In this document: positions 1 through 64,000 of the stretch, piece by piece | Layout of the letters: every line of letters begins with the position of its first letter | Position numbering within the stretch: position 1 is the first letter of the stretch | Origin: an uncultured Eubacteriales bacterium | GTDB taxonomy: Bacteria; Bacillota; Clostridia; Christensenellales; Aristaeellaceae | Length of the DNA stretch: 64,000 nt | Assembly (NCBI GenBank): GCA_902767315.1 | Contig: CACXHB010000122.1 | Span: forward strand, 1 to 64,000 | Reading direction: 5' to 3' | Position numbers and translations under genes: made by a program | The notes under the pieces: generated by a model | The model's input: only the letters and a program-made list of their open reading frames with translations | Told to the model about the DNA's origin: nothing | The model's database searches: none

Positions 1-540
1 GGGGTCGTTGAGCACCACCTTGCCGTCCTCGTCCAGGCCCCGCAAAAGGATGTAATGCCCCTGCTGGGTAAAGGTGCCCGGGCCCATATGGGCAATCACC
101 GGCCGCCCGGTTTCCAGCGCCCGGCGAATGGCCGCCCCGTCCCGGCCAATCCATTCCCCCTCCACGCCGTAATCCTCTCCCAACCGGTCCAGGGCCGCGT
201 GGCTCAGGCCGTCGCCGAAGTAATCCCCCCGGTCGTAGGCTGCCCGAAAGAGGGTCTCCGGGGTCTGCGCCTCGTCGCCGGTCAGATAGCGGATGGCCAT
301 GGACAGGCAGGCCGCGCCGCAGCCGGAGGTGGCCACGGACTTATCCTCTCCGCCCAGACAGCATACGGCCTCGGGATAATTATACTGATACACCGCCGCC
401 ACCGGCATGCCCGTCTCCTCGATGTGCCGCCGGTGGTTTTTCTGTATCTGCAGCATCCCCACGCCCACCAGGCAGGCCGCGGTCAGAAGGCACAGGCATA
501 CGAATAACGCCGAGCTCAGTCGACTGCGTTTCTTCGGCAA
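1..540 (-). CDS. C39-like cysteine peptidase, membrane-anchored (3' end cut by window edge)
   Basis: The visible 180 residues begin with a basic tail and one hydrophobic segment (about residues 10-31), then an extracellular domain. That domain carries SGCGAACLS (putative catalytic Cys74), GHYILLRG (His162) and NDP (Asp179), the Cys-His-Asp layout of the C39-like peptidase family (Peptidase_C39_2). The start is taken as TTG at 540 because GGGGAGG lies 7 bases upstream. That ribosome site is buried in a perfect 10-bp hairpin. The gene follows the CYTH gene on the same strand and probably belongs to its operon. The substrate is unknown; clostridial members are usually secreted or surface housekeeping proteases, not bacteriocin exporters. 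The C-terminus lies outside the window. Confidence 0.75.
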   Translation of the reverse strand, partial: MPKKRSRLSSALFVCLCLLTAACLVGVGMLQIQKNHRRHIEETGMPVAAVYQYNYPEAVCCLGGEDKSVATSGCGAACLSMAIRYLTGDEAQTPETLFRAAYDRGDYFGDGLSHAALDRLGEDYGVEGEWIGRDGAAIRRALETGRPVIAHMGPGTFTQQGHYILLRGLDEDGKVVLNDP

Positions 541-548
541 AAGGAACA

Positions 549-576
549 CCTCCCCGTCCATTGTATGACGGGGAGG
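549..576 (-). promoter_or_regulatory. Perfect hairpin that sequesters the ribosome site of the C39 peptidase gene
   Basis: Bases 549-558 and 567-576 form a perfect 10-bp stem with an 8-base loop. On the minus strand the 3' arm is GACGGGGAGG, which contains the Shine-Dalgarno sequence for the TTG start at 540. It lies between the CYTH stop and the peptidase start and has only a weak T stretch after it. It may act as a translational gate or a weak terminator. Confidence 0.6.
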
Positions 577-592
577 CGCTGGAAATCGTTCC

Positions 593-1072
593 CTATTCCT
601 CCGGAATCTGCCGGGCCATGGCCTGATTTTTGTAGGCGGGATCGTCGGTCACTTCCCGAATGCAGGAAAGGAAGGGCGGAAAATCCACCGGCGTGTCCTC
701 TTTCTCCAATTCAATTTCCAGCATGGCCTGCTTTTTCCAGAAGGGGAACACGTCCAGTTCGAACTTCTGCCCCCGATAGACAAACACATGCCGCACCTTT
801 TGAATGGAGCGCAGGGCCGGGTCCCGTTTCTGCAAAAGAGCCTCATATTGCGCCCGGTCGATGGTCTCTTCCGTTTCCTCCGCCTTGATGCCGCTGACGC
901 GCACCTTCCGGGTGTGGGTATACCGGCCGTCCCGGCAGCGCACCCTTTCGGAAATTTCCGGCGGCGTTACCAGATACGTCTGCGTAATTTCCGAGGCTTC
1001 GTCCTTTTCCGGCAGAGGAAAGATCGGCATTTTCACCAGATACTTCCGCTCGATTTCGTAGGAAGCGCTCAC
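593..1072 (-). CDS. CYTH domain protein (triphosphate tunnel metalloenzyme)
   Basis: A 159-residue protein starting SASYEIERKYL, which contains the ExExK signature (E-I-E-R-K) that opens CYTH / triphosphate tunnel enzymes. Further acidic and basic strand motifs follow (RVRCRDGRYTHTRKVR, FELDVF, MLEIELE), as expected for the eight-stranded tunnel. Bacterial members hydrolyse inorganic tripolyphosphate or similar triphosphates with a divalent metal; the substrate here is not determined. The GTG start overlaps the stop of the DUF362 gene by four bases (GTGA), so translation is probably coupled. Length is normal for a stand-alone CYTH protein. It is cytoplasmic, with no signal peptide. Confidence 0.8.
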   Translation of the reverse strand: MSASYEIERKYLVKMPIFPLPEKDEASEITQTYLVTPPEISERVRCRDGRYTHTRKVRVSGIKAEETEETIDRAQYEALLQKRDPALRSIQKVRHVFVYRGQKFELDVFPFWKKQAMLEIELEKEDTPVDFPPFLSCIREVTDDPAYKNQAMARQIPEE

Positions 1073-2181
1073 TTCATTTTCACCAGCTCGTATTCCGCGC
1101 TGCCCAGGCCGATCTTCGCGCCCTGGTCGATGCCGGCTTCCCAACGTGTGTCCGGATGCAGGGTATAGAGATGATCCCGGCCCAGCTTTTTGAACCGCTG
1201 CATGCCCAGCAGGGAATTGTCGATGATGGGCTGTTCGTTGACCGCGTCCACGCAGGCCTTGTCCAGGGCCACGGGGTCGAAGGAAGCGAACATGCCGATA
1301 TCCGGCACGATGGGCGCGTCGTTGTTGCCGTAGCAATCGCAGAAGGGGGAGATGTCGATGACCATGTTGATGTGGAAATTGGGCTTGTCCTTGCACACGG
1401 CGTAGGCGTATTCGCTCACCCGGCGGGAGAGCAGCTCGGTGCCGTTTTCGGCGCTGGGCTTCATGGCTCCCGTGGGACACACGCCGATACATCGACCGCA
1501 GCCCTTGCACTTGTCGTAATTCACATGCGCCTTTTTATCCACCATTTCCACCGCGTCGTGGGCGCAGTTCCGGGCGCATACGCCGCAGCCTACGCACTTT
1601 TCGGGATTGGCGGTGGGCTTTTCGTCCTCGTGCATTTCGGCCTTGCCGGCGGAGGAGCCGCAGCCCATGCCCAGGTTCTTCAGCGCACCGCCGAAGCCCG
1701 TGCCCTCGTGGCCCTTAAAGTGGTTCAGGGAAATAATCACGTCCGCGTCCACAAAAGCCCGGCCGATCTTGGCATGCTTCACATATTCGCCGTCGATTTC
1801 CACAATGGCCTCGTCCGTGCCCTTGATGCCGTCGGCGATGATGGTGTGGCAGCCCAGCTGGAAGGGATTGTAGCCGTGCTTGAAGGCCACGTCCAGATGA
1901 TCCAGAGCGTTCTTCCGGGCCCCTACGTACAGGGTGGAGCTGTCGCTGACAAAGGGCTTGCCGCCCCGGGACTTGATGTATTCCACCAGCGCCCGGGCAT
2001 AATCCGGCCGCAGGAAGGCCAGGTTGCCCTCTTCGCCAAAGTGCACCTTGATGGCCACAAACTTGCCCTCAAAGTCCATCTGATCCAGGCCCGCTTTTTT
2101 GGCCAGACGAATCATTTTTCCGGGAACGGTTTCGTTGCCCGATACGCGCATATCAGTAAAATAAACCTTGGATGCCGCCAT
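1069..2181 (-). CDS. DUF362 domain protein with C-terminal 2[4Fe-4S] ferredoxin domain
   Basis: A 370-residue protein. The N-terminal two thirds matches the DUF362 family (KVHFGEEGNLAFLRPDYAR, VSDSSTLYVGARKNA, HTIIADGIKGTDE). A ferredoxin insert follows with two cysteine clusters, CVGCGVCARNC and CKGCGRCIGVC, that would bind two 4Fe-4S clusters. DUF362 ferredoxins are widespread in anaerobes and presumed to take part in electron transfer, but no reaction is established. The start MAASKVYF is chosen because GGGAGG lies just upstream. It is the first gene of a minus-strand operon with CYTH and C39 genes and has a clear promoter whose -35 box is shared with topB. Confidence 0.85.
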   Translation of the reverse strand: MAASKVYFTDMRVSGNETVPGKMIRLAKKAGLDQMDFEGKFVAIKVHFGEEGNLAFLRPDYARALVEYIKSRGGKPFVSDSSTLYVGARKNALDHLDVAFKHGYNPFQLGCHTIIADGIKGTDEAIVEIDGEYVKHAKIGRAFVDADVIISLNHFKGHEGTGFGGALKNLGMGCGSSAGKAEMHEDEKPTANPEKCVGCGVCARNCAHDAVEMVDKKAHVNYDKCKGCGRCIGVCPTGAMKPSAENGTELLSRRVSEYAYAVCKDKPNFHINMVIDISPFCDCYGNNDAPIVPDIGMFASFDPVALDKACVDAVNEQPIIDNSLLGMQRFKKLGRDHLYTLHPDTRWEAGIDQGAKIGLGSAEYELVKMK

Positions 2182-2215
2182 GTGCTTTGATTCCTCCCTT
2201 TGAAATTCTGTCTTT

Positions 2216-2244
2216 ATTTTATCATCGCCCCGGCGATTGTACAA
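2216..2244 (-). promoter_or_regulatory. Promoter of the DUF362 operon
   Basis: On the minus strand TTGTAC (2239-2244) and TAAAAT (2216-2221) are separated by 17 bases. The -35 lies in the palindrome TTGTACAA, which also supplies the -35 of the divergent topB promoter. Confidence 0.6.
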
Positions 2245-2265
2245 GGGATATTTTTGCGCTATAAT
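2237..2265 (+). promoter_or_regulatory. Promoter of topB
   Basis: TTGTAC (2237-2242), 17-base spacer, TATAAT (2260-2265). It overlaps the oppositely oriented DUF362 promoter at the -35 palindrome, so the two probably compete for polymerase. Confidence 0.65.
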
Positions 2266-2307
2266 AGTTATTACTTGTCAAACAGGGAAAGGCGCAGGTG
2301 AAGGAAA

Positions 2308-4188
2308 TTGAAGAAACTCATCGTGGCGGAAAAGCCCTCCGTGGCCCGGGATATCGCCCGGGTGCTGGGCGTGCGGGGCGCGGGCGAGGGCTATATAGAC
2401 GGCGAGGAGTACGTGGTCACCTGGGCCCTGGGGCATCTGGTTTCCCTGTGCGAACCGGACGAAATGGACGAAAGGTACAAAAAATGGCGCTGGGACGATC
2501 TGCCGATTCTGCCGGAAGAAATTCCCCTGAAGGTGCTGCCCAAAACCCGCAGCCAGTATGCCGTGGTCAAGCGCCTGATGCTTTCGAAAGAGATTTCGTC
2601 CATCATCTGCGCCACGGACTCCGCCCGGGAGGGGGAGCTGATCTTCCGCTATATCTATCAGAAGGCCGGCTGCAAAAAGAGCGTGGAACGGCTGTGGATC
2701 TCCTCCATGACCGACCAGGCCATCCGCCAGGGCTTCGCGCAATTGAAGCCCGCCTCCGCCTATGATTCCCTGTACGTTTCCGCCCGCTGCCGCAGCGAGG
2801 CGGACTGGATTGTGGGCATGAACGCTTCCCGGGCCTTTTCCCTGAAATATTACGCCAACCTGCCCGTGGGCCGGGTGCAGACCCCCACCCTGTCCATGCT
2901 GGTGGCCCGGGATAAGGAAATCGCCGAATTCGTGCCCCGGGATTATTGGGAACTCCGGGCGGATTTCGGCGATTATCAGGGCGTTTATTTCGACCCGGAA
3001 ACCAAAGACACCAGGCTCTTCGACCGGGAAGCCGCAAAGGAGATTCAGGCCCAAGTGCGGGGCAAAACCGGCGCCGTCACCCAGCGCAGCCGGGAGATCA
3101 AAAAAATGCTCCCGCCCCAGCTGTTCGACCTGACCACCCTCCAGCGGGAGGCCAACCGGAAATTCGGTTATCCGGCGGATAAGACCCTGCAGCTGGCCCA
3201 GAATCTCTACGAAAAGCACAAGCTGCTGACCTATCCCCGCACCGACAGCCGCTATCTTTCCAGCGACATGCCCCCGAAAATCGCCGCCACCCTGCAAAGA
3301 CTGCCGGAGCCCTACGCCCAACTGGTGCGCAGCGGGGATTTTCAGAAGGGAATTGTCTCCAAAAGGTATTATGACGACAGCAAAATCAGCGACCATCACG
3401 CCATCGTGCCCACGGAAAAGGTCGCCAACCTGAACGCCCTCACCCCCGAGGAACGCAGCATATACGACATGGTGGCCCGGCGGCTGATTGCCATGCATTA
3501 TCCGGATTACGAATACGAATCCGCCAAAATCACCACCGTGGTGGAGGGCCGGGAATTCCTCTCCTCCGGCAATACCCCCCTGAAAATGGGCTGGCGCAGC
3601 CTCTACGCCGACGAAAAGAAGCCCGCGAAGGAAGAGACCCTGCCGGAGGTGCAGGTGGGCGATACCCGCCCGGTGGAAAAAACCTCCCTGAAGCAATCAA
3701 AAACCAAGCCCCCGGAGGCCCACACGGACGCGAGCCTTCTGGGCCTGATGGAAAACGCCGGGGAAAAGCTGGAGGACCCGGAGCTGCGGGAGCGGATGAA
3801 GTCCGCGGGCCTGGGCACCCCCGCCACCCGGGCGGCCATCATCCAGCGGCTGATTCAGGCAGGGTATGCCAAACGCAGCGGCAAAAAGATTCAGTCCACA
3901 GAAAAGGGGCAGCGGCTCATCGCCGTCACCCCCGTGCAGATTTCTTCGCCGAATACCACCGGCAAATGGGAAAAGGCCCTCTACGACATGGCCAACAACC
4001 CCGACGCGGCTCTGCGCACCGCCAAGGCGGAACGCTTCATGTCCGGCATTCGGAAATTCGCCGTGTTTCTGGTGGACGCGGCCAAAGCCGCTGACGATAC
4101 CCAGCGCTTCCCTCAGTCGCCGAAAAAGGCCGCCCCGAAAAAACGCGCTCCCGCCAAAAAGCCTCAGGACAAAATGCCCAAGGCCTGA
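2308..4188 (+). CDS. topB: DNA topoisomerase III (type IA)
   Basis: A 626-residue type IA topoisomerase. An N-terminal Toprim domain carries the EKPSVARDIA start motif and the acidic DSAREGE motif (about 104-110). The catalytic core holds the active tyrosine in LLTYPRTDSRY (Tyr309). Such enzymes relax and decatenate DNA by single-strand passage during replication and recombination. It lacks C-terminal zinc fingers and ends in a short Lys/Pro/Ala-rich tail. The start is TTG at 2308, preceded by AGGTGAAGGA. The final 25 bases overlap, tail to tail, the end of the AEC transporter gene on the other strand, with no terminator between them. Confidence 0.93.
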   Translation: MKKLIVAEKPSVARDIARVLGVRGAGEGYIDGEEYVVTWALGHLVSLCEPDEMDERYKKWRWDDLPILPEEIPLKVLPKTRSQYAVVKRLMLSKEISSIICATDSAREGELIFRYIYQKAGCKKSVERLWISSMTDQAIRQGFAQLKPASAYDSLYVSARCRSEADWIVGMNASRAFSLKYYANLPVGRVQTPTLSMLVARDKEIAEFVPRDYWELRADFGDYQGVYFDPETKDTRLFDREAAKEIQAQVRGKTGAVTQRSREIKKMLPPQLFDLTTLQREANRKFGYPADKTLQLAQNLYEKHKLLTYPRTDSRYLSSDMPPKIAATLQRLPEPYAQLVRSGDFQKGIVSKRYYDDSKISDHHAIVPTEKVANLNALTPEERSIYDMVARRLIAMHYPDYEYESAKITTVVEGREFLSSGNTPLKMGWRSLYADEKKPAKEETLPEVQVGDTRPVEKTSLKQSKTKPPEAHTDASLLGLMENAGEKLEDPELRERMKSAGLGTPATRAAIIQRLIQAGYAKRSGKKIQSTEKGQRLIAVTPVQISSPNTTGKWEKALYDMANNPDAALRTAKAERFMSGIRKFAVFLVDAAKAADDTQRFPQSPKKAAPKKRAPAKKPQDKMPKA

Positions 4189-5090
4189 CCGATGAGCATC
4201 ATCAGCGGAATGGTGGCGATGCACAAAATCGTGGAAAGGGAGACCCCCAGACTGCCGAAGCTTACCTCGCAATCGAACTTCTCCGCGAACATCTGGCAGA
4301 AGCAGGCGGCGGGCATGGCCGTGGAAATCAGCAGAATGCCGATGGGCATGCCCGTCATTCCCGCCAGATGGCAGATCATCGTCACCACCAGGGGGAACAC
4401 GATGAGCTTCACCCCGCAGGTGATCCACAGATGCGCGTTCTTCAGGGAATTCAGGGTCAGGGTGTCCATCCGCGCCCCCAGAAGCAGCAGCGCCAGAGGC
4501 GTGTTCACGTTGCCCAGCTGGGTCACCGTGGCCAGCACAGGCGCGGGCAGCACTACCTTGCATACATAAAACAGCACGCCCACGATGGTGGAAAGGAACC
4601 CGGGATTCACCAGCCCCTTCAGGGATTTCAGCGAAAGCCCCGTGAAAAGGGCGTTGGCCAGGGTCCAGGCCACCAGATTGAAGGCGATGATAAACGCCGC
4701 CAGAAACAGCGTGCCCTCTTCCCCATACACCGCGTCGATAATGGGCAACCCCATAAAGCCCGCGTTGGGCATGGCCGAAAGCATGGCCGCCACCGGGCGA
4801 TAGCGCTTGCGGTCCCCCCGGGCGTACAGGAAAAACACCGCCATCAGCCCCACGCTCATGGCCACAATGCCCACGATCAATACCTGGGCAAAGCCCTCCA
4901 TCATCTCCGGCCGATATTCCTTCTGGGTAACCATCAGCATCATGGCCGGGGAGGTCACCAGCAGCACCGTCTTGTTGATGCCCTTAATCACCGCGTCGGT
5001 AAAAACGCCCATTTTCCGCAGCATGAATCCCAGGCAGGCAATGAGGAACAGCATAATAATCTGATTGACCACCGCACCGATACTTCCCAC
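4164..5090 (-). CDS. AEC family transporter (auxin efflux carrier / malate permease type)
   Basis: An integral membrane protein of about 308 residues with around ten hydrophobic segments in two halves (for example IIMLFLIACLGFMLRKMG near the start, and the C-terminal ATIPLMMLIGQALGI). This is the layout of the AEC/MdcF family, which exports or exchanges organic acids; the substrate cannot be told. Start choice: GGAG fits best with GTG at 5090 (9-base spacing), but an ATG at 5099 in the same frame is a close alternative. It has its own strong promoter and is monocistronic. The last 25 bases lie over the end of topB. Confidence 0.85.
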   Translation of the reverse strand: MGSIGAVVNQIIMLFLIACLGFMLRKMGVFTDAVIKGINKTVLLVTSPAMMLMVTQKEYRPEMMEGFAQVLIVGIVAMSVGLMAVFFLYARGDRKRYRPVAAMLSAMPNAGFMGLPIIDAVYGEEGTLFLAAFIIAFNLVAWTLANALFTGLSLKSLKGLVNPGFLSTIVGVLFYVCKVVLPAPVLATVTQLGNVNTPLALLLLGARMDTLTLNSLKNAHLWITCGVKLIVFPLVVTMICHLAGMTGMPIGILLISTAMPAACFCQMFAEKFDCEVSFGSLGVSLSTILCIATIPLMMLIGQALGILS

Positions 5091-5121
5091 GCGCTTCATC
5101 TCCAAGTACTGTTTTCTTATG

Positions 5122-5150
5122 ATTATAACCTTCCCGCCTTGTTTGTGCAA
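5122..5150 (-). promoter_or_regulatory. Promoter of the AEC transporter gene
   Basis: Minus-strand TTGCAC (5145-5150), 17-base spacer, perfect TATAAT (5122-5127). It predicts a leader of about 25 bases. Confidence 0.65.
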
Positions 5151-5214
5151 CGCGGTTCACACAAAAATTCCCGTCTTTTGCCATGGACGGCCCCTTTGTG
5201 CGTCTTTCGGGCCG

Positions 5215-5258
5215 AAAAAGGCTCCCCCGCCAGAATCTTTCTTCCGGCCCGGGGAGCC
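5215..5258 (-). terminator. Terminator after pepT
   Basis: On the minus strand GGCTCCCC (5251-5258) and GGGGAGCC (from 5220) form a stem, followed immediately by TTTTT. It ends the HAD-hprK-glcK-pepT operon. Confidence 0.75.
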
Positions 5259-5274
5259 CGTTTGCATTTGCCGC

Positions 5275-6480
5275 TTACTTCACAGTCACCAGTTTTTCCA
5301 GCACGTCCACCATGGTGTCCATGTCCTGCACCGCCACGCACTCCTTGCGGCCGTGGCCGTTCATGCCGCCGGTGGACAGGTTCGGGCAGGGCAGTCCCAT
5401 AAAGGACAGCCGGCAGCCGTCGGTGCCGCCCCGGACGGGCACGGTGTAGGGCTCAATGCCGCAATCCCGATAGGCCTGCATGGCCCGCTCCACCACGTCC
5501 ATGTGCTGTTCCATGATTTCCCGCATGTTGTAATAGGAATCCTTCACTTCGCATTCCACGGTGCCCGCGCCGTACTTGGCGTTCAGGTATTCCGCCACCC
5601 GCTTGAAGTAGGCCTTCCGCTCCTCGAACCGGGTGCGGGAATGGTCGCGGATGATGTATTCCAATACGGCCAGTTCCTCGTTGCCCTGCATGTCCGTCAG
5701 GTGATAGAAGCCCTCGTAGCCCTCGGTGTGGGCGGGCACCTCGGCGGGAGGCAGCATGCCGTTGAATTCCATGCCGATAAGGGAGGCGTGCTTCATCAGG
5801 TTCTTGGCGGAGCCGGGATGGATGCTCACCCCGTGCACCCGAATCACGCCGGAGGCCGCGTTGAAGGTTTCGTAATCAATGCCGCCCACTTCGCCGCCGT
5901 CCACGGTGTAACCGAATTCCGCGCCGAAGCCCGGCACGTCGAACTTGTCCGCGCCCCGGCCGATTTCCTCGTCGGGGGTAAAGCCGATGCAGATCTTGCC
6001 ATGCTTCAGGCTCTTGTCCGCCATCAGGCGCTCCGCCAGAGTCAGGATTTCGGCGATGCCCGCCTTGTCGTCCGCCCCCAGAATGGTGCGGCCGTCGGTA
6101 ACGATGAGATCCTTGCCGGCGCAGGCCTTCAGCCCCTTGTACAATTCGGGATCCAGCACGTCGCCGCTTTCCAGGGTCAGCGCCTTGCCGTCGTAATTTT
6201 TCACGATGCGGGCGTTCATGGGCGTGCAGGGCACGCAGTCCACCACGTCCATGTGGGCGATCAGGCCGATGGCGGGCTGATTTTCCACGTTGGCGGGAAT
6301 GGAACCGTACACATAGCCGAATTCGTCCATCCGCGCGTCCGCAATGCCCAGGGCCTTCATTTCCTCCACCAGATACGCGCCCAGTACCTTCTGCTTTTCG
6401 GTGCTGGGGCAGGTCTCGCTGCGGTCGCAGGAGGCGGTGTCAAAGGTGATATATTTCATAAACCGTTCGTAGGCTCTCAT
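5275..6480 (-). CDS. pepT: Peptidase T (tripeptide aminopeptidase)
   Basis: A 401-residue M20 metallopeptidase. Metal ligands are visible in LIAHMDVVD (His76, Asp78), GADDKAG and GFTPDEEIGRGAD, plus the late H in MNGHGRKECV. The overall sequence is that of PepT, which releases the N-terminal residue from tripeptides in the cytoplasm. AAAGGAG lies 9 bases before the ATG at 6480. It is the last gene of the operon led by the HAD phosphatase and is separated from glcK by 69 bases that hold a GC-rich hairpin. Confidence 0.93.
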   Translation of the reverse strand: MRAYERFMKYITFDTASCDRSETCPSTEKQKVLGAYLVEEMKALGIADARMDEFGYVYGSIPANVENQPAIGLIAHMDVVDCVPCTPMNARIVKNYDGKALTLESGDVLDPELYKGLKACAGKDLIVTDGRTILGADDKAGIAEILTLAERLMADKSLKHGKICIGFTPDEEIGRGADKFDVPGFGAEFGYTVDGGEVGGIDYETFNAASGVIRVHGVSIHPGSAKNLMKHASLIGMEFNGMLPPAEVPAHTEGYEGFYHLTDMQGNEELAVLEYIIRDHSRTRFEERKAYFKRVAEYLNAKYGAGTVECEVKDSYYNMREIMEQHMDVVERAMQAYRDCGIEPYTVPVRGGTDGCRLSFMGLPCPNLSTGGMNGHGRKECVAVQDMDTMVDVLEKLVTVK

Positions 6481-6506
6481 GGGAATGTGCTCCTTTCACA
6501 CGGTCA

Positions 6507-6532
6507 GCGGCGGCCCCCGAAGAAGCCGCCGC
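6507..6532. other. Intergenic hairpin between glcK and pepT
   Basis: GCGGCGGC (6507-6514) pairs with GCCGCCGC (6525-6532), a perfect 8-bp stem. The T stretch is on the plus-strand side only, so it is not a good terminator for these minus-strand genes. It may be a processing or mRNA-stability element. Confidence 0.45.
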
Positions 6533-6549
6533 GCTTTTTGATAAAATTC

Positions 6550-7494
6550 TTACTTGCCCAGCATGGCCGCGCCGATGATGCCGGCGTCGTTGCCCAGGGT
6601 CGCCAGCTCGATGCGGGCGTAGGGCATGGTCTTGTAGAACACCATTTCCGGCAGCTTTTTGCGCACCGCGTTCAGCAGGAAGTCCCCCGCCGCGGAAACG
6701 CCGCCGCCCAGCACGATGACCTCGGGGTCGTAGAGGTTGATGATGCTCACCAGACCCGCGCACAGGTAATAGATGTACTTGTCGAAAATCGCCGCGCAGT
6801 CGGGGTCGCCGGCCTTGGCCAGGTCGATCACATCCTTGGCGGTGATCTTGCTCACGTCGCCCTTCACGGCCTGCGCCAGCGCGCCTTCGGGATGCTCCTT
6901 GGCGCTTTCGGTGCCCCAGCGAATCAGCGCGGTGGCGCTGGCATAACGCTCCCAGCAGCCCCGGTTGCCGCAGGTGCACAGTTCGCCGCCCGCCACCACC
7001 AGCATGTGGCCGATTTCGCTGCCCACGCCGTTGGAGCCGGAATACACCTTGCCGCCCAGCACAACGCCGCCGCCCACGCCGGTGCCCAGGGTGACGAACA
7101 CGGAATTGGCCACTCCCGCGCTGACGCCGGAAACGGATTCCGCCAGACCGGCCACGGTGGCGTCGTTGCCGATAAAGATGGGCTTGTCGATGACCCGCTG
7201 CATCCACTCGGTCAGGGGCACGTCGTGCCAGTGCAGATTGGTGCAGAAGGGCACCCGACCGGTGCGGGGATCTTCGATGCCGGGAATGCCCACGCCCACG
7301 GCCTTGATGTCGGAAACCTGCAGCCCCGCCTCTTCAATGGCCTTCAGCGCCAGATGCGCCATGTCGTTGACCACGGGCTCCGCCCCCCGCTCCACCAGGG
7401 TGGGGCAGGTGACCTTGGAAAGAATCTTGCCCTGCTCGTCTACAACGCCGGCCTTCAGACCGGTGCCGCCTACGTCGATACCTACGTAATACAT
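6550..7494 (-). CDS. glcK: ROK family glucokinase
   Basis: A 314-residue ROK kinase. The N-terminal phosphate-binding motif is GIDVGGTGLKAG. The ROK zinc motif appears as CTCGNRGCWE and the sugar-binding and catalytic region as GVGIPGIEDP and FIGNDATVAGL. It phosphorylates glucose with ATP in the cytoplasm. GGGAGG lies 7 bases before the ATG. It follows hprK by 43 bases, placing sugar phosphorylation and the HPr-based catabolite switch in one operon. ROK repressors carry an N-terminal helix-turn-helix, which is absent here. Confidence 0.9.
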   Translation of the reverse strand: MYYVGIDVGGTGLKAGVVDEQGKILSKVTCPTLVERGAEPVVNDMAHLALKAIEEAGLQVSDIKAVGVGIPGIEDPRTGRVPFCTNLHWHDVPLTEWMQRVIDKPIFIGNDATVAGLAESVSGVSAGVANSVFVTLGTGVGGGVVLGGKVYSGSNGVGSEIGHMLVVAGGELCTCGNRGCWERYASATALIRWGTESAKEHPEGALAQAVKGDVSKITAKDVIDLAKAGDPDCAAIFDKYIYYLCAGLVSIINLYDPEVIVLGGGVSAAGDFLLNAVRKKLPEMVFYKTMPYARIELATLGNDAGIIGAAMLGK

Positions 7495-7537
7495 CTCTGT
7501 TTCCTCCCGAAAATAGATTTTCTGTCTATGCTTTGTC

Positions 7538-8467
7538 CTATGCTTCGTCGTTGTCTTCCCGCATGGCCCGCTGCATGTGCCGCTGGGTCAGCACCTCCGC
7601 CGCGTTGTAACCCATCTGCTTCAGGCGGAAGTTGCTGGCCGCCACCTCCAGCACCGCGGCGATGTTTCTGCCGGGATGAATGGGCAGAAGCAGCCGGGGA
7701 ATGTTTACGCCCATGATCTGGGTGTACTGATCCGTCAGCCCCAGCCGGTCGTATTCCTGGCCTTCCTTCCACAGTTCCAGATGCACTTCAAAGTCGATGG
7801 ACTTGGAACGGATAATCGCGCCCACGCCGTACATGGTGGCCACGTCGATAATGCCCACGCCGCGAATCTCCATGAAATGCCGCACCAGCTCCGGGGCCTG
7901 GCCCACCAGCCGCACGTCGGATACCCGGCGAATTTCCACCACGTCGTCCGCCACCAGTCGGTGGCCCCGCTTCACCAGCTCCAGGGCAGCCTCGCTTTTG
8001 CCCACGCCGGAATTGCCCGTGATGAACAGCCCGGAGCCGTACACGTCCACCAGTACCCCGTGCCGGGTCTCCCGGGGAGCCAGCGCGTCGCTTAAGAAGG
8101 TGATGACCTCCATTTCGCACCGGGTGGTTTCCTTCAGCGAACGATAAATGGGAATCTTTCGGGCCGCCGCCAGCACCAGCATCTCGTCAAAGCAGGGCAA
8201 TCCCCGGCAGATGATGATGCAGGGCAAATCGTAGCTGAAAAGCTTCGCCAGCCGTTCCCGGCGGGTCGCGTCGTCCAGCATGGAAAGATACGTCATTTCC
8301 ACCTTGCCCAGCAGCTGCGGCCGCTCGTAGCCGAAGAAATCCCAATATCCCGCCAGCTGCAATCCCGGCCGGTTGACGTTGGCCACCTCGATGGGCAGCG
8401 TCTTCCCCTCCGGGGCGATCACCCGCTCCAGCTGCAGGGCCTTTACGAAATCCGCCTCCCGGACCAT
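7538..8467 (-). CDS. hprK: HPr kinase/phosphorylase
   Basis: A 309-residue bifunctional enzyme that phosphorylates HPr on Ser46 and removes the phosphate, the core of carbon catabolite control in Gram-positives. The P-loop GNSGVGKS is at 151-158 after the conserved RHGVLVDVYG (His136). The HPrK/P signature appears in EIRGVGIIDV. The N-terminal HPrK domain fills about residues 1-130. The ribosome site GGAAGGAG lies inside the end of the HAD gene, whose stop is only 4 bases upstream, so the two are coupled. Confidence 0.95.
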   Translation of the reverse strand: MVREADFVKALQLERVIAPEGKTLPIEVANVNRPGLQLAGYWDFFGYERPQLLGKVEMTYLSMLDDATRRERLAKLFSYDLPCIIICRGLPCFDEMLVLAAARKIPIYRSLKETTRCEMEVITFLSDALAPRETRHGVLVDVYGSGLFITGNSGVGKSEAALELVKRGHRLVADDVVEIRRVSDVRLVGQAPELVRHFMEIRGVGIIDVATMYGVGAIIRSKSIDFEVHLELWKEGQEYDRLGLTDQYTQIMGVNIPRLLLPIHPGRNIAAVLEVAASNFRLKQMGYNAAEVLTQRHMQRAMREDNDEA

Positions 8468-8471
8468 GGCG

Positions 8472-9284
8472 TCACTCCTTCCCCAACAGTCCCTTGTCCA
8501 GCATTTCCTCGATGATCTGCGCCGGGCCGTCCTGGGTATTGGCGGGGGCGAAGAAGCGGCACTTGTCCTGCACGCCCTGGGAAGCGTTCTTCACGCAGTA
8601 GCCCGCTCCCACAAAGTTCAGCATGGATACGTCGTTCTGTCCGTCGCCAAAGGCCAGGCACTGCTCCGCCGTCACACCCAAAGATTCCAGCGTCTTTTCC
8701 AGGGCGAATCGCTTGTCCACGCCCCGGGCCACGATTTCGATGTAATTGGGCCGGGACATCATGAAGGACACCCCGGGAAACGCCTTGGAAAACAGATCGA
8801 TCCGCGCCTGGGTGTCTTCCTTTTCGCCGATCATCAGAAGCTTCACCTGGCCGGTGGTAATCCACTGGGACATGGGCTTGCCCACAATGCCGCAGGGTAC
8901 CTTGATGCTGTTTTCATAAAGCTCAGTATATTTCGTGCGCTCCTGGGCGAAATAGCCTTCCCCGGGATACACCTGAATATATATGCCCATCTCCTCCGCC
9001 ATGGCGCATATGCCCCGGGCCGTTTCCAGGTCGATGGTCAGGCTGTTCAGGGCGGTGCCCTTTTCCATGTCGTATACCATGGCGCCGTTGTAGGTAATCA
9101 CCGGCGCGTTGACCCCCACCTGCCGGGCGAAGGGCCGGGCGGCCTCCAGCATACGGCCGCTGGCCAGCACTACGTACGCTCCCGCCTCCATGGCCCGCTT
9201 CAGCGCCGCCACCGTGCGGGGGGAAAGCACGCCTTTTTCGTTCAGCAGCGTGTCGTCCATGTCGGACGCGATCACTCGATACAT
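8472..9284 (-). CDS. Cof-type HAD-IIB family phosphatase
   Basis: A 270-residue haloacid dehalogenase hydrolase. Motif I is SDMDDTLL at the N-terminus (nucleophile Asp in DMDD), motif II is VLASGR, and the late motif III/IV region is LAFGDGQNDVSML. A C2 cap lies between, as in Cof/YidA sugar-phosphate phosphatases. The natural substrate is unknown. It is the first gene of the hprK operon, with a promoter upstream and AGGAAGG before the ATG. Co-transcription with hprK and glcK suggests a role in sugar-phosphate balance. Confidence 0.9.
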   Translation of the reverse strand: MYRVIASDMDDTLLNEKGVLSPRTVAALKRAMEAGAYVVLASGRMLEAARPFARQVGVNAPVITYNGAMVYDMEKGTALNSLTIDLETARGICAMAEEMGIYIQVYPGEGYFAQERTKYTELYENSIKVPCGIVGKPMSQWITTGQVKLLMIGEKEDTQARIDLFSKAFPGVSFMMSRPNYIEIVARGVDKRFALEKTLESLGVTAEQCLAFGDGQNDVSMLNFVGAGYCVKNASQGVQDKCRFFAPANTQDGPAQIIEEMLDKGLLGKE

Positions 9285-9317
9285 CTATATCCTTCCTTTC
9301 GGATGCGCTTCGACATT

Positions 9318-9346
9318 ATTTTAAACCATTTTGTCAAAATACGCAA
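9318..9346 (-). promoter_or_regulatory. Promoter of the HAD-hprK-glcK-pepT operon
   Basis: Minus-strand TTGCGT (9341-9346), 17-base spacer, TAAAAT (9318-9323). The leader to the ATG at 9284 is about 27 bases. Confidence 0.5.
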
Positions 9347-9370
9347 CATTCCCCGGGCAAATCCCCATAG

Positions 9371-9404
9371 AATGCTAGCATTCTTAATTTAAAATTGCTA
9401 TACT
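9371..9404 (+). promoter_or_regulatory. Promoter region of the MFS gene with a 12-base palindrome
   Basis: An extended -10 (TGC followed by TATACT, 9399-9404) has no good -35 box. Instead the perfect palindrome AATGCTAGCATT (9371-9382) covers the -35 position. A palindrome there suggests a regulator-binding site. Confidence 0.45.
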
Positions 9405-9446
9405 GATCTTATGAAACACTTCCACCAAAGAGGAGCGTGCGTCGCC

Positions 9447-10622
9447 TTGGGAAAAAAGGTCCGGTATCCCGCCCAGTTCGCCCTGTTTCTCATGGCCTAT
9501 TACGTCACCAATTCCGTGTATCAGGGCTATCTCACCGTTTATTTCAAAAACGTGCTGCACTTTAACGCCACCCAGATCGGCACCATCCTTGCGGGGGTGG
9601 CCATTGTCTCGGTGCTGTCCCAGCCCTTCTGGGGCACCCGGGGCGACCGGATGAAGAGCCGCAACGCCCTGATTCGCTATCTGTGCCTGGGGGCGGCGGC
9701 GCTGATCCTCTCCCTTCTGATGGTGAAGGACTATGTGGCGGTGTTGCTGATCACCTGCCTGTTCGCCTGCTTTTACATGTCCATTCAGCCCATGGGGGAT
9801 TCCGTCATTCTGGAAGCCCTGCAAAAGCACGACCAGCCCTTCGGCCCCGTGCGCATGGCGGGCGGACTGTCCTTCGCGTTTTTCTCCCTGCTCTATGGCA
9901 AAATCGTGGATAAAACCGGCAACGACGTCATCACCCTGTACGCCATCGCCGCGCTTCTGGGGCTAACGCTGCTTTCCACCTTCGCCCTGCCGGAAACCCC
10001 CGGCCGTCAGGCCATGGGGGGTGAGAAGATGAGCATGACCCGGCTGTTCAAAATGAAGGACCTCGTGCGCCTTCTGGCCTTTGTATTGCCCATGCAGGCC
10101 ACCATGGGGTATTTCTACACCTTCTTCTCCAATCATTTTCTCACCCTGCCGGGCTCGGATAACGCCCTGCTGGGGGCCTGCTATCTCATTTCCGCCTGTT
10201 CGGAAACTCCTTATCTGCTCTTCAGCGACCGGCTGTTCAAGAAGCTGGGGCCCGGCAAACTGCTGTGCTTCTCCGGGGTTTCCCTCACCATTCGCTGGCT
10301 GATTCTGGCCTTCACCCGGGATTATCGCCTGGCCATGTTCAGCCAGATCTTCCACGGCTGGGGCTTCATCGTCATGACCGTGTCTCTTTCCAAGTACATC
10401 AACGTGGTGGTGCCCGGGGAATTGAAGGCCTCGGGGCAGATGCTGCTGGCGGTGGTGTCCTTCGGTATCGCCCGGGTCATCGGCAATTTCGGCGGCGGCC
10501 TGCTGGCGGACGCCATCGGCATGCAGAAGGTGTTCTTCGTCTCCGCCGGTATCTGCGTGGTCACTTCCCTGATTTTCGCCCCCTATTACATTCGCCGCGC
10601 CCCCATGAACGGCGAATCCTGA
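9447..10622 (+). CDS. MFS transporter (sugar/nucleoside-type, MFS_1-like)
   Basis: A 12-helix major facilitator of 391 residues. The early RMKSRN loop after the second or third helix resembles the MFS A-motif region, and the protein ends in a short hydrophilic tail. It resembles the MFS_1-like / LacY-related group; the substrate is not evident. An ATG at 9411 is in frame but lies right at the expected transcription start. TTG at 9447, downstream of AGAGGAG, is preferred, although its spacing (12 bases) is long. It stands alone between divergent and co-directional promoters; the palindrome upstream suggests it is regulated. Confidence 0.8.
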   Translation: MGKKVRYPAQFALFLMAYYVTNSVYQGYLTVYFKNVLHFNATQIGTILAGVAIVSVLSQPFWGTRGDRMKSRNALIRYLCLGAAALILSLLMVKDYVAVLLITCLFACFYMSIQPMGDSVILEALQKHDQPFGPVRMAGGLSFAFFSLLYGKIVDKTGNDVITLYAIAALLGLTLLSTFALPETPGRQAMGGEKMSMTRLFKMKDLVRLLAFVLPMQATMGYFYTFFSNHFLTLPGSDNALLGACYLISACSETPYLLFSDRLFKKLGPGKLLCFSGVSLTIRWLILAFTRDYRLAMFSQIFHGWGFIVMTVSLSKYINVVVPGELKASGQMLLAVVSFGIARVIGNFGGGLLADAIGMQKVFFVSAGICVVTSLIFAPYYIRRAPMNGES

Positions 10623-10698
10623 CCCTTCTTATGCAACCTGCGCTCCTCTGCGGGCGTCAAATAGGCAGGTAATATTTATCAAAAACGGAGGAATCCAC

Positions 10699-12321
10699 AT
10701 GAAGCGAACCCTGTCCCTTCTGGCGGCGCTGCTGATTCTGGCAATGGCGCTGGTTCCCCTGGGCGGTCTGGCCGCGCCCACCGACACCCTTGTGCTTCAG
10801 CTGAGCAATCTGGTGCTCACTTCGGACGGCGCCACCGTCTCCCTGGACAGCCCCACCCTGCAGATCGCCCTGGCGGAAAGCTCCGACGGCTCCGTTGGCC
10901 AGCTGATTCTCGATCTGCTGAATGGCAATGAGAACATCACCTCCGCCATGCTTCAGGCGGACGACGGCTCCCTGCTTTTCAAAATGGGCGGCATGGACAA
11001 CGCCTACGCCGTGAACCTGACCGAGCTTTCCACCGCCCTGGCGGGAGATTTTGCCGATCTGGATCTGGAAAACTGGACGCTGCCCCAGGAACTGCTGAAT
11101 CTGCTGCTCACCGGCTGGCAGGAGAATTTCCAGGCCGGCGATCCCATCGTGGCGGAAGGGGAAAACGGTATCTCCATGACCTATGTCACCTACACCGGGG
11201 ATGTTTGCCCCACCGTTCGCAAGGTGTTCCAGCTCCTGCGGGACGACCCGGTGGTCAACGCCCTGACCGCCCAGTCCGAAGGCGACGTTGATTTCGCCGC
11301 CCTGATGGACGAAGCCATCGCCATCATCGACGAAGGCAAAATCACCAGCGACTGCTCCTACACCGTGGGCACGGACGATTCCGGTTCCATCATCGATCAG
11401 GATTCGACGAGCGTTATTACCATCAACGACCCCGAATCCCCCGAGCTTAATCAGACCTTCACCTTGGATTCCAAAATGGATCTGGACTTCTCCGACCCTG
11501 ACAACGGCCAGGTGCGCTATATCTATGACGTCACCGGCGAAGGCGTTTCCCTGAATTACCGGTTGGAAGGCGCCCTCTCCGGCCTGGAAAGCGGCAACCT
11601 GGGGCTGGATTTCGCGGGCAAGTTCTCCGCCGATCTGGACGGCGAATCCGCCGCCGGGGAATTCACCTTTACCTATTCTGACGGCAAGTTCGCCCTGAAC
11701 ATCACCGGCGACGGCGAAAACGATGTGCCCAATCAGTCCATCACCGGCGAATTCCGGGAAGGCCACGGAGAAGTGCATCTGCAGACTTCCTTCCCCACTG
11801 ACCCCGCCAGCTCCCAGACCAATCTGGAAGCGCTGGATTTCGTCTATGACAAGGTGGAATCCGACGACGGCGTGCGTTACGAGGCCTCCTTCCGCTATGC
11901 CGACGACGGCAGCGAAGAGGATTTCTCCCTCCGGGCCTGGATGGAAAAGCGCATGGACGGCAGCGTTGAAATCGCCCTGTCTATGGAAGACGCTGTGAAT
12001 CCCGAAGAAAACGGGCTGCTCTCCCTGGCCTACGTGCCCGGCGAAACCGCGGAAGGCGACCTTTTCGACGGCGCCCTGGTGCTGACTGCATCGGATGAAA
12101 CGGGCCCCACCACCATCTCCGTGGACGTTCGGGGCTTCACCACCCTGTTCGATACCGATTCCCTCTATATCGATCCCGCCACTGCCGTGGACGTGCTGAC
12201 CATGACGGACGAAGACATGCAGCTGATGGGCCAGCAGCTTTCTGGCGCTGTGGTCAGCGTGATGCAGAAGCTTTCTCAGGCCTATCCCATGCTCTTCGGC
12301 GACATGACCTCCGAATATTGA
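10699..12321 (+). CDS. Secreted acidic protein of unknown function (540 aa)
   Basis: A clear Sec signal peptide (MKRTLSLLAALLILAMALVPLGGLA-A) is followed by about 515 residues that are very rich in Asp, Glu, Ser and Thr. The predicted style is mostly beta, with repeated hydrophobic-polar strands such as YEASFRYADD and SLNYRLEGALSG. No cysteine lipobox, catalytic motif, or sortase or S-layer anchor is visible. Its tone resembles secreted LolA/LppX-like or DUF-type substrate-binding folds, but I do not recognise the family. CGGAGG precedes the ATG and a strong terminator follows, so it is probably monocistronic. Confidence 0.75.
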   Translation: MKRTLSLLAALLILAMALVPLGGLAAPTDTLVLQLSNLVLTSDGATVSLDSPTLQIALAESSDGSVGQLILDLLNGNENITSAMLQADDGSLLFKMGGMDNAYAVNLTELSTALAGDFADLDLENWTLPQELLNLLLTGWQENFQAGDPIVAEGENGISMTYVTYTGDVCPTVRKVFQLLRDDPVVNALTAQSEGDVDFAALMDEAIAIIDEGKITSDCSYTVGTDDSGSIIDQDSTSVITINDPESPELNQTFTLDSKMDLDFSDPDNGQVRYIYDVTGEGVSLNYRLEGALSGLESGNLGLDFAGKFSADLDGESAAGEFTFTYSDGKFALNITGDGENDVPNQSITGEFREGHGEVHLQTSFPTDPASSQTNLEALDFVYDKVESDDGVRYEASFRYADDGSEEDFSLRAWMEKRMDGSVEIALSMEDAVNPEENGLLSLAYVPGETAEGDLFDGALVLTASDETGPTTISVDVRGFTTLFDTDSLYIDPATAVDVLTMTDEDMQLMGQQLSGAVVSVMQKLSQAYPMLFGDMTSEY

Positions 12322-12341
12322 TCGCCCCGTTTCCCCCGCTG

Positions 12342-12370
12342 CCCGCGCCCCAAAAAGGCGCGGGTTTTTT
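12342..12370 (+). terminator. Rho-independent terminator after the secreted protein gene
   Basis: CCCGCGCC (12342-12349) and GGCGCGGG (12357-12364) form a perfect 8-bp stem followed by TTTTTT. Confidence 0.88.
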
Positions 12371-12383
12371 CACATAGTTGCGA

Positions 12384-12412
12384 TTGCCCCGATAACCCGG
12401 CCGCCGTATCAT
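12384..12412 (+). promoter_or_regulatory. Possible promoter of dapF-azlCD
   Basis: TTGCCC (12384-12389), 17-base spacer, TATCAT (12407-12412), about 34 bases before the dapF start. Confidence 0.4.
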
Positions 12413-12445
12413 AGGCATATCCCCTTCCCGTCAGGAGGCTGTTTT

Positions 12446-13258
12446 ATGGAGTTTATCAAAATGCACGGTCTGGGCAACGACTTTATTCTGCTGGACTGCA
12501 TGGCGGAAACGCCCGCGTGGGATCCCGCCGCCCTGGCCCGGCAGCTGTGCCGCCGGAATTTCTCCGTGGGCGCGGACGGGCTGGTGCTGGCCCTGCCCTC
12601 CTCCGTGGCAGACGCGCGCATGCGCATTTTCAATCCCGACGGCAGCGAGCCGGAAATGTGCGGCAACGCCATCCGCTGCCTGGCCAGATTCCTGTGCGAC
12701 GAGGGCTATGTTTCGGGGGACGCCCTGTCCATCGAGACGCTGGCGGGGGTGCTTTTCCTGTCCGTCAGCCGCCCGGCAAAGGCAGGCATGCTGGTCAGCG
12801 TGGATATGGGCGTGCCGGAAATCACCGGAGAAATAACCCTGCCCATTGCCGGCCAAAGCGTGCCCTTTACCCTGGTTTCCACCGGCAATCCCCACGCCGT
12901 CACGTACGATCTTTTTCCCAATCAGAGGCTGTTTCAGGTCTGCGGCCCCCTCATCGAGCACGACCCGGCCTTCCCTCAGGGGGTAAACGTGGAATTCTGC
13001 CTGCGGGAGGACGCGCATACCGTCCGGGTGCTGGTGTGGGAACGGGGGGCGGGCCCCACCCTGGCCTGCGGCACCGGGGCGACGGCGGCTTTCTGCGCCG
13101 GATTGCAGCGGGGATTGATCGCCTCCTCCGCCGAAATGCAGCTGCCCGGCGGCGTGCTCCGCTTTGAGCGCACTGAAAACGGCCATGTGATCATGACCGG
13201 CCCCGCGGAAGAAGCCTTCCGGGGAAAAATCAACCTTGCATCGAGGGAATCTGTATGA
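12446..13258 (+). CDS. dapF: Diaminopimelate epimerase
   Basis: A 270-residue cofactor-free epimerase that converts LL- to meso-diaminopimelate for lysine and peptidoglycan synthesis. The two active-site cysteines are Cys72 in PEMCGNAIRC and Cys208 in ACGTGATA, each in its conserved context. The N-terminus KMHGLGNDF is typical. AGGAGG precedes the ATG. It overlaps azlC by ATGA, so it is coupled to a branched-chain amino acid exporter; this pairing is not a standard lysine operon. Confidence 0.95.
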   Translation: MEFIKMHGLGNDFILLDCMAETPAWDPAALARQLCRRNFSVGADGLVLALPSSVADARMRIFNPDGSEPEMCGNAIRCLARFLCDEGYVSGDALSIETLAGVLFLSVSRPAKAGMLVSVDMGVPEITGEITLPIAGQSVPFTLVSTGNPHAVTYDLFPNQRLFQVCGPLIEHDPAFPQGVNVEFCLREDAHTVRVLVWERGAGPTLACGTGATAAFCAGLQRGLIASSAEMQLPGGVLRFERTENGHVIMTGPAEEAFRGKINLASRESV

Positions 13259-13977
13259 AGTCTGAAAACAAAACCTGGTTCGCCCGGGGCCTGCGCGCCG
13301 GGGTTCCCATCGGCCTGGGATATTTCGCCGTGGCCTTTACCCTGGGCATTGCCGCCCGTTCCGCGGGCCTCACGGCCTTTCAGGCCACCCTTTCCAGCCT
13401 GCTGCTGAACGCCTCCGCCGGGGAATTCGTGGGCTTCACCCTGATGTCCGCCGGGGCCGGGTATCTGGAGGTGGCCATTATGGAAGCGGTGGCCAACGCC
13501 CGGTATCTGTTGATGTCTTTTTCCCTCAGCCAGAAGCTGCGCCCGGAAACGGGGCTGATTCACCGGCTGATTCTGGGCTGGTATGTCACCGACGAGGTCT
13601 TCGGCGTGTCCATCTCCGCCCCGGGCTATCTGAACCCCTGGTATACCTACGGCGCCATCGCCCTGGCTTGTCCCGGCTGGGCGGCGGGCACCTGCCTGGG
13701 GGTTATCCTGGGCAATATCTTCCCCGCCTCGGTGGTCAGCGCCCTGTCTGTGGGCCTGTACGGCATGTTCATCGCCATCTTTGTGCCCCCGGCCAGGGAA
13801 TCCCGGACGATTCGCGGGCTGGTGCTGGTTTCCATGGGGCTGAGCTTCTTCGTCAACCGGGCCTCGATGTTCGCCGGCATGTCTTCCGGCATCCGAACCA
13901 TCCTGCTTACGGTGATCCTCTCCGCCGCCGCGGCCATCCTCTTCCCCATTCGGGAGGCGAAAAACGATGCAGCATAA
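13255..13977 (+). CDS. azlC: AzlC family branched-chain amino acid exporter, large subunit
   Basis: A 240-residue multi-spanning membrane protein with the AzlC hallmark stretches GVPIGLGYFAVAFTLG and NASAGEFVGF near the N-terminus and MSFSLSQKL after helix three. AzlC and AzlD together export branched-chain amino acids or analogues. The ATG overlaps the dapF stop by four bases and the stop lies inside azlD, giving a three-gene coupled unit. Confidence 0.9.
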   Translation: MKSENKTWFARGLRAGVPIGLGYFAVAFTLGIAARSAGLTAFQATLSSLLLNASAGEFVGFTLMSAGAGYLEVAIMEAVANARYLLMSFSLSQKLRPETGLIHRLILGWYVTDEVFGVSISAPGYLNPWYTYGAIALACPGWAAGTCLGVILGNIFPASVVSALSVGLYGMFIAIFVPPARESRTIRGLVLVSMGLSFFVNRASMFAGMSSGIRTILLTVILSAAAAILFPIREAKNDAA

Positions 13978-14272
13978 TGTATATATTTATATCGCCGTCA
14001 TGGCCCTGGTCACCTACCTCATCCGCACCCTGCCCCTCACCCTGGTTCGCCGGGAAATCAAAAACGTGTATGTGCGCTCCTTTCTGTATTATGTGCCCTA
14101 CGTGACCCTTACGGTCATGACCTTTCCCGCCATTCTGGACGCTACCCGCAGCCCCTGGGCCGGACTGGCCGCCCTGGGCGTGGGCATGATTCTGGCCTGG
14201 AAGGGCGCGAGCCTTTTGAAAGTGGCCGTGGCCTGCTGCGCCGCGGTATACCTGCTGGAGCTGTTCCTATGA
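13967..14272 (+). CDS. azlD: AzlD family branched-chain amino acid exporter, small subunit
   Basis: A 101-residue protein with four hydrophobic stretches, beginning with an AzlD-like segment (VTYLIRTLPLTLVRREIKN, then FLYYVPYVTLTVMTFPAIL). It is the partner of AzlC, and its ATG lies 11 bases before the end of azlC. A strong bidirectional terminator follows. Confidence 0.88.
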   Translation: MQHNVYIYIAVMALVTYLIRTLPLTLVRREIKNVYVRSFLYYVPYVTLTVMTFPAILDATRSPWAGLAALGVGMILAWKGASLLKVAVACCAAVYLLELFL

Positions 14273-14297
14273 CCCACTCTCCCCCCCCTCAAAAATC

Positions 14298-14340
14298 AAC
14301 GCGGTATCGCCAAAATTTTCTCGGTGATACCGCGTTTTAT
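14298..14340. terminator. Bidirectional terminator between azlD and the NUDIX gene
   Basis: AACGCGGTATC (14298-14308) pairs perfectly with GATACCGCGTT (14326-14336). TTTT follows on the plus strand, and a T-rich run (TTGATTTTTG) follows on the minus strand. It sits between convergent genes. Confidence 0.85.
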
Positions 14341-14370
14341 TCTATTTTTGAACAGACCGGTTCGCAGGGC

Positions 14371-14847
14371 TTACATTCTTCCGTCCACGAACTGTGCGCC
14401 CAGCCAGACTACCTTCCCCTTCAGGATCTCCGGCAGCTGTTCCCCAAGGCCCCGGGGCAGAAGGTTGTCCAATCGGCCCGCTTCCTCCAGGGGAAGCCAG
14501 ATGCTTTCCAGCATGCAGAAGTCCTTTTCCGTGGGTTCCGCCGCCTGCCCGGCGTATTGGGCGGTGAATACGTGAATCATCCGGTGGCAATAGTCGGGAT
14601 AGTTCTCCCGATCCTGGGGATTTACGTTGATTTCCTCAAACAGTCCGCAGAAGCGAATCTCCGTAATCCGGCAGCCGGTTTCTTCCAGAATTTCCCGGCG
14701 CAGGCCGTCCTCCGCCGCCTCCCCGGGGCGCTGTCCGCCCCCGGGAAGGTCGTAATAGAAGCCGCTTCCGTCCGCCCGGGCGCATTTGTTCAAAAGTACG
14801 CGCCCTTCCCGGAAAATCAGCGCCTTGTTGCTGACGCGGATGATCAT
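14371..14847 (-). CDS. NUDIX hydrolase
   Basis: A 158-residue protein with a full NUDIX box, GGGQRPGEAAEDGLRREILE followed by ETGCRI (about residues 36-61), matching GX5EX7REUXEEXGU. Such enzymes hydrolyse nucleoside diphosphates linked to other groups with Mg2+; the substrate is not predictable. The ATG overlaps the stop of the GH2 gene by four bases. It is the last gene of the long minus-strand cluster and has no signal peptide. Confidence 0.88.
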   Translation of the reverse strand: MIIRVSNKALIFREGRVLLNKCARADGSGFYYDLPGGGQRPGEAAEDGLRREILEETGCRITEIRFCGLFEEINVNPQDRENYPDYCHRMIHVFTAQYAGQAAEPTEKDFCMLESIWLPLEEAGRLDNLLPRGLGEQLPEILKGKVVWLGAQFVDGRM

Positions 14848-17087
14848 GCCCGGTTCTCCATCCGGTCGATCTTCTCCGCCCATTTCAGCATGGTCTCCGC
14901 GTCAAAGGCGGGATAACCGGTGATGTAATGGTTGTGATACGTCTCGCCGCCGGCGGTCCAGGTAATCAGCAGCAGACGCTTTTCCCCGGCCAGAATTCTG
15001 AGATTGCCCAGCTTCACATTTTCATTGGCGGGAGAATGGGCCTCGCCCTGCAGAAGCACCTCGCCGGTGTCGCCGTCGGTGATCTGATATGTCACCTCAA
15101 AGGCCTCCCGGCTGTCGTTGCCCAGAATCACGTCGTGTCCCCAGTCGCTGAGCTCGTCCAGCATCACGCAGGTCTTCTGCTGCACTCGGCGGATGTAATC
15201 GAAGGCGCGCTTTTTCACGAAGTAGTAATCCACCACAGCGTCGGAAATCTGGGGCCAGCCGTCCAGCATGTTCCACCAGATAATGCCCGTGCGCCGCCAT
15301 TTCTTGATGCGGGTGCGCTCCACGAAGAACTTCTTGGCCTCCGCCTGCACAATCTGAGAAAGCCGGGAGAAGGTCTCCAGATCCTCCGGCTCCCGGCCGA
15401 AGAGAATCTTCACCTGGTCGGCCATCAGCCGGTTCCGGTTGTATCCCCGCTCCCCGTGGGGCAGATAGTCCGTGTCGTGGGTGTTCCACGCGCTGTTGGT
15501 ATACGGCCAAAGCTGGTCTTCCGGAATGAATTTCTTCAGAGATTCCGGCGCCGGGCAGCCGTGATAGCCGCATTCGCTGATGAAATGGGCGTTGGAATTG
15601 CGATAAAAATCGTCCTTGAAGTACGCCCGCGCGCCCCAGTTGTGCTGTTCGGGCACCATGTACCGGGGCACCCCCGCGTCAATGTAGGGAGAAGAGGGCA
15701 GATACATCCGGTAGGGATCGTTTTCCCGCACCACCCGGGGCAGGGTTTCCCGGGTAATGACGTTGTAATTGTTGGCGATGGTGGCAAAGCCCTGGCCGAT
15801 GTAGGATTCGTCCACCTCGTTGTCCCCCGCCCACAGAAGAATGCAGGCATGGTTCCGCAGCTTGCGCACCACCTGCGTGGCTTCCTTCGTCAGGGTCTCC
15901 TGGAATTCCGCCTGCTGAGAATACAGGGCGCAGGCCATGGTGAAATCCTGCCACACCAGAATGCCGTATTCGTCGCACAGGTCGTAGAATTTGTGATCCT
16001 CGTACACGTTTCCGCCCCAGCAGCGGGCGATGTTGCAGCCGGCCTCGTAGAAAAGCGCCAGCGCCTTTTCATATCGCTCCGCGTCCCGGCTGTGCATGGC
16101 GTCCAGAGGCACCCAGTTGGAGCCCTTGGCCAGAATGGGGCAGCCGTTTACCCGGATGAGGAATTCCCCCTCGTCTCCGGGCAGCAGCTTGTGGTCGATG
16201 TGAATCTGCCGAATGCCGATGCGCTCCCGACGAACGTCTACCACCTGGCCGTTCAGCAGCAGCTCGAATTTCGCGTCGTACAGCGCCGCCTCGCCGTAGC
16301 CCCTGGGCCACCACAGCCGGGGCTGGTGGATTTCAATCCAGGTGTTGCCGCTGACAAAGTGCAGCTTCTGTTCCACGGAAGTTTCGCCGATGGTGATCCG
16401 GGCGGAAAGGCCCTCCAGCATGGGCGCGTCCGACTTGATGCGATACCGGCACTGAATCTTCGCGGATTTTTCGCCGATTTCCCGGGTGACGTAATACACC
16501 TGATCGATGTGAGTGTTTTCCCGGGATTCCAGCGAAACGCCCCGCCACATGCCCGCCGAGGGAAACCGGGGCATGATGTCCCAGCCGAAGCTGTGGGGCG
16601 GCTTGCGCTGCCATACGTAATCCTCGCTGCCGTCGTTGGCGGCCATAAACACCGGATAATCCTTTTCCCGGGCCACGTTCATGGCGGAATGAATCTCCAC
16701 CAGCAGGCTGTTCACCCCCGCCTGCACCGCGGCGGTTACGTCGAATTCGTGGGCGATGAGCATATTGTCCGCGCTGCCTACCTTCTGGCCGTTGACGTAC
16801 ACGTCCGCGTAGGTGTTCAGCCCTTCGAAGATCAGCATCAGCCGGCTTTCCGGCAGCGTCTCCAGTTCAAATTCCCGCTCAAAGCGCCAGGCGTAGAATT
16901 CATATTTCCGATAATCATACAGGTTCTCTCCGTAAAAGGGTTCCTTTTCCACCCCCGCCCGGTAGAGATCCAATTCCACGTTGCCCGGCACCTGGGCCGA
17001 AATTTCCGGCCAGGTTTCCGGCGCGGGCATATGCTCCGTCTCCAGACAATACCGCAGTTTCCATTCCCCGTTCAGGCTCAGCTTCAT
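14844..17087 (-). CDS. Glycoside hydrolase family 2 enzyme (beta-mannosidase-like)
   Basis: A 747-residue GH2 protein. An N-terminal sugar-binding jelly roll (LNGEWKLRY, YAWRFEREFEL, NTYADVYVNGQKVG) leads to an immunoglobulin-like domain, then a TIM barrel with the acid/base Glu in WAGDNEVDES and the likely nucleophile in ISECGYHG. GKGSNWVPLDAM-like and WPRGYGEAALY motifs favour beta-mannosidase. It lacks a signal peptide, so it should act on imported oligosaccharides in the cytoplasm. The start MKLSLNGEW overlaps the stop of the pseudouridine synthase gene (ATGA), an unusual partner for a catabolic enzyme. Confidence 0.85.
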   Translation of the reverse strand: MKLSLNGEWKLRYCLETEHMPAPETWPEISAQVPGNVELDLYRAGVEKEPFYGENLYDYRKYEFYAWRFEREFELETLPESRLMLIFEGLNTYADVYVNGQKVGSADNMLIAHEFDVTAAVQAGVNSLLVEIHSAMNVAREKDYPVFMAANDGSEDYVWQRKPPHSFGWDIMPRFPSAGMWRGVSLESRENTHIDQVYYVTREIGEKSAKIQCRYRIKSDAPMLEGLSARITIGETSVEQKLHFVSGNTWIEIHQPRLWWPRGYGEAALYDAKFELLLNGQVVDVRRERIGIRQIHIDHKLLPGDEGEFLIRVNGCPILAKGSNWVPLDAMHSRDAERYEKALALFYEAGCNIARCWGGNVYEDHKFYDLCDEYGILVWQDFTMACALYSQQAEFQETLTKEATQVVRKLRNHACILLWAGDNEVDESYIGQGFATIANNYNVITRETLPRVVRENDPYRMYLPSSPYIDAGVPRYMVPEQHNWGARAYFKDDFYRNSNAHFISECGYHGCPAPESLKKFIPEDQLWPYTNSAWNTHDTDYLPHGERGYNRNRLMADQVKILFGREPEDLETFSRLSQIVQAEAKKFFVERTRIKKWRRTGIIWWNMLDGWPQISDAVVDYYFVKKRAFDYIRRVQQKTCVMLDELSDWGHDVILGNDSREAFEVTYQITDGDTGEVLLQGEAHSPANENVKLGNLRILAGEKRLLLITWTAGGETYHNHYITGYPAFDAETMLKWAEKIDRMENRA

Positions 17088-18031
17088 TCCTTCGTCCTCC
17101 CGTCTGCTTCTCCCGGCAGCGCCTCCAGCGTCCCGCCGAGTTTGTGATACCATTCGTAAAACCGCGCCTCCGCCGGCGCTTCAAAAATCATGCGTTCCCC
17201 GGTGGTCGGGTGGGTAAATCCCAGCCGATAGGCGTGCAGAAGCTGCCCGCCCTGGATGTTCCAGCGGGTTTTTCGCCCGTAAACCGGATCCCCCAGCACC
17301 GGATGCCCCAGCGAGGCCATATGTACCCGAATCTGATGGGTTCGCCCGGTTTCCAGCACGCATTCCAGCAGACTCGCCCCCTGCATCTGCTCCAAAACCC
17401 GCCAGTGGGTTCTGGCCTGCTTGCCGCCGGGGACGATGGCCATTTTCTTCCGGTCCACCGGGTGCCGCCCGATGGGCCCGTCCACCACGCCGGAAATTTC
17501 CTTCATGCGCCCTTCCACCAGGGTGATGTACGCCCGGTTCACCGTATGCAGGGCGATCTGCTCCGAAAGGGCCGCGTGGGCCCGGTCGTTTTTGGCCACC
17601 AGCAAAATGCCGGAGGTGTCCTTGTCGATGCGGTGCACAATCCCCGGGCGCAGCTCCCCGCCGATGCCGGAAAGGCTGTCCAGCCGGGCCAGCAGGGCGT
17701 TCACCAGCGTGCCGTCGGGATTTCCCGGCGCGGGGTGCACCGTCATGCCCGAGGGCTTGTACACCACCGCCAGCTCCCCGTCCTGATACAGAATGCGCAC
17801 GGGCAGATCCTGGGCCACGGCCCGGGCGGGGGCCGCCTGAGGAATCTCCCCACAGACGCGCCAGCCCGGCTTCACCTCAAAGCCCGCCTTTTCCCGGCGC
17901 ACGCCTTCCACTTCCACCCGGCCTTCCCGAATCAGCGCCGCCGCCCGGGAACGAGTGGCCTCCATGGCCTCCGCCAGCAAAACGTCCAGCCGCTGCTGCT
18001 CCCGGGCAATAAAATCAATTCGCTCCCCCAA
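17084..18031 (-). CDS. rluD: RluA/RluD family 23S rRNA pseudouridine synthase
   Basis: A 315-residue enzyme with an N-terminal S4 RNA-binding domain (QQRLDVLLAEAMEATRSRAAALI) and a catalytic domain holding the essential Asp in HRIDKDTSGILL. The GRTHQIRVHMASLGHPVLGD region is also characteristic. It isomerises uridines in large-subunit rRNA. The start is inferred as TTG at 18031, the only in-frame start near the S4 domain, with GAGG 9 bases upstream; this overlaps lspA by 17 bases. The lspA-rluD pairing is standard in Firmicutes and supports the call. Confidence 0.9.
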   Translation of the reverse strand: MGERIDFIAREQQRLDVLLAEAMEATRSRAAALIREGRVEVEGVRREKAGFEVKPGWRVCGEIPQAAPARAVAQDLPVRILYQDGELAVVYKPSGMTVHPAPGNPDGTLVNALLARLDSLSGIGGELRPGIVHRIDKDTSGILLVAKNDRAHAALSEQIALHTVNRAYITLVEGRMKEISGVVDGPIGRHPVDRKKMAIVPGGKQARTHWRVLEQMQGASLLECVLETGRTHQIRVHMASLGHPVLGDPVYGRKTRWNIQGGQLLHAYRLGFTHPTTGERMIFEAPAEARFYEWYHKLGGTLEALPGEADGRTKE

Positions 18032-18500
18032 CGCCGTTTCCCTCTTTTTCCCGTTTTTCCGCCAAAACAAATCCAACGGCCGCCAAAACCGCCCCGCAGC
18101 AGATGCAGACGTCCGCAAAATTGAAAATGGCAAATCGCACGAACAGCACCTCGATAAAATCCACCACGTATCCCAGCGCCAGCCGGTCGTAGAGATTTCC
18201 CAGCCCGCCGGCCACAATCAGCCACAACCCCAGCCGGGTGCATTTGTGCACGTTTTTTCCAAAAGCCAGATACCCCAGCACCAGCAGCACCAATATCACC
18301 GAAACCGCCGTCACCCATGCCGTCTTCCCGCTGAAGGCGGAAAAGGCCGCGCCGGTGTTTTTCACATAAGTGAATTGCAAAATGCCCGGCAGCACTTCCC
18401 GGGGCAAATCCGCCTTCTGGGCCCAGACCTTGGTGGCCCGGTCGACTGCCAGCGCCAACGGGGCCAGATACGCGCCCCACAGCATTCTTTTGACCTTCAT
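18015..18500 (-). CDS. lspA: Lipoprotein signal peptidase (signal peptidase II)
   Basis: A 161-residue, four-helix membrane aspartic peptidase that cleaves prolipoprotein signal peptides. The catalytic aspartates lie in GNLYDRLALGYVVDF and FNFADVCI, and YVKNTGAAFS is the conserved periplasmic-side motif. It follows the DUF5665 gene by 9 bases and overlaps rluD. Confidence 0.94.
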   Translation of the reverse strand: MKVKRMLWGAYLAPLALAVDRATKVWAQKADLPREVLPGILQFTYVKNTGAAFSAFSGKTAWVTAVSVILVLLVLGYLAFGKNVHKCTRLGLWLIVAGGLGNLYDRLALGYVVDFIEVLFVRFAIFNFADVCICCGAVLAAVGFVLAEKREKEGNGVGGAN

Positions 18501-18509
18501 TTTTTCCTC

Positions 18510-18785
18510 CTACCGCCTCAAACGCTCCGCCTGCGCCAGCACTTCCGCCAGAAATTCGCCGATCAGCGGCACGTTCCGGGCCGCCAGCCGGCTTAAAACC
18601 ATCATCGCCAGCGCCCCCAGAATGGAAAACCCCAGGGTGAACCCCAGCCCCCGGGCCATGCCGTAGAGCAGGTTCCGGCCAAACACCCGCCGGGTGCTGG
18701 AAACATATTCCAGATATTCCTCCAGCCGCATTCGCTCCAGCGTTCCCACCAGATACTCCAGCCGCTTTTCCAGTTTTTCCCGCAT
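18510..18785 (-). CDS. DUF5665 family small membrane protein
   Basis: A 91-residue protein: an N-terminal charged helix (EKLEKRLEYLVGTLERMRLEEYLEY), then RRVFGRNLLYGMARGLGFTLGFSILGAL with one or two membrane spans. This resembles DUF5665, a conserved Firmicutes family of unknown role often found near lspA and division genes. ATG at 18785 is chosen because GGGGG lies 8 bases upstream. It starts the lspA-rluD-GH2-NUDIX unit, since a terminator separates it from divIVA. Confidence 0.75.
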   Translation of the reverse strand: MREKLEKRLEYLVGTLERMRLEEYLEYVSSTRRVFGRNLLYGMARGLGFTLGFSILGALAMMVLSRLAARNVPLIGEFLAEVLAQAERLRR

Positions 18786-18835
18786 GCAAACGCCCCCTTT
18801 TGGAAAAGTATTCCCCCTTCGGCGGCGTTTTTTGC

Positions 18836-18886
18836 GCAAAAATCAGAAAGGGGCCAGCCCCCGGCATCACGCGGCGACTGGCCCCC
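18836..18886 (-). terminator. Terminator after divIVA
   Basis: GGGGCCAG (18850-18857) pairs with CTGGCCCC (18878-18885). On the minus strand a T-rich run follows (TTTCTGATTTTT). It splits the division cluster from the downstream lspA unit. Confidence 0.7.
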
Positions 18887-18898
18887 TTCGGCCCTGTA

Positions 18899-19411
18899 TT
18901 AATCGAACAGAGATTCCTTGGCCTTCAGCACCTTCACCTGCTCCTCCACCAGGGCGCGGAATTCCGCGCGATAGCGGGCCACGGCGTCCCGAACGGACTG
19001 GGCCTCGGCCTTGGCGTTGGCCACTTCGTTGGCGGCGTCCGCGGTGATGGCGGCAGCCTGGGCCTGCGCGGCGCTTACGGTGTCCGCGGCTTCCTTTTCG
19101 GCGGCCTGACGGGTCTCCTCGGCGATGCGCTGGGCGTTAATCAGAGATTCGCGCATGGCGTTCTCCAGGTTGCGGAAATAGCCCTGATCGTCGAATTCGG
19201 GCTTGGCGGTTTCCTTTTCGATGACCACCGGTTCCGGCGCGGGGGCGTTCTGGGCCTGCTGCAGGCTGTTCTTCAGGGCCAGATTCTCGCGAATCAATTC
19301 GCTTACCTGGTCGGCGATTTCGTCCAGAAAATCGTCCACCTCTTCGATGCTGTAGCCATGCTTCTGGGAGGAAAAGTCCTTTTCCTTAATATCCTTCACA
19401 CTGATCGCCAT
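18899..19411 (-). CDS. divIVA: DivIVA domain protein (cell pole / septum organiser)
   Basis: A 170-residue protein. The N-terminal lipid-binding DivIVA domain contains DIKEKDFSSQKHGYSIEEVDDFLDEI, followed by a Pro/Ala linker (about 55-70) and a long Ala-rich coiled coil. DivIVA senses negative membrane curvature at poles and septa and recruits division or envelope proteins. It is the last gene of the hlyD-yggS-sepF-yggT-ylmH-divIVA cluster, the conserved ylm arrangement of Firmicutes. Confidence 0.9.
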   Translation of the reverse strand: MAISVKDIKEKDFSSQKHGYSIEEVDDFLDEIADQVSELIRENLALKNSLQQAQNAPAPEPVVIEKETAKPEFDDQGYFRNLENAMRESLINAQRIAEETRQAAEKEAADTVSAAQAQAAAITADAANEVANAKAEAQSVRDAVARYRAEFRALVEEQVKVLKAKESLFD

Positions 19412-19458
19412 GATTCCTCTTCCTTTCGTGTTTGATCAGATTTTTTCGCCTTCAGCGG

Positions 19459-20199
19459 TCATTTGCTGCCGCCGTATTGAAAGATTTGCGCCGCCAGGCG
19501 TCCCCGCCGGGTCTGGCCCAATATCTCTTCCACCTTCATGCGCCCGCTTCCCCTTACGGAAATCAGGTCGCCCGCTTCCACGTGGGCGTCGGTGCGCTGG
19601 TTGGGCAGGTGATTCAGCTTCACCAGCCCCGCGTTGATCCTCTTCTGAGCCTCGCTGCGGGAAAGGTCGTATCCCGCCGAAACGAAGGCGTCCAGCCGCT
19701 GGGAGGCCAGGGTAATCCGCCGCCGCTGGCCCTCGGGCTCCGGACAGACCACCTCGCCTTCGTGCCGGGAAATGCGCAGCTTCGCCCGGCCGGCGCTGTC
19801 CAGCTCCGTCGTCACGGCCTCTTCCATGCCCGCCAGACAGAAAAGATACGCCAGGCCTTCCCCCGCCAGCACGATGTCCCCGGTGGTGTCCCGGTCGACG
19901 CCCAGGCCCATCACCGCGCCCAACAAGTCCCTGTGGCCAATTTGGGCGTATCTGGCGTTCCATTCCACGTCCAGACAGCTTACCGGGAAATCTCCGGCTT
20001 CTCCGTCCTCCGAAAAGGCCGCTACCGCCCGCTCCGCCTGGGGATAGCCCCCGAACAGGGTGCAATTGATCCCCGCTTCCCGGGCGCATCGCCGAGCGAA
20101 TTCCGCCTGCACCGGATCCAGAAACCGGGTGTACAGGGTCTTTCCCGTCCGGGCGCATCGCCGGGCCAGATCCTGAATTCTCTCTTCTCTGGTTATCAT
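19459..20199 (-). CDS. ylmH: YlmH family RNA-binding protein (S4 domain)
   Basis: A 246-residue protein with a C-terminal S4 domain (about 170-235: LASQRLDAFVSAGYDLSRSE then AQKRINAGLVKLN), as in Bacillus YlmH. YlmH homologues bind RNA and act in division or in ribosome-associated quality control. The start MITREERIQDLARRC overlaps the yggT stop by four bases (ATGA), so translation is coupled. Confidence 0.88.
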   Translation of the reverse strand: MITREERIQDLARRCARTGKTLYTRFLDPVQAEFARRCAREAGINCTLFGGYPQAERAVAAFSEDGEAGDFPVSCLDVEWNARYAQIGHRDLLGAVMGLGVDRDTTGDIVLAGEGLAYLFCLAGMEEAVTTELDSAGRAKLRISRHEGEVVCPEPEGQRRRITLASQRLDAFVSAGYDLSRSEAQKRINAGLVKLNHLPNQRTDAHVEAGDLISVRGSGRMKVEEILGQTRRGRLAAQIFQYGGSK

Positions 20200-20471
20200 A
20201 TCAGCAAATAAAAAATTCGCTGCACAATGGCCCGCACAATGTCCAGCCCGATGAGCATAAACCACAGGGAGAAATCCAGCGGAATCCGCATCCGGCTGGT
20301 AAGCTTCATGTTCAGCCGTCGGAAGGGCCGGGCCAGGGGCTCCAGAAACCGCCCCAGGAAGTAATACGCGCCGCTTCCCGGCATGATCCAGGAAAGCACC
20401 ACATACACCAGCGTGGCCACCTCGATAATGCGGAACAGAATCATCAGACTCTGATACAGCGTATACAGCAT
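20196..20471 (-). CDS. YggT family membrane protein
   Basis: A 91-residue protein with two hydrophobic regions (LMILFRIIEVATLVYVVLSW and FSLWFMLIGLDIVRAIVQRI) flanking the conserved RFLEPLARPFRRL segment. YggT/YlmG proteins occur in division clusters of Firmicutes and cyanobacteria. It lies 1 base after sepF and overlaps ylmH. Confidence 0.88.
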   Translation of the reverse strand: MLYTLYQSLMILFRIIEVATLVYVVLSWIMPGSGAYYFLGRFLEPLARPFRRLNMKLTSRMRIPLDFSLWFMLIGLDIVRAIVQRIFYLLI

Positions 20472-20472
20472 C

Positions 20473-21138
20473 TTAGCCCATCCTCCGTCCGGAAACGTCC
20501 GTCTCGCTTACGTCCACCGTGCTGGGGGCGATGAGATAGGTGCGATCCGCCGCCCGGCGAATCTTGGCCCGCAGGGCAAAGGCCGCGCCGGACAGGGTGT
20601 CCACCGCCCGCTGGGTGGTGGCGTCGTCCAACTGGTCCATCATCAGAAGCACGATGTTGTTCTTAATCAGGCTGTTGACCACGTCGCCGCATTCCGCCAG
20701 ACTGGTCAGGTTGAACATCACCGTCCGGGCCGCCCCGGGGGCCATGGCTGCGCTCTGCTGCCGGGGCACGGGCGCCGCGTCGTAACGGGGCGCGGTCTCC
20801 CGGCGTGGTTCCGCCTTGGGCGCGGCCTTGGGCGCGTCGAAATCGTCCACATACGCCCGCTCCGTCCGGCGCACGGCGTAGCCCTCGTTGGCCGCGGCGT
20901 AGCCCGTCTGCCGACCGGGCGCGCTGTACCGGGCGGAGGTACGCTCGGCGGTCTGGGTGCGGCGCGGTTCGGCAGCGCGGCTCTGCTGCCTGGGCACATA
21001 AGTGGAGCTGCGGCCCGCCGACGCGCCGGCGTACCGGTCGTCATACCGGTCGTCGTACCGATTGTCCGCAGGTTCGTTGTCTACCAGGCCGAGTACGTTG
21101 AGAAATTTTTTGAATCCGCCGCTCTTGTTCCGTGCCAT
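20473..21138 (-). CDS. sepF: Cell division protein SepF
   Basis: A 221-residue SepF. The N-terminal amphipathic membrane helix is in GGFKKFLNVLGLVD. The long disordered linker (about 20-125) is rich in Arg, Ala and Pro and contains a short RYDDRYDDRY repeat. The globular C-terminal domain carries MFNLTSLAECGDVVNSL and RAVDTLSGAAFAL. SepF links FtsZ filaments to the membrane and bundles them. The linker is longer than that of Bacillus SepF. The start MARNKSGG is preceded by GGAGGG. Confidence 0.92.
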   Translation of the reverse strand: MARNKSGGFKKFLNVLGLVDNEPADNRYDDRYDDRYAGASAGRSSTYVPRQQSRAAEPRRTQTAERTSARYSAPGRQTGYAAANEGYAVRRTERAYVDDFDAPKAAPKAEPRRETAPRYDAAPVPRQQSAAMAPGAARTVMFNLTSLAECGDVVNSLIKNNIVLLMMDQLDDATTQRAVDTLSGAAFALRAKIRRAADRTYLIAPSTVDVSETDVSGRRMG

Positions 21139-21188
21139 TTCCTGAACACCCTCCATATGACCTTCCCGGCTTTTCCGGAAACGTTTCT

Positions 21189-21854
21189 TTATTGACGGGC
21201 ACCGAAGATGCCCCGGCCGATGCGCACCATGTTCGCCCCTTCTTCGGCGGCGATTCGGCAATCTCCCGACATGCCCATCGACAGGATTTCCATTTTCACC
21301 CCGGGCAGATTGGCCCGGCCCAGTTCCTCGTACAGATTCCGCATCCGCCTGAAATACGGACGCAGGCTCTGCACATCCTCCGCCGCGGGCATCACGGCCA
21401 TCAGCCCTTCCACCTGCACGTGAGGACATTCGGCGCATTCCTGCGCCAGGGCAAACAGCTCTTCCGGCGCTGCGCCGCCCTTCTGCGGCTCTCCCGCAGG
21501 ACTCACCTGCAGCAGCACCCGGGCCGTCAGATTCGCCCCGCCGAAGCGTTTCTCAATTTCGCGCACCAGTTCCGCCCGGTCCACGGACTGAATCAGGTCC
21601 ACCTTGCCCGGCAGGTATTTCACCTTGTTCACCTGCAGCCGACCGATCAGGTGAATCTGCGGGCCGGTTTGCAGATGGGGCAGTTTTTCCAATAATTCCT
21701 GCACCCGGTTTTCGCCGATATGCCGGGCCCCCGCGGCGATGACCGCGTTCACGTCCTCCGGGGGCATGGTTTTGCTGACCGCGCAGATTTCAACGCCTGT
21801 TAACTGTTCCTGCCATTCGCGGAAGCGCTCCGCGATGATCTCTCCCCGCGTCAT
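21189..21854 (-). CDS. YggS family PLP homeostasis protein
   Basis: A 221-residue alanine-racemase-like TIM barrel. The PLP-binding lysine is in CAVSKTMP (about Lys28). GENRVQELLEK and HLIGRLQVNKVKYL are the family hallmarks, and SMGMSGD binds the phosphate. These proteins carry PLP and keep its level balanced; no enzyme reaction is known. It lies 10 bases after the hlyD-like gene and just before sepF. Confidence 0.92.
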   Translation of the reverse strand: MTRGEIIAERFREWQEQLTGVEICAVSKTMPPEDVNAVIAAGARHIGENRVQELLEKLPHLQTGPQIHLIGRLQVNKVKYLPGKVDLIQSVDRAELVREIEKRFGGANLTARVLLQVSPAGEPQKGGAAPEELFALAQECAECPHVQVEGLMAVMPAAEDVQSLRPYFRRMRNLYEELGRANLPGVKMEILSMGMSGDCRIAAEEGANMVRIGRGIFGARQ

Positions 21855-21864
21855 TTCTTCCGCC

Positions 21865-23040
21865 TCACTTTATCAAAACCTGCTGTCCCAGGGAAAGGGC
21901 GCCTTCCACCACCGGCTGAATCATGGCCTTGTTCCCGTCGGTAAACAGCACCGTCACCGGCACGAAGGTGCCGCCGGGCACGTCCTTCAGCCACACGCCC
22001 GTCTGGCCGTTCTGGTCGTAAATGGCGTCGGTGGAAACCGAAAGCCCCGTCAGGGTGATGCTCACCCCCGCCCGGGCCGTGCGCTGGTAAATCAGCGCTC
22101 CCATGGGCGCGTCGATTTCAAACACCGCCAGCACCGTGCCGTTTTCCTGAGAGACCGAGCGCACCCGGGCGGAAAAGCCCAGATCCTCGAAGCCCTCGAA
22201 CTGCATGTAATAATCCTGGTCGATCACCGGGGTCCAGCTGGCCGCGTCGGACAAAATGGCCACATACCACTGGTTCTGGTTCACCAGCCGGTAAACGTCC
22301 TTTTCCCGGGCGGAAATCTCCCCCAGGGGCTGCCCCGACAGCACCTTCTGCACCTGGGAAACGGTCAGGCTCTGAATGGTGTCGCCGTTCAGGAACCGCT
22401 CGTATCCGTCGGTATAGAAGGAAACCACGCCCTCCTGTTTCGCCGTGGATTCCACCCGCCAGGAGGCGATGCTGCTGAGTCGGGCGTTTTCCTGGGAATA
22501 GAGGTTGTTCAGCTTCATGTCGTTGCGCATGTTGGAGCGCATGTATTCCTGCCGGTTCACCATGGCCGTTTCCAGAAGCCGGTTCATGATGATCAGGTTG
22601 CCGTCGGATTTGTGGGTCACCAGGTTTTTGAATTCCAGCGCCCGCTGGTCCACGATCAGATCCAGCCGTTCCAGGTTGGTGTCGATGATGTTTTCCAGCT
22701 TCAGCTTGTGGTAGGCCTGAATGTTTTCCCGCACGGTTTCCAGCTTTTCCAGCTCCGTCTGGGAATATCCCGTGGAATACAGATACGCCACCGTGCCCCC
22801 TTCGTATACCAGGGTATTCTCCGGGGCGGCATATTCAATCCGCGCCACGCTGTCGGCAGTGGTAAGGCGCTCGTCCCGAATGAGCACCGCGTCCATGGTG
22901 TGGGTATAAGCGGAAGAGGCCATGCCGATGGCTTCCACCTTCTCCCCGAAGGACAGATACGGCCGCACGATCAGAAAGGCGATGCCCAGAAGGATCGCCA
23001 GGAACAGGTAGAACCTGCCCTTGATTTTGTATCTTCTCAT
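21865..23040 (-). CDS. HlyD-like membrane fusion protein of the division cluster
   Basis: A 391-residue protein with one N-terminal membrane span (YLFLAILLGIAFLIVRPYL), a helical hairpin region (about 95-185) and a beta-rich C-terminal half (ARVRSVSQENGTVLAVFEI, GVSITLTGL), the layout of HlyD/RND-type adaptors. Such genes often precede yggS and sepF in Clostridia, with no transporter partner nearby. The role is unknown, possibly envelope-linked. GGAG lies 8 bases before the ATG. It heads the division operon and has its own promoter. Confidence 0.75.
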   Translation of the reverse strand: MRRYKIKGRFYLFLAILLGIAFLIVRPYLSFGEKVEAIGMASSAYTHTMDAVLIRDERLTTADSVARIEYAAPENTLVYEGGTVAYLYSTGYSQTELEKLETVRENIQAYHKLKLENIIDTNLERLDLIVDQRALEFKNLVTHKSDGNLIIMNRLLETAMVNRQEYMRSNMRNDMKLNNLYSQENARLSSIASWRVESTAKQEGVVSFYTDGYERFLNGDTIQSLTVSQVQKVLSGQPLGEISAREKDVYRLVNQNQWYVAILSDAASWTPVIDQDYYMQFEGFEDLGFSARVRSVSQENGTVLAVFEIDAPMGALIYQRTARAGVSITLTGLSVSTDAIYDQNGQTGVWLKDVPGGTFVPVTVLFTDGNKAMIQPVVEGALSLGQQVLIK

Positions 23041-23093
23041 GCGTCACGCTCCGTTCGGTATACATATGGACACGCAAATCCATCATATTCTAT

Positions 23094-23122
23094 ATTATAA
23101 AGGTTCCGCCCTCAGGATGCAA
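23094..23122 (-). promoter_or_regulatory. Promoter of the hlyD-divIVA division operon
   Basis: Minus-strand TTGCAT (23117-23122), 17-base spacer, TATAAT (23094-23099). Confidence 0.6.
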
Positions 23123-23132
23123 CGTAGATGTA

Positions 23133-23162
23133 TTGACATTTCCGCGCCAATTTGATTATAAT
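23133..23162 (+). promoter_or_regulatory. Promoter of lgt
   Basis: Perfect TTGACA (23133-23138), 18-base spacer, perfect TATAAT (23157-23162). The leader is about 17 bases. Confidence 0.75.
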
Positions 23163-23185
23163 AGGCGCACTCGGAGGTGACATTC

Positions 23186-24106
23186 TTGTTCCATTTCAGC
23201 CGTAATTCCATCGACGTGTTCGGTCTGTCCATCCATTATTACGGAATTCTCATCGCTCTGGGGGTGCTGCTGGGGGTGCTGCTGGCCGCCCGAAGGCAGA
23301 AAAGGCTGAATCTGCCCCCGGAAACGGGGCTGGATCTGGCGCTGATCTGCCTGCCCGTGGCGGTGGTGTGCGCCCGGGCCTATTATGTGATTTTCGAATG
23401 GAGCGCCTATAAAGACGACCTGCTTTCCATTTTCAACCTGCGCAGAGGCGGCCTGGCCATTTACGGGGGCGTGCTGGGGGGCGCGCTGGCGGTGTTTGTC
23501 TATTCCCGGATAAAGAAGCGGCCCTTCCTCTCCCTGGCGGATCTGGCCGCCCCCTCGCTGGCCCTGGGACAGGCCGTGGGCCGCTGGGGCAATTTCTTCA
23601 ATCAGGAGGCCTACGGCGCGGCCGTGACCCAGCCTTCCCGGATGCACTTCCCCCTGGCCGTGTTCATCGATGCGGACCAGACCTGGCATTACGCCACGTT
23701 CTTTTACGAATCCGCCTGGTGCTTCCTCATCGTGGCGCTTCTGCTGCTCTTTGAACGGCGGCGTTTCTTCCGGAAAAGGGGCGACGTGTTTTTCTGGTAT
23801 CTGATTCTCTACGGGCTGGAGCGCGCCGCCGTGGAGGGCCTGCGCACCGACAGCCTTTACTGGGGCCCCGTGCGGGTCTCTCAGGCCCTGAGCCTGCTGG
23901 CGGTGCTGGCGGTGTGCGCAGTCTTCGCCCGGCGCAGGGGCCGCTTTGGAAAATGGGGGCTGCTGTGCCCGCTTCCCGCCCTGGCGGCGCTGATTCTGGT
24001 GCCCACCCGATTGACCGGCTGCCTTTCGCCCCTGGCGCTGGCGCTGTACGCCCTGACGCTGCTTTTCGCCTTCCTCCAATATCTGCCCGCTTCCTCCGAA
24101 CAATAA
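23186..24106 (+). CDS. lgt: Prolipoprotein diacylglyceryl transferase
   Basis: A 306-residue membrane enzyme that attaches diacylglycerol to the lipobox cysteine of prolipoproteins, the step before LspA. The Lgt signature GRWGNFFNQEAYG is near the middle, with HYYGILIALGV in the first helix and RGGLAIYGGVLGG in the head region. GTG at 23177 overlaps the GGAGGTG ribosome site, so TTG at 23186 (6-base spacing) is chosen. The C-terminus has extra hydrophobic segments. It is monocistronic with a bidirectional terminator after it. Confidence 0.93.
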   Translation: MFHFSRNSIDVFGLSIHYYGILIALGVLLGVLLAARRQKRLNLPPETGLDLALICLPVAVVCARAYYVIFEWSAYKDDLLSIFNLRRGGLAIYGGVLGGALAVFVYSRIKKRPFLSLADLAAPSLALGQAVGRWGNFFNQEAYGAAVTQPSRMHFPLAVFIDADQTWHYATFFYESAWCFLIVALLLLFERRRFFRKRGDVFFWYLILYGLERAAVEGLRTDSLYWGPVRVSQALSLLAVLAVCAVFARRRGRFGKWGLLCPLPALAALILVPTRLTGCLSPLALALYALTLLFAFLQYLPASSEQ

Positions 24107-24108
24107 AC

Positions 24109-24155
24109 AAGCCGGAGGCAGGAGAATCCTTCTCTCCCGCCTCCGGCTTCCTTTT
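24109..24155. terminator. Bidirectional terminator between lgt and the ADP-ribosylglycohydrolase gene
   Basis: AAGCCGGAGGC (24109-24119) and GCCTCCGGCTT (24139-24149) form a perfect 11-bp stem, followed by TTCCTTTT. It sits between convergent genes. Confidence 0.8.
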
Positions 24156-24162
24156 GGGAAAT

Positions 24163-26148
24163 TTACAGGGGCCGCACGCTGAATTTCTCGATCAGCATCC
24201 GCGCGCCCTGTTCCACGCCGTAGCCCACCGCGCCCCGGTTCAGGCCCACCTGCGCGGTCAGCAGCTCCCGGCCGTTTTCGAAAACCGTCACCTGCTCGCC
24301 CCGGCATTCCACGGTGAATTCGTACTTCTGCCCCAGTTCGAAGGAATGCTCGCACCTGGCCAGCACCTTTTTGCCGAATTCCTCCCGCACGATGGCCAGC
24401 CCCTCCCGGGACAGCTCCACCGCCGCCAGCCGGCGCACCCCCTGCAGCCGCACCAGCGCCTTGCACACGCCCTCCGCGGTGGGAGTCATGTCCGTGGTGA
24501 AGCGCAGATCGCCCCAGAACAGATCGCCGGTGTTCACCATGCCCTCGTCGGCGCAGCTGAGGAACAGCCTGCCGTCCTCCCGGTCGCAAATGCCCTTGAA
24601 CCGGGCGAACTGGTTGATGCACCGGTCCAGATGGGTGAATTTCTCAATGGGCAATTTGGCGAATTCCACCGTATAATCCGGATCGCCGATCAGCCGCATT
24701 TCGTCCAGAATCAATTCACCGCCGTCCCAGGATACGCCCGCCCTGGCGATGCAGGCGCTGTCCAGGGAAGGCAGGCGGAATTCCGCCTCCGCTTCGCCGT
24801 CCACCAGCACTTCTTCACCCTCGTAACGCTTGCCGGAGATCCGGTCCCACACAAAGAGCCTGGCCCGAACGCCCGCGCCCCGGAGCTTCGCCTTCACCGT
24901 CTGGCCGGGCCACAATTCCGGGCAGGCCTCGGCGGCATAGGCGGTTTCCGTGAACCATTCCGGGCCGTGATAGGTCCAGCGGTATACCTCCGCCGGCCCA
25001 TGGCTTTCGCACTTCAGGCAGCCGCCGGCGTTCGCCACGCGGGCGGTTTCGGATTCAAAGCCGTGGGTGGAACCAGGCAGTTCAAAGTCGTACACCCGCG
25101 CCCCCTCGGCGAAGTCCGTGGGTTCCCCCTCCAGCCGCCGGGTAATGTCGTCCAGATACCGGGCGTACCAGGGCGCGTCGATGAACCCCAGGCAGCCGAT
25201 GGCGTTGGAGGCGGCAAAGCCGTCGTTCATGGGCGCAAGCCACTTTTCCCGGTCGATGCCCTCCAGCCCCACCATGGTGCCCACAATGCAGCCCACGTTG
25301 CCGGCGTTGCAGTCCGTGTCCCATCCGCACATGGTGGCGATTTCGATGGTTCGGGAGAAATCCCCCTGGCCGTAATACATGGCCAGCGCCATCACCGCCG
25401 CGTTGGGAATGATGTGGCAATTGCCGGGATACCGGTCGTAGCCCCAGTTGTCATGCACATACTGGAAGCATTCCCGCCAGTCCTCCGGGCATTCCTCGTG
25501 AAAAATGGCCACCGCACGCACGGCCCGGGCGTATTCGCAATCCTCGGGAATCTCCTTCAGCGCCTCGCGGATTACGGTCTTGATGTCCTTTTCGTCGTAA
25601 GCCACGGCGATGGCCGCCGCCACAAACATGGCCCCGTAAATACCGTTGCCGTCGTGGCTCACTCCCGCGGCCCGCCGGGCCAGTTCCGCCGCCCTGCCGG
25701 GACGGCCGGGGCACACCAGGCCCCAGGGATCGATGAAAATCTGTCCGCCGATCTGCTCGGCCACGGTTTTGCCGTTCTGGGCGATGCTGCCGCTTCGGGG
25801 GGCGGGAATGCCCGCGGCCAGGTTCATGTAAGCCGTGTGTTCCGTGGACACGCCGTAGCCGCCCCACCAGAACATGCCGTGCTGCCAGGAGGTGTAGTTC
25901 AGCCACGTTTTGCCGATTTCCTCCGAAGTGGGATCGATGGAAAAATCGTTCATGGCCCGGATGAAGATCAGCGGGCCGTTGGAATCGTCGTCCGCCCGGA
26001 AGTGGGAAAGATCGCCGATGTATCCGTTCAGTTCTCCATAGGTTTCTTTGATTTTCGCGTATTCCCAGCCCTCCACGGGGGCGCCCATGCGAATGCCCGC
26101 CAGCTTGCCCAGCCAGCCCGCATAGCATCGGTTCAGTCGTTCGCTCAT
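24163..26148 (-). CDS. ADP-ribosylglycohydrolase family protein with C-terminal beta-sandwich-like extension
   Basis: A 661-residue protein. Residues 1 to about 350 match the ARH/DraG fold: the metal-binding acidic motif RADDDSNGP (Asp53-55) and CGWDTDCNAG (Asp277, Asp279) are intact. The last ~200 residues form a beta-rich region (RFTTDMTPTAEGVCKALVRL, KYEFTVECRGEQVTVFENG) like a concanavalin/LamG-type domain. ARH enzymes remove ADP-ribose from proteins or hydrolyse O-acetyl-ADP-ribose, but many fused clostridial members sit in sugar-degradation loci. No signal peptide. The start MSERLNRC has GGAGG upstream. Confidence 0.85.
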   Translation of the reverse strand: MSERLNRCYAGWLGKLAGIRMGAPVEGWEYAKIKETYGELNGYIGDLSHFRADDDSNGPLIFIRAMNDFSIDPTSEEIGKTWLNYTSWQHGMFWWGGYGVSTEHTAYMNLAAGIPAPRSGSIAQNGKTVAEQIGGQIFIDPWGLVCPGRPGRAAELARRAAGVSHDGNGIYGAMFVAAAIAVAYDEKDIKTVIREALKEIPEDCEYARAVRAVAIFHEECPEDWRECFQYVHDNWGYDRYPGNCHIIPNAAVMALAMYYGQGDFSRTIEIATMCGWDTDCNAGNVGCIVGTMVGLEGIDREKWLAPMNDGFAASNAIGCLGFIDAPWYARYLDDITRRLEGEPTDFAEGARVYDFELPGSTHGFESETARVANAGGCLKCESHGPAEVYRWTYHGPEWFTETAYAAEACPELWPGQTVKAKLRGAGVRARLFVWDRISGKRYEGEEVLVDGEAEAEFRLPSLDSACIARAGVSWDGGELILDEMRLIGDPDYTVEFAKLPIEKFTHLDRCINQFARFKGICDREDGRLFLSCADEGMVNTGDLFWGDLRFTTDMTPTAEGVCKALVRLQGVRRLAAVELSREGLAIVREEFGKKVLARCEHSFELGQKYEFTVECRGEQVTVFENGRELLTAQVGLNRGAVGYGVEQGARMLIEKFSVRPL

Positions 26149-26175
26149 TTTTCTACCTCCGGCGTTTTTGTCGTC

Positions 26176-26204
26176 ATTATAGACTACAAAGCGCATATTT
26201 GCAA
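26176..26204 (-). promoter_or_regulatory. Promoter of the ADP-ribosylglycohydrolase gene
   Basis: Minus-strand TTGCAA (26199-26204), 17-base spacer, TATAAT (26176-26181). Confidence 0.65.
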
Positions 26205-26214
26205 CAGTTTTCTC

Positions 26215-26243
26215 TTTTATTGCGCCTCAAAATATGCTATACT
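26215..26243 (+). promoter_or_regulatory. Weak promoter of the XpaC-like gene
   Basis: An extended -10 (TGC then TATACT, 26238-26243) has only a poor -35 (TTTTAT) 17 bases upstream. It is divergent from the ADP-ribosylglycohydrolase promoter. Confidence 0.4.
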
Positions 26244-26271
26244 TATTTCCATCAAACGGAGGGATACATTC

Positions 26272-27324
26272 ATGTCCGAAACAAAGAAAAAACGCCGCAC
26301 GGCCATTCCCCGCACCACTGGGGAAGGCCCCAGTTGGATTGCCATTATCGCCACAGGCGTGTTCCAGGTCTGGCCGGTAACCGCAGTGCTGCTGTTTTTG
26401 AAATTGCGGGCCATGTGGAAAAATAAACGCCTGGACGCATACCGGGCGTGTCTGAACGCCATGGGCGACGTGCCCGCGGTTTCCCTGCGGCGCATGGCCG
26501 GCTCCCTGGGCAAATCCGAACAGGAAGTTTCCCGGCTTTTGACGGAAATGATTTCCAACAATTACCTGGGTCCGGAGGCCTACATCGATTACAGCCGGGG
26601 CATGCTTTATTTGAAGCACGCCGGCGCACAGTCTGAATCGGCCTCCGCTTCCGCCGCCTATTCCGCGGGCGTGGACTTTGGCGATCTCTCCTCCATGATC
26701 GGGGATATTGCCGGCATTGCCGGAGACATCGCCGGCCGCCTGAAGCGGGAATTCACCGCCGCTGCCGCCGAGGCTCCCCAGAGCACCCAGAAGGCAGCTC
26801 AGCCTCAGCCCGCCCCGGAAAAGCCCGCCGAAGCCGCCGCGACCAAGGCCCCCGCGCCGGAGACGCAGCCTGCCGCGACCCCTCAGCCCACCCCCGCGCC
26901 CAATCCCATGGACGACACCCTGAAGCAGCTGAAGGCCCTCAACGACGAAATTCTGGATCAGGCCGTTTCCGACAAGATCGACCGCATCGCCGCCCTGACC
27001 CGGGACATCTACAGCTTCGTGGCCCTGAACCCGGAACGGGAAATCGAAGTGCACAAGTTCATGAACTACTACCTGCCCACCACCATGAAGCTGCTGAAAT
27101 CCTACAGTCTGCTGGAACGCCAGAGCTATCAGGGGGAAAACATCGTGGCCTCCCGCCACGACATTGAGGAAATTCTGGGCACCCTGGTGCACGCTTTCGA
27201 AAAGCAGCTGGATCAGCTCTTCGCCGCCGACGCAGTGGATATTTCCAGCGACATTACCGTGCTGGAAACCATGATCGCCAAGGACGGACTTTCCCATCAG
27301 CAGGGCATGAACCTGCACCTGTAA
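26272..27324 (+). CDS. XpaC-like protein (5-bromo-4-chloroindolyl phosphate hydrolysis family)
   Basis: A 350-residue protein. A hydrophobic segment near the N-terminus (IAIIATGVFQVWPVTAVLLFL) is followed by a winged-helix-like stretch (VSLRRMAGSLGKSEQEVSRL). A disordered Pro/Ala/Glu linker spans about 165-215. The C-terminal helical domain has the XpaC signature EVHKFMNYYLPTTMKLLKSY. XpaC proteins are poorly understood and are often linked to toxic-anion (TelA-like) genes, absent here. ACGGAGGG precedes the ATG. Confidence 0.72.
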   Translation: MSETKKKRRTAIPRTTGEGPSWIAIIATGVFQVWPVTAVLLFLKLRAMWKNKRLDAYRACLNAMGDVPAVSLRRMAGSLGKSEQEVSRLLTEMISNNYLGPEAYIDYSRGMLYLKHAGAQSESASASAAYSAGVDFGDLSSMIGDIAGIAGDIAGRLKREFTAAAAEAPQSTQKAAQPQPAPEKPAEAAATKAPAPETQPAATPQPTPAPNPMDDTLKQLKALNDEILDQAVSDKIDRIAALTRDIYSFVALNPEREIEVHKFMNYYLPTTMKLLKSYSLLERQSYQGENIVASRHDIEEILGTLVHAFEKQLDQLFAADAVDISSDITVLETMIAKDGLSHQQGMNLHL

Positions 27325-27342
27325 AAAATTTTTTTTATAAAG

Positions 27343-27377
27343 AGCGCCTCCCTTTTGCACAAAAGCGGAGGCGCTTT
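27343..27377 (+). terminator. Terminator after the XpaC-like gene
   Basis: AGCGCCTCC (27343-27351) pairs with GGAGGCGCT (27367-27375), extended by an inner CTTTTG/CAAAAG stem. The T tract after it is short, but a run of T precedes the stem. Confidence 0.6.
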
Positions 27378-27410
27378 GCTGTATTCGTCAAAAATGGACG
27401 AATTTTGCCC

Positions 27411-27440
27411 TTGACATTATTTAACATTTTCCTATACAAT
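27411..27440 (+). promoter_or_regulatory. Promoter of the GH106-like gene
   Basis: Perfect TTGACA (27411-27416). The -10 is TATACA (27433-27438, 16-base spacer) or TACAAT (27435-27440, 18-base spacer). Confidence 0.65.
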
Positions 27441-27476
27441 AGAATACAGAAAATTGATTCCACAGGAGGCAAAAAC

Positions 27477-30400
27477 ATGCAGGATCTCAAAAAGAAATTG
27501 GCATATATCGAAAAGCCTTACCGCAACGAGGTGCGCTGGTGGCTCTCTGAAGGCCATCATACCGACCAGACCCTCATCAACGAAGTAAAAATGCTGGACG
27601 AAGCCGGCTTCGGCGCGGCGGAATTTCTGGCCATGGGCGATTACGGCGTCGACGTGTCCCGCTATGGCTGGGGTTCCGAGGAATTTGTCCACGACACCCA
27701 CCTGATTCTGGAACAGACCACCCTGCGGGGCATGGGCGCCAGCATGACCAGCGGCACCAACTGGTCCAACGCCAATCTGAACAACATCACCCCCGACGAC
27801 AAGGCCGCCGCCAAGGAGCTGGCCTTTGTGGCGGAGGAAGTGCCCGCCGGCGGCCGGTATTCCCGGCAGATTCCCCGGCCGAAAATCACCCAGGCGAACG
27901 TGCACGAGCAGACCCTCATCGCCGTGGTGGCCATGAAAAACCTGGGCCTGGCCGCCGACGGCAAGCGCACCCTGCTGCCCACGGACGGCGTTGTGCTCAC
28001 CGGCCAGGTGAAGGACGGCTTCCTCAACTGGAAGGCCCCCGAAGACGGGGATTATCTGCTGTTCTCCGTGTGGATGCAGGGCACCGGCCAGACCGCTTCC
28101 CCCTCCTGCTCGGTGAACTATACCATCAATTACATCGATAAATACGGCACCCAGGCCCTTATCGATTACTGGAACAAGGAAGTGCTGACCCCCTCCATGC
28201 GGGAAACCCTGCTGAAAAACGGCCGGGTACAGTTGTACATGGACTCTCTGGAGCTTTCCACCTACGCCAACGGCGGCCAGTTGTGGGGCTATGATTTCAT
28301 GGACGAATTCAAGTCCCGCCGGGGCTACGACCTTGCGCCCCACCTGCCCCTGGTGTTCAAGCAGAAATCCATGATGATGACCGCCGCCACCCCCTACGTC
28401 TACGTCTGTCAGGATGAAACCTTCTTCAAAAAGCTCATCAACGACCTGTACCAGACCATGACGGATATGTACATGGAAAACGTGCTCTCCCCCATCCAGA
28501 CCTGGCTCCACGGGGTGGGCATGACCCTGCGCGCGGAAATCTCCTACGGCCTGCCCTTCGAAATTTCCGAGCCCGGTAAATACGTGGATGGCATCGAAAC
28601 CGAATCCCTGGAATTCGCCAGCCAGATCGATTCCTATCGCGGCATGGCCGGCGCAGCCCATATCTATCACCGGCTGTTCTCCTCCGAAACCGGCGCGCTG
28701 CTGGCGGAAAACTACACCAAAAATCTGGATTTCTATACCCAGATCATCTTTACCCAGTTCGCCGCCGGCGTGGCCCGCACCGTGCTCCACGGCTATTCCT
28801 CCATCTGCGGCCCGGATACCCCCGCCCACGTGTGGCCCGGCCGGGAGGGCATGCTGCCCATCTTCTCCGAACGCTTCGGCTCCCGCCAGCCGGATTACCG
28901 CAATTACAACGACTGGAACAACATGGTGGGCCGCTATCAGTACCTGCTGCGCCAGGGCAAGCCCCGCATGGATCTGGGCATTCTGCGCCTGGATTACACC
29001 TATAACAATGCCGTTATGGGCATGGCCGCGGGCACGGATTTCTACGATAAACAGATGATGCGCGCCAACGAGGGCATGTATTGGAAAAATACCGACCTAC
29101 AGAACGCCGGCTATACCTACGATTACTTCGCGCCCCAGCTGCTGAAGGATACCGACTGCGACGGCACCCTCTGCCCCGACGGCCCCGGCTATCAGGCCAT
29201 CCTCATCTATCAGGAAATGCTGGACGCGGACAGCGCCGCGAAGCTTCTGGAGCACGCGAAGCAGGGCCTGAAGGTGCTGTTCGTCAACGACGTGACCGAG
29301 ACCATCGCCAACGGCGTCAACGCGCACCATCATAAGGCCGCTTCTCTGACCCCCTTCAACGACGGCCGCGAGGCAGAGCTGGAAAAGATTCTGGCCGAAA
29401 TGAAAGCCCTTCCCAATGTCCGGGAAATCTCCGGCCCCGAAAATGCGCTGCCCGCCCTGCGGGAAATGGGCGTGGAGCCCCGCATCCGCTTCGCCGCCCC
29501 CAACCGCAATGTGCTGCCCTTTATGCGGGAAGACGGCGATACCCGATACGCCTATCTGTACAACTGTATGTACACCGAAAAGGCCCCCATTACCTTCCAG
29601 GTGGAGCTGCTGGGCCAGGGCGTTCCCTACGCCGTGGACTGCTGGACCGGCGACGTGAAAAAGGTGGGCGCCTATCAGCACAAGGGCGGCCGCACCGTCT
29701 TCACCGTGACCCTGAACCCCGGCCAGGCCACCATTTTCGCCCTGGATATGGCGGAAAAGATCGGCCACGTCATCGCCAGCAACGCCAGCCTGGTGTTGGA
29801 GAAAAACGGCAAGACCTGCCTGGCTGCCCGGACCACCGGCGATTATTCCGCCCTGCTTTCCAGCGGTCAGGAATTCCGCGCCCACATCGAAGCTCCCGCG
29901 GATATCGAATTGCCCCTGTGGAAGCTGCAGGTGGAATCCTGGGACGCGGGGGATAAGGTGGAAATTACCGAAGACCGCGGCCTGGGCTATGTCACCCGGG
30001 AAATCTATTACGACACCAACAAGACGATGCTGAACGCGGGAGAGGTGAAACTCAAGCCCTGGAAGGACATTCCCTCCGTGGGCCCGGAGGTTTCCGGCGT
30101 GGGCTTCTATTCCGCAGAATTTGAACTGCCTGAAACCTGGAACGAGCACAATCTGGCCGTGTTCCAGATGGACAGCGTATGCGGCTCCACCGCCGCCGTG
30201 TATGTCAACGGCGTAAAGGCCCCCGCCGTGGATTTCGATCGGCCGGAGGTGGATGTCACCACCCTGGTAAAACCCGGCAAGAATGAAATTCGGGTGGAAG
30301 TGGCTTCCACGCTGAATAACCGTCTGCGGGCCCGGGGATATTTCCGAGATATTCCCAAGATGATGGGGATCATCATGTCTGACAATACCGTCTTTGGCGA

Positions 30401-30530
30401 TATGCCTGAACCGGATCCGGACGAAACGCCTGCGGAAGGCATGTTCGCCATTCCTTTCGAGCATGGCGTGGTGGACAGCGGCCTCACCGGCGGCGCACGC
30501 ATCGCCACCTACACCCTGAAGGAAATCTGA
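27477..30530 (+). CDS. GH106-like glycoside hydrolase (putative alpha-L-rhamnosidase)
   Basis: A 1017-residue protein. The N-terminal catalytic region has GTNWSNANLNNITPDD, YMDSLELSTYANGGQLWGYDF and RAEISYGLPFEISEPGKYVDG, in the style of Glyco_hydro_106. The middle has a nucleotide-like or beta-galactosidase-trimerisation fold. The C-terminal ~180 residues are a beta-sandwich (FYSAEFELPETWNEHNLAVF, NEIRVEVASTLNNRLRARG) typical of these enzymes. GH106 members release L-rhamnose from plant pectins. No signal peptide, so it is intracellular. GGAGG lies 8 bases before the ATG. No transporter or other rhamnose gene is adjacent. Confidence 0.75.
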   Translation: MQDLKKKLAYIEKPYRNEVRWWLSEGHHTDQTLINEVKMLDEAGFGAAEFLAMGDYGVDVSRYGWGSEEFVHDTHLILEQTTLRGMGASMTSGTNWSNANLNNITPDDKAAAKELAFVAEEVPAGGRYSRQIPRPKITQANVHEQTLIAVVAMKNLGLAADGKRTLLPTDGVVLTGQVKDGFLNWKAPEDGDYLLFSVWMQGTGQTASPSCSVNYTINYIDKYGTQALIDYWNKEVLTPSMRETLLKNGRVQLYMDSLELSTYANGGQLWGYDFMDEFKSRRGYDLAPHLPLVFKQKSMMMTAATPYVYVCQDETFFKKLINDLYQTMTDMYMENVLSPIQTWLHGVGMTLRAEISYGLPFEISEPGKYVDGIETESLEFASQIDSYRGMAGAAHIYHRLFSSETGALLAENYTKNLDFYTQIIFTQFAAGVARTVLHGYSSICGPDTPAHVWPGREGMLPIFSERFGSRQPDYRNYNDWNNMVGRYQYLLRQGKPRMDLGILRLDYTYNNAVMGMAAGTDFYDKQMMRANEGMYWKNTDLQNAGYTYDYFAPQLLKDTDCDGTLCPDGPGYQAILIYQEMLDADSAAKLLEHAKQGLKVLFVNDVTETIANGVNAHHHKAASLTPFNDGREAELEKILAEMKALPNVREISGPENALPALREMGVEPRIRFAAPNRNVLPFMREDGDTRYAYLYNCMYTEKAPITFQVELLGQGVPYAVDCWTGDVKKVGAYQHKGGRTVFTVTLNPGQATIFALDMAEKIGHVIASNASLVLEKNGKTCLAARTTGDYSALLSSGQEFRAHIEAPADIELPLWKLQVESWDAGDKVEITEDRGLGYVTREIYYDTNKTMLNAGEVKLKPWKDIPSVGPEVSGVGFYSAEFELPETWNEHNLAVFQMDSVCGSTAAVYVNGVKAPAVDFDRPEVDVTTLVKPGKNEIRVEVASTLNNRLRARGYFRDIPKMMGIIMSDNTVFGDMPEPDPDETPAEGMFAIPFEHGVVDSGLTGGARIATYTLKEI

Positions 30531-30557
30531 CCCCCGCGTCAGGAGACCGACGGGGAC

Positions 30558-30654
30558 GCGGAGGGGGGACGCCCCCCTCCGCACCTCCCCCCGGAATCGG
30601 ATTTTTCCCTTCGGGAAAATCTGATCAAAGATGGAGCGGGCCGCGGCCCGCTCC
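30558..30654. repeat. Hairpin array A (three tandem inverted repeats)
   Basis: Between the convergent GH106-like and DUF975 genes. Stem 1: 11 bp perfect, 30558-30568 with 30572-30582, loop ACG. Stem 2: AT-rich, 30600-30621, one bulge. Stem 3: a perfect 22-base palindrome, 30633-30654. Stem 1 is followed by ACCTCCCCCC. An alternative stem (30534-30540 with 30555-30561) would compete with stem 1. Stems 1 and 2, with the C-rich spacer between them, are also found, inverted, in array D. Confidence 0.75.
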
Positions 30655-30676
30655 AAACCTCACCCAAAGTCCCCGC

Positions 30677-30721
30677 ACAAAACAAAGCAGCCCTCCGAAA
30701 CGCTTTCCACGCTTCGAAGGG
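30677..30721 (-). terminator. Terminator after the DUF975 gene
   Basis: CCCTCCGAAACG (30691-30702) pairs with CGCTTCGAAGGG (30710-30721), with two wobble pairs. On the minus strand a T-rich stretch (CTTTGTTTTG) follows. Confidence 0.65.
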
Positions 30722-30738
30722 CCGTTTCCGTCTTCCGC

Positions 30739-31326
30739 TTAATTTGCTTCCCGCAGGCTCTCATAAAATTCCGCATGGGCCTGATCCATCCAGGTCTGCA
30801 CCCACAGCGTACCTACTCCCAGGCACAGCGCGCCCACAATGGCCCAGCCGATGTAGCTCAGGTCCAGCCAGAACAGCCGGCCCTTGTTGCCCATCATCAT
30901 CCGCTGACTTTCGGCGATGCACTGGCTGTAGGTATATTCCGGATGATCGCACTTGACGTAATAGCTCATGGAATAGGCGTACGCCTTCACAATGCCGGGC
31001 ACAACGAACAGAAGCGACCACAGAAAGGTCTTCAGGGTAACCACCAGGCCGATGAGCAGATTCCCGGTGAAATCCTGAGTAAAGCCCACAAACAGATTGC
31101 CCAGATCCACCTGACCCTCGCCCCGGGCCAGCCGCAGCCGCACCGTGGCCAGACCCACGCTCACCGGGCCCATGAGAATCAGAACGCCCACCACCACATA
31201 AGAAGCTGCGCTGAGCATGGCCGAAGCGATAATCGTGGCCAGCACGGACAAAAGCCACAAACTGCCGAAAACATTCATGCCCAGAGACGCCCGGGCCCTT
31301 CTGCGCAATTCAAAGGCAGGAATCAT
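30739..31326 (-). CDS. DUF975 family membrane protein
   Basis: A 195-residue protein with about four membrane segments. It begins ELRRRARASLG, then VVVGVLILMGPVSVGLA, and has the family motif YAYSMSYYVKCDHPEYTYSQ followed by RMMMGNKGRLFWLDLSYIGW, all typical of DUF975 proteins (function unknown). ATG at 31326 is preceded by GAGGG at good spacing. It is monocistronic, with a textbook promoter and its own terminator. Confidence 0.85.
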   Translation of the reverse strand: MIPAFELRRRARASLGMNVFGSLWLLSVLATIIASAMLSAASYVVVGVLILMGPVSVGLATVRLRLARGEGQVDLGNLFVGFTQDFTGNLLIGLVVTLKTFLWSLLFVVPGIVKAYAYSMSYYVKCDHPEYTYSQCIAESQRMMMGNKGRLFWLDLSYIGWAIVGALCLGVGTLWVQTWMDQAHAEFYESLREAN

Positions 31327-31359
31327 CAAAGCACCCTCTCCCATTTTTTCTGTTCCTAA

Positions 31360-31388
31360 ATCATACCCCCATCCGCAGCTGCTGTCAA
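31360..31388 (-). promoter_or_regulatory. Promoter of the DUF975 gene
   Basis: Minus-strand perfect TTGACA (31383-31388), 17-base spacer, TATGAT (31360-31365). Confidence 0.75.
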
Positions 31389-31498
31389 GGCATTGCGAAG
31401 GTTCGTTGCATTTCCCTCTCTTGCCAAATATCCGAACGATTTTTCGGAAGAAATTGAATATCATTCGTTAAATCGACCATCTCTTAATCCATCCGTCC

Positions 31499-31526
31499 TT
31501 GTAAATATATAATTTTCCATTATAAT
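31499..31526 (+). promoter_or_regulatory. Promoter of purB-purA
   Basis: TTGTAA (31499-31504), 16-base spacer, perfect TATAAT (31521-31526). The leader of about 25 bases is too short for a purine riboswitch. Confidence 0.55.
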
Positions 31527-31557
31527 GAACCATGGTAACTGCATGGAAGGAGATAAT

Positions 31558-32994
31558 ATGTCCATGAAGCCGACCTATGAAAGTCCCCTGTGTTCCCGCT
31601 ACGCATCCAAAAAGATGCAGCATATCTTCTCCCCGGATTTCAAATTCTCCACCTGGCGCAGGCTGTGGATCGCCCTGGCCGAAAGCGAGAAGGAACTGGG
31701 GCTGAACATCACCCAGGCGCAGATCGACCAGATGCGCGCCCATATCGACGACATCGATTACGAACGGGTGGCCGAATACGAGAAAAACCTTCGTCACGAC
31801 GTAATGGCCCACCTGCACGCCTTCGGGGATCTTTGCCCCCTGGCCATGCCCATTATCCACCTGGGCGCGACTTCCTGCTATGTGGGCGATAACACCGACG
31901 TGATTCAGATGCGGGAAGGCCTTCTGCAGATTCGCCGCCTGCTTCTGACGGCCATCGATACCCTGGCGGATTTTGCCGCCCGGCACCGGGACACCGCCAC
32001 CCTGGCCTATACCCATTTCCAGGCCGCTCAGCCCACCACCCTGGGCAAGCGGGCCACCCTGTGGCTGCAGGATTTTCTGATGGATCTGGAGCGGCTGGAT
32101 TTTGAACTGAACCACCTGCGGCTGCTGGGCTGCAAGGGCACCACCGGTACCGGCGCGAGTTTTCTGGAGCTCTTCGGCGGCGATCAGGAAAAAGTGCGCG
32201 CCCTGGAGGGCAAAATCGCGGGCAAAATGGGCTTTGAAAAGTGCATGCCCGTTTCCGGCCAGACCTATTCCCGGAAGATCGATTCCTATGTGATGAACGT
32301 GCTTTCCGGCATTGCCCAGTCCGCCTCCAAGCTGGCCACGGACACCCGGCTGCTTTCCCATCTGAAGGAATTCGACGAGCCCTTTGAATCCGGACAGGTG
32401 GGCTCTTCGGCCATGGCCTATAAGCGCAACCCCATGCGCAGCGAGCGCATCTGCTCCCTGGCCCGGTATATCCTCTGCGACGCCCAGAACCCCGCCTTCA
32501 CCGCCGCCACCCAGTGGCTGGAGCGCACCCTGGACGATTCCGCCAATCGCCGCATCGCCATTCCGGAAGCCTTCCTGGCCTGCGACGCCATTCTTTCCCT
32601 GGTAATCAACGTCATCTCCGGCTGCCGGGTCTATCCCCGGGTGATGGAAAAGCACCTGATGGAGGAATTGCCCTTTATGGCCTCGGAAAACATCCTCATG
32701 CGGGCCGTGGAAATGGGCGAAGACCGCCAGGCCCTGCACGAGGCCATTCGCCAGTATTCCGTGGAAACCGCCCATCACGTAAAGATGGAGGGCGGCGACA
32801 ACGACCTGCTGGACAAGCTGCTGGCGGATTCCCGGTTCCATCTGGATAAGGACTCGCTTGCGGAAATCCTGAACGTACGCGCCTTTGTGGGCTGTGCGCC
32901 GGAGCAGGTGGACGCGTTCCTGGCGGAATACGTCCGGCCTGTGCTGGATGAAAACCGCGATTTTCTGGGCGCGGACGTCCAGGTAAACGTGTAA
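31558..32994 (+). CDS. purB: Adenylosuccinate lyase
   Basis: A 478-residue fumarase/aspartase-superfamily enzyme for two steps of purine synthesis: SAICAR to AICAR, and adenylosuccinate to AMP. Visible family blocks are HLGATSCYVGDNTD, the TAYTHFQ-type block (LAYTHFQAAQPTTLGKR) and the signature loop GSSAMAYKRNPMRSE. AAGGAG precedes the ATG at 31558. It lies 26 bases upstream of purA, so both enzymes of the AMP branch are co-expressed. Confidence 0.96.
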   Translation: MSMKPTYESPLCSRYASKKMQHIFSPDFKFSTWRRLWIALAESEKELGLNITQAQIDQMRAHIDDIDYERVAEYEKNLRHDVMAHLHAFGDLCPLAMPIIHLGATSCYVGDNTDVIQMREGLLQIRRLLLTAIDTLADFAARHRDTATLAYTHFQAAQPTTLGKRATLWLQDFLMDLERLDFELNHLRLLGCKGTTGTGASFLELFGGDQEKVRALEGKIAGKMGFEKCMPVSGQTYSRKIDSYVMNVLSGIAQSASKLATDTRLLSHLKEFDEPFESGQVGSSAMAYKRNPMRSERICSLARYILCDAQNPAFTAATQWLERTLDDSANRRIAIPEAFLACDAILSLVINVISGCRVYPRVMEKHLMEELPFMASENILMRAVEMGEDRQALHEAIRQYSVETAHHVKMEGGDNDLLDKLLADSRFHLDKDSLAEILNVRAFVGCAPEQVDAFLAEYVRPVLDENRDFLGADVQVNV

Positions 32995-33020
32995 TCATAT
33001 TGAAAAGGAGAACCTGACTT

Positions 33021-34280
33021 ATGCTTACTGCTGTTGTTGGAATCAACTGGGGCGACGAGGGCAAGGGCCGCATGGTGGACCTGCTTTCTCAGGATTATAA
33101 AGTAGTTTCCCGTTATCAGGGCGGCAACAACGCCGGCCACACCGTGGTCAACGACCGTGGCACCTTCATTCTGAACCTGCTGCCCTCCGGCATTCTGCGG
33201 GAGGATACCGTCAACGTCATGGGCCCCGGCATGGTCATCGACCTGGAGCACCTGTTCCACGAGACCCAGCGGCTCCGGGACGCGGGCATCGAAATCACCC
33301 CCGCGCACCTGAAGATTTCCGACCGGGCCACCGTGTGCATGCCCTATCATAAGCTCATGGACTGCCTGGAAGAGGATCGCCTGGCCGACAAAAAGTTCGG
33401 CTCCACCCGCCGGGGCATCGCGCCGGTGTACGCCGATAAGTACATGAAAAAGTCCGTGCGCATGGGCGATCTGAAGGATCTGGCCGCCCTGCGTCCCCAT
33501 CTGGAGGACATCGTGGAATGGAAAAACCTCACCGTGGCCAAGGGCTACGGCGCGGATCCCATCTCCGCGGACGAGATGATGGCCTGGCTGGAGAAGTACG
33601 GCCTGCCCTTCGTGGATTATATCTGTGATACCACCAAGTTCCTCTCCTCCGCCGACGACGTGCTCTTCGAGGCCCAGCTGGGCGCACTGCGAGACATCGA
33701 TTTCGGCATCTATCCCTACACCTCCTCTTCCTCCACCATCGCCGCCTACGCGCCCGTGGGCGCGGGCATTCCCGGCCGCAAGCTGGATAAGGTAGTGGGC
33801 ATCATGAAGGCCTATTCCACCTGCGTGGGCGAAGGCCCCTTCACCTGCGAACTGTTCGACGAGGCCGGCAACGCCCTGCGGGAAGCGGGCCACGAATACG
33901 GCGCGGCCACCGGTCGTCCCCGCCGGGTGGGCGGCTTCGACGCGGTCGCCTCCCGCTACGGCGTGATGATGCAGGGCGCCACCGAAATCGCCGTCACCAA
34001 GCTGGATGTGCTGTCCTATCTGGAGGTGATTCCCGTGTGCGAAGCCTATGAGGTGGACGGCAAACTCACCACCGATTTCCCCATGGGCGAGGATCTGAAG
34101 CGGGCCAAGCCCGTTTACCGGATGCATCCGGGCTGGAAGTGCGATATTTCCGGCTGCCGCAAGTTCGAAGACCTGCCCGAAAACGCGCAGAAGTACGTGC
34201 GTTATCTGGAACAGGCCGCGGGCTGCAAAATCAGCTATGTCTCCGTGGGAGCGGAACGGGAAGCTTATATCGAAATGTAA
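33021..34280 (+). CDS. purA: Adenylosuccinate synthetase
   Basis: A 419-residue GTP-dependent enzyme making adenylosuccinate from IMP and aspartate. The N-terminal GWGDEGKGR-type loop reads NWGDEGKGRMVD. QGGNNAGHT is the IMP loop, and RRGIAPVYADK and TGRPRRVGGFDAV complete the active site. AAGGAGAA precedes the ATG. The gene ends in a terminator before the ABC-F gene. Confidence 0.96.
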   Translation: MLTAVVGINWGDEGKGRMVDLLSQDYKVVSRYQGGNNAGHTVVNDRGTFILNLLPSGILREDTVNVMGPGMVIDLEHLFHETQRLRDAGIEITPAHLKISDRATVCMPYHKLMDCLEEDRLADKKFGSTRRGIAPVYADKYMKKSVRMGDLKDLAALRPHLEDIVEWKNLTVAKGYGADPISADEMMAWLEKYGLPFVDYICDTTKFLSSADDVLFEAQLGALRDIDFGIYPYTSSSSTIAAYAPVGAGIPGRKLDKVVGIMKAYSTCVGEGPFTCELFDEAGNALREAGHEYGAATGRPRRVGGFDAVASRYGVMMQGATEIAVTKLDVLSYLEVIPVCEAYEVDGKLTTDFPMGEDLKRAKPVYRMHPGWKCDISGCRKFEDLPENAQKYVRYLEQAAGCKISYVSVGAEREAYIEM

Positions 34281-34290
34281 TTTTCTTGCA

Positions 34291-34326
34291 GGCGGGGGAA
34301 GGTCGGATGGCCTCCCCCCGTCTTTT
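34291..34326 (+). terminator. Terminator after purA
   Basis: GGCGGGGGAAGG (34291-34302) pairs with CCTCCCCCCGTC (34311-34322), with one mismatch and one wobble, followed by TTTT. Confidence 0.65.
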
Positions 34327-34335
34327 GATTGGCAG

Positions 34336-34365
34336 TTGACGTTGGCCGCTTTCTGCGCCTATAAT
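34336..34365 (+). promoter_or_regulatory. Promoter of the ABC-F gene
   Basis: TTGACG (34336-34341), 18-base spacer, perfect TATAAT (34360-34365). Confidence 0.65.
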
Positions 34366-34402
34366 AGAGAAAAGCAGAAATTTTCTTTGATACGAGGTCA
34401 GT

Positions 34403-36289
34403 ATGGCAGAGATTACCATTTCCGCCGTCACCAAGTCCTTTGCCCAGGACCGGGTGGTGCTGGATCATGTTTCCTTTCAGGTGGACGCGGGAGAACGGGT
34501 GGGTCTGCTGGGCGGCAACGGCGCGGGCAAAACCACCCTTCTGAAAATCCTCACCGGAGAAGTGCAGCCCGACAGCGGCTCGGCCACCGTGGCCAGGGGC
34601 CGCCGCATGGGCTACGTGGCCCAGCTGAACCGCTTTTCCAGCGAAAACACCGTGGAAGACGTGCTGGCCGGGGCCTACGCCCGGGTGCGGGAGATTTCCC
34701 GACAGCTGGATCGGGCCCACGCGGATATGTCCGCCCTTTCCCCCGCCCAGTACGACGCGCTGGAGCGGGAATTTCAGGCCCTGGGCGGCTATGACTGGCA
34801 GACGGACCTGAACAAAATCGCCGCCGGGCTGCAAATCGGCCCGGACATGCGTGCCCGGCGCTTTTCCGAGCTTTCCGGGGGCGAGCAGACCCGGGTGTGC
34901 CTGGCGCGGCTTATTATGGAAAAAACCGACGTGCTTTTGCTGGACGAGCCCACCAACCACCTGGACATGGCTTCCCTGGAATGGCTGGAGGATTATCTGG
35001 TGCATTTCAAGGGCGCGGTGCTGGTGGTGAGCCACGACCGGTATTTTCTGGACGTGGTGGTGGACCGGATTGTGGAATTGGAAAACGGACGCGCGGAATT
35101 TTATTCCGGGAACTATTCCTTCTACGCCCGGGAAAAGGAGCTCCGCTATCAGCAGCGCATGCTCCAATATGAAAAGGAACAGGCAAAGATCAAACAACTG
35201 GAATTCCAGATCGCCCGGCTGAAGGCCTGGGGCAGCGTGTACGACAACCCCGCGCTGCATAAACGGGCCGCTTCCATGGAAAAGCGCATCGAACGCACCC
35301 GCCAGACCGACCGGCCTACCAGAGAATCCCGGCTGGAAATGGACTTCTCCTCGGAAGCCTTCCGGGCCGACCGGGTGCTTCGGGTGGAAAACCTCGCCAA
35401 GGCCTACGACGGCCGCACGCTGTTTTCCGGCGTTACCGCGGAAATTCGGGGCGGCGGAGAAAAAGTGGCTCTGCTGGGGGGCAACGGCGCAGGCAAAACC
35501 ACGTTTTTAAAGATTCTGTTGGGTCAGGAAGCCGCCGACGCGGGCTCCGCCGTTTTCGGCCCGTCGGTAAAGGTCGCGTATCTGCCCCAGGTGGTCACCT
35601 TCGAACACCCGGAGCGCACCCTGTACGATACCCTGCTGTACGAAGGCGGCTGCGACCCGCAGCAGGCCCGGGATCGCCTGGGGGCCTTCCGGTTCCGGGG
35701 GGAGGATCAATTCAAAACCGTCTCGCAGCTCTCCGGCGGCGAACGGGCCCGGCTGCGGCTTTGCCTGATTATGCTTTCCCGGGCCAATCTGCTGATACTG
35801 GACGAACCCACCAACCATCTGGACCTGGCTTCCCGGGAATGGATCGAAGAAGCCGTTTCCCATTTTCAGGGAACGCTGCTGTTCGTCAGCCACGACCGCT
35901 ATTTCGTCCGCCGGTTTGCCAACCGGGTGTGGGAAATCGACGGCGGCGCGTTCACCGATTATCCCGGGGATTATGAGCGCTATCGCCGGGTCAAGGCCAT
36001 GAACGCCCTCAAGCCCCAGGCCCCCGCCCCGGCCCAAAAACAGGAGCCTGCTCCCCAAAAGAAATCCGGTCGAGGCCCCAAAAACGAGCGCCGGCTCAAC
36101 GCCCTGGAACGGGAAATCGTCAAAAGAGAGCAGGAGCTTGCCGCCTTCGACGCGCGCATGGAGGCCGCCGCCAGCGATTATGTAAAGCTGAACGAAATTC
36201 TGGCGGAAAAGGCTGCCGCTCAGGAGGAAATCGACGAACTCTACGCCCAATGGGAGGCCGCCGCCGAAGCCATGGGTGAAAATGAATGA
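34403..36289 (+). CDS. ABC-F family ATPase (ribosome-associated)
   Basis: A 628-residue protein with two ABC domains in one chain and no membrane segments. Walker A GGNGAGKTT occurs twice. The signatures are LSGGEQTR and LSGGERAR, and both Walker B motifs read LLDEPTNHLD or LILDEPTNHLD. A linker of ~80 residues joins the domains, and the C-terminal ~70 residues are a charged coiled coil (LNALEREIVKREQELAAFDARM). ABC-F proteins act on stalled ribosomes; some give drug protection, but no resistance subtype can be read here. It precedes a lipase-like gene by 20 bases. Confidence 0.9.
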   Translation: MAEITISAVTKSFAQDRVVLDHVSFQVDAGERVGLLGGNGAGKTTLLKILTGEVQPDSGSATVARGRRMGYVAQLNRFSSENTVEDVLAGAYARVREISRQLDRAHADMSALSPAQYDALEREFQALGGYDWQTDLNKIAAGLQIGPDMRARRFSELSGGEQTRVCLARLIMEKTDVLLLDEPTNHLDMASLEWLEDYLVHFKGAVLVVSHDRYFLDVVVDRIVELENGRAEFYSGNYSFYAREKELRYQQRMLQYEKEQAKIKQLEFQIARLKAWGSVYDNPALHKRAASMEKRIERTRQTDRPTRESRLEMDFSSEAFRADRVLRVENLAKAYDGRTLFSGVTAEIRGGGEKVALLGGNGAGKTTFLKILLGQEAADAGSAVFGPSVKVAYLPQVVTFEHPERTLYDTLLYEGGCDPQQARDRLGAFRFRGEDQFKTVSQLSGGERARLRLCLIMLSRANLLILDEPTNHLDLASREWIEEAVSHFQGTLLFVSHDRYFVRRFANRVWEIDGGAFTDYPGDYERYRRVKAMNALKPQAPAPAQKQEPAPQKKSGRGPKNERRLNALEREIVKREQELAAFDARMEAAASDYVKLNEILAEKAAAQEEIDELYAQWEAAAEAMGENE

Positions 36290-36308
36290 AGCATCGGGAG
36301 AATGAAAT

Positions 36309-37397
36309 ATGAAAAAATGTCTGCGTATTCTGGCGGGATTCCTTGCGCTGGCGCTGGTCGTCTGCATGAGCGCCGCCGCGGAAGCGTCCCAGGCCCTGCC
36401 TTTTTCCGGGCCTTCCAATCAATTTGACCTTACCACCGCGCTGTACATTCTGGGCCATTACATCCAGCAGGAGGCGGACGCTACCCGCGCTTCCCTGGAA
36501 AACGCCGGCCTTACCGTGCAATTGCAGCAATATTACGATAAGCCCGTGACCGACCATTCCCACACCAGCGCCTTTACCCTGGCCACCGGCGAATCCGAAA
36601 TTCGGGGCGAAACGCGCACCCTGGCGGTAATCACCGTCCGGGGCACCGGCGACGGCGAATGGTATTCCAATTTCGATTTTGCCGGGGAATCCAAGGAAAA
36701 CGCCCGCTATGCCGAAAATTTCATGGCCGCGGCCCAGGACATCTATGACATATCCGCGCCTCTGCTGGCGGAACTGGATCGGCCCGTGATCGTGGTCACC
36801 GGCTATTCCCGGGGCGCCGCCTGCGCCAATCTGCTGGGGGTGCTGCTGGACGCGGATTATCCCATGGAAGATGTTTACGTCTATACCTTCGCCACCCCCA
36901 ACACCCTCCGGAGCGAAAACGCGGGATACGACAACATTTTCAATCTGGTGAACGTCAACGACCCCATTATCCGGATGCCGCTGCCCCAGTGGGGCTTCTG
37001 CCGGGCGGGAACGGACGTGGAATTGCGGGATCCCGAACTAATCAATACCCCCATGCACCGGATGTTCCTGGCGCTTTTGGGCCTGTGCCCGGATATTTCC
37101 GCCTATTATGACGACGTGCATTCCCTTTCCGCCCCGGGACTGGCCACAGACGGCGACGGGCTTACGGCCTTCCAGCTGTTCCAGGCATTGGCGGATCTGC
37201 TTTCCGGGGACGGCGCCCTTTCCGCCGACGCGCAGCAGCTGCTGACGGAAGCCTCCGCCGGGGAAAACGATTTCTCGGAATTTCTGCCCCTGTTCCTCTC
37301 CCTGCTGCAGCCGGACGAAACCACCCAAATGCCGGGACTGTTCGCTCAGCACATGCCGCAGGTGTATTTGGAATTGATGGGAAATCTGGCGGAATGA
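36309..37397 (+). CDS. Secreted lipase-like alpha/beta hydrolase (class 3 lipase type)
   Basis: A 362-residue protein with a signal peptide (about 1-25, cut near AAAEA). The nucleophile serine is in VTGYSRGAACANLL, a G-x-S-x-G elbow. NVNDPIIRMPLP probably holds the acid residue, and the fold resembles lipase class 3. An oxyanion-like VITVRGTGDGEWYSNFDF lies upstream, the equivalent of the class 3 RGT loop. The substrate is unknown. GGGAG precedes the ATG. It is probably co-transcribed with the ABC-F gene. Confidence 0.72.
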   Translation: MKKCLRILAGFLALALVVCMSAAAEASQALPFSGPSNQFDLTTALYILGHYIQQEADATRASLENAGLTVQLQQYYDKPVTDHSHTSAFTLATGESEIRGETRTLAVITVRGTGDGEWYSNFDFAGESKENARYAENFMAAAQDIYDISAPLLAELDRPVIVVTGYSRGAACANLLGVLLDADYPMEDVYVYTFATPNTLRSENAGYDNIFNLVNVNDPIIRMPLPQWGFCRAGTDVELRDPELINTPMHRMFLALLGLCPDISAYYDDVHSLSAPGLATDGDGLTAFQLFQALADLLSGDGALSADAQQLLTEASAGENDFSEFLPLFLSLLQPDETTQMPGLFAQHMPQVYLELMGNLAE

Positions 37398-37410
37398 AGA
37401 ACGAAGAACA

Positions 37411-37480
37411 GCGCGAGCCCGTCGCCGGCCATGGCCGGTGACGGGCTCGCGCCTGGGCGGGGGGACTGCGGTCCCCCCGC
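37411..37480. repeat. Hairpin array B (two tandem inverted repeats)
   Basis: Between the convergent lipase and MATE genes. Stem 1: 20 bp (37411-37430 with 37433-37452, 2-base loop, one wobble). Stem 2: 10 bp perfect (37457-37466 with 37471-37480, loop TGCG), followed by ACCCCCCTG. Stem 2 and its downstream C-run match arrays A and D. There is no T tract, so it is not a standard terminator. Confidence 0.75.
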
Positions 37481-37506
37481 ACCCCCCTGGGGTCTCCTCT
37501 TTCGAC

Positions 37507-38871
37507 TTATGCCGTTTCCCGAGTCAGCTTCTTCATCCAGTTGAAGCGGTTGATCTTTACCACCGCCACGAAGCATTTGAGAATCTGGTCGCACTTCAGG
37601 CACGCGAAGGTGACCCACGCAGGGGCGCCGAAATGGGCCGCCAGGAACGCGGAGGGCAGCACCACCAGGAAGACGAAAATGGTGTCGTTAATAAACACAA
37701 AGCTGATGTCGCCGCCGGATTTTACCAGTCCGAACAGACAGGGCATCTGGTAACTGGTGCCAAAAATGGTGACGCACAGAACCGCCGTGAAGGACAGCGC
37801 CTGCCGGGCGGCCTCCGGCGAAATGCCCGAATGCAGCGCCACGAAGGGCACCCGCAGAAGCAGCAGCACCCCGGCGTTGAAAAAGCCCAGCAGCAGAAAC
37901 AGCACCTGGGTGGTGCGGGCATATTCCTTCATCAATTCCGTCTTGCCCGCGCCGATGGTCTTGCCGGAGATGATACCCACGGCGGAGGCCAGGCCAGAAA
38001 TGGTAATGTAGCACAGGGTATTGAGGCTGTTGGCCACGCTGAGGCCGGACACCGTCTCCGGGCCATAGCCGCCCATGATCTTGCTGTTGAACATCATGTT
38101 CACGGACCAGACCACATCGCCCGCCACCAGCGGCGCGCCGTACTTGAGCAGATCATGCAGAAGGGCCTTATCCCGCAATAGCAGGCTCTTCAGCCGGAAA
38201 TTCAGCCGGTCGTCCTTGCACAGCACATACACCCCCGCCACAACGGTTTCCACAAAGCGGGCGGCTACCGTGGCGATGGCCGCGCCCTTCACTTCCATGC
38301 GGGGCAGGCCCAGCTTGCCGAAGATCAGAACATAGTTCAGGGCCACGTTCACCAGCAGGGAGATGAAGGAGGTCAGCATACCGACGAAGGTGATTTCCAC
38401 CGAACGCATGGCGGAAATCAGCGCCTGCGTAATGCAGAAGAAGATGTAGGACACGCTGACCCAGCGCATATAGAGCATGCCCTCGGCAATCACCGCCTCA
38501 TCCTGAGAGAAAAAGCGCATGATGGGCTGGGAAAACGACAGCACAAGGCCGGTGAAGATCAGCCCCACCAGAGCCGACGCCCGCAGGCCGATGGCCACCA
38601 GTCGCCGAATGCTGGCGGTATCCCGCTTGCCCCAATATTGGGCGGAAATAATGAGAATGGCGCCGCTCAGGCCGTTGGTGAACATCTGAATCAGCGTCTG
38701 GACCTGACTGCCCATGTACACGCCGGAAACGGCGGTGTCACCCAGTTTAGTGACCATGTAGTTGTCGGCAAAGGTCACCAGAAAGGTAACCAGGTTTTGC
38801 AGCGCCACGGGAATGGCGAGGGTGACAAGACTCTGGTAATAGCTTTTGTCCCGGGTAAGCCAGCGGTTCAT
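37507..38871 (-). CDS. MATE family efflux transporter
   Basis: A 454-residue, 12-helix antiporter with two MatE halves. Typical motifs are AIPVALQNLVTFLVTFADNYM in helix 1, and TQALISAMRSVEITFVGML plus LNYVLIFGKLG in the first half. ISGLASAVGIISGKTIGAGK begins the second half. MATE pumps exchange drugs or metabolites for Na+ or H+. AAAGGAG lies before the ATG. It is monocistronic. Confidence 0.92.
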   Translation of the reverse strand: MNRWLTRDKSYYQSLVTLAIPVALQNLVTFLVTFADNYMVTKLGDTAVSGVYMGSQVQTLIQMFTNGLSGAILIISAQYWGKRDTASIRRLVAIGLRASALVGLIFTGLVLSFSQPIMRFFSQDEAVIAEGMLYMRWVSVSYIFFCITQALISAMRSVEITFVGMLTSFISLLVNVALNYVLIFGKLGLPRMEVKGAAIATVAARFVETVVAGVYVLCKDDRLNFRLKSLLLRDKALLHDLLKYGAPLVAGDVVWSVNMMFNSKIMGGYGPETVSGLSVANSLNTLCYITISGLASAVGIISGKTIGAGKTELMKEYARTTQVLFLLLGFFNAGVLLLLRVPFVALHSGISPEAARQALSFTAVLCVTIFGTSYQMPCLFGLVKSGGDISFVFINDTIFVFLVVLPSAFLAAHFGAPAWVTFACLKCDQILKCFVAVVKINRFNWMKKLTRETA

Positions 38872-38912
38872 GCATACTCTCCTTTGTTTTTTCTTCGTCG
38901 CCTTATAATCTG

Positions 38913-38941
38913 ATTATACCCCCGCGGGAAGATTTATACAA
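38913..38941 (-). promoter_or_regulatory. Promoter of the MATE gene
   Basis: Minus-strand TTGTAT (38936-38941), 17-base spacer, perfect TATAAT (38913-38918). Confidence 0.65.
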
Positions 38942-38986
38942 CCGCTAATTTTGCAAAACGCGACTGCTTTTCCCCGGCCGGGGCAA

Positions 38987-39015
38987 TTGTATCCCTTATC
39001 CAAATATGGTAAAAT
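38987..39015 (+). promoter_or_regulatory. Promoter of the SGNH-MBOAT operon
   Basis: TTGTAT (38987-38992), 17-base spacer, TAAAAT (39010-39015). It diverges from the MATE promoter. Confidence 0.6.
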
Positions 39016-39047
39016 GAATTCATTCTACAAAAGGCGGTTTATTGCCC

Positions 39048-40058
39048 ATGCATTCCAGATGGATTCGAATATTAAAAGTTCTGGGGGCCGTTTTTCTGGC
39101 CCTGGCGGTGCTGGATCTGTTCTGCGCCTGGTATTATAACCCCACCTCCTACCTGCGGGATCCGGACCGGGCCACCGACCTGATTCGCCAGCCGGAGGCC
39201 TTTACCTCCCGGGCCACGGAGGGCTTCGCTTCCATGCGCATGGACGCTCAGGGATACAACAACGCCGCCGTCCCGGACGAGGACATTTTTGTACTCATGA
39301 TGGGCTCTTCCCATACCGAGGCGCTGAACGTGCCCCAGGATCAGAACGCCTCCGCCCAATTGCAGGCCCTGCTTTCGGAAGCCGGCTATCCCGGCGCGGT
39401 GTATAACATCGGCATTTCTTCCCATACCTTTGCCCGAAACGCCGCCAACCTGCCCCGGGCGCTGGATAAATTTCAGCCCACGGGCTATGTGGTCGTCGAA
39501 ACCGCCGATGTGCTGATGTTTACCGCCGCGGTGCACGCCGCCCGGGACGACGGCATGGAGCTGCTGCCTGAAACCGATTCTCCCCTGCCCGCCTGGCTCA
39601 CTAACCGGCCCCTGGCCGCCACCCTGTACCGGCAGTGGGGCAACCTCACCTCCGAGGAGGAGGAGCAGATCGACACCAGTTACATTCCTCCGGACATTCT
39701 GCATCGCTATCAGCAGGCCCTGACGGAGCTTTTCCTGCAAATGCGCACGGAGGCGGACGCGGCGGGCGTGGAACTGATTTTCTATTACCATCCGCACCTG
39801 GCGCTCACCGGGGACGGCGGCGCGGAGACCATGACCCAGCGGCAGTGCCTGGGGGCCTTTTCCGCTGCCTGTCAGGAGGCGGGGATCACCTTTCTGGATC
39901 TGTCGGATATCTTCCTTCAGGCCTATGAGGCCGGTTTCACCCTGCCCCACGGCTTTGTCAATACTTCCCCCGGAACGGGCCATTTGAACGCCGACGGCCA
40001 CGCCATGATCGCCCGGGCGCTGTTTAAAACCATCGCAGAAAAGGAGGCCGCCAAATGA
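39048..40058 (+). CDS. SGNH-type hydrolase / acyltransferase partner (DltD/AlgX-like)
   Basis: A 336-residue protein with an N-terminal membrane anchor (LKVLGAVFLALAVLDLFCAW) and an extracytoplasmic domain. MMGSSHTEALN holds the likely nucleophile serine. GHLNADGHAMIA near the C-terminus supplies the Asp and His. Its stop overlaps the MBOAT start (ATGA). Such pairs move acyl groups across the membrane (MBOAT) onto a cell-surface polymer (SGNH), as in alginate, teichoic acid or peptidoglycan acylation. Which polymer is modified is not evident. TTG at 39042 is an alternative start. Confidence 0.75.
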   Translation: MHSRWIRILKVLGAVFLALAVLDLFCAWYYNPTSYLRDPDRATDLIRQPEAFTSRATEGFASMRMDAQGYNNAAVPDEDIFVLMMGSSHTEALNVPQDQNASAQLQALLSEAGYPGAVYNIGISSHTFARNAANLPRALDKFQPTGYVVVETADVLMFTAAVHAARDDGMELLPETDSPLPAWLTNRPLAATLYRQWGNLTSEEEEQIDTSYIPPDILHRYQQALTELFLQMRTEADAAGVELIFYYHPHLALTGDGGAETMTQRQCLGAFSAACQEAGITFLDLSDIFLQAYEAGFTLPHGFVNTSPGTGHLNADGHAMIARALFKTIAEKEAAK

Positions 40059-41455
40059 GCTTTGTCAGCGTCGCGTTTTTCGTCCTGTTCGCGCTCACTC
40101 TGACCACGCAATGGCTTTTGCCCTCCCGGCGCCTGCGGCAGCTGGCATTGCTGGCCGCCAGTTATGTGTTTTATGGCTGGTGGGACTGGCGCTTCTGTTT
40201 TCTCATGCTTTTCCTCACCGCCGTGGCCTTCTTCACCGGCCTGCGGCTGGAGAAAAAGCCCGGCTCCCGGCCCGCGCTGGCCCTGGGCGTAACGGTGCCC
40301 CTGGCGGTGTTGTTCTTTTTTAAGTACATGGGCTTTTTCGTAGATTCCTTCTGTGCACTTTTCGGGCTGAACCCCGCCGGCGCGCTGCGGATTCTGCTGC
40401 CTGTGGGCATTTCCTTTTATACCTTCCAAAGCCTTAGCTATACCATCGACGCTTATCGGGGCAAGGTGGCCATCAGCCACGATTTCTGCAAATTCGCCCT
40501 GTATATCGCCTTTTTCCCCCAGCTGGTGGCGGGACCCATCGTCAAGGCGGCGGATTTTTTGCCCCAATTGGAAGAGGATCGCCGCCCCACCGGTGCAGGC
40601 GTTGCTCAGGGCATGAACCTGTTTTTATGGGGCATGCTGAAAAAGGCCGTGTTTGCCGACCAGATTTCTCCCTTTGTGGACAGCGTATTCGCCACCCCCG
40701 CGGCCTTTTCCTCCGGCACGGTGGCTCTGGCTGTGCTGGCCTATGCCATCCAGATTTATTTTGATTTCTCCGGCTATTCGGATATGGCCATCGGCTGCGC
40801 CATATGCCTGGGATACGACCTGATGAAGAACTTCGATCTGCCCTATCTTTCCCGAAACGTTTCCGAATTCTGGAAGCGCTGGCACATCAGCCTGTCCACC
40901 TGGCTGATGGAATACCTCTACATCCCCCTGGGCGGCAATCGCAAAGGGCGGGCCCGGACGTACCTCAACCTCATGATTACCATGCTGCTGGGGGGCCTGT
41001 GGCACGGCGCGGGAATTAATTTCATTCTCTGGGGCGGCTTTCATGGCCTGGCGCTGTGTGCGCACAAGGCCTGGGCCCGGAAATTCCCGGCCAAACCCTG
41101 CTTTTTCCGCACTGCCGCCGCTACGCTGTGCACCTTTGTGTTCGTCTGCCTTTGCTGGATTCCCTTCCGCGCCCAGACCTTCAGCCAGACCCGGGCCGTG
41201 CTGCAGAAGCTGTTCTGCTGGTCCGGCGGCGTGGTTTTTCCCCATACCTGGTCCATTGCCGCTATCGTGCTGCTGGTTCTGGCGACCCTTTACTGCGTCT
41301 TCCGCAACCGGGACGCTCAGGGCCGGGTGCATGGAGATGCGCCCGTATTCCGCCTGGGCAGCTTCTGGGGCACCTTCGCCTTCGCGCTGCTGGCGGGGTT
41401 CGTGCTGGTGTTGATGTACACCGGGGATAACCCGTTTATCTACTTCCAATTCTGA
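40055..41455 (+). CDS. MBOAT family membrane O-acyltransferase (AlgI/DltB type)
   Basis: A 466-residue membrane protein with about ten spans. The invariant MBOAT histidine lies in MLLGGLWHGAGINFILWGG. FWKRWHISLSTWLMEYLYIPLGG and SGYSDMAIGCA are further AlgI/DltB family blocks. It transfers an acyl group from a cytosolic donor to the exterior side, where the SGNH partner acts. Translation is coupled to the SGNH gene. Confidence 0.93.
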   Translation: MSFVSVAFFVLFALTLTTQWLLPSRRLRQLALLAASYVFYGWWDWRFCFLMLFLTAVAFFTGLRLEKKPGSRPALALGVTVPLAVLFFFKYMGFFVDSFCALFGLNPAGALRILLPVGISFYTFQSLSYTIDAYRGKVAISHDFCKFALYIAFFPQLVAGPIVKAADFLPQLEEDRRPTGAGVAQGMNLFLWGMLKKAVFADQISPFVDSVFATPAAFSSGTVALAVLAYAIQIYFDFSGYSDMAIGCAICLGYDLMKNFDLPYLSRNVSEFWKRWHISLSTWLMEYLYIPLGGNRKGRARTYLNLMITMLLGGLWHGAGINFILWGGFHGLALCAHKAWARKFPAKPCFFRTAAATLCTFVFVCLCWIPFRAQTFSQTRAVLQKLFCWSGGVVFPHTWSIAAIVLLVLATLYCVFRNRDAQGRVHGDAPVFRLGSFWGTFAFALLAGFVLVLMYTGDNPFIYFQF

Positions 41456-41482
41456 AAATTTCTGAAAAGGAGATCGCATATC

Positions 41483-41974
41483 ATGGCGGCAATCATGCAC
41501 ATTCTGGTGGGCCTGCCCTGCTCCGGGAAAACCACCCTTGCCAAACAAATCGAATCCGAAACCGGGGCAGTGCGCTTTTCCCCCGACGAATGGCAGCTGT
41601 TCCTCTTTGGCCACGATATGGATCACCCGGATCATGACGCCCGACACACCCGGGTGGAGGAGCTCATGCGAAAGGTCGCAATTCAGCTTCTGCGTCAGGG
41701 AGCCAGCGTTATTTACGATTTCGGTTTCTGGTCTGTGCAGGAGCGGGACGAAATGCGCGCCCTGGCCCGGGAATTGGGGGTGGAATTCCGCATGCATTAT
41801 CTGGCCACTCCGCTGGAGGAAATCTATCGCCGGATGGATCTGCGCAATGCCTCCGGCCGGGACGATATTTTCGTCTTTACCCGGGAAGACCTGGCCCAGT
41901 GGCTTCCCTATTGGCAGCCGCCGCTTCCAGACGAGGAAGGCTGCCAGTTCGTTCTGCCGGGCGGCGGCGCGTAG
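41483..41974 (+). CDS. Small P-loop kinase-like ATPase (zeta-toxin/AAA type)
   Basis: A 163-residue protein with Walker A GLPCSGKTTLA near the N-terminus, then FSPDEWQLFLFGHD and VIYDFGFWSVQERD, as in the zeta-toxin-like or chloramphenicol-phosphotransferase-like kinases. The late Arg-rich stretch IYRRMDLRNAS may serve as a lid. It is short for a zeta toxin and no antitoxin lies beside it. It follows the MBOAT gene by 27 bases with AAGGAG. The stop codon lies in the loop of the first hairpin of array C. Confidence 0.75.
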   Translation: MAAIMHILVGLPCSGKTTLAKQIESETGAVRFSPDEWQLFLFGHDMDHPDHDARHTRVEELMRKVAIQLLRQGASVIYDFGFWSVQERDEMRALARELGVEFRMHYLATPLEEIYRRMDLRNASGRDDIFVFTREDLAQWLPYWQPPLPDEEGCQFVLPGGGA

Positions 41975-42160
41975 CGCCGCCGCCCGGATGCGGGCCCAAT
42001 GCCGGCGGACTGCGTCCGCCGGCATTGGGCCCGCGGGGGGCCGGGCCGCCTTCGGCGGCCCGGCCCCAGGGGGCGCAAAATGGGCGTGCCAATGGCACGC
42101 CCATTTTGCGCCCCCGCGGCCGCTGCCGCCGCCCCCGAAGGGGGGCGGCGGCAGCGGCCG
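41957..42160. repeat. Hairpin array C (five tandem perfect inverted repeats)
   Basis: Five back-to-back perfect stems: 14 bp (41957-41970/41974-41987), 20 bp (41990-42009/42015-42034), 14 bp (42037-42050/42054-42067), 22 bp (42069-42090/42094-42115) and 20 bp (42117-42136/42141-42160). Loops are 3-5 bases (GTA, CTGCG, TTC, AAT, GAAG). It lies between two convergent genes and starts inside the kinase gene, with its TAG stop at the first loop. There is no T tract. Confidence 0.9.
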
Positions 42161-42163
42161 ATT

Positions 42164-42925
42164 TCATTCTTCGATATTCATTCCCGCCAGATCTCTGGCC
42201 GCGTCCTGCATGAGTCGCTCGAATTTGGGAACGTTGGTTTTGTTGGAAAGCATCACAAGGATGAAGGGATTCTGCGTGAAAACGATGGCCGCGTCGTGGG
42301 TAATGCCGTCGTCTTCGCCGGTTTTATGGGCGATAGGACAATCCAGAAAGAAGGGAATTTTCCCATTCAACCGCTGATTTTTCAGGATAGAAAGCATCTG
42401 TTTCGAGGCGTTTTCGCTGACCAGTTCGCCATGATACAGGCGATGAAGGAAAGCGCCCACCCCCGCGGCGGTTACGGTGTTCTCGATTCCCCGGGCCGCG
42501 GCCTCCGCGTCAAAGAGCTTCCGGTTCAGCCGGCAGCCCTCGCCGCCCACGGACTGGCACATTTGATTGATATTTTCCATGCCCAGGCGGTCGATCAGCA
42601 GGTTGGTGGCGGTGTTATCGCTCAAAATAATCATCAAAGTCACCAGATCCAGACAGGTGACCTGAAGCCCATCGTGCATATAAGTCAGCGCGCCGCAGGA
42701 GGGCATCTTATCTTCGGCATGAAGCGTGAAGCATTCGCCCGGATCCAGCGTACCTTCTTCAAACCGGCGGAAGGCTTCCGCCATAATGAAAAGTTTGATA
42801 ATGCTGGCCGCCACCAGAGGAGTCTGTTCGTTGCGGGAATACACCTGTTTCGTCGTCAGATTCTCATACCATACCGATGTGATTCCCCCGGTAAGACCGG
42901 ACATTTCCAGGATATCTTCGATCAT
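42164..42925 (-). CDS. Class A beta-lactamase-related serine hydrolase, without signal peptide
   Basis: A 253-residue protein with Ser41-x-x-Lys44 (SIIK), Ser102-Asp-Asn (SDN) and Lys201-Thr-Gly (KTG), the penicillin-recognising fold. The loop that holds Glu166 in true class A beta-lactamases reads GCRLNRKLFD here, so the general-base Glu is missing. The protein also has no signal peptide. A penicillin-hydrolysing role is therefore unlikely; esterase or peptidase activity is more probable. It is the last gene of the polA-coaE-transglycosylase-SBP cluster, 18 bases after the SBP gene. Confidence 0.8.
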   Translation of the reverse strand: MIEDILEMSGLTGGITSVWYENLTTKQVYSRNEQTPLVAASIIKLFIMAEAFRRFEEGTLDPGECFTLHAEDKMPSCGALTYMHDGLQVTCLDLVTLMIILSDNTATNLLIDRLGMENINQMCQSVGGEGCRLNRKLFDAEAAARGIENTVTAAGVGAFLHRLYHGELVSENASKQMLSILKNQRLNGKIPFFLDCPIAHKTGEDDGITHDAAIVFTQNPFILVMLSNKTNVPKFERLMQDAARDLAGMNIEE

Positions 42926-42943
42926 AAAAACCTCCCAATGGGG

Positions 42944-44545
42944 CTATTGTTCCAAAAATTCCATGCCGTTGTAGGCGTCGGTTTCCCGAACGCCGGAAAG
43001 TCCGGCCACGGGGCGGGTGGAAAGCACCATGCCGGTGCGGAAGCAAAGGCCCATCACCGGCAGCTCCTGGGCAATCTGCATCTGCAAATCGCTGAAGGCG
43101 GATTCCATCTCCTGCTCGGTAGTGGCAGTCAGGGTCGCCGTCAGAAGGGTATCCATGGTATCGGTATGATAGCCGGAATAGTTCACGTCTCCGCCCGCCG
43201 CCAGCAGGGGCACCAGGTTGGGGGATTCGGACAGGTTCAGCGCCACCAGCGCCAGGGTGAATTCGCCCTCCCGCATGGCCTTGCGCACCTCGGTGCGGGA
43301 AAGCACTTCGACAGAGGCGTTGATGCCCACGGCCCGAAGGTTTTCCGCAATCTGATTGGCGGCGTTGCGGCGCACGTTGGAGGAAGCCTCGTCATACACC
43401 AGAATTTTCACGTCGATGTATTTCAGAACGCCATTTTCCACCTGATTGAGCATGGTGTCTCCCGTCAGATCCACCCAGCCGGCTTCGTTCAGGTACTGCA
43501 GAGCCCGTTCGGGGCTGTAATAATACATGGCGGAGCGGCTTTCGTAGAGCCAGGAGCCCGGGGGCACGGGCACCTCGCACTGCTGGGCCATATCCAGATA
43601 GACATTGGAGATCAGGGTATTATAATCGATGGCGTAAAGGATGGCCTTGCGCAGATTCAAATCGGAAAGGATGCCGGAAAGATTGGGTACCAGCACCTCG
43701 TATGTGGAGGTGGAATAGTCCATGGAGGTGCAATACGAAAGTTTTTTGGTGAGGGCGGCGGAGGTGGAGCGGGTCTGCATCATTTCCACCTCGCCGGACT
43801 GAAGGGCGGTCAGCAGGTTGGAAATATCCCAATAATGCAGAAAATTGATGGAATGCACGCTGGGCTGCTGTTTCCACCAGAAGGGATTGGCCTCCAGGCG
43901 CACATAGGAATCCTCCACATAGCCCACGCACCAGTAAGGCCCGGTGCCCATGGCCACATTAGAGGAAAGGGTATTGCGCTGCACCACGGGGAAGGTGAGG
44001 GCATAAAGGGAGATCATGCCGGGATATTTGGAGGTCACGGTCAGAACGAAGGTATCCTGCACGGCCATTTCCTCGATGCAGCTGAGCCGGCCCTTATAGG
44101 GGTTATCGTCTCCGGCGTTTCGGAACATGTAAAAGGTATCCACCACATCCTGAGCCACCAGTTCCACGCCATTATGGAACAGCACGCCGCTGCGCAGGTA
44201 AATGGTCCAGGTTTTCCCATCCTCGGACTGGTTCCAGCTATCCGCCAGCACCGCCTGGGGCTGCAGATTTTCGTCCAGTTCAAAGAGGGATTCATAAATC
44301 AGGGAATTGATGCTGATCATATCCCGTTCGTTGCACAGGAAGGGATTGAGCTTTGCCCCGGAGGCGGAAAGGTAGCCGCAGGTAACGTCGGCGGCGTCCG
44401 GGGTGGCGGCAGCGGCGCTCACCGCGGGGGTTTCCTCCGGCAGGACGGGGTCCCCAGCCTCCTCCGCCCCGGCGCAGACGCAGAAAATCAGCGCCGTCAC
44501 AAGCGCCGCAAGGCTACGGAGCCTGGGTCGCAGCAAGCTTTTCAT
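42944..44545 (-). CDS. Extracellular solute-binding protein family 5 (peptide type), orphan
   Basis: A 533-residue protein with a signal peptide (MKSLLRPRLRSLAALVTALIF then CVCAGA). No strict lipobox is visible. An SBP_bac_5 body follows (LSASGAKLNPFLCNERDMIS, WTIYLRSGVLFHNGVELVAQ, LRKAILYAIDYNTLI). Family members bind oligopeptides or similar ligands for ABC import, but no permease or ATPase genes lie nearby. The start is placed at MKSLLR because it gives a normal signal peptide; it overlaps the transglycosylase end by 32 bases. Its neighbours suggest use of wall-derived muropeptides. Confidence 0.85.
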   Translation of the reverse strand: MKSLLRPRLRSLAALVTALIFCVCAGAEEAGDPVLPEETPAVSAAAATPDAADVTCGYLSASGAKLNPFLCNERDMISINSLIYESLFELDENLQPQAVLADSWNQSEDGKTWTIYLRSGVLFHNGVELVAQDVVDTFYMFRNAGDDNPYKGRLSCIEEMAVQDTFVLTVTSKYPGMISLYALTFPVVQRNTLSSNVAMGTGPYWCVGYVEDSYVRLEANPFWWKQQPSVHSINFLHYWDISNLLTALQSGEVEMMQTRSTSAALTKKLSYCTSMDYSTSTYEVLVPNLSGILSDLNLRKAILYAIDYNTLISNVYLDMAQQCEVPVPPGSWLYESRSAMYYYSPERALQYLNEAGWVDLTGDTMLNQVENGVLKYIDVKILVYDEASSNVRRNAANQIAENLRAVGINASVEVLSRTEVRKAMREGEFTLALVALNLSESPNLVPLLAAGGDVNYSGYHTDTMDTLLTATLTATTEQEMESAFSDLQMQIAQELPVMGLCFRTGMVLSTRPVAGLSGVRETDAYNGMEFLEQ

Positions 44546-45149
44546 ATTCTCCGAGATAATAATCATAATATTTCAGCACCCGTTTCACATAGGTATCGGT
44601 GGAAGCAAAGCCAATGGCGGAAAGGGTTTTCCCATCGGCGCTGAAGGCGGGATCGGAAAGCCACTTATCCACCGTGCCCTGACCGGCGTGATAGGCGGCC
44701 ACGGCGCAGGTGAAATCCCCTTCATATCGGCGCAGGAGAAAGCCCATGTACCACGCGCCGTAGCGAATGCTCACATCCGGTTCAAACAGCGCCTGTTCCG
44801 AAAAGGGTTCGTCCAGCTTTCCGGCAATCCAGGCCCCGGTTTCGGGCATCACCTGCATCAGCCCCCTGGCTCCCACCCCGGAAACGGCATTGGGATCGTA
44901 AGAGGATTCGGCCATGATCATGGCGGCCAGAAGGGGCGCGGGCACCTGATTTTCCAGGGCGTAGAACTGAATTTCCCGGGTATACAGCACGGGATAGCGG
45001 GCCACCCGGGAGCGCTGCAGCGCCCGGAAGCCCAGGGCCAGAAGGCCCATAAGCATCACCGCGCACAGGCCCAGAAGCAGTGCGCGAATCGCGCCGCCCT
45101 GTTTTTTCCTACGATTTCTGCGGGGGCGGCGGGCATTGGTATGCGGCAT
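44514..45149 (-). CDS. Membrane-anchored lytic transglycosylase (SLT domain)
   Basis: A 211-residue protein. A basic cytoplasmic tail and one membrane span (about 21-43) precede an SLT goose-type domain, with the catalytic Glu in MIMAESSYDPNAVSGVGARG followed by LMQVMP. It cleaves glycan strands of peptidoglycan to 1,6-anhydro ends. It lies 23 bases after coaE and overlaps the SBP gene. The short length suggests that it holds only the catalytic domain. Confidence 0.9.
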   Translation of the reverse strand: MPHTNARRPRRNRRKKQGGAIRALLLGLCAVMLMGLLALGFRALQRSRVARYPVLYTREIQFYALENQVPAPLLAAMIMAESSYDPNAVSGVGARGLMQVMPETGAWIAGKLDEPFSEQALFEPDVSIRYGAWYMGFLLRRYEGDFTCAVAAYHAGQGTVDKWLSDPAFSADGKTLSAIGFASTDTYVKRVLKYYDYYLGEYEKLAATQAP

Positions 45150-45172
45150 GACAATCTCCGTTCATTGGTGAA

Positions 45173-45802
45173 TCAATTTTCTCTTTCCCGGGCGGTTTTC
45201 AGAAGCTGCTGGTACAGACTGCCCAGTTCGCTTTGAAATTTTTCCACGGTCTGGTCGTTGCGAATGACCCGGGTGGCCCGGCGGGCCCGGTCTTCGTCGG
45301 ACATCTGGCTTTCCATGCGGTGGATCACCTGTTCCCGGGTCAGGCCGTCCCGGGCCATCACCCGGGCGATGCGCGTCTCCGGATCGGCGGTAATGAGCCA
45401 GGTAACGTCGCAGAGGGCGTCCATGCCCGTTTCGAACAGCAGCGGCACATCCAGCAGCACTACCTCGGCCCCCTCCGCCCCGGCCTGATCCACCATGGAA
45501 AGGGCCCGATGCTGCACCCGGGGGTGAATGATGGCCTCCAGCGCCCGGCGGGCGGCCACATCCTGAAACACCATTTCTCCCAGCGCCCGGCGATCCAGCG
45601 TGCCGTCCGCCCGGAAGACCCGGTCGCCGAAGGCCTCCCGAATGGCGGGCAGGGCCTCGCCGCCGGGAGCGGTGAGCGCATGGGAAATAGCGTCGGCGTC
45701 CACATGCACCGCGCCCAGGGTGGAAAGATAGCGGGCGGCTTCGGATTTACCGCTGCCCACGCCGCCGGTAATGCCCAGAATCAGGGGTTTATTTGCACGC
45801 AA
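45173..45802 (-). CDS. coaE: Dephospho-CoA kinase
   Basis: A 209-residue P-loop kinase (LGITGGVGSGKSEAAR near the N-terminus) with the DADAISHALTAPG and VLLDVPLLFE family blocks. It makes coenzyme A by phosphorylating dephospho-CoA. TTG at 45802 is used because GGGAGG lies 7 bases upstream, within the end of polA, giving a 14-base overlap. polA-coaE adjacency is common in Firmicutes. Confidence 0.93.
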   Translation of the reverse strand: MRANKPLILGITGGVGSGKSEAARYLSTLGAVHVDADAISHALTAPGGEALPAIREAFGDRVFRADGTLDRRALGEMVFQDVAARRALEAIIHPRVQHRALSMVDQAGAEGAEVVLLDVPLLFETGMDALCDVTWLITADPETRIARVMARDGLTREQVIHRMESQMSDEDRARRATRVIRNDQTVEKFQSELGSLYQQLLKTAREREN

Positions 45803-48347
45803 GCCAATTCCTCCCAACGGAAAGATCAGTTTTCAGCGGTACCGCAAGGGTGATGACGTTTTCCATGCATTCCCGCAGCAGTTCCTGCACCCGGGGCACC
45901 TCCGCCTCCGGCGCTTCCACCATGAGTTCGTCGTGCACCTGCAAAACCAGCCGGGCGGAAAGGCCCTCCCGCCGGAACGCGTCGTGCACCCGCACCATGG
46001 CCAATTTGATGATGTCCGCGGCGGTGCCCTGAATGGGGCTGTTCATGGCGCAGCGTTCGCCAAAGGCGCGGACGTTGAAATTGGAACTGTGAATTTCCGG
46101 CAGATAGCGCCGCCGGCCCATGAGGGTGCGGGCATAGCCCAATTCCCGGGCGCTGGATACGGCGGCGTCCAGATACGCCTTTACCCCGGGATAGCGGGCG
46201 AAATAGCGATCGATATAGTCCCGGGCCTCGGCCCGGGAAATATGCAGATTCCGGGCCAGGGTGAAATCCGAAATACCATAGACGATGCCGAAATTCACGG
46301 CCTTGGCGGCGGAGCGCATGGCGGGCGTGACTTCCTCGGGGGACACGCCGGCCACCTCGGCGGCGGTGCGCCGGTGGATGTCTTCCCCGGAATTGAAGGC
46401 CGAGATCATGGCCGGGTCGCCGGAAATATGGGCCAGCACCCGCAGCTCGATCTGGGAATAATCCCCGTCCACCAGCAGATAGCCGGGCCGGGCGATAAAG
46501 GCGGCGCGAATGCCCTTACCCAATTCCGTGCGCACGGGAATGTTCTGCAAATTGGGCTCCAGAGAGGAGATGCGGCCGGTGGCCGTGGCCGTCTGATCGA
46601 AGGAGGTATGCACCCGGCCGTTTTCATCCCGCAGGCGAATCAGGGCCTCGATATAGGTGCTTTCCAGCTTTTTATACTTGCGATACTCCAGAATCTTCGC
46701 GCAGATGGGATAATCCTGCGCGAGATTTTCCAGCACCTCCGCGTCGGTAGAGAAGGCCTTGCCCTTTTTCTTGGGGGCGGGCAGGCCCATTTTTACAAAC
46801 AGCAGTTCCGAAAGCTGCTTGGGGGAATTGATATTGAACTGTTCCCCGGCCAGGTCGTAAATTTCCCCGGTGAGCCGGGCGATGTGCTCCCGGAAGGAGT
46901 CTCCCAGCGTCCGCAGGGCTTCCGCGTCGATGAGCACGCCCTCCCGTTCCATGGAGCGAAGCACATGGGAAAGGGGCTTTTCGATTTCCTCATAGACGGC
47001 GGTCATTTCGGTTTCGGCCAGCGTTTTCTCATAAAGGCCGTAAAGCGCCTTTACCGCCAGGGCCGGGCACCGGGCGCACAGGCCCTCCAGCCCCTCGTCC
47101 TGGGCCAGAGAAGCGACGGCAAAGCTTCTGCGCTGGGGATTGACGCAATAGGCCATGAGGGCCACGTCGTCGCCGTTTCCCGGCAGGGTAATGCCGCAGG
47201 AATATTTGGGGATTTCCATCTCCAGCAGGCCCATGGCCGCCTGAAGGCCCTCGCTTCTTGTTATGCCGGGGGTCAACAGATCGCCACCGGCCAGGGTCAG
47301 GGAAAAATTTCCCTGATCGGTGGAAAGGCTGATTCGCCCGTCCTCCGCCGCCACGCTGACCCACCGGGCCGTCTTTTCCCGGGCGCGGCAGGCGGCCGCA
47401 AAGGCCTCCAGGGAATCAAAGGAGGTCACCTCCGCCGACTGTTCCGGCGGATTTTCCGGCGCGGCGGGATGAGAAGCCGGCTGCGGGCAGATTTTCGCAA
47501 GCCGCTGGGCGGCCTGGTTCATGCCCAGTTCCTTCAGCCGGGTCAGCGCCCCGGCGGGGTCGCCGATGGTCAGGGAATCCGGCGTGACCTCCAGCGGCAC
47601 CCGGCGGTCGATTTCCGCCAGGGTTCGGGAAAGCCGGGCCTGTTCCGCCTGGGTCAGAAGCCGTTCCCGAAGCTTGCCCTTTTCCCCGGTTTCCGCCTGA
47701 GCAAGGGCATTTTCCAAATTGCCATATTGGGCCACCAGCCGCAGGGCGGTCTTTTCCCCCACGCCGGATACCCCGGGGATATTATCCGATGCATCCCCCA
47801 TCAGGGATTTTACGTCGATGAGCTGCCCGGGGGAAACGCCGTATTTTTCCGCGATGTAGGCCTCGTCCACCACGACGGTATCCGACAGGCCCTTTCGGGT
47901 ATAGAGAATATGGGTATGCGGCCCCGCCAGCTGGAAGGAATCCCGGTCGCCGGTGACGATGAGCGCGTCGTCCCCGGACTGTTCGCACAGAAGGGACAGG
48001 GTGCCCAGAATGTCGTCCGCCTCATAGCCCGGCTTTTCGATCAGGGGAATGCCCATCAGAGAGATCAGTTCCCGAATCACCGGGTCCTGAGCCCGCAGGT
48101 CCTCCGGCATGGGGGCGCGGTTGGCCTTATAGCCGTCGTACATCTGATGCCGGAAAGTGGCGGCGTGGGCGTCGAAGGCCACGGCCATGCGCTCGGGGCG
48201 CTCGGTTTCCAAAAGGCGCAGAAGCATCATGGTAAAGCCGTGCACCGCCGTGGTAGGCGTGCCGTCGGGGGCGGTCATCGGCGCGGTGGAAAGGGCATGA
48301 TAGGCCCGGTACATCAGCGAATAGCCGTCCAGAAGCAATACCTTCAT
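45789..48347 (-). CDS. polA: DNA polymerase I
   Basis: An 852-residue family A polymerase. The N-terminal 5' nuclease domain starts MKVLLLDGYSLMYRAYHALS. The central domain lacks the Asp-x-Glu proofreading motif, so the 3'-5' exonuclease seems inactive, as in Bacillus. The polymerase core has LVDGDYSQIELRVLAHISGD (motif A), AKAVNFGIVYGIS and LQVHDELMVEAP (motif C). It fills gaps in repair and lagging-strand synthesis. GGAGGTG precedes the ATG. It heads a five-gene minus-strand cluster. Confidence 0.96.
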   Translation of the reverse strand: MKVLLLDGYSLMYRAYHALSTAPMTAPDGTPTTAVHGFTMMLLRLLETERPERMAVAFDAHAATFRHQMYDGYKANRAPMPEDLRAQDPVIRELISLMGIPLIEKPGYEADDILGTLSLLCEQSGDDALIVTGDRDSFQLAGPHTHILYTRKGLSDTVVVDEAYIAEKYGVSPGQLIDVKSLMGDASDNIPGVSGVGEKTALRLVAQYGNLENALAQAETGEKGKLRERLLTQAEQARLSRTLAEIDRRVPLEVTPDSLTIGDPAGALTRLKELGMNQAAQRLAKICPQPASHPAAPENPPEQSAEVTSFDSLEAFAAACRAREKTARWVSVAAEDGRISLSTDQGNFSLTLAGGDLLTPGITRSEGLQAAMGLLEMEIPKYSCGITLPGNGDDVALMAYCVNPQRRSFAVASLAQDEGLEGLCARCPALAVKALYGLYEKTLAETEMTAVYEEIEKPLSHVLRSMEREGVLIDAEALRTLGDSFREHIARLTGEIYDLAGEQFNINSPKQLSELLFVKMGLPAPKKKGKAFSTDAEVLENLAQDYPICAKILEYRKYKKLESTYIEALIRLRDENGRVHTSFDQTATATGRISSLEPNLQNIPVRTELGKGIRAAFIARPGYLLVDGDYSQIELRVLAHISGDPAMISAFNSGEDIHRRTAAEVAGVSPEEVTPAMRSAAKAVNFGIVYGISDFTLARNLHISRAEARDYIDRYFARYPGVKAYLDAAVSSARELGYARTLMGRRRYLPEIHSSNFNVRAFGERCAMNSPIQGTAADIIKLAMVRVHDAFRREGLSARLVLQVHDELMVEAPEAEVPRVQELLRECMENVITLAVPLKTDLSVGRNWLACK

Positions 48348-48448
48348 GCATACACCTCCATAAATACAATCCCAGAATATATTATACAACCTTTTTTCGC
48401 GTTTTGTTTGCGTTTCCCGTTTCCTTGTTGTAAGAAATTTCGTCTAAG

Positions 48449-48477
48449 TGGACAGAAAACGGGGAATATGCTATGAT
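48449..48477 (+). promoter_or_regulatory. Promoter of the small membrane-anchored protein gene
   Basis: TGGACA (48449-48454), 17-base spacer, TATGAT (48472-48477) with an extended TGC motif. Confidence 0.55.
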
Positions 48478-48499
48478 GAAGGACAGGGAGTGATGATTT

Positions 48500-48859
48500 T
48501 TGAAAAAAGTCAACGTGATATTGGGGATTCTGCTATTGGCGCTATTGATCGTCGGGGCCTATTATTTCTGGGGCACGAACCTGAAGGCCGACATATCCGC
48601 CGCCCGGGAGGAAAACGGCGTGCGCTGCGACGTGGCGCTTTCCAACGGCAGCCTGTTTCCCTATGAATATCTGGAAATTCTGGTAAAAAGCCCCGACGGG
48701 GCGGAGATCGCCCGGACGGATCTGTCCGGAATCGACCTGCCCGCCCTGTCCCGGAAAAGCGGCTCGTTTCTGGTGACGGGAGCCTCGGAGCCCTACACGG
48801 TAGAAATCGGCTATTACGTGCTGGGCCGGCGCAAAACCCTGGAAGTGGTGGTGCAATAA
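48500..48859 (+). CDS. Small membrane-anchored or secreted protein of unknown function
   Basis: A 119-residue protein: an N-terminal hydrophobic segment (VNVILGILLLALLIVGAYYFW), then a short beta-type domain (ADISAAREENGVRCDVALSN, KTLEVVVQ). TTG at 48500 is the start, with GGGAG about 10 bases upstream. Its stop is 4 bases from that of the opposing gene, with no terminator between. No family is recognised. It resembles FxLYD-like or other small extracytoplasmic domains. Confidence 0.6.
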   Translation: MKKVNVILGILLLALLIVGAYYFWGTNLKADISAAREENGVRCDVALSNGSLFPYEYLEILVKSPDGAEIARTDLSGIDLPALSRKSGSFLVTGASEPYTVEIGYYVLGRRKTLEVVVQ

Positions 48860-48863
48860 AGGC

Positions 48864-49820
48864 TTACCACAGAAGCGCACCGGTCAGGTCGTAGAGATGG
48901 AAGGCCCCTTCCCCGGGCAGATAGACCGCCACCGCGTCGCCCGCCAGAGCGGCAAGGGCGTCCTCCGGCAGGGGAATGAGGATGGTCTCCCCCATAGCAT
49001 CGGACCAGAACAGCCCCTCCTGCCTGCGCAGGAGCAGTCCGCCGGGCCAGGCCAGATAATCCCAGTCGTAATCCGCCGCCGCGGGCTGAATTTCGCCGGT
49101 GGAAAGATTCATCTGATACAGCCGGCCGGCCAGGCGCGCGTCTTCCCCGGTTCCCTGAACGTAAGCGTCGGCGTAATTGTGAAAATACAGGGTCTCCCCC
49201 ACCAGGCGGAGATCCGACGCGCCGGATTCCGTCAGAGCCGTGCGGCTGCCGGTGGAAAGATTCATCCGGTACAGCCGGCCCACGGCGGCGGAAATTTCTC
49301 CCTCCGGCGCGGAAGCGGAAGATGCGACGGGCTCCTCGGCGCTGATATAATAAACCTCGTCGCCCACCAGCACGTATTCCGTCATGGGCGCGTCCGCCAG
49401 CTTCAGCGCAAGGCCCGCCTCCGGATAGACGATATGCAGCTGGCCATCCAGCAGCAGGAAAAAGTTTTCTCCCCTTTTGGACAGGCAGGCGGCCTCCCGC
49501 CCCGCCTCCAGGGGCATGACCTCCCACCGGGAGGTATTTTTTCGCCCGGCAATGGCCCATGCGCCGCCGGTTTTACACAGGTAATACACCGCGTCTTCCC
49601 CGGATACCAGGCTGCGGATTTCCTCCGCCCGCTCCGCCGCGGTTACACCGTCCTGAGAAAACCGCGCCAGGAGCGTATCCTCCGCCTCCGGCAAAATCCA
49701 AAACCGATCTCCCGCCGCCGCGGCCGCCGTTTCTCCCGGCAGAAACGCGCCTTCCTCCGCCAGTGCAGCGGATGCAAATACGAAAAAAAGCGCCCACAGG
49801 ACGCACAAACCCTTCTTCAT
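48864..49820 (-). CDS. Secreted beta-propeller-like protein (DUF5050-like)
   Basis: A 318-residue protein with a signal peptide (LCVLWALFFVFASAALA). It contains repeated LYRMNLSTG and LYQMNLSTG blades with YYI/YFHN strands between, as in DUF5050-type propellers that occur in clostridial surface proteins. No catalytic motif or anchor is visible. GGGAGG precedes the ATG and a strong promoter lies upstream. Its function is not known. The gene is monocistronic. Confidence 0.65.
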   Translation of the reverse strand: MKKGLCVLWALFFVFASAALAEEGAFLPGETAAAAAGDRFWILPEAEDTLLARFSQDGVTAAERAEEIRSLVSGEDAVYYLCKTGGAWAIAGRKNTSRWEVMPLEAGREAACLSKRGENFFLLLDGQLHIVYPEAGLALKLADAPMTEYVLVGDEVYYISAEEPVASSASAPEGEISAAVGRLYRMNLSTGSRTALTESGASDLRLVGETLYFHNYADAYVQGTGEDARLAGRLYQMNLSTGEIQPAAADYDWDYLAWPGGLLLRRQEGLFWSDAMGETILIPLPEDALAALAGDAVAVYLPGEGAFHLYDLTGALLW

Positions 49821-49842
49821 AGGAACATGACCTCCCGGATTT

Positions 49843-49871
49843 ATTATAAAACAACCCGCGGCGGATTGCAA
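49843..49871 (-). promoter_or_regulatory. Promoter of the DUF5050-like gene
   Basis: Minus-strand TTGCAA (49866-49871), 17-base spacer, perfect TATAAT (49843-49848). Confidence 0.7.
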
Positions 49872-49884
49872 CGAAGCGGGCGTG

Positions 49885-49913
49885 AAAAATGCCCTGCGGT
49901 CGAACCGCAGAGC
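49885..49913 (-). terminator. Terminator after gpr
   Basis: GCCCTGCGGT (49891-49900) pairs with ACCGCAGAGC (49904-49913) around a 3-base loop with one wobble. On the minus strand ATTTTT follows. Confidence 0.8.
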
Positions 49914-49980
49914 ACGGGGAGCCGAAGAGAAAACAAAAAAGCATCCGAGAGACGTTCTGTCGCCTGAAATTTCCCCCGGG

Positions 49981-50892
49981 TCAGTCCATCATGGCCAGGA
50001 TTTCGCTGTCGCTCATTTCCGGCTGCAGGGCGCGGTTAATGCCCATGGCGATCATACCGGCGCTGTCCTGAATCAGTCCGTCGATTTCCCGGGGGGTCAC
50101 GATCATGTCCCCCGGGCCCGCGCCCATCAGTTCCCGTTCCATCTGCTCCAGGGCGGCCTCGGTTTCCTCCCGGCCCGCGGCGGCGGCGAAGCTGTCCCGG
50201 GCCAGGGTGGCGGCGTAGATCACCGTGGGCATGCCCACGGCGATGACCTCCACGCCCAGAGTTTCCCGGTTCAGGGCCAGGCGGCGGTTGCCCACGCCGG
50301 AGCCAGGCTGGATGCCGGTATCGCAGATCTGCACCGCCGCGCCGATGCGCCGGGCGCTGCGGGCGCTGAGGGCGTCCACGCACACCACGCACCCGGGCCG
50401 GATTCGGCGCACGATGCTTTCCAGCATTTCCGCGGTCTCGATGCCGGTAACGCCCATAACGCCCGGGGCCATGGCGCACACGCTGCGCAGGCGTTCGTCG
50501 GCGTACTGGGTCAGTTCCTGAAAAATCTGCCGGGTGACCAGAATTTTATCCACGGTCAGGGGGCCCAAAGCGTCGGGGGTGACCATGCGGTTGCCCAGGC
50601 CCACCACCATGGCGCCCCTTTCCCCGATTTCTCCGGCCATGCGGGCAATTTCTTCGCCGATCATGGCGCTCATGGCCAGCCGCGCGTCCGGATCCCGGCG
50701 GCGAAGGGCCTCGGATTCCAGGGTGATATAATTGCCCACGGGCTTGCCCAGCTTCTGCGCGGAATCGGGGTCGGTCAATTGCACCTCCGTCACATGAATG
50801 CCAGCGTTTTCCCAGCCGGAGACCTTTACCCCCGGCATATCCCCCGCTTCCCGGGCGGATTCCATGGCCATATCCGTGCGAATCTGTCTCAT
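49981..50892 (-). CDS. gpr: GPR endopeptidase (spore germination protease)
   Basis: A 303-residue protease that degrades small acid-soluble spore proteins at germination. It begins RQIRTDMAMESA, close to the autoprocessing site of known GPR zymogens, and has the conserved VVGLGNRMVTPDALGPLTVDKILVTRQ core and GVTGIETAEML. GGAGG precedes the ATG. No clear sigma-A promoter is visible; a forespore sigma-G type element (ATGCTA-like -10) may lie about 50 bases upstream, but this is weak. It is adjacent and divergent to rpsT, as in other spore formers. Confidence 0.93.
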   Translation of the reverse strand: MRQIRTDMAMESAREAGDMPGVKVSGWENAGIHVTEVQLTDPDSAQKLGKPVGNYITLESEALRRRDPDARLAMSAMIGEEIARMAGEIGERGAMVVGLGNRMVTPDALGPLTVDKILVTRQIFQELTQYADERLRSVCAMAPGVMGVTGIETAEMLESIVRRIRPGCVVCVDALSARSARRIGAAVQICDTGIQPGSGVGNRRLALNRETLGVEVIAVGMPTVIYAATLARDSFAAAAGREETEAALEQMERELMGAGPGDMIVTPREIDGLIQDSAGMIAMGINRALQPEMSDSEILAMMD

Positions 50893-50961
50893 AACAGCCT
50901 CCTGCAAAGCGCTTTTTGTCCTTAGTTTACCCAAGTTTAGCATCAAAATGCGCTCAGGGTA

Positions 50962-50990
50962 TTGCAATTTTCCCCAACAAGTGCTACAAT
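50962..50990 (+). promoter_or_regulatory. Promoter of rpsT
   Basis: TTGCAA (50962-50967), 17-base spacer, TACAAT (50985-50990). Confidence 0.65.
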
Positions 50991-51024
50991 AAGTGATGCT
51001 AATTTGCGTGGGGAGGTGACAATT

Positions 51025-51291
51025 TTGCCGAATATCAAGTCTGCCATCAAGCGCGTTAAGGTGACCGAGAAAAAGAACCTGCGCAATCGTATGGTGAAGT
51101 CTGCTATGAAGACTCAGCTGAAGAAGTTCGAAACCGCCGTTTCCGCTAACGAGGCCGATGCCAAGATTCTCAGCGCGACTCAGGGCGCGGTTGACAAGGC
51201 GCTGGCGAAGGGCGTTATTCATAAGAACGCAGCCAATCGCAAAAAGGCCCGCTTGGCAAAACGCCTTGCTAAGGCTGCTGCCGCCGAGTAA
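51025..51291 (+). CDS. rpsT: 30S ribosomal protein S20
   Basis: An 88-residue basic protein, start [20 protein letters not shown], with [15 protein letters not shown] and an Ala/Lys-rich C-terminus; full-length S20. TTG at 51025 has GGAGGTG at ideal spacing. It binds 16S rRNA. A long hairpin lies after the stop. Confidence 0.96.
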
Positions 51292-51307
51292 AAAAACAAT
51301 TCATCGC

Positions 51308-51335
51308 TATGGGGGACGCAGATGCGTTCCCCATA
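51308..51335 (+). other. Hairpin after rpsT
   Basis: TATGGGGGACGCA (51308-51320) pairs along 13 bp with TGCGTTCCCCATA (51323-51335), one wobble, 2-base loop. Only a short T-containing stretch follows, so it may be a weak terminator or a processing site before the deacetylase gene. Confidence 0.5.
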
Positions 51336-51368
51336 TTGCTATACGCAAAAACGCAAGGAGGACGTTTT

Positions 51369-52196
51369 ATGAAGCACCGCATCTCCATGCTCTGGCCGGA
51401 CGGCCTGAAAAAGGCGGTTACCTTTTCCTACGACGACGGCGTGATGCAGGATCTGCGTCTGACGGCGCTGTTTCGCCGCTACGGCCTGAAGGCCACCTTC
51501 AACCTGAACAGCGGCTTTTTCGGACAGATCGACTCCTCCCTGCAGAGGGGTCGGGAGATCGACCATTCCCACGTGCCGGAGGAGGACGTCGCCTGCGTAT
51601 ACGCGGGATTTGAATGCGCCGTACACACCGCCCATCACCCGTGGCTGACTCAGCTGTCGGCGGTAAACGCCGCGGAAGAGATTCTCTCCGACCGGGCGGC
51701 CATCGAAGCCGTGATAAAGCAGCCGGTGCGAGGCATGGCCTATCCCTTCGGGGCGGTGAACGCTCAGGTGAAGGACGTTGTACGCGCCTGCGGCATCGTC
51801 TACGCCCGGGGCACGGGGGTCACGGGAGATACTTCCCTGCCCGAGGACGCGTACGATTGGAGCTGTTCCTGCCATCACAGCGCGCTGGAGCCGCTGATCG
51901 AGCCGTTTTTAAGCGACGACCGGCGGCTGGCCCTGTTAAGCGTATGGGGGCATTCCTACGAATTCGACATCACCGAAACCTGGGACGAATTCGAGGAACA
52001 GCTTTCCCGGCTGGGGGGCAAGGACGACGTATGGTACGCCACGAACCTGGAAATTTTTGATTACATCGAAGCCTACGGCCGCCTGAGATGGACGGCGGCG
52101 GGAGACGTGGCAGAGAACCCCACAGCCACGGATCTGTTCATCGAATGCGACGGGGAGACCGTATGCATTCCCGCGGGGGAAAGGATCGAATTATAA
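51369..52196 (+). CDS. Polysaccharide deacetylase (CE4/NodB-like)
   Basis: A 275-residue NodB-fold protein. TFSYDDGVMQDLRL holds the catalytic Asp pair, VHTAHHPW is the HxxxH metal motif, and YPFGAVNAQVKDV is MT3-like. There is no signal peptide, so it may act inside the cell or leave by another route. AAGGAGG precedes the ATG at 51369. Its stop overlaps the rarA start by one base (TAATG). Confidence 0.78.
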   Translation: MKHRISMLWPDGLKKAVTFSYDDGVMQDLRLTALFRRYGLKATFNLNSGFFGQIDSSLQRGREIDHSHVPEEDVACVYAGFECAVHTAHHPWLTQLSAVNAAEEILSDRAAIEAVIKQPVRGMAYPFGAVNAQVKDVVRACGIVYARGTGVTGDTSLPEDAYDWSCSCHHSALEPLIEPFLSDDRRLALLSVWGHSYEFDITETWDEFEEQLSRLGGKDDVWYATNLEIFDYIEAYGRLRWTAAGDVAENPTATDLFIECDGETVCIPAGERIEL

Positions 52197-53530
52197 TGGA
52201 CGACCTGTTCACCGCCGCCCGGGCCGCCGCGCCCGCCCAGGGCCCCCTGGCAGATCGGATGCGGCCCCGGACGCTGGACGAATTCATCGGGCAGAAGCAC
52301 ATTGTGGGCCCGGGCAAACTGCTGCGCCGGGCCATCGAGGCGGACCGGCTCACCAGCAGCATCTTCTGGGGGCCTCCCGGCTGCGGCAAAACCACACTGG
52401 CCTCCATCATCGCGGAGACCACCCGTTCGGACTTTGTCAAGCTCAACGCCGTCACCAGCGGCGTATCCGACGTGCGGGAAGTACTGCGCCGGGCGGAGGA
52501 CGCCCAGGTGATGTACGGCCGGTCCACGTATCTTCTGCTGGACGAATGCCACCGGTGGAGCAAGGCCCAGTCGGATTCCATCCTGCCCGCCATCGAGAAG
52601 GGGACCATCCGGTTCATCGGCTCCACCACGGAAAACCCCATGATTGCCATGACTCCCGCCATCGTCTCCCGCTGCCGGCTGTTCCGGTTTGAAAAGCTGA
52701 GCCGGGAGGACGTGAAGCAGGCGGTGCGGCAGGCTCTGAGCGACCGGGAGCGGGGCTACGGAAGGCAGGAGATCCGTCTGGACGAGGACGCGCTGGAGCA
52801 CATCGCCCTGGTGGCCAACGGCGACGCGCGATGCGCCCTGAACGCCCTGGAGCTGGCGGTGCTCACCACCCCCATGGGGGCGGACGGGGAAAGCCACATT
52901 ACCCTGGAAATCGCCGAGGAATCCATTCAGGAAAAGGCTCTGCCCATGGACGAGACCCTCTATTACGACATGCTCAGCGCCTTCTGCAAATCCCTGCGGG
53001 GTTCGGACAGCGACGCGGCGCTGGCGTGGTTTGCCCGGCTGGTTTACGCGGGAGTGGATCCCCGAATCATTGTGCGGCGGATCATCGCCCACGCCAGCGA
53101 GGACGTGGGCCTGGCCAATCCCAACGCCATGCTTACGGCGGTGGCGGCCATGCGGGCGCTGGAGGACATCGGCATGCCGGAGGCCCGGCTGCCCATCGGC
53201 CAGGCCATTATCACCGTGTGCGAAAGCCCCAAGTCCAATTCCGTGGTAGTGGCCCTGGACAAGGCCTTTGCCGACGCGAAGAAAGGGGGCTTCCAGCCGG
53301 TGCCCATGCACCTGCGCAACGCCCTGAACGAACGGGAGGCGGCTTCCGGCATAGGCGTAGGCTACCGGTATGCCCACGATTACCCGGGGCATTATGTGGA
53401 ACAGCAATATCTCCCCGACGAGGCGGCGGGCACCCCCTATTACGTGCCCTCGCAGCAGGGCTTCGAGGTGGAGATTCGCAAAATCCGCGCTGAGCGGCAC
53501 AAGGAAGACCCGCCGGAGGCGCATCCGTAA
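52196..53530 (+). CDS. rarA: Replication-associated recombination protein A
   Basis: A 444-residue AAA+ ATPase. RMRPRTLDEFIGQKHIVGPG opens the domain; Walker A is GPPGCGKTTL, Walker B LLLDECHRW, and sensor SRCRLFRF. The C-terminal MgsA/RarA tetramerisation region has HASEDVGLANPNAM and GGFQPVPMHLRNA. It acts at stalled replication forks. It is coupled to the deacetylase gene and ends at a terminator. Confidence 0.94.
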   Translation: MDDLFTAARAAAPAQGPLADRMRPRTLDEFIGQKHIVGPGKLLRRAIEADRLTSSIFWGPPGCGKTTLASIIAETTRSDFVKLNAVTSGVSDVREVLRRAEDAQVMYGRSTYLLLDECHRWSKAQSDSILPAIEKGTIRFIGSTTENPMIAMTPAIVSRCRLFRFEKLSREDVKQAVRQALSDRERGYGRQEIRLDEDALEHIALVANGDARCALNALELAVLTTPMGADGESHITLEIAEESIQEKALPMDETLYYDMLSAFCKSLRGSDSDAALAWFARLVYAGVDPRIIVRRIIAHASEDVGLANPNAMLTAVAAMRALEDIGMPEARLPIGQAIITVCESPKSNSVVVALDKAFADAKKGGFQPVPMHLRNALNEREAASGIGVGYRYAHDYPGHYVEQQYLPDEAAGTPYYVPSQQGFEVEIRKIRAERHKEDPPEAHP

Positions 53531-53539
53531 AAAATCCTT

Positions 53540-53591
53540 CCCCGTCTGCAAATCCGCAGGATGCAAAGCAGGCGGGGACGCGTTATTTTTT
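53540..53591 (+). terminator. Terminator after rarA
   Basis: CCCCGTCTGC (53540-53549) pairs with GCAGGCGGGG (53568-53577), one wobble, followed by ACGCGTTATTTTTT. Confidence 0.75.
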
Positions 53592-53722
53592 GGCAACCTT
53601 TTCCACCTGAGAGCCGTCCAAAATAAAAAACGTTCCGGCTTTTTTACCCCAGGCAGGTTTTTCGCAGCCACCGTCGTGGTACAATAAAAGCAGACGCATT
53701 AAAAAATTTCGGAGATTCAGAT

Positions 53723-55381
53723 ATGTCAGAAACCGCCCGCAAAAAGACCCCTTCCGCTTCTTCCGCCAAGAAGCCCCGCGCCCCCAGAAAACCGGCCCGG
53801 GATCCCTACGATTTCCCCGAGGACGACTTCAAGCGGCCCGCGCCGAAGAAGAAAGCCCCCGCCCGGAAAAAGGCGGACCGGGATCCCTATGATTTCCCGG
53901 AGGACCGCCGGAAAAACGCCGCAGCGCAATCCCCGAAGACCCCGTCCAAGGCTGCCGCGAAAAAAAACAGCGCTTCTTCTCACAAAGCCGCCGGGAAAAA
54001 AGGCGGCGGGAAAAAGGGCGGCGGCCGGGGCGGCTATCTGTCGTTTCTGCTGGCGGGGCTGATCGTGCTCTGCGTGCTGGCCGGGGCGTACCAATTGACC
54101 CGATACGCGAAGTTCATGAAGATGCGCGCCGCCGTGGACGCGGAGGGCTTCTATGCCGGCACCGCGGTGGAGGGCGTGGACATTTCCCAGATGACCCTCA
54201 GCCAGGCCCAGGCCCACTGGGCGGAACAGATCGAGCCCGCCTATGCCGGGCGCACGGTGACCTTCGACGTGGGCGGGTCGGTAACGGCGGGGGAATTGGG
54301 GTACGAAAGCGATTACGCCCAGGTGCTGGAAAAGGCCTGGTACGGGCAGAAAAACGGCTCTCTGGCCCAGCGATACGCCGCCCTGACCGCCGCGGGCGAC
54401 CAGGGATACGTCGTCACCCGGAAGCTCTACGACCCGGCGGCCGTGGAGGCCTACGTCCAATCCGCCGCCGAAAAAATCGACACGCCGGTGCAGGAGGCGG
54501 GGGTTTCCGGCTTTGACACGAATTCCCTTGCCTTCACCTTTACCCAGGGCACCCCCGGCCGAACCCTGGACCAGGAGAAGCTGGCTTCGGACATCGAATC
54601 CGCCCTGGAGGCCGGCGGCGGCGAGGTTGCGCTTTCCATTGCGGAAACTGCGCCCCAGGTGGCCACAGAGGACATTCAGGCCCAGTACGGCCTGCGGGCC
54701 TATGCGGTGACGGACGCGTCTTCCTCCAAAAAGAACCGGCTTTCCAACATCCAATTGGCGCTGAGTTCCATCAACGGCCTGTGTCTGCAGCCCGGGGAGG
54801 AATTCTCCTTCAATGAGGTGGTGGGCAAGCGCACCGCCGAGCGGGGCTACAAGGTGGCCACCGCCTACAGCGCGGGAGAGGTCACCGAGGAACTGGGCGG
54901 CGGCATCTGTCAGGTGTCCACCACGCTGTTCAACGCGGTGGTGAAAAGCGATTTGGAAATCACTGAACGGCACAACCATTCCATTCCCGTTTCCTACGTG
55001 GACAAGGGAAAGGACGCCACCGTCAGCTGGGGCGCGCAGGATTTCAAATTCAAAAACAACACCGACGCGCCGGTTTACATTGTGGCGCTGCTTTCCGAGG
55101 ACAAGAAGGTGCGCATCGGCGTATTCGGCAAGGTATTGGAGGACGGCATGTACATCACGGTGGAATCGGAAGTGACCCACCGGGACAAGCACCAGACCAC
55201 CTATCAATACAACGCATTTCTCTCCCCCGGCACCCAGTCCGAACTGCAATCCGGCCGGGACGGCTATTCCGCCGTGGCCTACAAGCTTTACTGGACCAAG
55301 GACGGGGATCTGATCAAGAAAGAGACCCTGTGCAAATCCGAATACCGTCGCAGGGACGCGATCATTGAATACAACAACTGA
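53723..55381 (+). CDS. VanW family protein with YoaR-like domain and repeated cytoplasmic tail
   Basis: A 552-residue protein. The first ~100 residues are Lys/Pro/Ala-rich, probably disordered and cytoplasmic, and contain RDPYDFPED twice (26-34 and 53-61). One membrane span follows (about 105-125). Outside are a peptidoglycan-binding YoaR-like domain (VEGVDISQMTLSQAQAHW) and a VanW domain (SSINGLCLQPGEEFSFNEVV, LGGGICQVSTTLFNA). The role is envelope-linked but undefined. VanW does not by itself confer vancomycin resistance. A TACAAT -10 lies at 53680-53685. Confidence 0.85.
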   Translation: MSETARKKTPSASSAKKPRAPRKPARDPYDFPEDDFKRPAPKKKAPARKKADRDPYDFPEDRRKNAAAQSPKTPSKAAAKKNSASSHKAAGKKGGGKKGGGRGGYLSFLLAGLIVLCVLAGAYQLTRYAKFMKMRAAVDAEGFYAGTAVEGVDISQMTLSQAQAHWAEQIEPAYAGRTVTFDVGGSVTAGELGYESDYAQVLEKAWYGQKNGSLAQRYAALTAAGDQGYVVTRKLYDPAAVEAYVQSAAEKIDTPVQEAGVSGFDTNSLAFTFTQGTPGRTLDQEKLASDIESALEAGGGEVALSIAETAPQVATEDIQAQYGLRAYAVTDASSSKKNRLSNIQLALSSINGLCLQPGEEFSFNEVVGKRTAERGYKVATAYSAGEVTEELGGGICQVSTTLFNAVVKSDLEITERHNHSIPVSYVDKGKDATVSWGAQDFKFKNNTDAPVYIVALLSEDKKVRIGVFGKVLEDGMYITVESEVTHRDKHQTTYQYNAFLSPGTQSELQSGRDGYSAVAYKLYWTKDGDLIKKETLCKSEYRRRDAIIEYNN

Positions 55382-55402
55382 CGCGGAATAGGACGTTTCA
55401 AT

Positions 55403-55534
55403 CGTTTCCGAAGGAAACGCCGCCGATTTTTCCTCTGGAAAAATCGCTTCCTTTTTCGGCAGGGGGGTGCGGGGGGAGCGGAGCTCCCCCCGCTTTCGTT
55501 TCGGCGGCCCGCCCAAAGGGCGGGCCGCCGAAAC
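55403..55534. repeat. Hairpin array D (four tandem perfect inverted repeats)
   Basis: Occupies part of the 302-base gap between the VanW and tig genes. Stems: 7 bp (55403-55409/55413-55419), 10 bp AT-rich (55424-55433/55437-55446), 11 bp G-run (55469-55479/55483-55493) and 17 bp (55498-55514/55518-55534). Read on the minus strand, the G-run stem is followed by ACCCCCCTG and then the AT-rich stem, the same order as in array A. Confidence 0.8.
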
Positions 55535-55566
55535 CCCCGGCAATTTGCCCCCGTCCGAAGCAAAAA

Positions 55567-55609
55567 CGCCCCAGAAAGCCGATTCTTTACATGGGGCGGT
55601 TGCATTTTT
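55567..55609 (+). terminator. Possible terminator between the VanW and tig genes
   Basis: CGCCCC (55567-55572) pairs with GGGGCG (55593-55598), followed by a GTTGCATTTTT run. The loop is long, so it is weaker than typical. No clear tig promoter is seen in the remaining ~75 bases. Confidence 0.4.
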
Positions 55610-55683
55610 CGCCGGCATGTGCTAAACTGCCTAAATGTGACTATGGATAATTGTATTCATATAAGAGGCAGGAGGAAAACTCA

Positions 55684-56976
55684 ATGGCTACTACTTTCGA
55701 AAAGCTCTCTTCCAACAAGGTCAAGCTTGGCTTCACCGTGGACGCCGCCAAGTTCGACGAGGCCATCCGCAAGGCCTATCAGAAGGACGTAAAGAACATC
55801 ACCATCCCCGGCTTCCGCAAGGGCAAGGCGCCCATGCAGGTCATCGAGAATCACTACGGCGCGGGCGTTTTCTACGAGGACGCTTTCGAGATTCTCTTCC
55901 CCGAGGTTTATCAGGCTGCGCTGACCGAGCACGGCGTGACCCCCGTGGACCGTCCCGAGCTGAACATGGAACAGATCGAAAAGGGCAAGGACCTGATCTT
56001 CAGCGTGGAAGTGTTCGTGACCCCCGACGTGGAGCTGGGTCAGTATAAGAACCTGGGCATCGAGAAGAAGGTGGACGAAGTCACCGAAGACGACGTGAAG
56101 GCCGAAATCGAGCGCGCCCGCGACCGCGCCGCCCGTTACATCGACGTGACCGACCGTCCCGCCAAGCTGGACGACCAGGTGAACATCGACTACGCCGGCT
56201 TCGTTGGCGAAGAGCAGTTCGAAGGCGGCACCGCTCAGGGCCACGACCTGGTGCTGGGCTCCGGCCAGTTCATTCCCGGATTTGAGGATCAGCTGGTGGG
56301 CGCGGAAGCCGGCAGCGACGTGGAAGTGCACGTGACCTTCCCCGAGAAGTATCACGCCGAAAACCTGGCCGGCAAGGAAGCCACCTTCAAGGTAAAGGTG
56401 AATTCCATCCGTGAAAAGGAAGTGCCCGCGCTGGACGACGACTTCGTGAAGGAAGCCAGCGAGACCGCCAACACCGTGGACGAATACAAGGCCGAGATCC
56501 GCGAAAAGCTGGAGAAGCAGGCCGAGCAGAAGGCTGACAATGCCTTTGAGAGCGAAATTCTGGAAGCGGTTGTGGAAAACACCAAGATCGACCTGCCCGA
56601 GGCCATGATCGAGGAGCAGATCGACAACATGCTGCGCGACATGGAAATGCGGCTGATGTATCAGGGCATGCGGCTGGACGACTATCTGAAGTACACCGGC
56701 CAGACCCGCGAAGACCTGCGCAAGGTTTATCACGACGAGGCCGAGCGCCGGGTTCGCACCCAGCTGACCCTGGAAGAGATCCGCAAGGTGGAAGAGATCA
56801 AGGCCGAAGAAGCCGACATCGACGAGGAAATGAAGTCCCTGGCCGAGCAGAGCCGCAAGTCCCTGGAGGACTTCAAGGCCAGCCTGACCGAGAACGACAA
56901 AAAGTACTTCGAAGAGGTCGCTTCCCTGACCAAGACCATCAAGTTCCTGAAGGACAACGCCGGCAAGGCGGAATAA
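55684..56976 (+). CDS. tig: Trigger factor (ribosome-bound chaperone, peptidyl-prolyl isomerase)
   Basis: A 430-residue protein. The N-terminal ribosome-binding domain includes FRKGKAPMQVIENHYG (signature GFRxGxxP). The FKBP-like domain follows (about 150-250: DQVNIDYAGFVGEEQFEGG). The C-terminal helical arms form the cradle (LDDYLKYTGQTREDLRK). It shields nascent chains at the tunnel exit. GGAGG precedes the ATG. The tig-clpP-clpX order is standard. Confidence 0.96.
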   Translation: MATTFEKLSSNKVKLGFTVDAAKFDEAIRKAYQKDVKNITIPGFRKGKAPMQVIENHYGAGVFYEDAFEILFPEVYQAALTEHGVTPVDRPELNMEQIEKGKDLIFSVEVFVTPDVELGQYKNLGIEKKVDEVTEDDVKAEIERARDRAARYIDVTDRPAKLDDQVNIDYAGFVGEEQFEGGTAQGHDLVLGSGQFIPGFEDQLVGAEAGSDVEVHVTFPEKYHAENLAGKEATFKVKVNSIREKEVPALDDDFVKEASETANTVDEYKAEIREKLEKQAEQKADNAFESEILEAVVENTKIDLPEAMIEEQIDNMLRDMEMRLMYQGMRLDDYLKYTGQTREDLRKVYHDEAERRVRTQLTLEEIRKVEEIKAEEADIDEEMKSLAEQSRKSLEDFKASLTENDKKYFEEVASLTKTIKFLKDNAGKAE

Positions 56977-57022
56977 TTCAGCGCGGAAAGCTCATCCTTT
57001 CGCGACATAACAAAAACAAAAC

Positions 57023-57052
57023 CCGGTGGGGCGGCATAATTCGTCCCACCGG
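57023..57052 (+). other. Hairpin between tig and clpP
   Basis: CCGGTGGGGCG (57023-57033) pairs with CGTCCCACCGG (57042-57052), 11 bp with one wobble. No T tract follows, so it is likely a processing or stability hairpin in a tig-clpP-clpX transcript rather than a full terminator. Confidence 0.5.
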
Positions 57053-57090
57053 AAACATACTTTAGTAAACGGTGAATTGGAGGTGCGCCC

Positions 57091-57675
57091 ATGAACCTTA
57101 TGCCTTATGTAATCGAACAGACCGGCCGCGGCGAGCGTTCCTACGACATCTACTCCCGCCTGCTCAAGGACCGCATAATCTTCCTGGGCGGTGAGATCGA
57201 CGACGACGTGGCCAACGTAATCGTCGCTCAGATGCTCTTTTTGGAAATGGAAGACCCCGACGCGGACATTCAGCTCTACATCAACAGCCCCGGCGGCGTA
57301 ATCACTTCCGGCATGGCCATTTACGACACCATGCGCTACCTGAAATGCGAGGTTTCCACCCTGTGCATCGGCATGGCGGCCTCCATGGGAGCGTTTCTGC
57401 TCAGCGCCGGCGCAAAGGGAAAGCGCAAGGCGCTGCCCCACGCGGAGATCATGATCCACCAGCCCTCCGGCGGCGCCCGCGGCCAGGCCACGGACATTGA
57501 GATCCAGGCCGAGCAGATTCTGCGGGTGAAGAAGACCATGAACCAGCTTTTGGCCGACCACACCGGTCAGCCTCTGCGGACCATCGAGCGGGATGTGGAG
57601 CGAGACCATTACATGACCGCCGACCAGGCCCTGAAATATGGACTGATTGACGAGATCATTGCGCCGAGGAGATAA
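57091..57675 (+). CDS. clpP: ATP-dependent Clp protease proteolytic subunit
   Basis: A 194-residue serine protease subunit. The triad is Ser98 in GMAASMGA, His123 in MIHQPSGG and Asp172 in [10 protein letters not shown]. It forms the 14-mer chamber that ClpX feeds. AGGTGC precedes the ATG. It lies 3 bases upstream of clpX. Confidence 0.97.
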
Positions 57676-57678
57676 ACC

Positions 57679-58977
57679 ATGCCCAAGGATGATTTTAACA
57701 ACAATCGCATTCGCTGCTCCTTCTGCGGAAAGACCCAGGACCAGGTGCGCCGCATCGTGGCCGGGCCCAACGCCTACATCTGCAACGAATGCGTGCTGCT
57801 CTGCCAGGAGATCGTCTCCGACGACGTGGACAGCGTAGCCAAGCGGGGGGACATGGAAATCAAGCGTCCCCAGGAAATCAAGGAAATTCTGGATCAGTAC
57901 GTAGTGGGCCAGGACGAGGCCAAGAAGGCCCTGTGCGTGGCGGTATACAACCACTACAAGCGCATCCAGCACATGCAGACCACCTCCAAGGCGGACGTGG
58001 AACTGCAGAAATCCAACATCGTGATGCTGGGCCCCACGGGCTGCGGCAAGACGTATCTGGCCCAGACCCTGGCCAAGATTCTGAACGTGCCCTTCGCCAT
58101 CGGCGACGCCACCAGTCTGACGGAAGCCGGATATGTGGGCGAGGACGTGGAAAACATTCTGCTGCGGCTGATTCAGAACGCCGATTACGACATTGACCTG
58201 GCCCAGCGGGGCATCATCTACATCGACGAAATCGACAAGATCGCCCGCAAGGGAGAAAACGTCTCCATTACCCGGGACGTTTCCGGCGAGGGCGTGCAGC
58301 AGGCGCTTCTGAAGATGCTGGAGGGCACGGTGGCCTCCGTACCGCCCCAGGGCGGACGCAAGCATCCTCACCAGGAGTTCATTCAGATCGACACCACCAA
58401 CATCCTGTTCATCTGCGGCGGCGCTTTCGACGGCATCGACAAGATCATCGAATCCCGCATCGGCAAAAAGGTGATGGGCTTCGGCGCGGACATTCGGGGC
58501 AAATCCCAGAAGGCGGATCAGGCGGTGCTTTCCCAATTGGAGCCGGAAGATCTGCTGAAATTCGGCCTGATTCCCGAATTCATCGGCCGACTGCCGGTGA
58601 TCGTGACGCTGAACCAGTTGGACGAAGAGGCCCTGGTGCGAATTCTCACCGAGCCGAAAAACGCCCTGGCCCGGCAGTACAAGAAGCTTCTGGGCTTTGA
58701 CAACGTGGAATTGGAATTCACGCCGGAGGCGCTGAAGGCCATCGCCAAACTGGCGCTGGAGCGCAAAAGCGGCGCCCGCGGCCTGAGGGCCATTATCGAA
58801 AGCGTGATGATGGACACCATGTACGAACTGCCCTCTCTGACGGGCATTACCAAGTGCGTGGTAACCGAGGACTGCGTGCTCAAGGGGGCGCGGCCGCAGC
58901 TGATTTCCGGGCAATTGGAAACCAAGCCGGAAAGCGCGCAGCTTTCCCCCGCCGAAAGCGAATCCGCCGGCGCCTGA
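57679..58977 (+). CDS. clpX: ATP-dependent Clp protease ATP-binding subunit ClpX
   Basis: A 432-residue AAA+ unfoldase. The zinc-binding N-domain has Cys13, Cys16, Cys35 and Cys38 (CSFC, CNEC). Walker A is GPTGCGKT, Walker [11 protein letters not shown], and the pore loop GYVGEDVE. It unfolds substrates for ClpP. The final residues are Ser/Ala/Glu-rich. It ends the operon before rpmG. Confidence 0.97.
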
Positions 58978-58991
58978 TTTTCACCGAATCA

Positions 58992-59015
58992 GGCCCGGGG
59001 GATTCCCGGCTTTTT
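58992..59015 (+). terminator. Probable terminator after clpX
   Basis: A G/C-rich imperfect stem (GCCCGGGGG / CCCGGC, with a bulge) is followed by TTTTT at 59011-59015. Confidence 0.5.
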
Positions 59016-59068
59016 CCTGGGTCAAAGATTGTGACATTGTAAAATTTGTTATTGCAGGATTGGAAGTA

Positions 59069-59097
59069 TTGAAATATACCGCAATGGGGTTTATAAT
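59069..59097 (+). promoter_or_regulatory. Promoter of rpmG-secE-nusG-rplK-rplA
   Basis: TTGAAA (59069-59074), 17-base spacer, perfect TATAAT (59092-59097). The ~65-base leader has a CCCC/GGGG hairpin (59109-59122) and a T-rich stretch before the GGGAGG ribosome site. Confidence 0.65.
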
Positions 59098-59168
59098 GTT
59101 ATAGTCTGCCCCGAATGAGGGGTTTCGTTGTCGTATGACGATTTTATTTACGGGAGGTGTCAGGCGAA

Positions 59169-59330
59169 ATGGCATCGGATAAGCGCGTTAAGGTTACCCT
59201 CGCGTGCGCTGAGTGCAAGCAGCGTAATTACAATACCATGAAGAACAAGAAGAACGATCCCGACAGGCTTGAGATGAACAAGTACTGCCGCTTCTGCAAG
59301 AAGCATACCACGCACAAGGAGACCCGCTAA
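59169..59330 (+). CDS. rpmG: 50S ribosomal protein L33
   Basis: A 53-residue protein ([20 protein letters not shown] at the start, with [18 protein letters not shown] at the end). Two CxxC pairs, CAEC and CRFC, make it the zinc-binding form. GGGAGGTG lies before the ATG at 59169. Position before secE and nusG is the common Firmicutes order. Confidence 0.93.
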
Positions 59331-59365
59331 AGTTTCCTTCGGACCAGAATGAAGGATGTGAAAAC

Positions 59366-59626
59366 ATGGCAGCCACCTCTTCCGCCAAGGCTCAGAAGCC
59401 GAACTGGTTCAAGCGTTTTCTGAATTTCTGGAAAAAGCTGGGGCTGAAAATCGGCAAGGCGTTCAAAAACACCTTCTATGAGCTCAAGAAGGTCACCTGG
59501 CCTACCAAGAAGGAGCTTGTGACCTACTCCTTGGTTACCCTTGGTTTCATGGTTGTGATGGGCATTATCATCTATCTGATTGACCTGGGCTCCGGCGAAT
59601 TGGTCAATCTGCTGCTCAAGATCTGA
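59366..59626 (+). CDS. secE: Preprotein translocase subunit SecE
   Basis: An 86-residue protein: a charged N-terminus, the conserved amphipathic stretch NTFYELKKVTWPTKKELVTY, and one membrane helix (SLVTLGFMVVMGIIIYLI). It is an essential part of SecYEG. It follows rpmG by 35 bases and precedes nusG by 16. Confidence 0.94.
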   Translation: MAATSSAKAQKPNWFKRFLNFWKKLGLKIGKAFKNTFYELKKVTWPTKKELVTYSLVTLGFMVVMGIIIYLIDLGSGELVNLLLKI

Positions 59627-59642
59627 TCGTTGGGAGATAGAT

Positions 59643-60173
59643 ATGTCTGATAACGCAGATATCAAGTGGTACGTGGTACATACCTATTCCGGGTATGAGA
59701 ACAAGGTAAAGGTCAACCTTGAAAAAACCGTTGAAAACAACGGTCTGCAGGATCTGATCACCGAGGTCAAGATCCCCACGGAAGACGTTACGGAAATCAA
59801 GAACAACAAGCGCCGCGTGGTGCAGCGCAAGCTTTTGCCCGGTTACGTAATGGTCAAGATGAACATGACCAACGAAACCTGGTACATTGTGCGCAACACC
59901 AGGGGCGTAACGGGTTTCGTGGGCGCGGGCAACAAGCCCACCCCCCTTTCCGAGACGGATTTCGCTTCGATTTTTGACACCAAGCCGACCACCAGCATCG
60001 ACATTCAGGTCGGCGACACGGTTCGTATTCTGGCGGGGCTTTTCGAAAACTTCACCGGACGCGTGACCGCCATGGATCCCGCCACGCAGACGCTGTCTGT
60101 GGTGGTGCCCATGCTCAAGCGCGAAACGGCCGTGGATCTTGCGTATGACGAGGTCATTCGCGAGGAAGACTGA
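59643..60173 (+). CDS. nusG: Transcription termination/antitermination factor NusG
   Basis: A 176-residue protein. The NGN domain begins KWYVVHTYSGYENKVKVNL and includes LLPGYVMVKMNM. The C-terminal KOW domain has VGDTVRILAGLFENFTGRV. It binds RNA polymerase and affects pausing. The ATG at 59643 has GGGAG upstream. It is followed by an 85-base gap that has an L1-leader-like hairpin. Confidence 0.95.
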   Translation: MSDNADIKWYVVHTYSGYENKVKVNLEKTVENNGLQDLITEVKIPTEDVTEIKNNKRRVVQRKLLPGYVMVKMNMTNETWYIVRNTRGVTGFVGAGNKPTPLSETDFASIFDTKPTTSIDIQVGDTVRILAGLFENFTGRVTAMDPATQTLSVVVPMLKRETAVDLAYDEVIREED

Positions 60174-60201
60174 TTTTCCGCTCTGAGGGGCGGGTTTCAG
60201 C

Positions 60202-60234
60202 GTGGGAGGCGCGTAAAGCGCGCCGCATCACCAC
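60202..60234 (+). promoter_or_regulatory. Putative L1-binding leader element before rplK
   Basis: GTGGGAGG (from 60202) opens an outer stem closed by CCAC (60231-60234). Inside, GGCGCG pairs with CGCGCC around TAAA. It resembles the L1 protein binding sites in rplK-rplA leaders. A second copy of the layout precedes rplA. Confidence 0.5.
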
Positions 60235-60258
60235 ATACATGTAGAGGAGGATACCCCA

Positions 60259-60684
60259 ATGGCAAAGAAAGTAACTGCGCTTATCAAGCTGCAGGTCAAT
60301 GCCGGCAAGGCGACGCCCGCGCCGCCCATCGGCCCTGCGCTGGGCCAGCACGGCGTGAACATCCCCGGCTTCTGCAAGGAGTTCAACGACCGTACCGCCA
60401 AGCAGGTCGGCCTGGTCATCCCGGTAGTGATCACCGTCTATCAGGATCGCTCCTTCACCTTCATCACCAAGACGCCCCCGGCGGCCGTGCTGATTAAGAA
60501 GGCCTGTGGCCTGGAGCACGCTTCCGGACGCCCCAATCGCGATAAGGTCGCCAACATCACCAAGGCTCAGGTGCGCGAAATCGCCGAGCTGAAGATGCCC
60601 GATCTGAACGCCGCCAGCATCGAAGCCGCCATGAGCATGGTCGCCGGCACCGCCCGTTCCATGGGCGTTGTGGTGGTCGACTGA
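60259..60684 (+). CDS. rplK: 50S ribosomal protein L11
   Basis: A 141-residue L11: [20 protein letters not shown] and [20 protein letters not shown] are family blocks in the N-terminal domain, and the RNA-binding C-terminal domain follows. It forms part of the GTPase centre. GAGGAGG precedes the ATG. Confidence 0.97.
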
Positions 60685-60716
60685 TTTTCCCAAGAGGGCT
60701 AGAACTGGTTTAATAC

Positions 60717-60746
60717 GTGGGAGGGTCGTTTGATCCGTTTGACCAC
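60717..60746 (+). promoter_or_regulatory. Putative L1-binding leader element before rplA
   Basis: GTGGGAGG (from 60717) closed by CCAC (60743-60746), with an inner GGGTC/GATCC stem. The layout matches the copy before rplK. It abuts the AAGGAGG ribosome site of rplA, which fits translational control by L1. Confidence 0.5.
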
Positions 60747-60760
60747 AAGGAGGATTTGAA

Positions 60761-61447
60761 ATGAAGAAGGGTAAGAATTATACCGGCAGCCTGAAGCTCA
60801 TCGACCGCTCCAAGCTGTACGATCCCGATGAGGCCGTCTCCCTGATCAAGCAGACCGCGAAGGCCAAGTTTGACGAGACAGTTGAAATATCCGTGCGTCT
60901 GGGCGTTGACCCCCGCCATGCGGACCAGCAGGTTCGCGGCGCCGTGGTTCTGCCCCATGGCACCGGCAAAAAGGTCACCGTGCTGGTGTTCGCCAAGGGC
61001 GACAAGGCCAACGAAGCGCTGGCCGCCGGCGCTGACTTCGTGGGCGCTGAGGACATGGTCGCCAAGATTCAGGGCGGCTGGTTCGGATTTGACGTCTGCG
61101 TAGCCACCCCCGACATGATGGGTCTGGTGGGCCGTCTGGGCCGCGTTCTGGGCCCCAAGGGCCTCATGCCCAACCCCAAGAGCGGCACCGTGTCCATGGA
61201 CGTTACCCGCGCCGTGAACGATATCAAAGCCGGTAAGGTGGAATATCGCGTGGACAAGACCGCTATCATCCACTGCCCCCTGGGCAAGGCTTCCTTCACC
61301 GAAGAGCAGCTGCAGGGCAACCTGAAGACGCTGATGGACGCCATCGTGAAGGCCAAGCCCGCCTCCGCCAAGGGCACTTATATCCGCTCCGCCGTTATCT
61401 CCAACACCATGGGCCCCGGCATCAAGCTGAACCCCCTGAAGTTCTAA
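60761..61447 (+). CDS. rplA: 50S ribosomal protein L1
   Basis: A 228-residue L1: [20 protein letters not shown] opens the family core, and [20 protein letters not shown] is the L1 signature. It binds 23S rRNA at the stalk and, as a repressor, its own operon. Unlike most operons, rplJ and rplL do not follow; a terminator and unrelated genes do. Confidence 0.97.
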
Positions 61448-61465
61448 GATACGGTATGCGTTATG

Positions 61466-61507
61466 AGGACTGCGTCTGTTTATGCAGGCGCGGTCCTTCT
61501 CTTTTCT
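61466..61507 (+). terminator. Terminator after rplA
   Basis: AGGACTGCG (61466-61474) pairs with CGCGGTCCT (61489-61497), one wobble, with an inner TCTG/CAGG extension, followed by TCTCTTTTCT. Confidence 0.75.
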
Positions 61508-61572
61508 GCCACAAAATGTTTCTACGCCCAAATTTTATCTGCACTTTATTGCACAAAAGGCGATAATTTCTC

Positions 61573-61601
61573 TTCCATTTGCGTAAAATCTATGCTATAA
61601 T
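61573..61601 (+). promoter_or_regulatory. Promoter of the small coiled-coil gene pair
   Basis: Perfect TATAAT (61596-61601) with an extended TGC motif; the -35 (TTCCAT, 17-base spacer) is weak. Confidence 0.5.
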
Positions 61602-61638
61602 AGTTATCAGATAACTCAGAATGAAGGGAGTCACTCAT

Positions 61639-61932
61639 ATGGAAAACTTCAATTTGGAAACCCTCGAAAAAGGCATAAAGAAAAGATCTAGAATCAGGAA
61701 CCTTCTGATCGTTCTTGTAATTCTGCTTGCCCTTTATACCGTCATCATCGCCGGCGACATCTCCAGCGCCAAGACCAAGGAAAAGAACCGCCACGCCACC
61801 GAAATGGCCGAGCTGGACACCGCCGTTGAAGAGCTGGAAAAGAAGACTGCCGACGACGAGGCGAAGATCGAAAAGTACAACGAGTCCATCGCCGAGCTGG
61901 AAGCGCAGATCGCCGAGCTGAAGGGCAACTAA
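61639..61932 (+). CDS. Small membrane protein with coiled coil, unknown function (97 aa)
   Basis: Starts MENFNLETLEKGIKKRSRIR, then one membrane span (NLLIVLVILLALYTVIIAGD) and a C-terminal coiled coil rich in Glu/Lys/Ala (MAELDTAVEELEKKTADDEA). Topology is likely cytoplasmic N-terminus and external helix, by the positive-inside rule. No family is recognised; FtsB/FtsL-like size and layout are noted but not proven. GGGAG precedes the ATG, and a similar gene follows after 34 bases. Confidence 0.6.
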   Translation: MENFNLETLEKGIKKRSRIRNLLIVLVILLALYTVIIAGDISSAKTKEKNRHATEMAELDTAVEELEKKTADDEAKIEKYNESIAELEAQIAELKGN

Positions 61933-61966
61933 TCGACAGGAAAATTAGAAGGGAGTTTACTGCTTT

Positions 61967-62350
61967 ATGGAAAGAAAGTATCATGGGCTGAAAAAGGCCA
62001 TTATCATCCTGGCCGTGGTTGCCGTTCTGCTGGTGGCCGCCATCGTTTACTGTCAGATTCGCATCAAAAATGTGAAGGCGAATGAAGAGAAAAAATGGCA
62101 GGATCATCTCACCTCCCGTCAGGAAGAGCTGGACAAGCTGCAGGCTGAGTATGACGCCAAGGGCTACGACGCCACCAAGGACGAGCTGAAGGACAAGGAA
62201 AAGGCCCTGAAGGACGAGCTGAAGGAGCTGGAAAAGGCCGCCAAGGATGCGGAAGCCACTCCCGCGCCCACCGAGGAGCCCGCCGAGACCGAAGCGCCCG
62301 AGGAAGATGCTACGGAAGAACCCGCCGAGACTGCCAAGTCTGACGACTAA
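61967..62350 (+). CDS. Small membrane protein with coiled coil and Pro/Glu/Thr tail, unknown function (127 aa)
   Basis: Architecture like its neighbour: a short basic N-terminus, a membrane span (AIIILAVVAVLLVAAIVYCQ), an external Lys/Glu coiled coil (LDKLQAEYDAKG to about 85), then a Glu/Ala/Thr/Pro tail (EATPAPTEEPAETEAPEED). It may be a paralogue or partner of the gene before it. GGGAG is about 12 bases before the ATG. A strong terminator follows, closing the two-gene unit. Confidence 0.6.
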   Translation: MERKYHGLKKAIIILAVVAVLLVAAIVYCQIRIKNVKANEEKKWQDHLTSRQEELDKLQAEYDAKGYDATKDELKDKEKALKDELKELEKAAKDAEATPAPTEEPAETEAPEEDATEEPAETAKSDD

Positions 62351-62364
62351 GGAAAGCCATGCAA

Positions 62365-62391
62365 AACGCCGCCTTTTAAGCGGCGTTTTTT
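62365..62391 (+). terminator. Terminator after the coiled-coil gene pair
   Basis: AACGCCGC (62365-62372) and GCGGCGTT (62380-62387) form a perfect stem that runs into TTTTTT. Confidence 0.85.
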
Positions 62392-62413
62392 CATAAGGGG
62401 AGGGGATTTTTTC

Positions 62414-63580
62414 ATGACAAGACGGATGCTCGCGCTGGCCATGGCGCTGATGCTGGCGGCGATACCGGGATATGCCGGAAGCTGCGCCACATATGACGAA
62501 TTTCCCGGGTACACCACGCCCTGGGATACAGACGAGATAACGTATCTGGACGCATGGGCCACCAGCGAACTGTACGAAAAGAAATACGATCATTCGGCAA
62601 GCTGCGCCTTTGACGGCAATTTCAGCACCGCGTGGGTAGAGGGCGTCGACGGGCTGGGCGAAGGTGAGACGGTATGCGGTCAATGGGACGTTTCCGGGGA
62701 ATGGTGGCTGGTGGGCGTATGCATTGCCAACGGCTATCAGAAGAGCACTTCCGCCTTCGAAAACAACGCTGCCCCGGACTGGGTGACGCTGACGGTCAAC
62801 GGCGAATCCTTCTCCGCGCAGCTGGGGCGTACATGGGGCTGGCAGGCGGTGGGCTTTGACGAGCCGGTAAACGTCTCCGGCAGCTTCACTCTGGGCTTTA
62901 CCATCGACAGCGCCACCGGCGGCGACCGGTATCAGGACAGCTGTGTTACGGAGCTGCTGCCCCTATTGATTCCCACCACCAGCGAATACCGCGGCTTTGC
63001 CCTGGGCTTTGGTGCGGAGGGCGGCACTTCCGACCCGGAAATGGGCACGGACTACATCGAAGGCGCGGAGGCCGTCCGGGCCAGTTGCGAAACCCTCGTG
63101 ACTTACGAAGACGGCAGCTATCTGTATTCCTATGGCTGGTCGGAATCCGACGAGCTGGTATGGAGCCGGGTGGATCATTGCACCTTCACCACGGAACTGG
63201 ACACCGTGGCCGCCTTCCAAACCGGGGATTTATGGCTGGTCTACAACGCTGACGAGGGGCTGATTGCCCTGGATCTGGCCACGGGAAACGAAAAATGGTT
63301 CCTGTCCGCCGCGGAACTGGATTACACAGCCGGCGTCTGCTGCGCCGTTGGCCCGGGCAACGTGATTTACCTGGGCGGTTATTACGGGCCGGATCCCATC
63401 GCCATTTCCCCGGAGGGGCGCATCCTATGGCGAGCGGATCTGGGCGACACGGACATTTACTGGCTATACGAAATTTTCCCCACAAAAACCGGCATTGAAT
63501 GCTCCTACGAATCCATTTACGGCTCTCCCGGCGTGGTGACCTTTGATTACGACGGCAATCTGCTGGATCTGGATTTTTAG
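62414..63580 (+). CDS. Secreted protein with NADase-type glycan-binding (discoidin-like) and PQQ-like domains
   Basis: A 388-residue protein with a signal peptide (MLALAMALMLAAIPGYAG). The first domain (about 45-185) has AWATSELYEKKYDHSASCAF and DGNFSTAWVEGVDGLGEGE, typical of the NADase-type glycan-binding / discoidin fold. The C-terminal part (about 250-388) has propeller-like repeats (GLIALDLATGNEKWF, DPIAISPEGRILWRADLG). It probably binds sugars at the cell surface. Its stop is 4 bases from that of argH on the other strand. Confidence 0.7.
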   Translation: MTRRMLALAMALMLAAIPGYAGSCATYDEFPGYTTPWDTDEITYLDAWATSELYEKKYDHSASCAFDGNFSTAWVEGVDGLGEGETVCGQWDVSGEWWLVGVCIANGYQKSTSAFENNAAPDWVTLTVNGESFSAQLGRTWGWQAVGFDEPVNVSGSFTLGFTIDSATGGDRYQDSCVTELLPLLIPTTSEYRGFALGFGAEGGTSDPEMGTDYIEGAEAVRASCETLVTYEDGSYLYSYGWSESDELVWSRVDHCTFTTELDTVAAFQTGDLWLVYNADEGLIALDLATGNEKWFLSAAELDYTAGVCCAVGPGNVIYLGGYYGPDPIAISPEGRILWRADLGDTDIYWLYEIFPTKTGIECSYESIYGSPGVVTFDYDGNLLDLDF

Positions 63581-63584
63581 ATTT

Positions 63585-64000
63585 TCATTCTGCATCCTTT
63601 ATTTCTGCCAGCTGCGCGCGGGTCCAGGCGATTTGCGCCCGCACCGCTTCCGGAGCTGGGCCGCCTTCCACCGTGCGCCGGGAAACGCAGTTGAGCAGGT
63701 CAATGGCCTGATAGAGGTCTTCCTCAAAGGCCGGATGCGCCGCCTGATAGGCGGAAAGAGGCAAGGTTTCCAAAGTGTAGCCCGCTTCCACGCACTGTTT
63801 CACCAGCGCACCCACCACATGATAGGCGTCCCGGAAGGGCACGCCTTTTTTCGTCAGGTAATCGGCACAATCGGTGGCGTTGATGAAGCCCTGGGCCGCG
63901 GCCTTACGCAGGTTATCCGGATGGAAGGCGGCGCTTTCCAGCATGGGCGGCAGCACCTCCAGGCACAGGCGGACGGTATCGACGGCGTCGAACACTGCCT
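63585..64000 (-). CDS. argH: Argininosuccinate lyase, C-terminal part (5' end outside window)
   Basis: The last ~138 residues of a fumarase-superfamily enzyme. GFINATDCADYLTKKGVPFR and DAYHVVGALVKQCVEAG are the ArgH C-terminal domain blocks. It splits argininosuccinate to arginine and fumarate. The window edge removes the N-terminal two thirds and the promoter. Confidence 0.9.
   Translation of the reverse strand, partial: AVFDAVDTVRLCLEVLPPMLESAAFHPDNLRKAAAQGFINATDCADYLTKKGVPFRDAYHVVGALVKQCVEAGYTLETLPLSAYQAAHPAFEEDLYQAIDLLNCVSRRTVEGGPAPEAVRAQIAWTRAQLAEIKDAE

Follow-up and report, generated by a model that had tools for sequence, protein, structure and literature searches.

Arrays of tandem perfect hairpins at gene ends in the genome of an uncultured Eubacteriales bacterium

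The window analysed here is a stretch of 64,000 nucleotides (positions 1 to 64,000 of contig CACXHB010000122.1) from the metagenome-assembled genome of an uncultured Eubacteriales bacterium of the Aristaeellaceae (GCA_902767315.1), an assembly of 2.6 Mb in 168 contigs that is 94.7% complete. Within the window a P-loop kinase gene and a Beta-lactamase2-family gene converge upon a gap that is completely occupied by a block of five hairpins, termed H1 to H5 (Table 1). The stems contain no mismatches, the loops measure 3, 3, 3, 3 and 4 nt, and the hairpins are separated by spacers of 2, 2, 1 and 1 nt. The original prediction of five tandem perfect hairpins between convergent genes is thus borne out, with stems of 14, 14, 22 and 20 bp as claimed for H1, H3, H4 and H5, although that of H2 comprises 21 bp, not 20. 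The stop codon of the kinase gene (TAG, 41972-41974) had been placed at the loop of the first hairpin, and its T and A do lie within this loop, while the G opens the right arm; the stop codon of the opposing gene (42164-42166, minus strand) is located 3 nt from H5. The statement that T tracts are missing was nearly right: neither side of the block carries a proper U-tract, and the only trace is a broken T run following H5 on the plus strand (ATTTCATTCT), which extends into the opposing gene.

Table 1. Positions of the hairpins, of the genes that adjoin the five-hairpin block and of two further arrays in the window.
Feature	Positions	Strand	Description
P-loop kinase gene, AAA_33 family	41483-41974	+	PF13671, E 1e-28; final codons and stop codon inside H1
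Hairpin 1 (H1)	41957-41987		14-bp perfect stem, loop GTA (GNA class); holds the kinase stop codon TAG
Hairpin 2 (H2)	41990-42034		21-bp perfect stem, loop TGC (GCA on the opposite strand)
Hairpin 3 (H3)	42037-42067		14-bp perfect stem, loop TTC (GAA on the opposite strand)
Hairpin 4 (H4)	42069-42115		22-bp perfect stem, loop AAT
Hairpin 5 (H5)	42117-42160		20-bp perfect stem, loop GAAG (C-GAA-G plus one G)
Five-hairpin block	41957-42160		H1 to H5
Beta-lactamase2-family gene	42164-42925	-	PF13354, E 4e-61; convergent with the kinase gene
Second array	37411-37480		Convergent gap; 19-bp stem with one G-T pair and 10-bp stem GCGGGGGGAC
Third array	55424-55534		10-bp, 11-bp (GCGGGGGGAGC-GGA, the recurrent G hairpin) and 17-bp stems

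The predicted RNA fold of the block with its flanks has an energy of -239 kcal/mol (z = -16), and folding of the block as DNA returns the identical five stems (z = -17). No match to Rfam was obtained in the window at the gathering score and related loci give matches at chance level only, and a conserved RNA gene was rejected on this ground. Partial complementarity between the H3 right arm and the H5 left arm (42053-42131) means that H4 could top a 39-bp imperfect palindrome, 85% paired; this is perhaps the relic of an earlier, larger palindrome. The closest named relatives of the Beta-lactamase2-family protein are found in uncultured Clostridia, many of them from the rumen or gut, at protein identities of up to 64%.

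Arrays of this kind are numerous elsewhere in the genome, about half of which (1.30 Mb) was read and provides the counts given here. A strict scan for perfect stems of 12 bp or more, no more than 30 bp apart, recovered 16 arrays with 42 hairpins from this sample, and 28 arrays, the longest containing seven hairpins, are present when one mismatch is allowed. The strict scan returned no arrays from 834 kb of named relatives and none from 285 kb of other family members (1.12 Mb together). Hairpins with stems of at least 14 bp number 35 in the first 813 kb, whereas random sequence of the same length and matched composition has none. Contigs picked for carrying the G hairpins described below make up part of the later sample, so that array density is somewhat inflated, while the statistics of placement and loops are not affected; the first 40 contigs, which were chosen blindly, already contained 12 arrays or pairs. 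Two of the further arrays lie in the window itself (Table 1), the one at 37411-37480 being 13 bp past a plus-strand gene and 26 bp from a minus-strand gene. Of the 28 arrays, six come within 300 bp of where a sampled stretch ends; the occurrence of arrays near contig ends suggests that some are truncated or missing. Related arrays, whose absence from the genome had been named beforehand as evidence against the original prediction, are therefore plentiful, and the block is not a single isolated curiosity.

The position of the hairpins relative to genes was assessed on simple gene calls, made by a codon-usage model for which the genes of the window served as training set. Only 4 of 43 hairpin sites face no stop codon (29% under the null); the other 39 each face that of a neighbouring gene. 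The nearest facing stop codon lies within 30 bp at 21 sites and within 60 bp at 31, compared with 39% within 60 bp when sites are placed randomly in long gaps. Where both neighbours are known, convergent gaps account for 13 of 27 sites but only 56 of 343 long gaps (p 3e-4), whereas divergent gaps account for 2 of 27 sites and 100 of 343 long gaps (p 0.013). The proximity to stop codons, the convergent excess and the divergent deficit together assign the arrays to gene ends rather than promoters. An earlier suggestion that the block is a transcript-end barrier agrees with this placement, both in the adjacency to stop codons and in the enrichment in convergent gaps, and the arrays are probably bidirectional barriers of this type.

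The hairpins are built from modules, some of which recur. The G hairpin (GCGGGGGGAGC-NNN-GCTCCCCCCGC, with the 19-base core GGGGGAGC-NNN-GCTCCCCC) is represented by 22 copies of its core in this genome and 8 in a related genome, G017; the core is absent from the other 34 genomes of that search, a slightly longer form is matched in 9 of 300 family genomes drawn, and the hairpin was not found in viral contigs. Two further modules, S1 (GGGGCCCGGCGGC) and S2 (GTGGCGCGGCC), have three exact copies apiece, and recurrent composite orders include S1-L-G and S2-L. Other hairpins have only part of the stem in common. For example, two hairpins at different loci have GCGCCGCAAAAGGGC as their outer arm but are unrelated in the inner 7-8 bp and in the loop, GCCSCCCATCGGGGCCCA likewise represents an outer arm that is kept while the tip is swapped, and in one pair the inner part is common and the outermost arm is not. 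As the arms are short and GC-rich they were judged against shuffled arms, among which 0.2 pairs reach a similarity score of at least 13 compared with 10 pairs observed; a single pair that scores 10-11 does not reach significance by itself. Within the block, the outer arm of H2 is related to those of hairpins at C58 (L209) and C81 (L201), all three having different tips: the underlying pattern CCMAATGCCGGC has eight genomic occurrences, six of which build the three hairpins. Relationships of H3, H4 and H5 to other hairpins are only suggestive, and no second full copy of any of the five hairpins is present in the genome. The idea that the block arose from separate palindrome insertions is accordingly supported in a modified form, because arms recur elsewhere with different tips.

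In two copies of the G hairpin (L201:90-126 and L140:17301-17335) the arm is lengthened into the G-rich flank, which is usually unpaired but here is matched on the opposite side; this looks like arm completion. Other hairpin repeats were also encountered. A 10-bp hairpin, TCGAGAGGGC-TTTG/CAAA, has 11 copies in the sample, mostly near contig ends (e.g. L137:203, L139:19867 and L231:36), as expected for a repeated or insertion element. Another, CAGCTTGTCAAAA, with a 4-nt loop, is common to this genome, where it lies near contig ends (L019:56, L130:16041, L136:58, L155:7754 and L214:7551), and to G017 (L172 and L178).

A sharp rule governs the loops. Triloops on stems of at least 11 bp number 67, and 52 of them have the sequence GNA or that of its complement, TNC; a C-G pair closes nearly all of these. 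Chance triloops on C-G-closed 5-bp stems in the same genome conform in 121 of 709 cases (17%; p 3e-24), and triloops in relatives in 2 of 16. The bias persists when the G family is left out (31 of 46), and four of the five hairpins of the block are centred on a GNA-type loop: GTA, TGC, TTC, and GAA with an extra G. The sequence d(C-GNA-G) forms an exceptionally stable DNA mini-hairpin, so the preference for such loops is indicative of a process at the level of DNA. Relative to codirectional neighbours the GNA and TNC orientations are about equally frequent (9 versus 7, a small sample), which fits a DNA-level process, whereas selection for an RNA loop would prefer one orientation.

The stems are also close to perfect throughout. 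When intergenic hairpins were scored with mismatches allowed, 48 of 59 proved perfect, nine had one mismatch and two had two. Transitions account for 12 of the 13 mismatched positions; a wobble-tolerant constraint is only suggested by this excess, since transitions are common mutations, and the mismatches clearly favour neither strand, so that wobble pairs were discarded as an indicator of the strand under selection. G017 is an independent genome in which the same array style and the same loop rule are found. Two of its loci, L168 and L176, carry copies of one composite array with identical arms (CGCAGAATCC) and loops that are inverted with respect to each other (GCA and TGC), next to a hairpin that keeps its outer arm and has its tip replaced; this array sits within a repeated element of approximately 190 bp (AAAAATCGCTTCCTT...GGAGGGGGTGGC...GGGGGAGC) present at eight G017 loci. 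Homogenisation of arms and inversion of the spacer are described products of template switching (PMC8604942, PMC8794818), and the loop inversion and tip change in G017 are as expected from such events. Between the copies compared, arms are perfect, tips differ and one loop is inverted. G017 does carry the kinase gene, but with another gene downstream and no array there, and a relative of the Beta-lactamase2-family gene was not found in three family members, so that these comparisons yielded no empty site. Judged from the genomes compared, the arrays appear to constitute a lineage-specific class, seen in this genome and shared in style by G017.

Proteins that might act on such hairpins were also sought. 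A search of the 94.7% complete genome returned no intact RAYT or Y1 transposase, a result short of proof of absence; the sole Y1 match is a degraded IS200-type fragment (L252:1417-1698, in C102) with no hairpins around it, and RAYT-driven REPs were rejected on these grounds. The genome encodes a homologue of SbcD, and loss of SbcCD was accordingly rejected as the cause of the arrays. Rho is also encoded, and hence the arrays are not substitutes for a missing factor.

We consider it somewhat better than an even chance (about 0.55) that the block belongs to a BIME-like class of composite palindromes specific to this lineage, maintained by template switching and either tolerated or put to use as a two-way transcript-end barrier and 3' cap. 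The units are GC-rich perfect modules of 10-31 bp with loops of 3-4 nt, arranged head to tail directly after stop codons; their structure, recurrence, placement, shared modules and loop bias are observed, while the molecular function and the mechanism of copying are inferred, as follows. Hairpins would form where DNA is single-stranded, with the very stable C-GNA-G triloop closing them, and template switching at the fold would copy one arm onto the other, keeping the stems perfect, while modules may be copied between loci through recombination or some mobiliser. In RNA transcribed from either side the hairpins would jointly block read-through into the converging gene, and may cap the mRNA against 3' exonucleases. 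Judging from its known footprint size, a ribosome terminating on the kinase mRNA would cover H1 and lie no more than a few nucleotides from H2. Several points count against this reading. Without U-tracts the hairpins may merely pause polymerase, or guard ends that are made otherwise, and both Rho and ordinary hairpins with U tails are available to this genome. Harmless insertions would also settle at gene ends, and the outer arms common to unlinked loci need copying between loci, for which local template switching is insufficient. A bolder proposal, which we hold only tentatively, is that the arrays are a self-evolving class of GNA-capped DNA hairpins whose tips are rewritten and arms lengthened by template switching, and which spread without a transposase and were adopted as bidirectional barriers at gene ends.

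It is possible, if doubtful, that the arrays are instead selfish or neutral REP-like palindromes devoid of host function, which pile up at the 3' ends of genes because insertion there does least harm. The dispersed modules, the distribution of the G hairpin core over this genome and G017 to the exclusion of the other 34 genomes, the scattered matches to its longer form within the family and the repeated composite elements of G017 are all in keeping with such an origin, but the search for an intact RAYT or Y1 transposase gave only the IS200-type fragment, which no hairpins flank, and the near-universal perfection of the stems and the excess of convergent over divergent gaps go beyond passive insertion, even if promoter avoidance would explain part of the latter. 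Selection for stronger 3' ends, yielding multi-hairpin terminators with neither mobility nor any DNA-level process, is rather improbable. It would account for the adjacency to stop codons and the convergent enrichment, and hairpin clusters at gene ends have been published (PMC8355165), but the loop bias is strand-symmetric, arms with swapped tips are common to several loci, the arrays are confined to this lineage and G017, and the stems far exceed the published norm of 4-10 bp (PMC8355165).

The strand-symmetric C-GNA-G loops and the presence of an SbcD homologue would also suit a site that acts as DNA, in which the hairpins are extruded for gyrase, a nucleoid protein, SbcCD or an enzyme that binds hairpins in single-stranded DNA. 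This is nevertheless highly unlikely, as neither a partner protein nor a common binding consensus was identified, the stem sequences differ and the positions are bound to stop codons rather than evenly spread. Least credible is an artefact of assembly or library preparation, to which the six arrays close to the ends of sampled stretches might be attributed: arrays of unique sequence are located deep in contigs between intact genes, modules are common to several contigs, and the independent G017 assembly has the same style and loop rule.

How long perfect stems arise, and how they stay perfect while their sequence shifts, has yet to be settled, for RNA structures as for palindromic repeats. This genome, with dozens of modular, near-perfect hairpins under a sharp loop rule, is a natural case in which to study the origin and upkeep of hairpins, and given sequences from sister strains, template switching, recombination and selection become separable here. 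If the arrays stop transcription in both directions without a U-tract, they would represent strong two-way terminators of an unusual kind.

Canonical intrinsic terminators consist of a GC-rich hairpin followed by a U-tract; the block, with just a broken T run after H5, has no good U-tract and is not of this type. Bidirectional intrinsic terminators are likewise symmetric hairpins between convergent genes, but the block has no pair of A-tract and U-tract and five stems in place of one. RNA-seq analysis of 13 bacteria has tied termination to clusters of hairpins no more than 80 nt from stop codons, with the U-tract unnecessary (Gupta and Pal 2021, PMC8355165). The block resembles these clusters in that its hairpins lie less than 15 nt apart (spacers of 1-2 nt) and within about 80 nt of stop codons, one of which is inside the array and the other 3 nt away. 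However, the published hairpins have stems mostly of 4-10 bp and loops of at least 5 nt, about 5-8 (PMC8355165), whereas here perfect stems of 14-31 bp carry loops of 3-4 nt and modules are repeated between loci. Perfect stems, multi-base paired changes and inverted loops are features of hairpins made by template switching (Monttinen and Loytynoja 2022, PMC8794818) that the arrays may share, although those hairpins reside in RNA genes and were traced by ancestral reconstruction, in contrast to a dispersed non-coding class at gene ends that lacks an ancestral series. The double-hairpin and repetitive hairpin-forming elements of fungal and sponge mitochondria (PMC2800124) are also intergenic and suspected to be mobile, but the arrays are chromosomal, bacterial, multi-hairpin and adjacent to stop codons. 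The palindromes of mitochondrial genes in Nematomorpha (PMC6649704) are similarly numerous, perfect and apparently maintained, but lie within coding sequence rather than at gene ends.

BIMEs, REPs and REPINs resemble the arrays in being dispersed extragenic palindromes, composite mosaics and often located at gene 3' ends; the arrays differ in their perfect stems of up to 31 bp, their GNA-type triloops and the absence of a single consensus across modules. REPs and REPINs are associated with RAYTs and defined by a repetitive extragenic palindromic 16-mer (PMC3116915), and repetition of this style, with one short extragenic consensus in many copies, is seen only for the G hairpin (22 copies) and not for the hairpins of the block. 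With no intact RAYT found and no single consensus, the arrays are not, by the tests available, REPs or REPINs. The earlier likening to REP/BIME palindromes consequently stands as regards a dispersed, modular and partly repetitive nature, but not for REPs in the strict sense. The palindromic unit types of BIMEs alternate in orientation and bind gyrase or IHF; perfect palindromes can be oriented only via the loop. The recurring composite orders and swapped tips form extragenic mosaics of palindromic units, and it is to BIMEs that the architecture of the arrays is closest.
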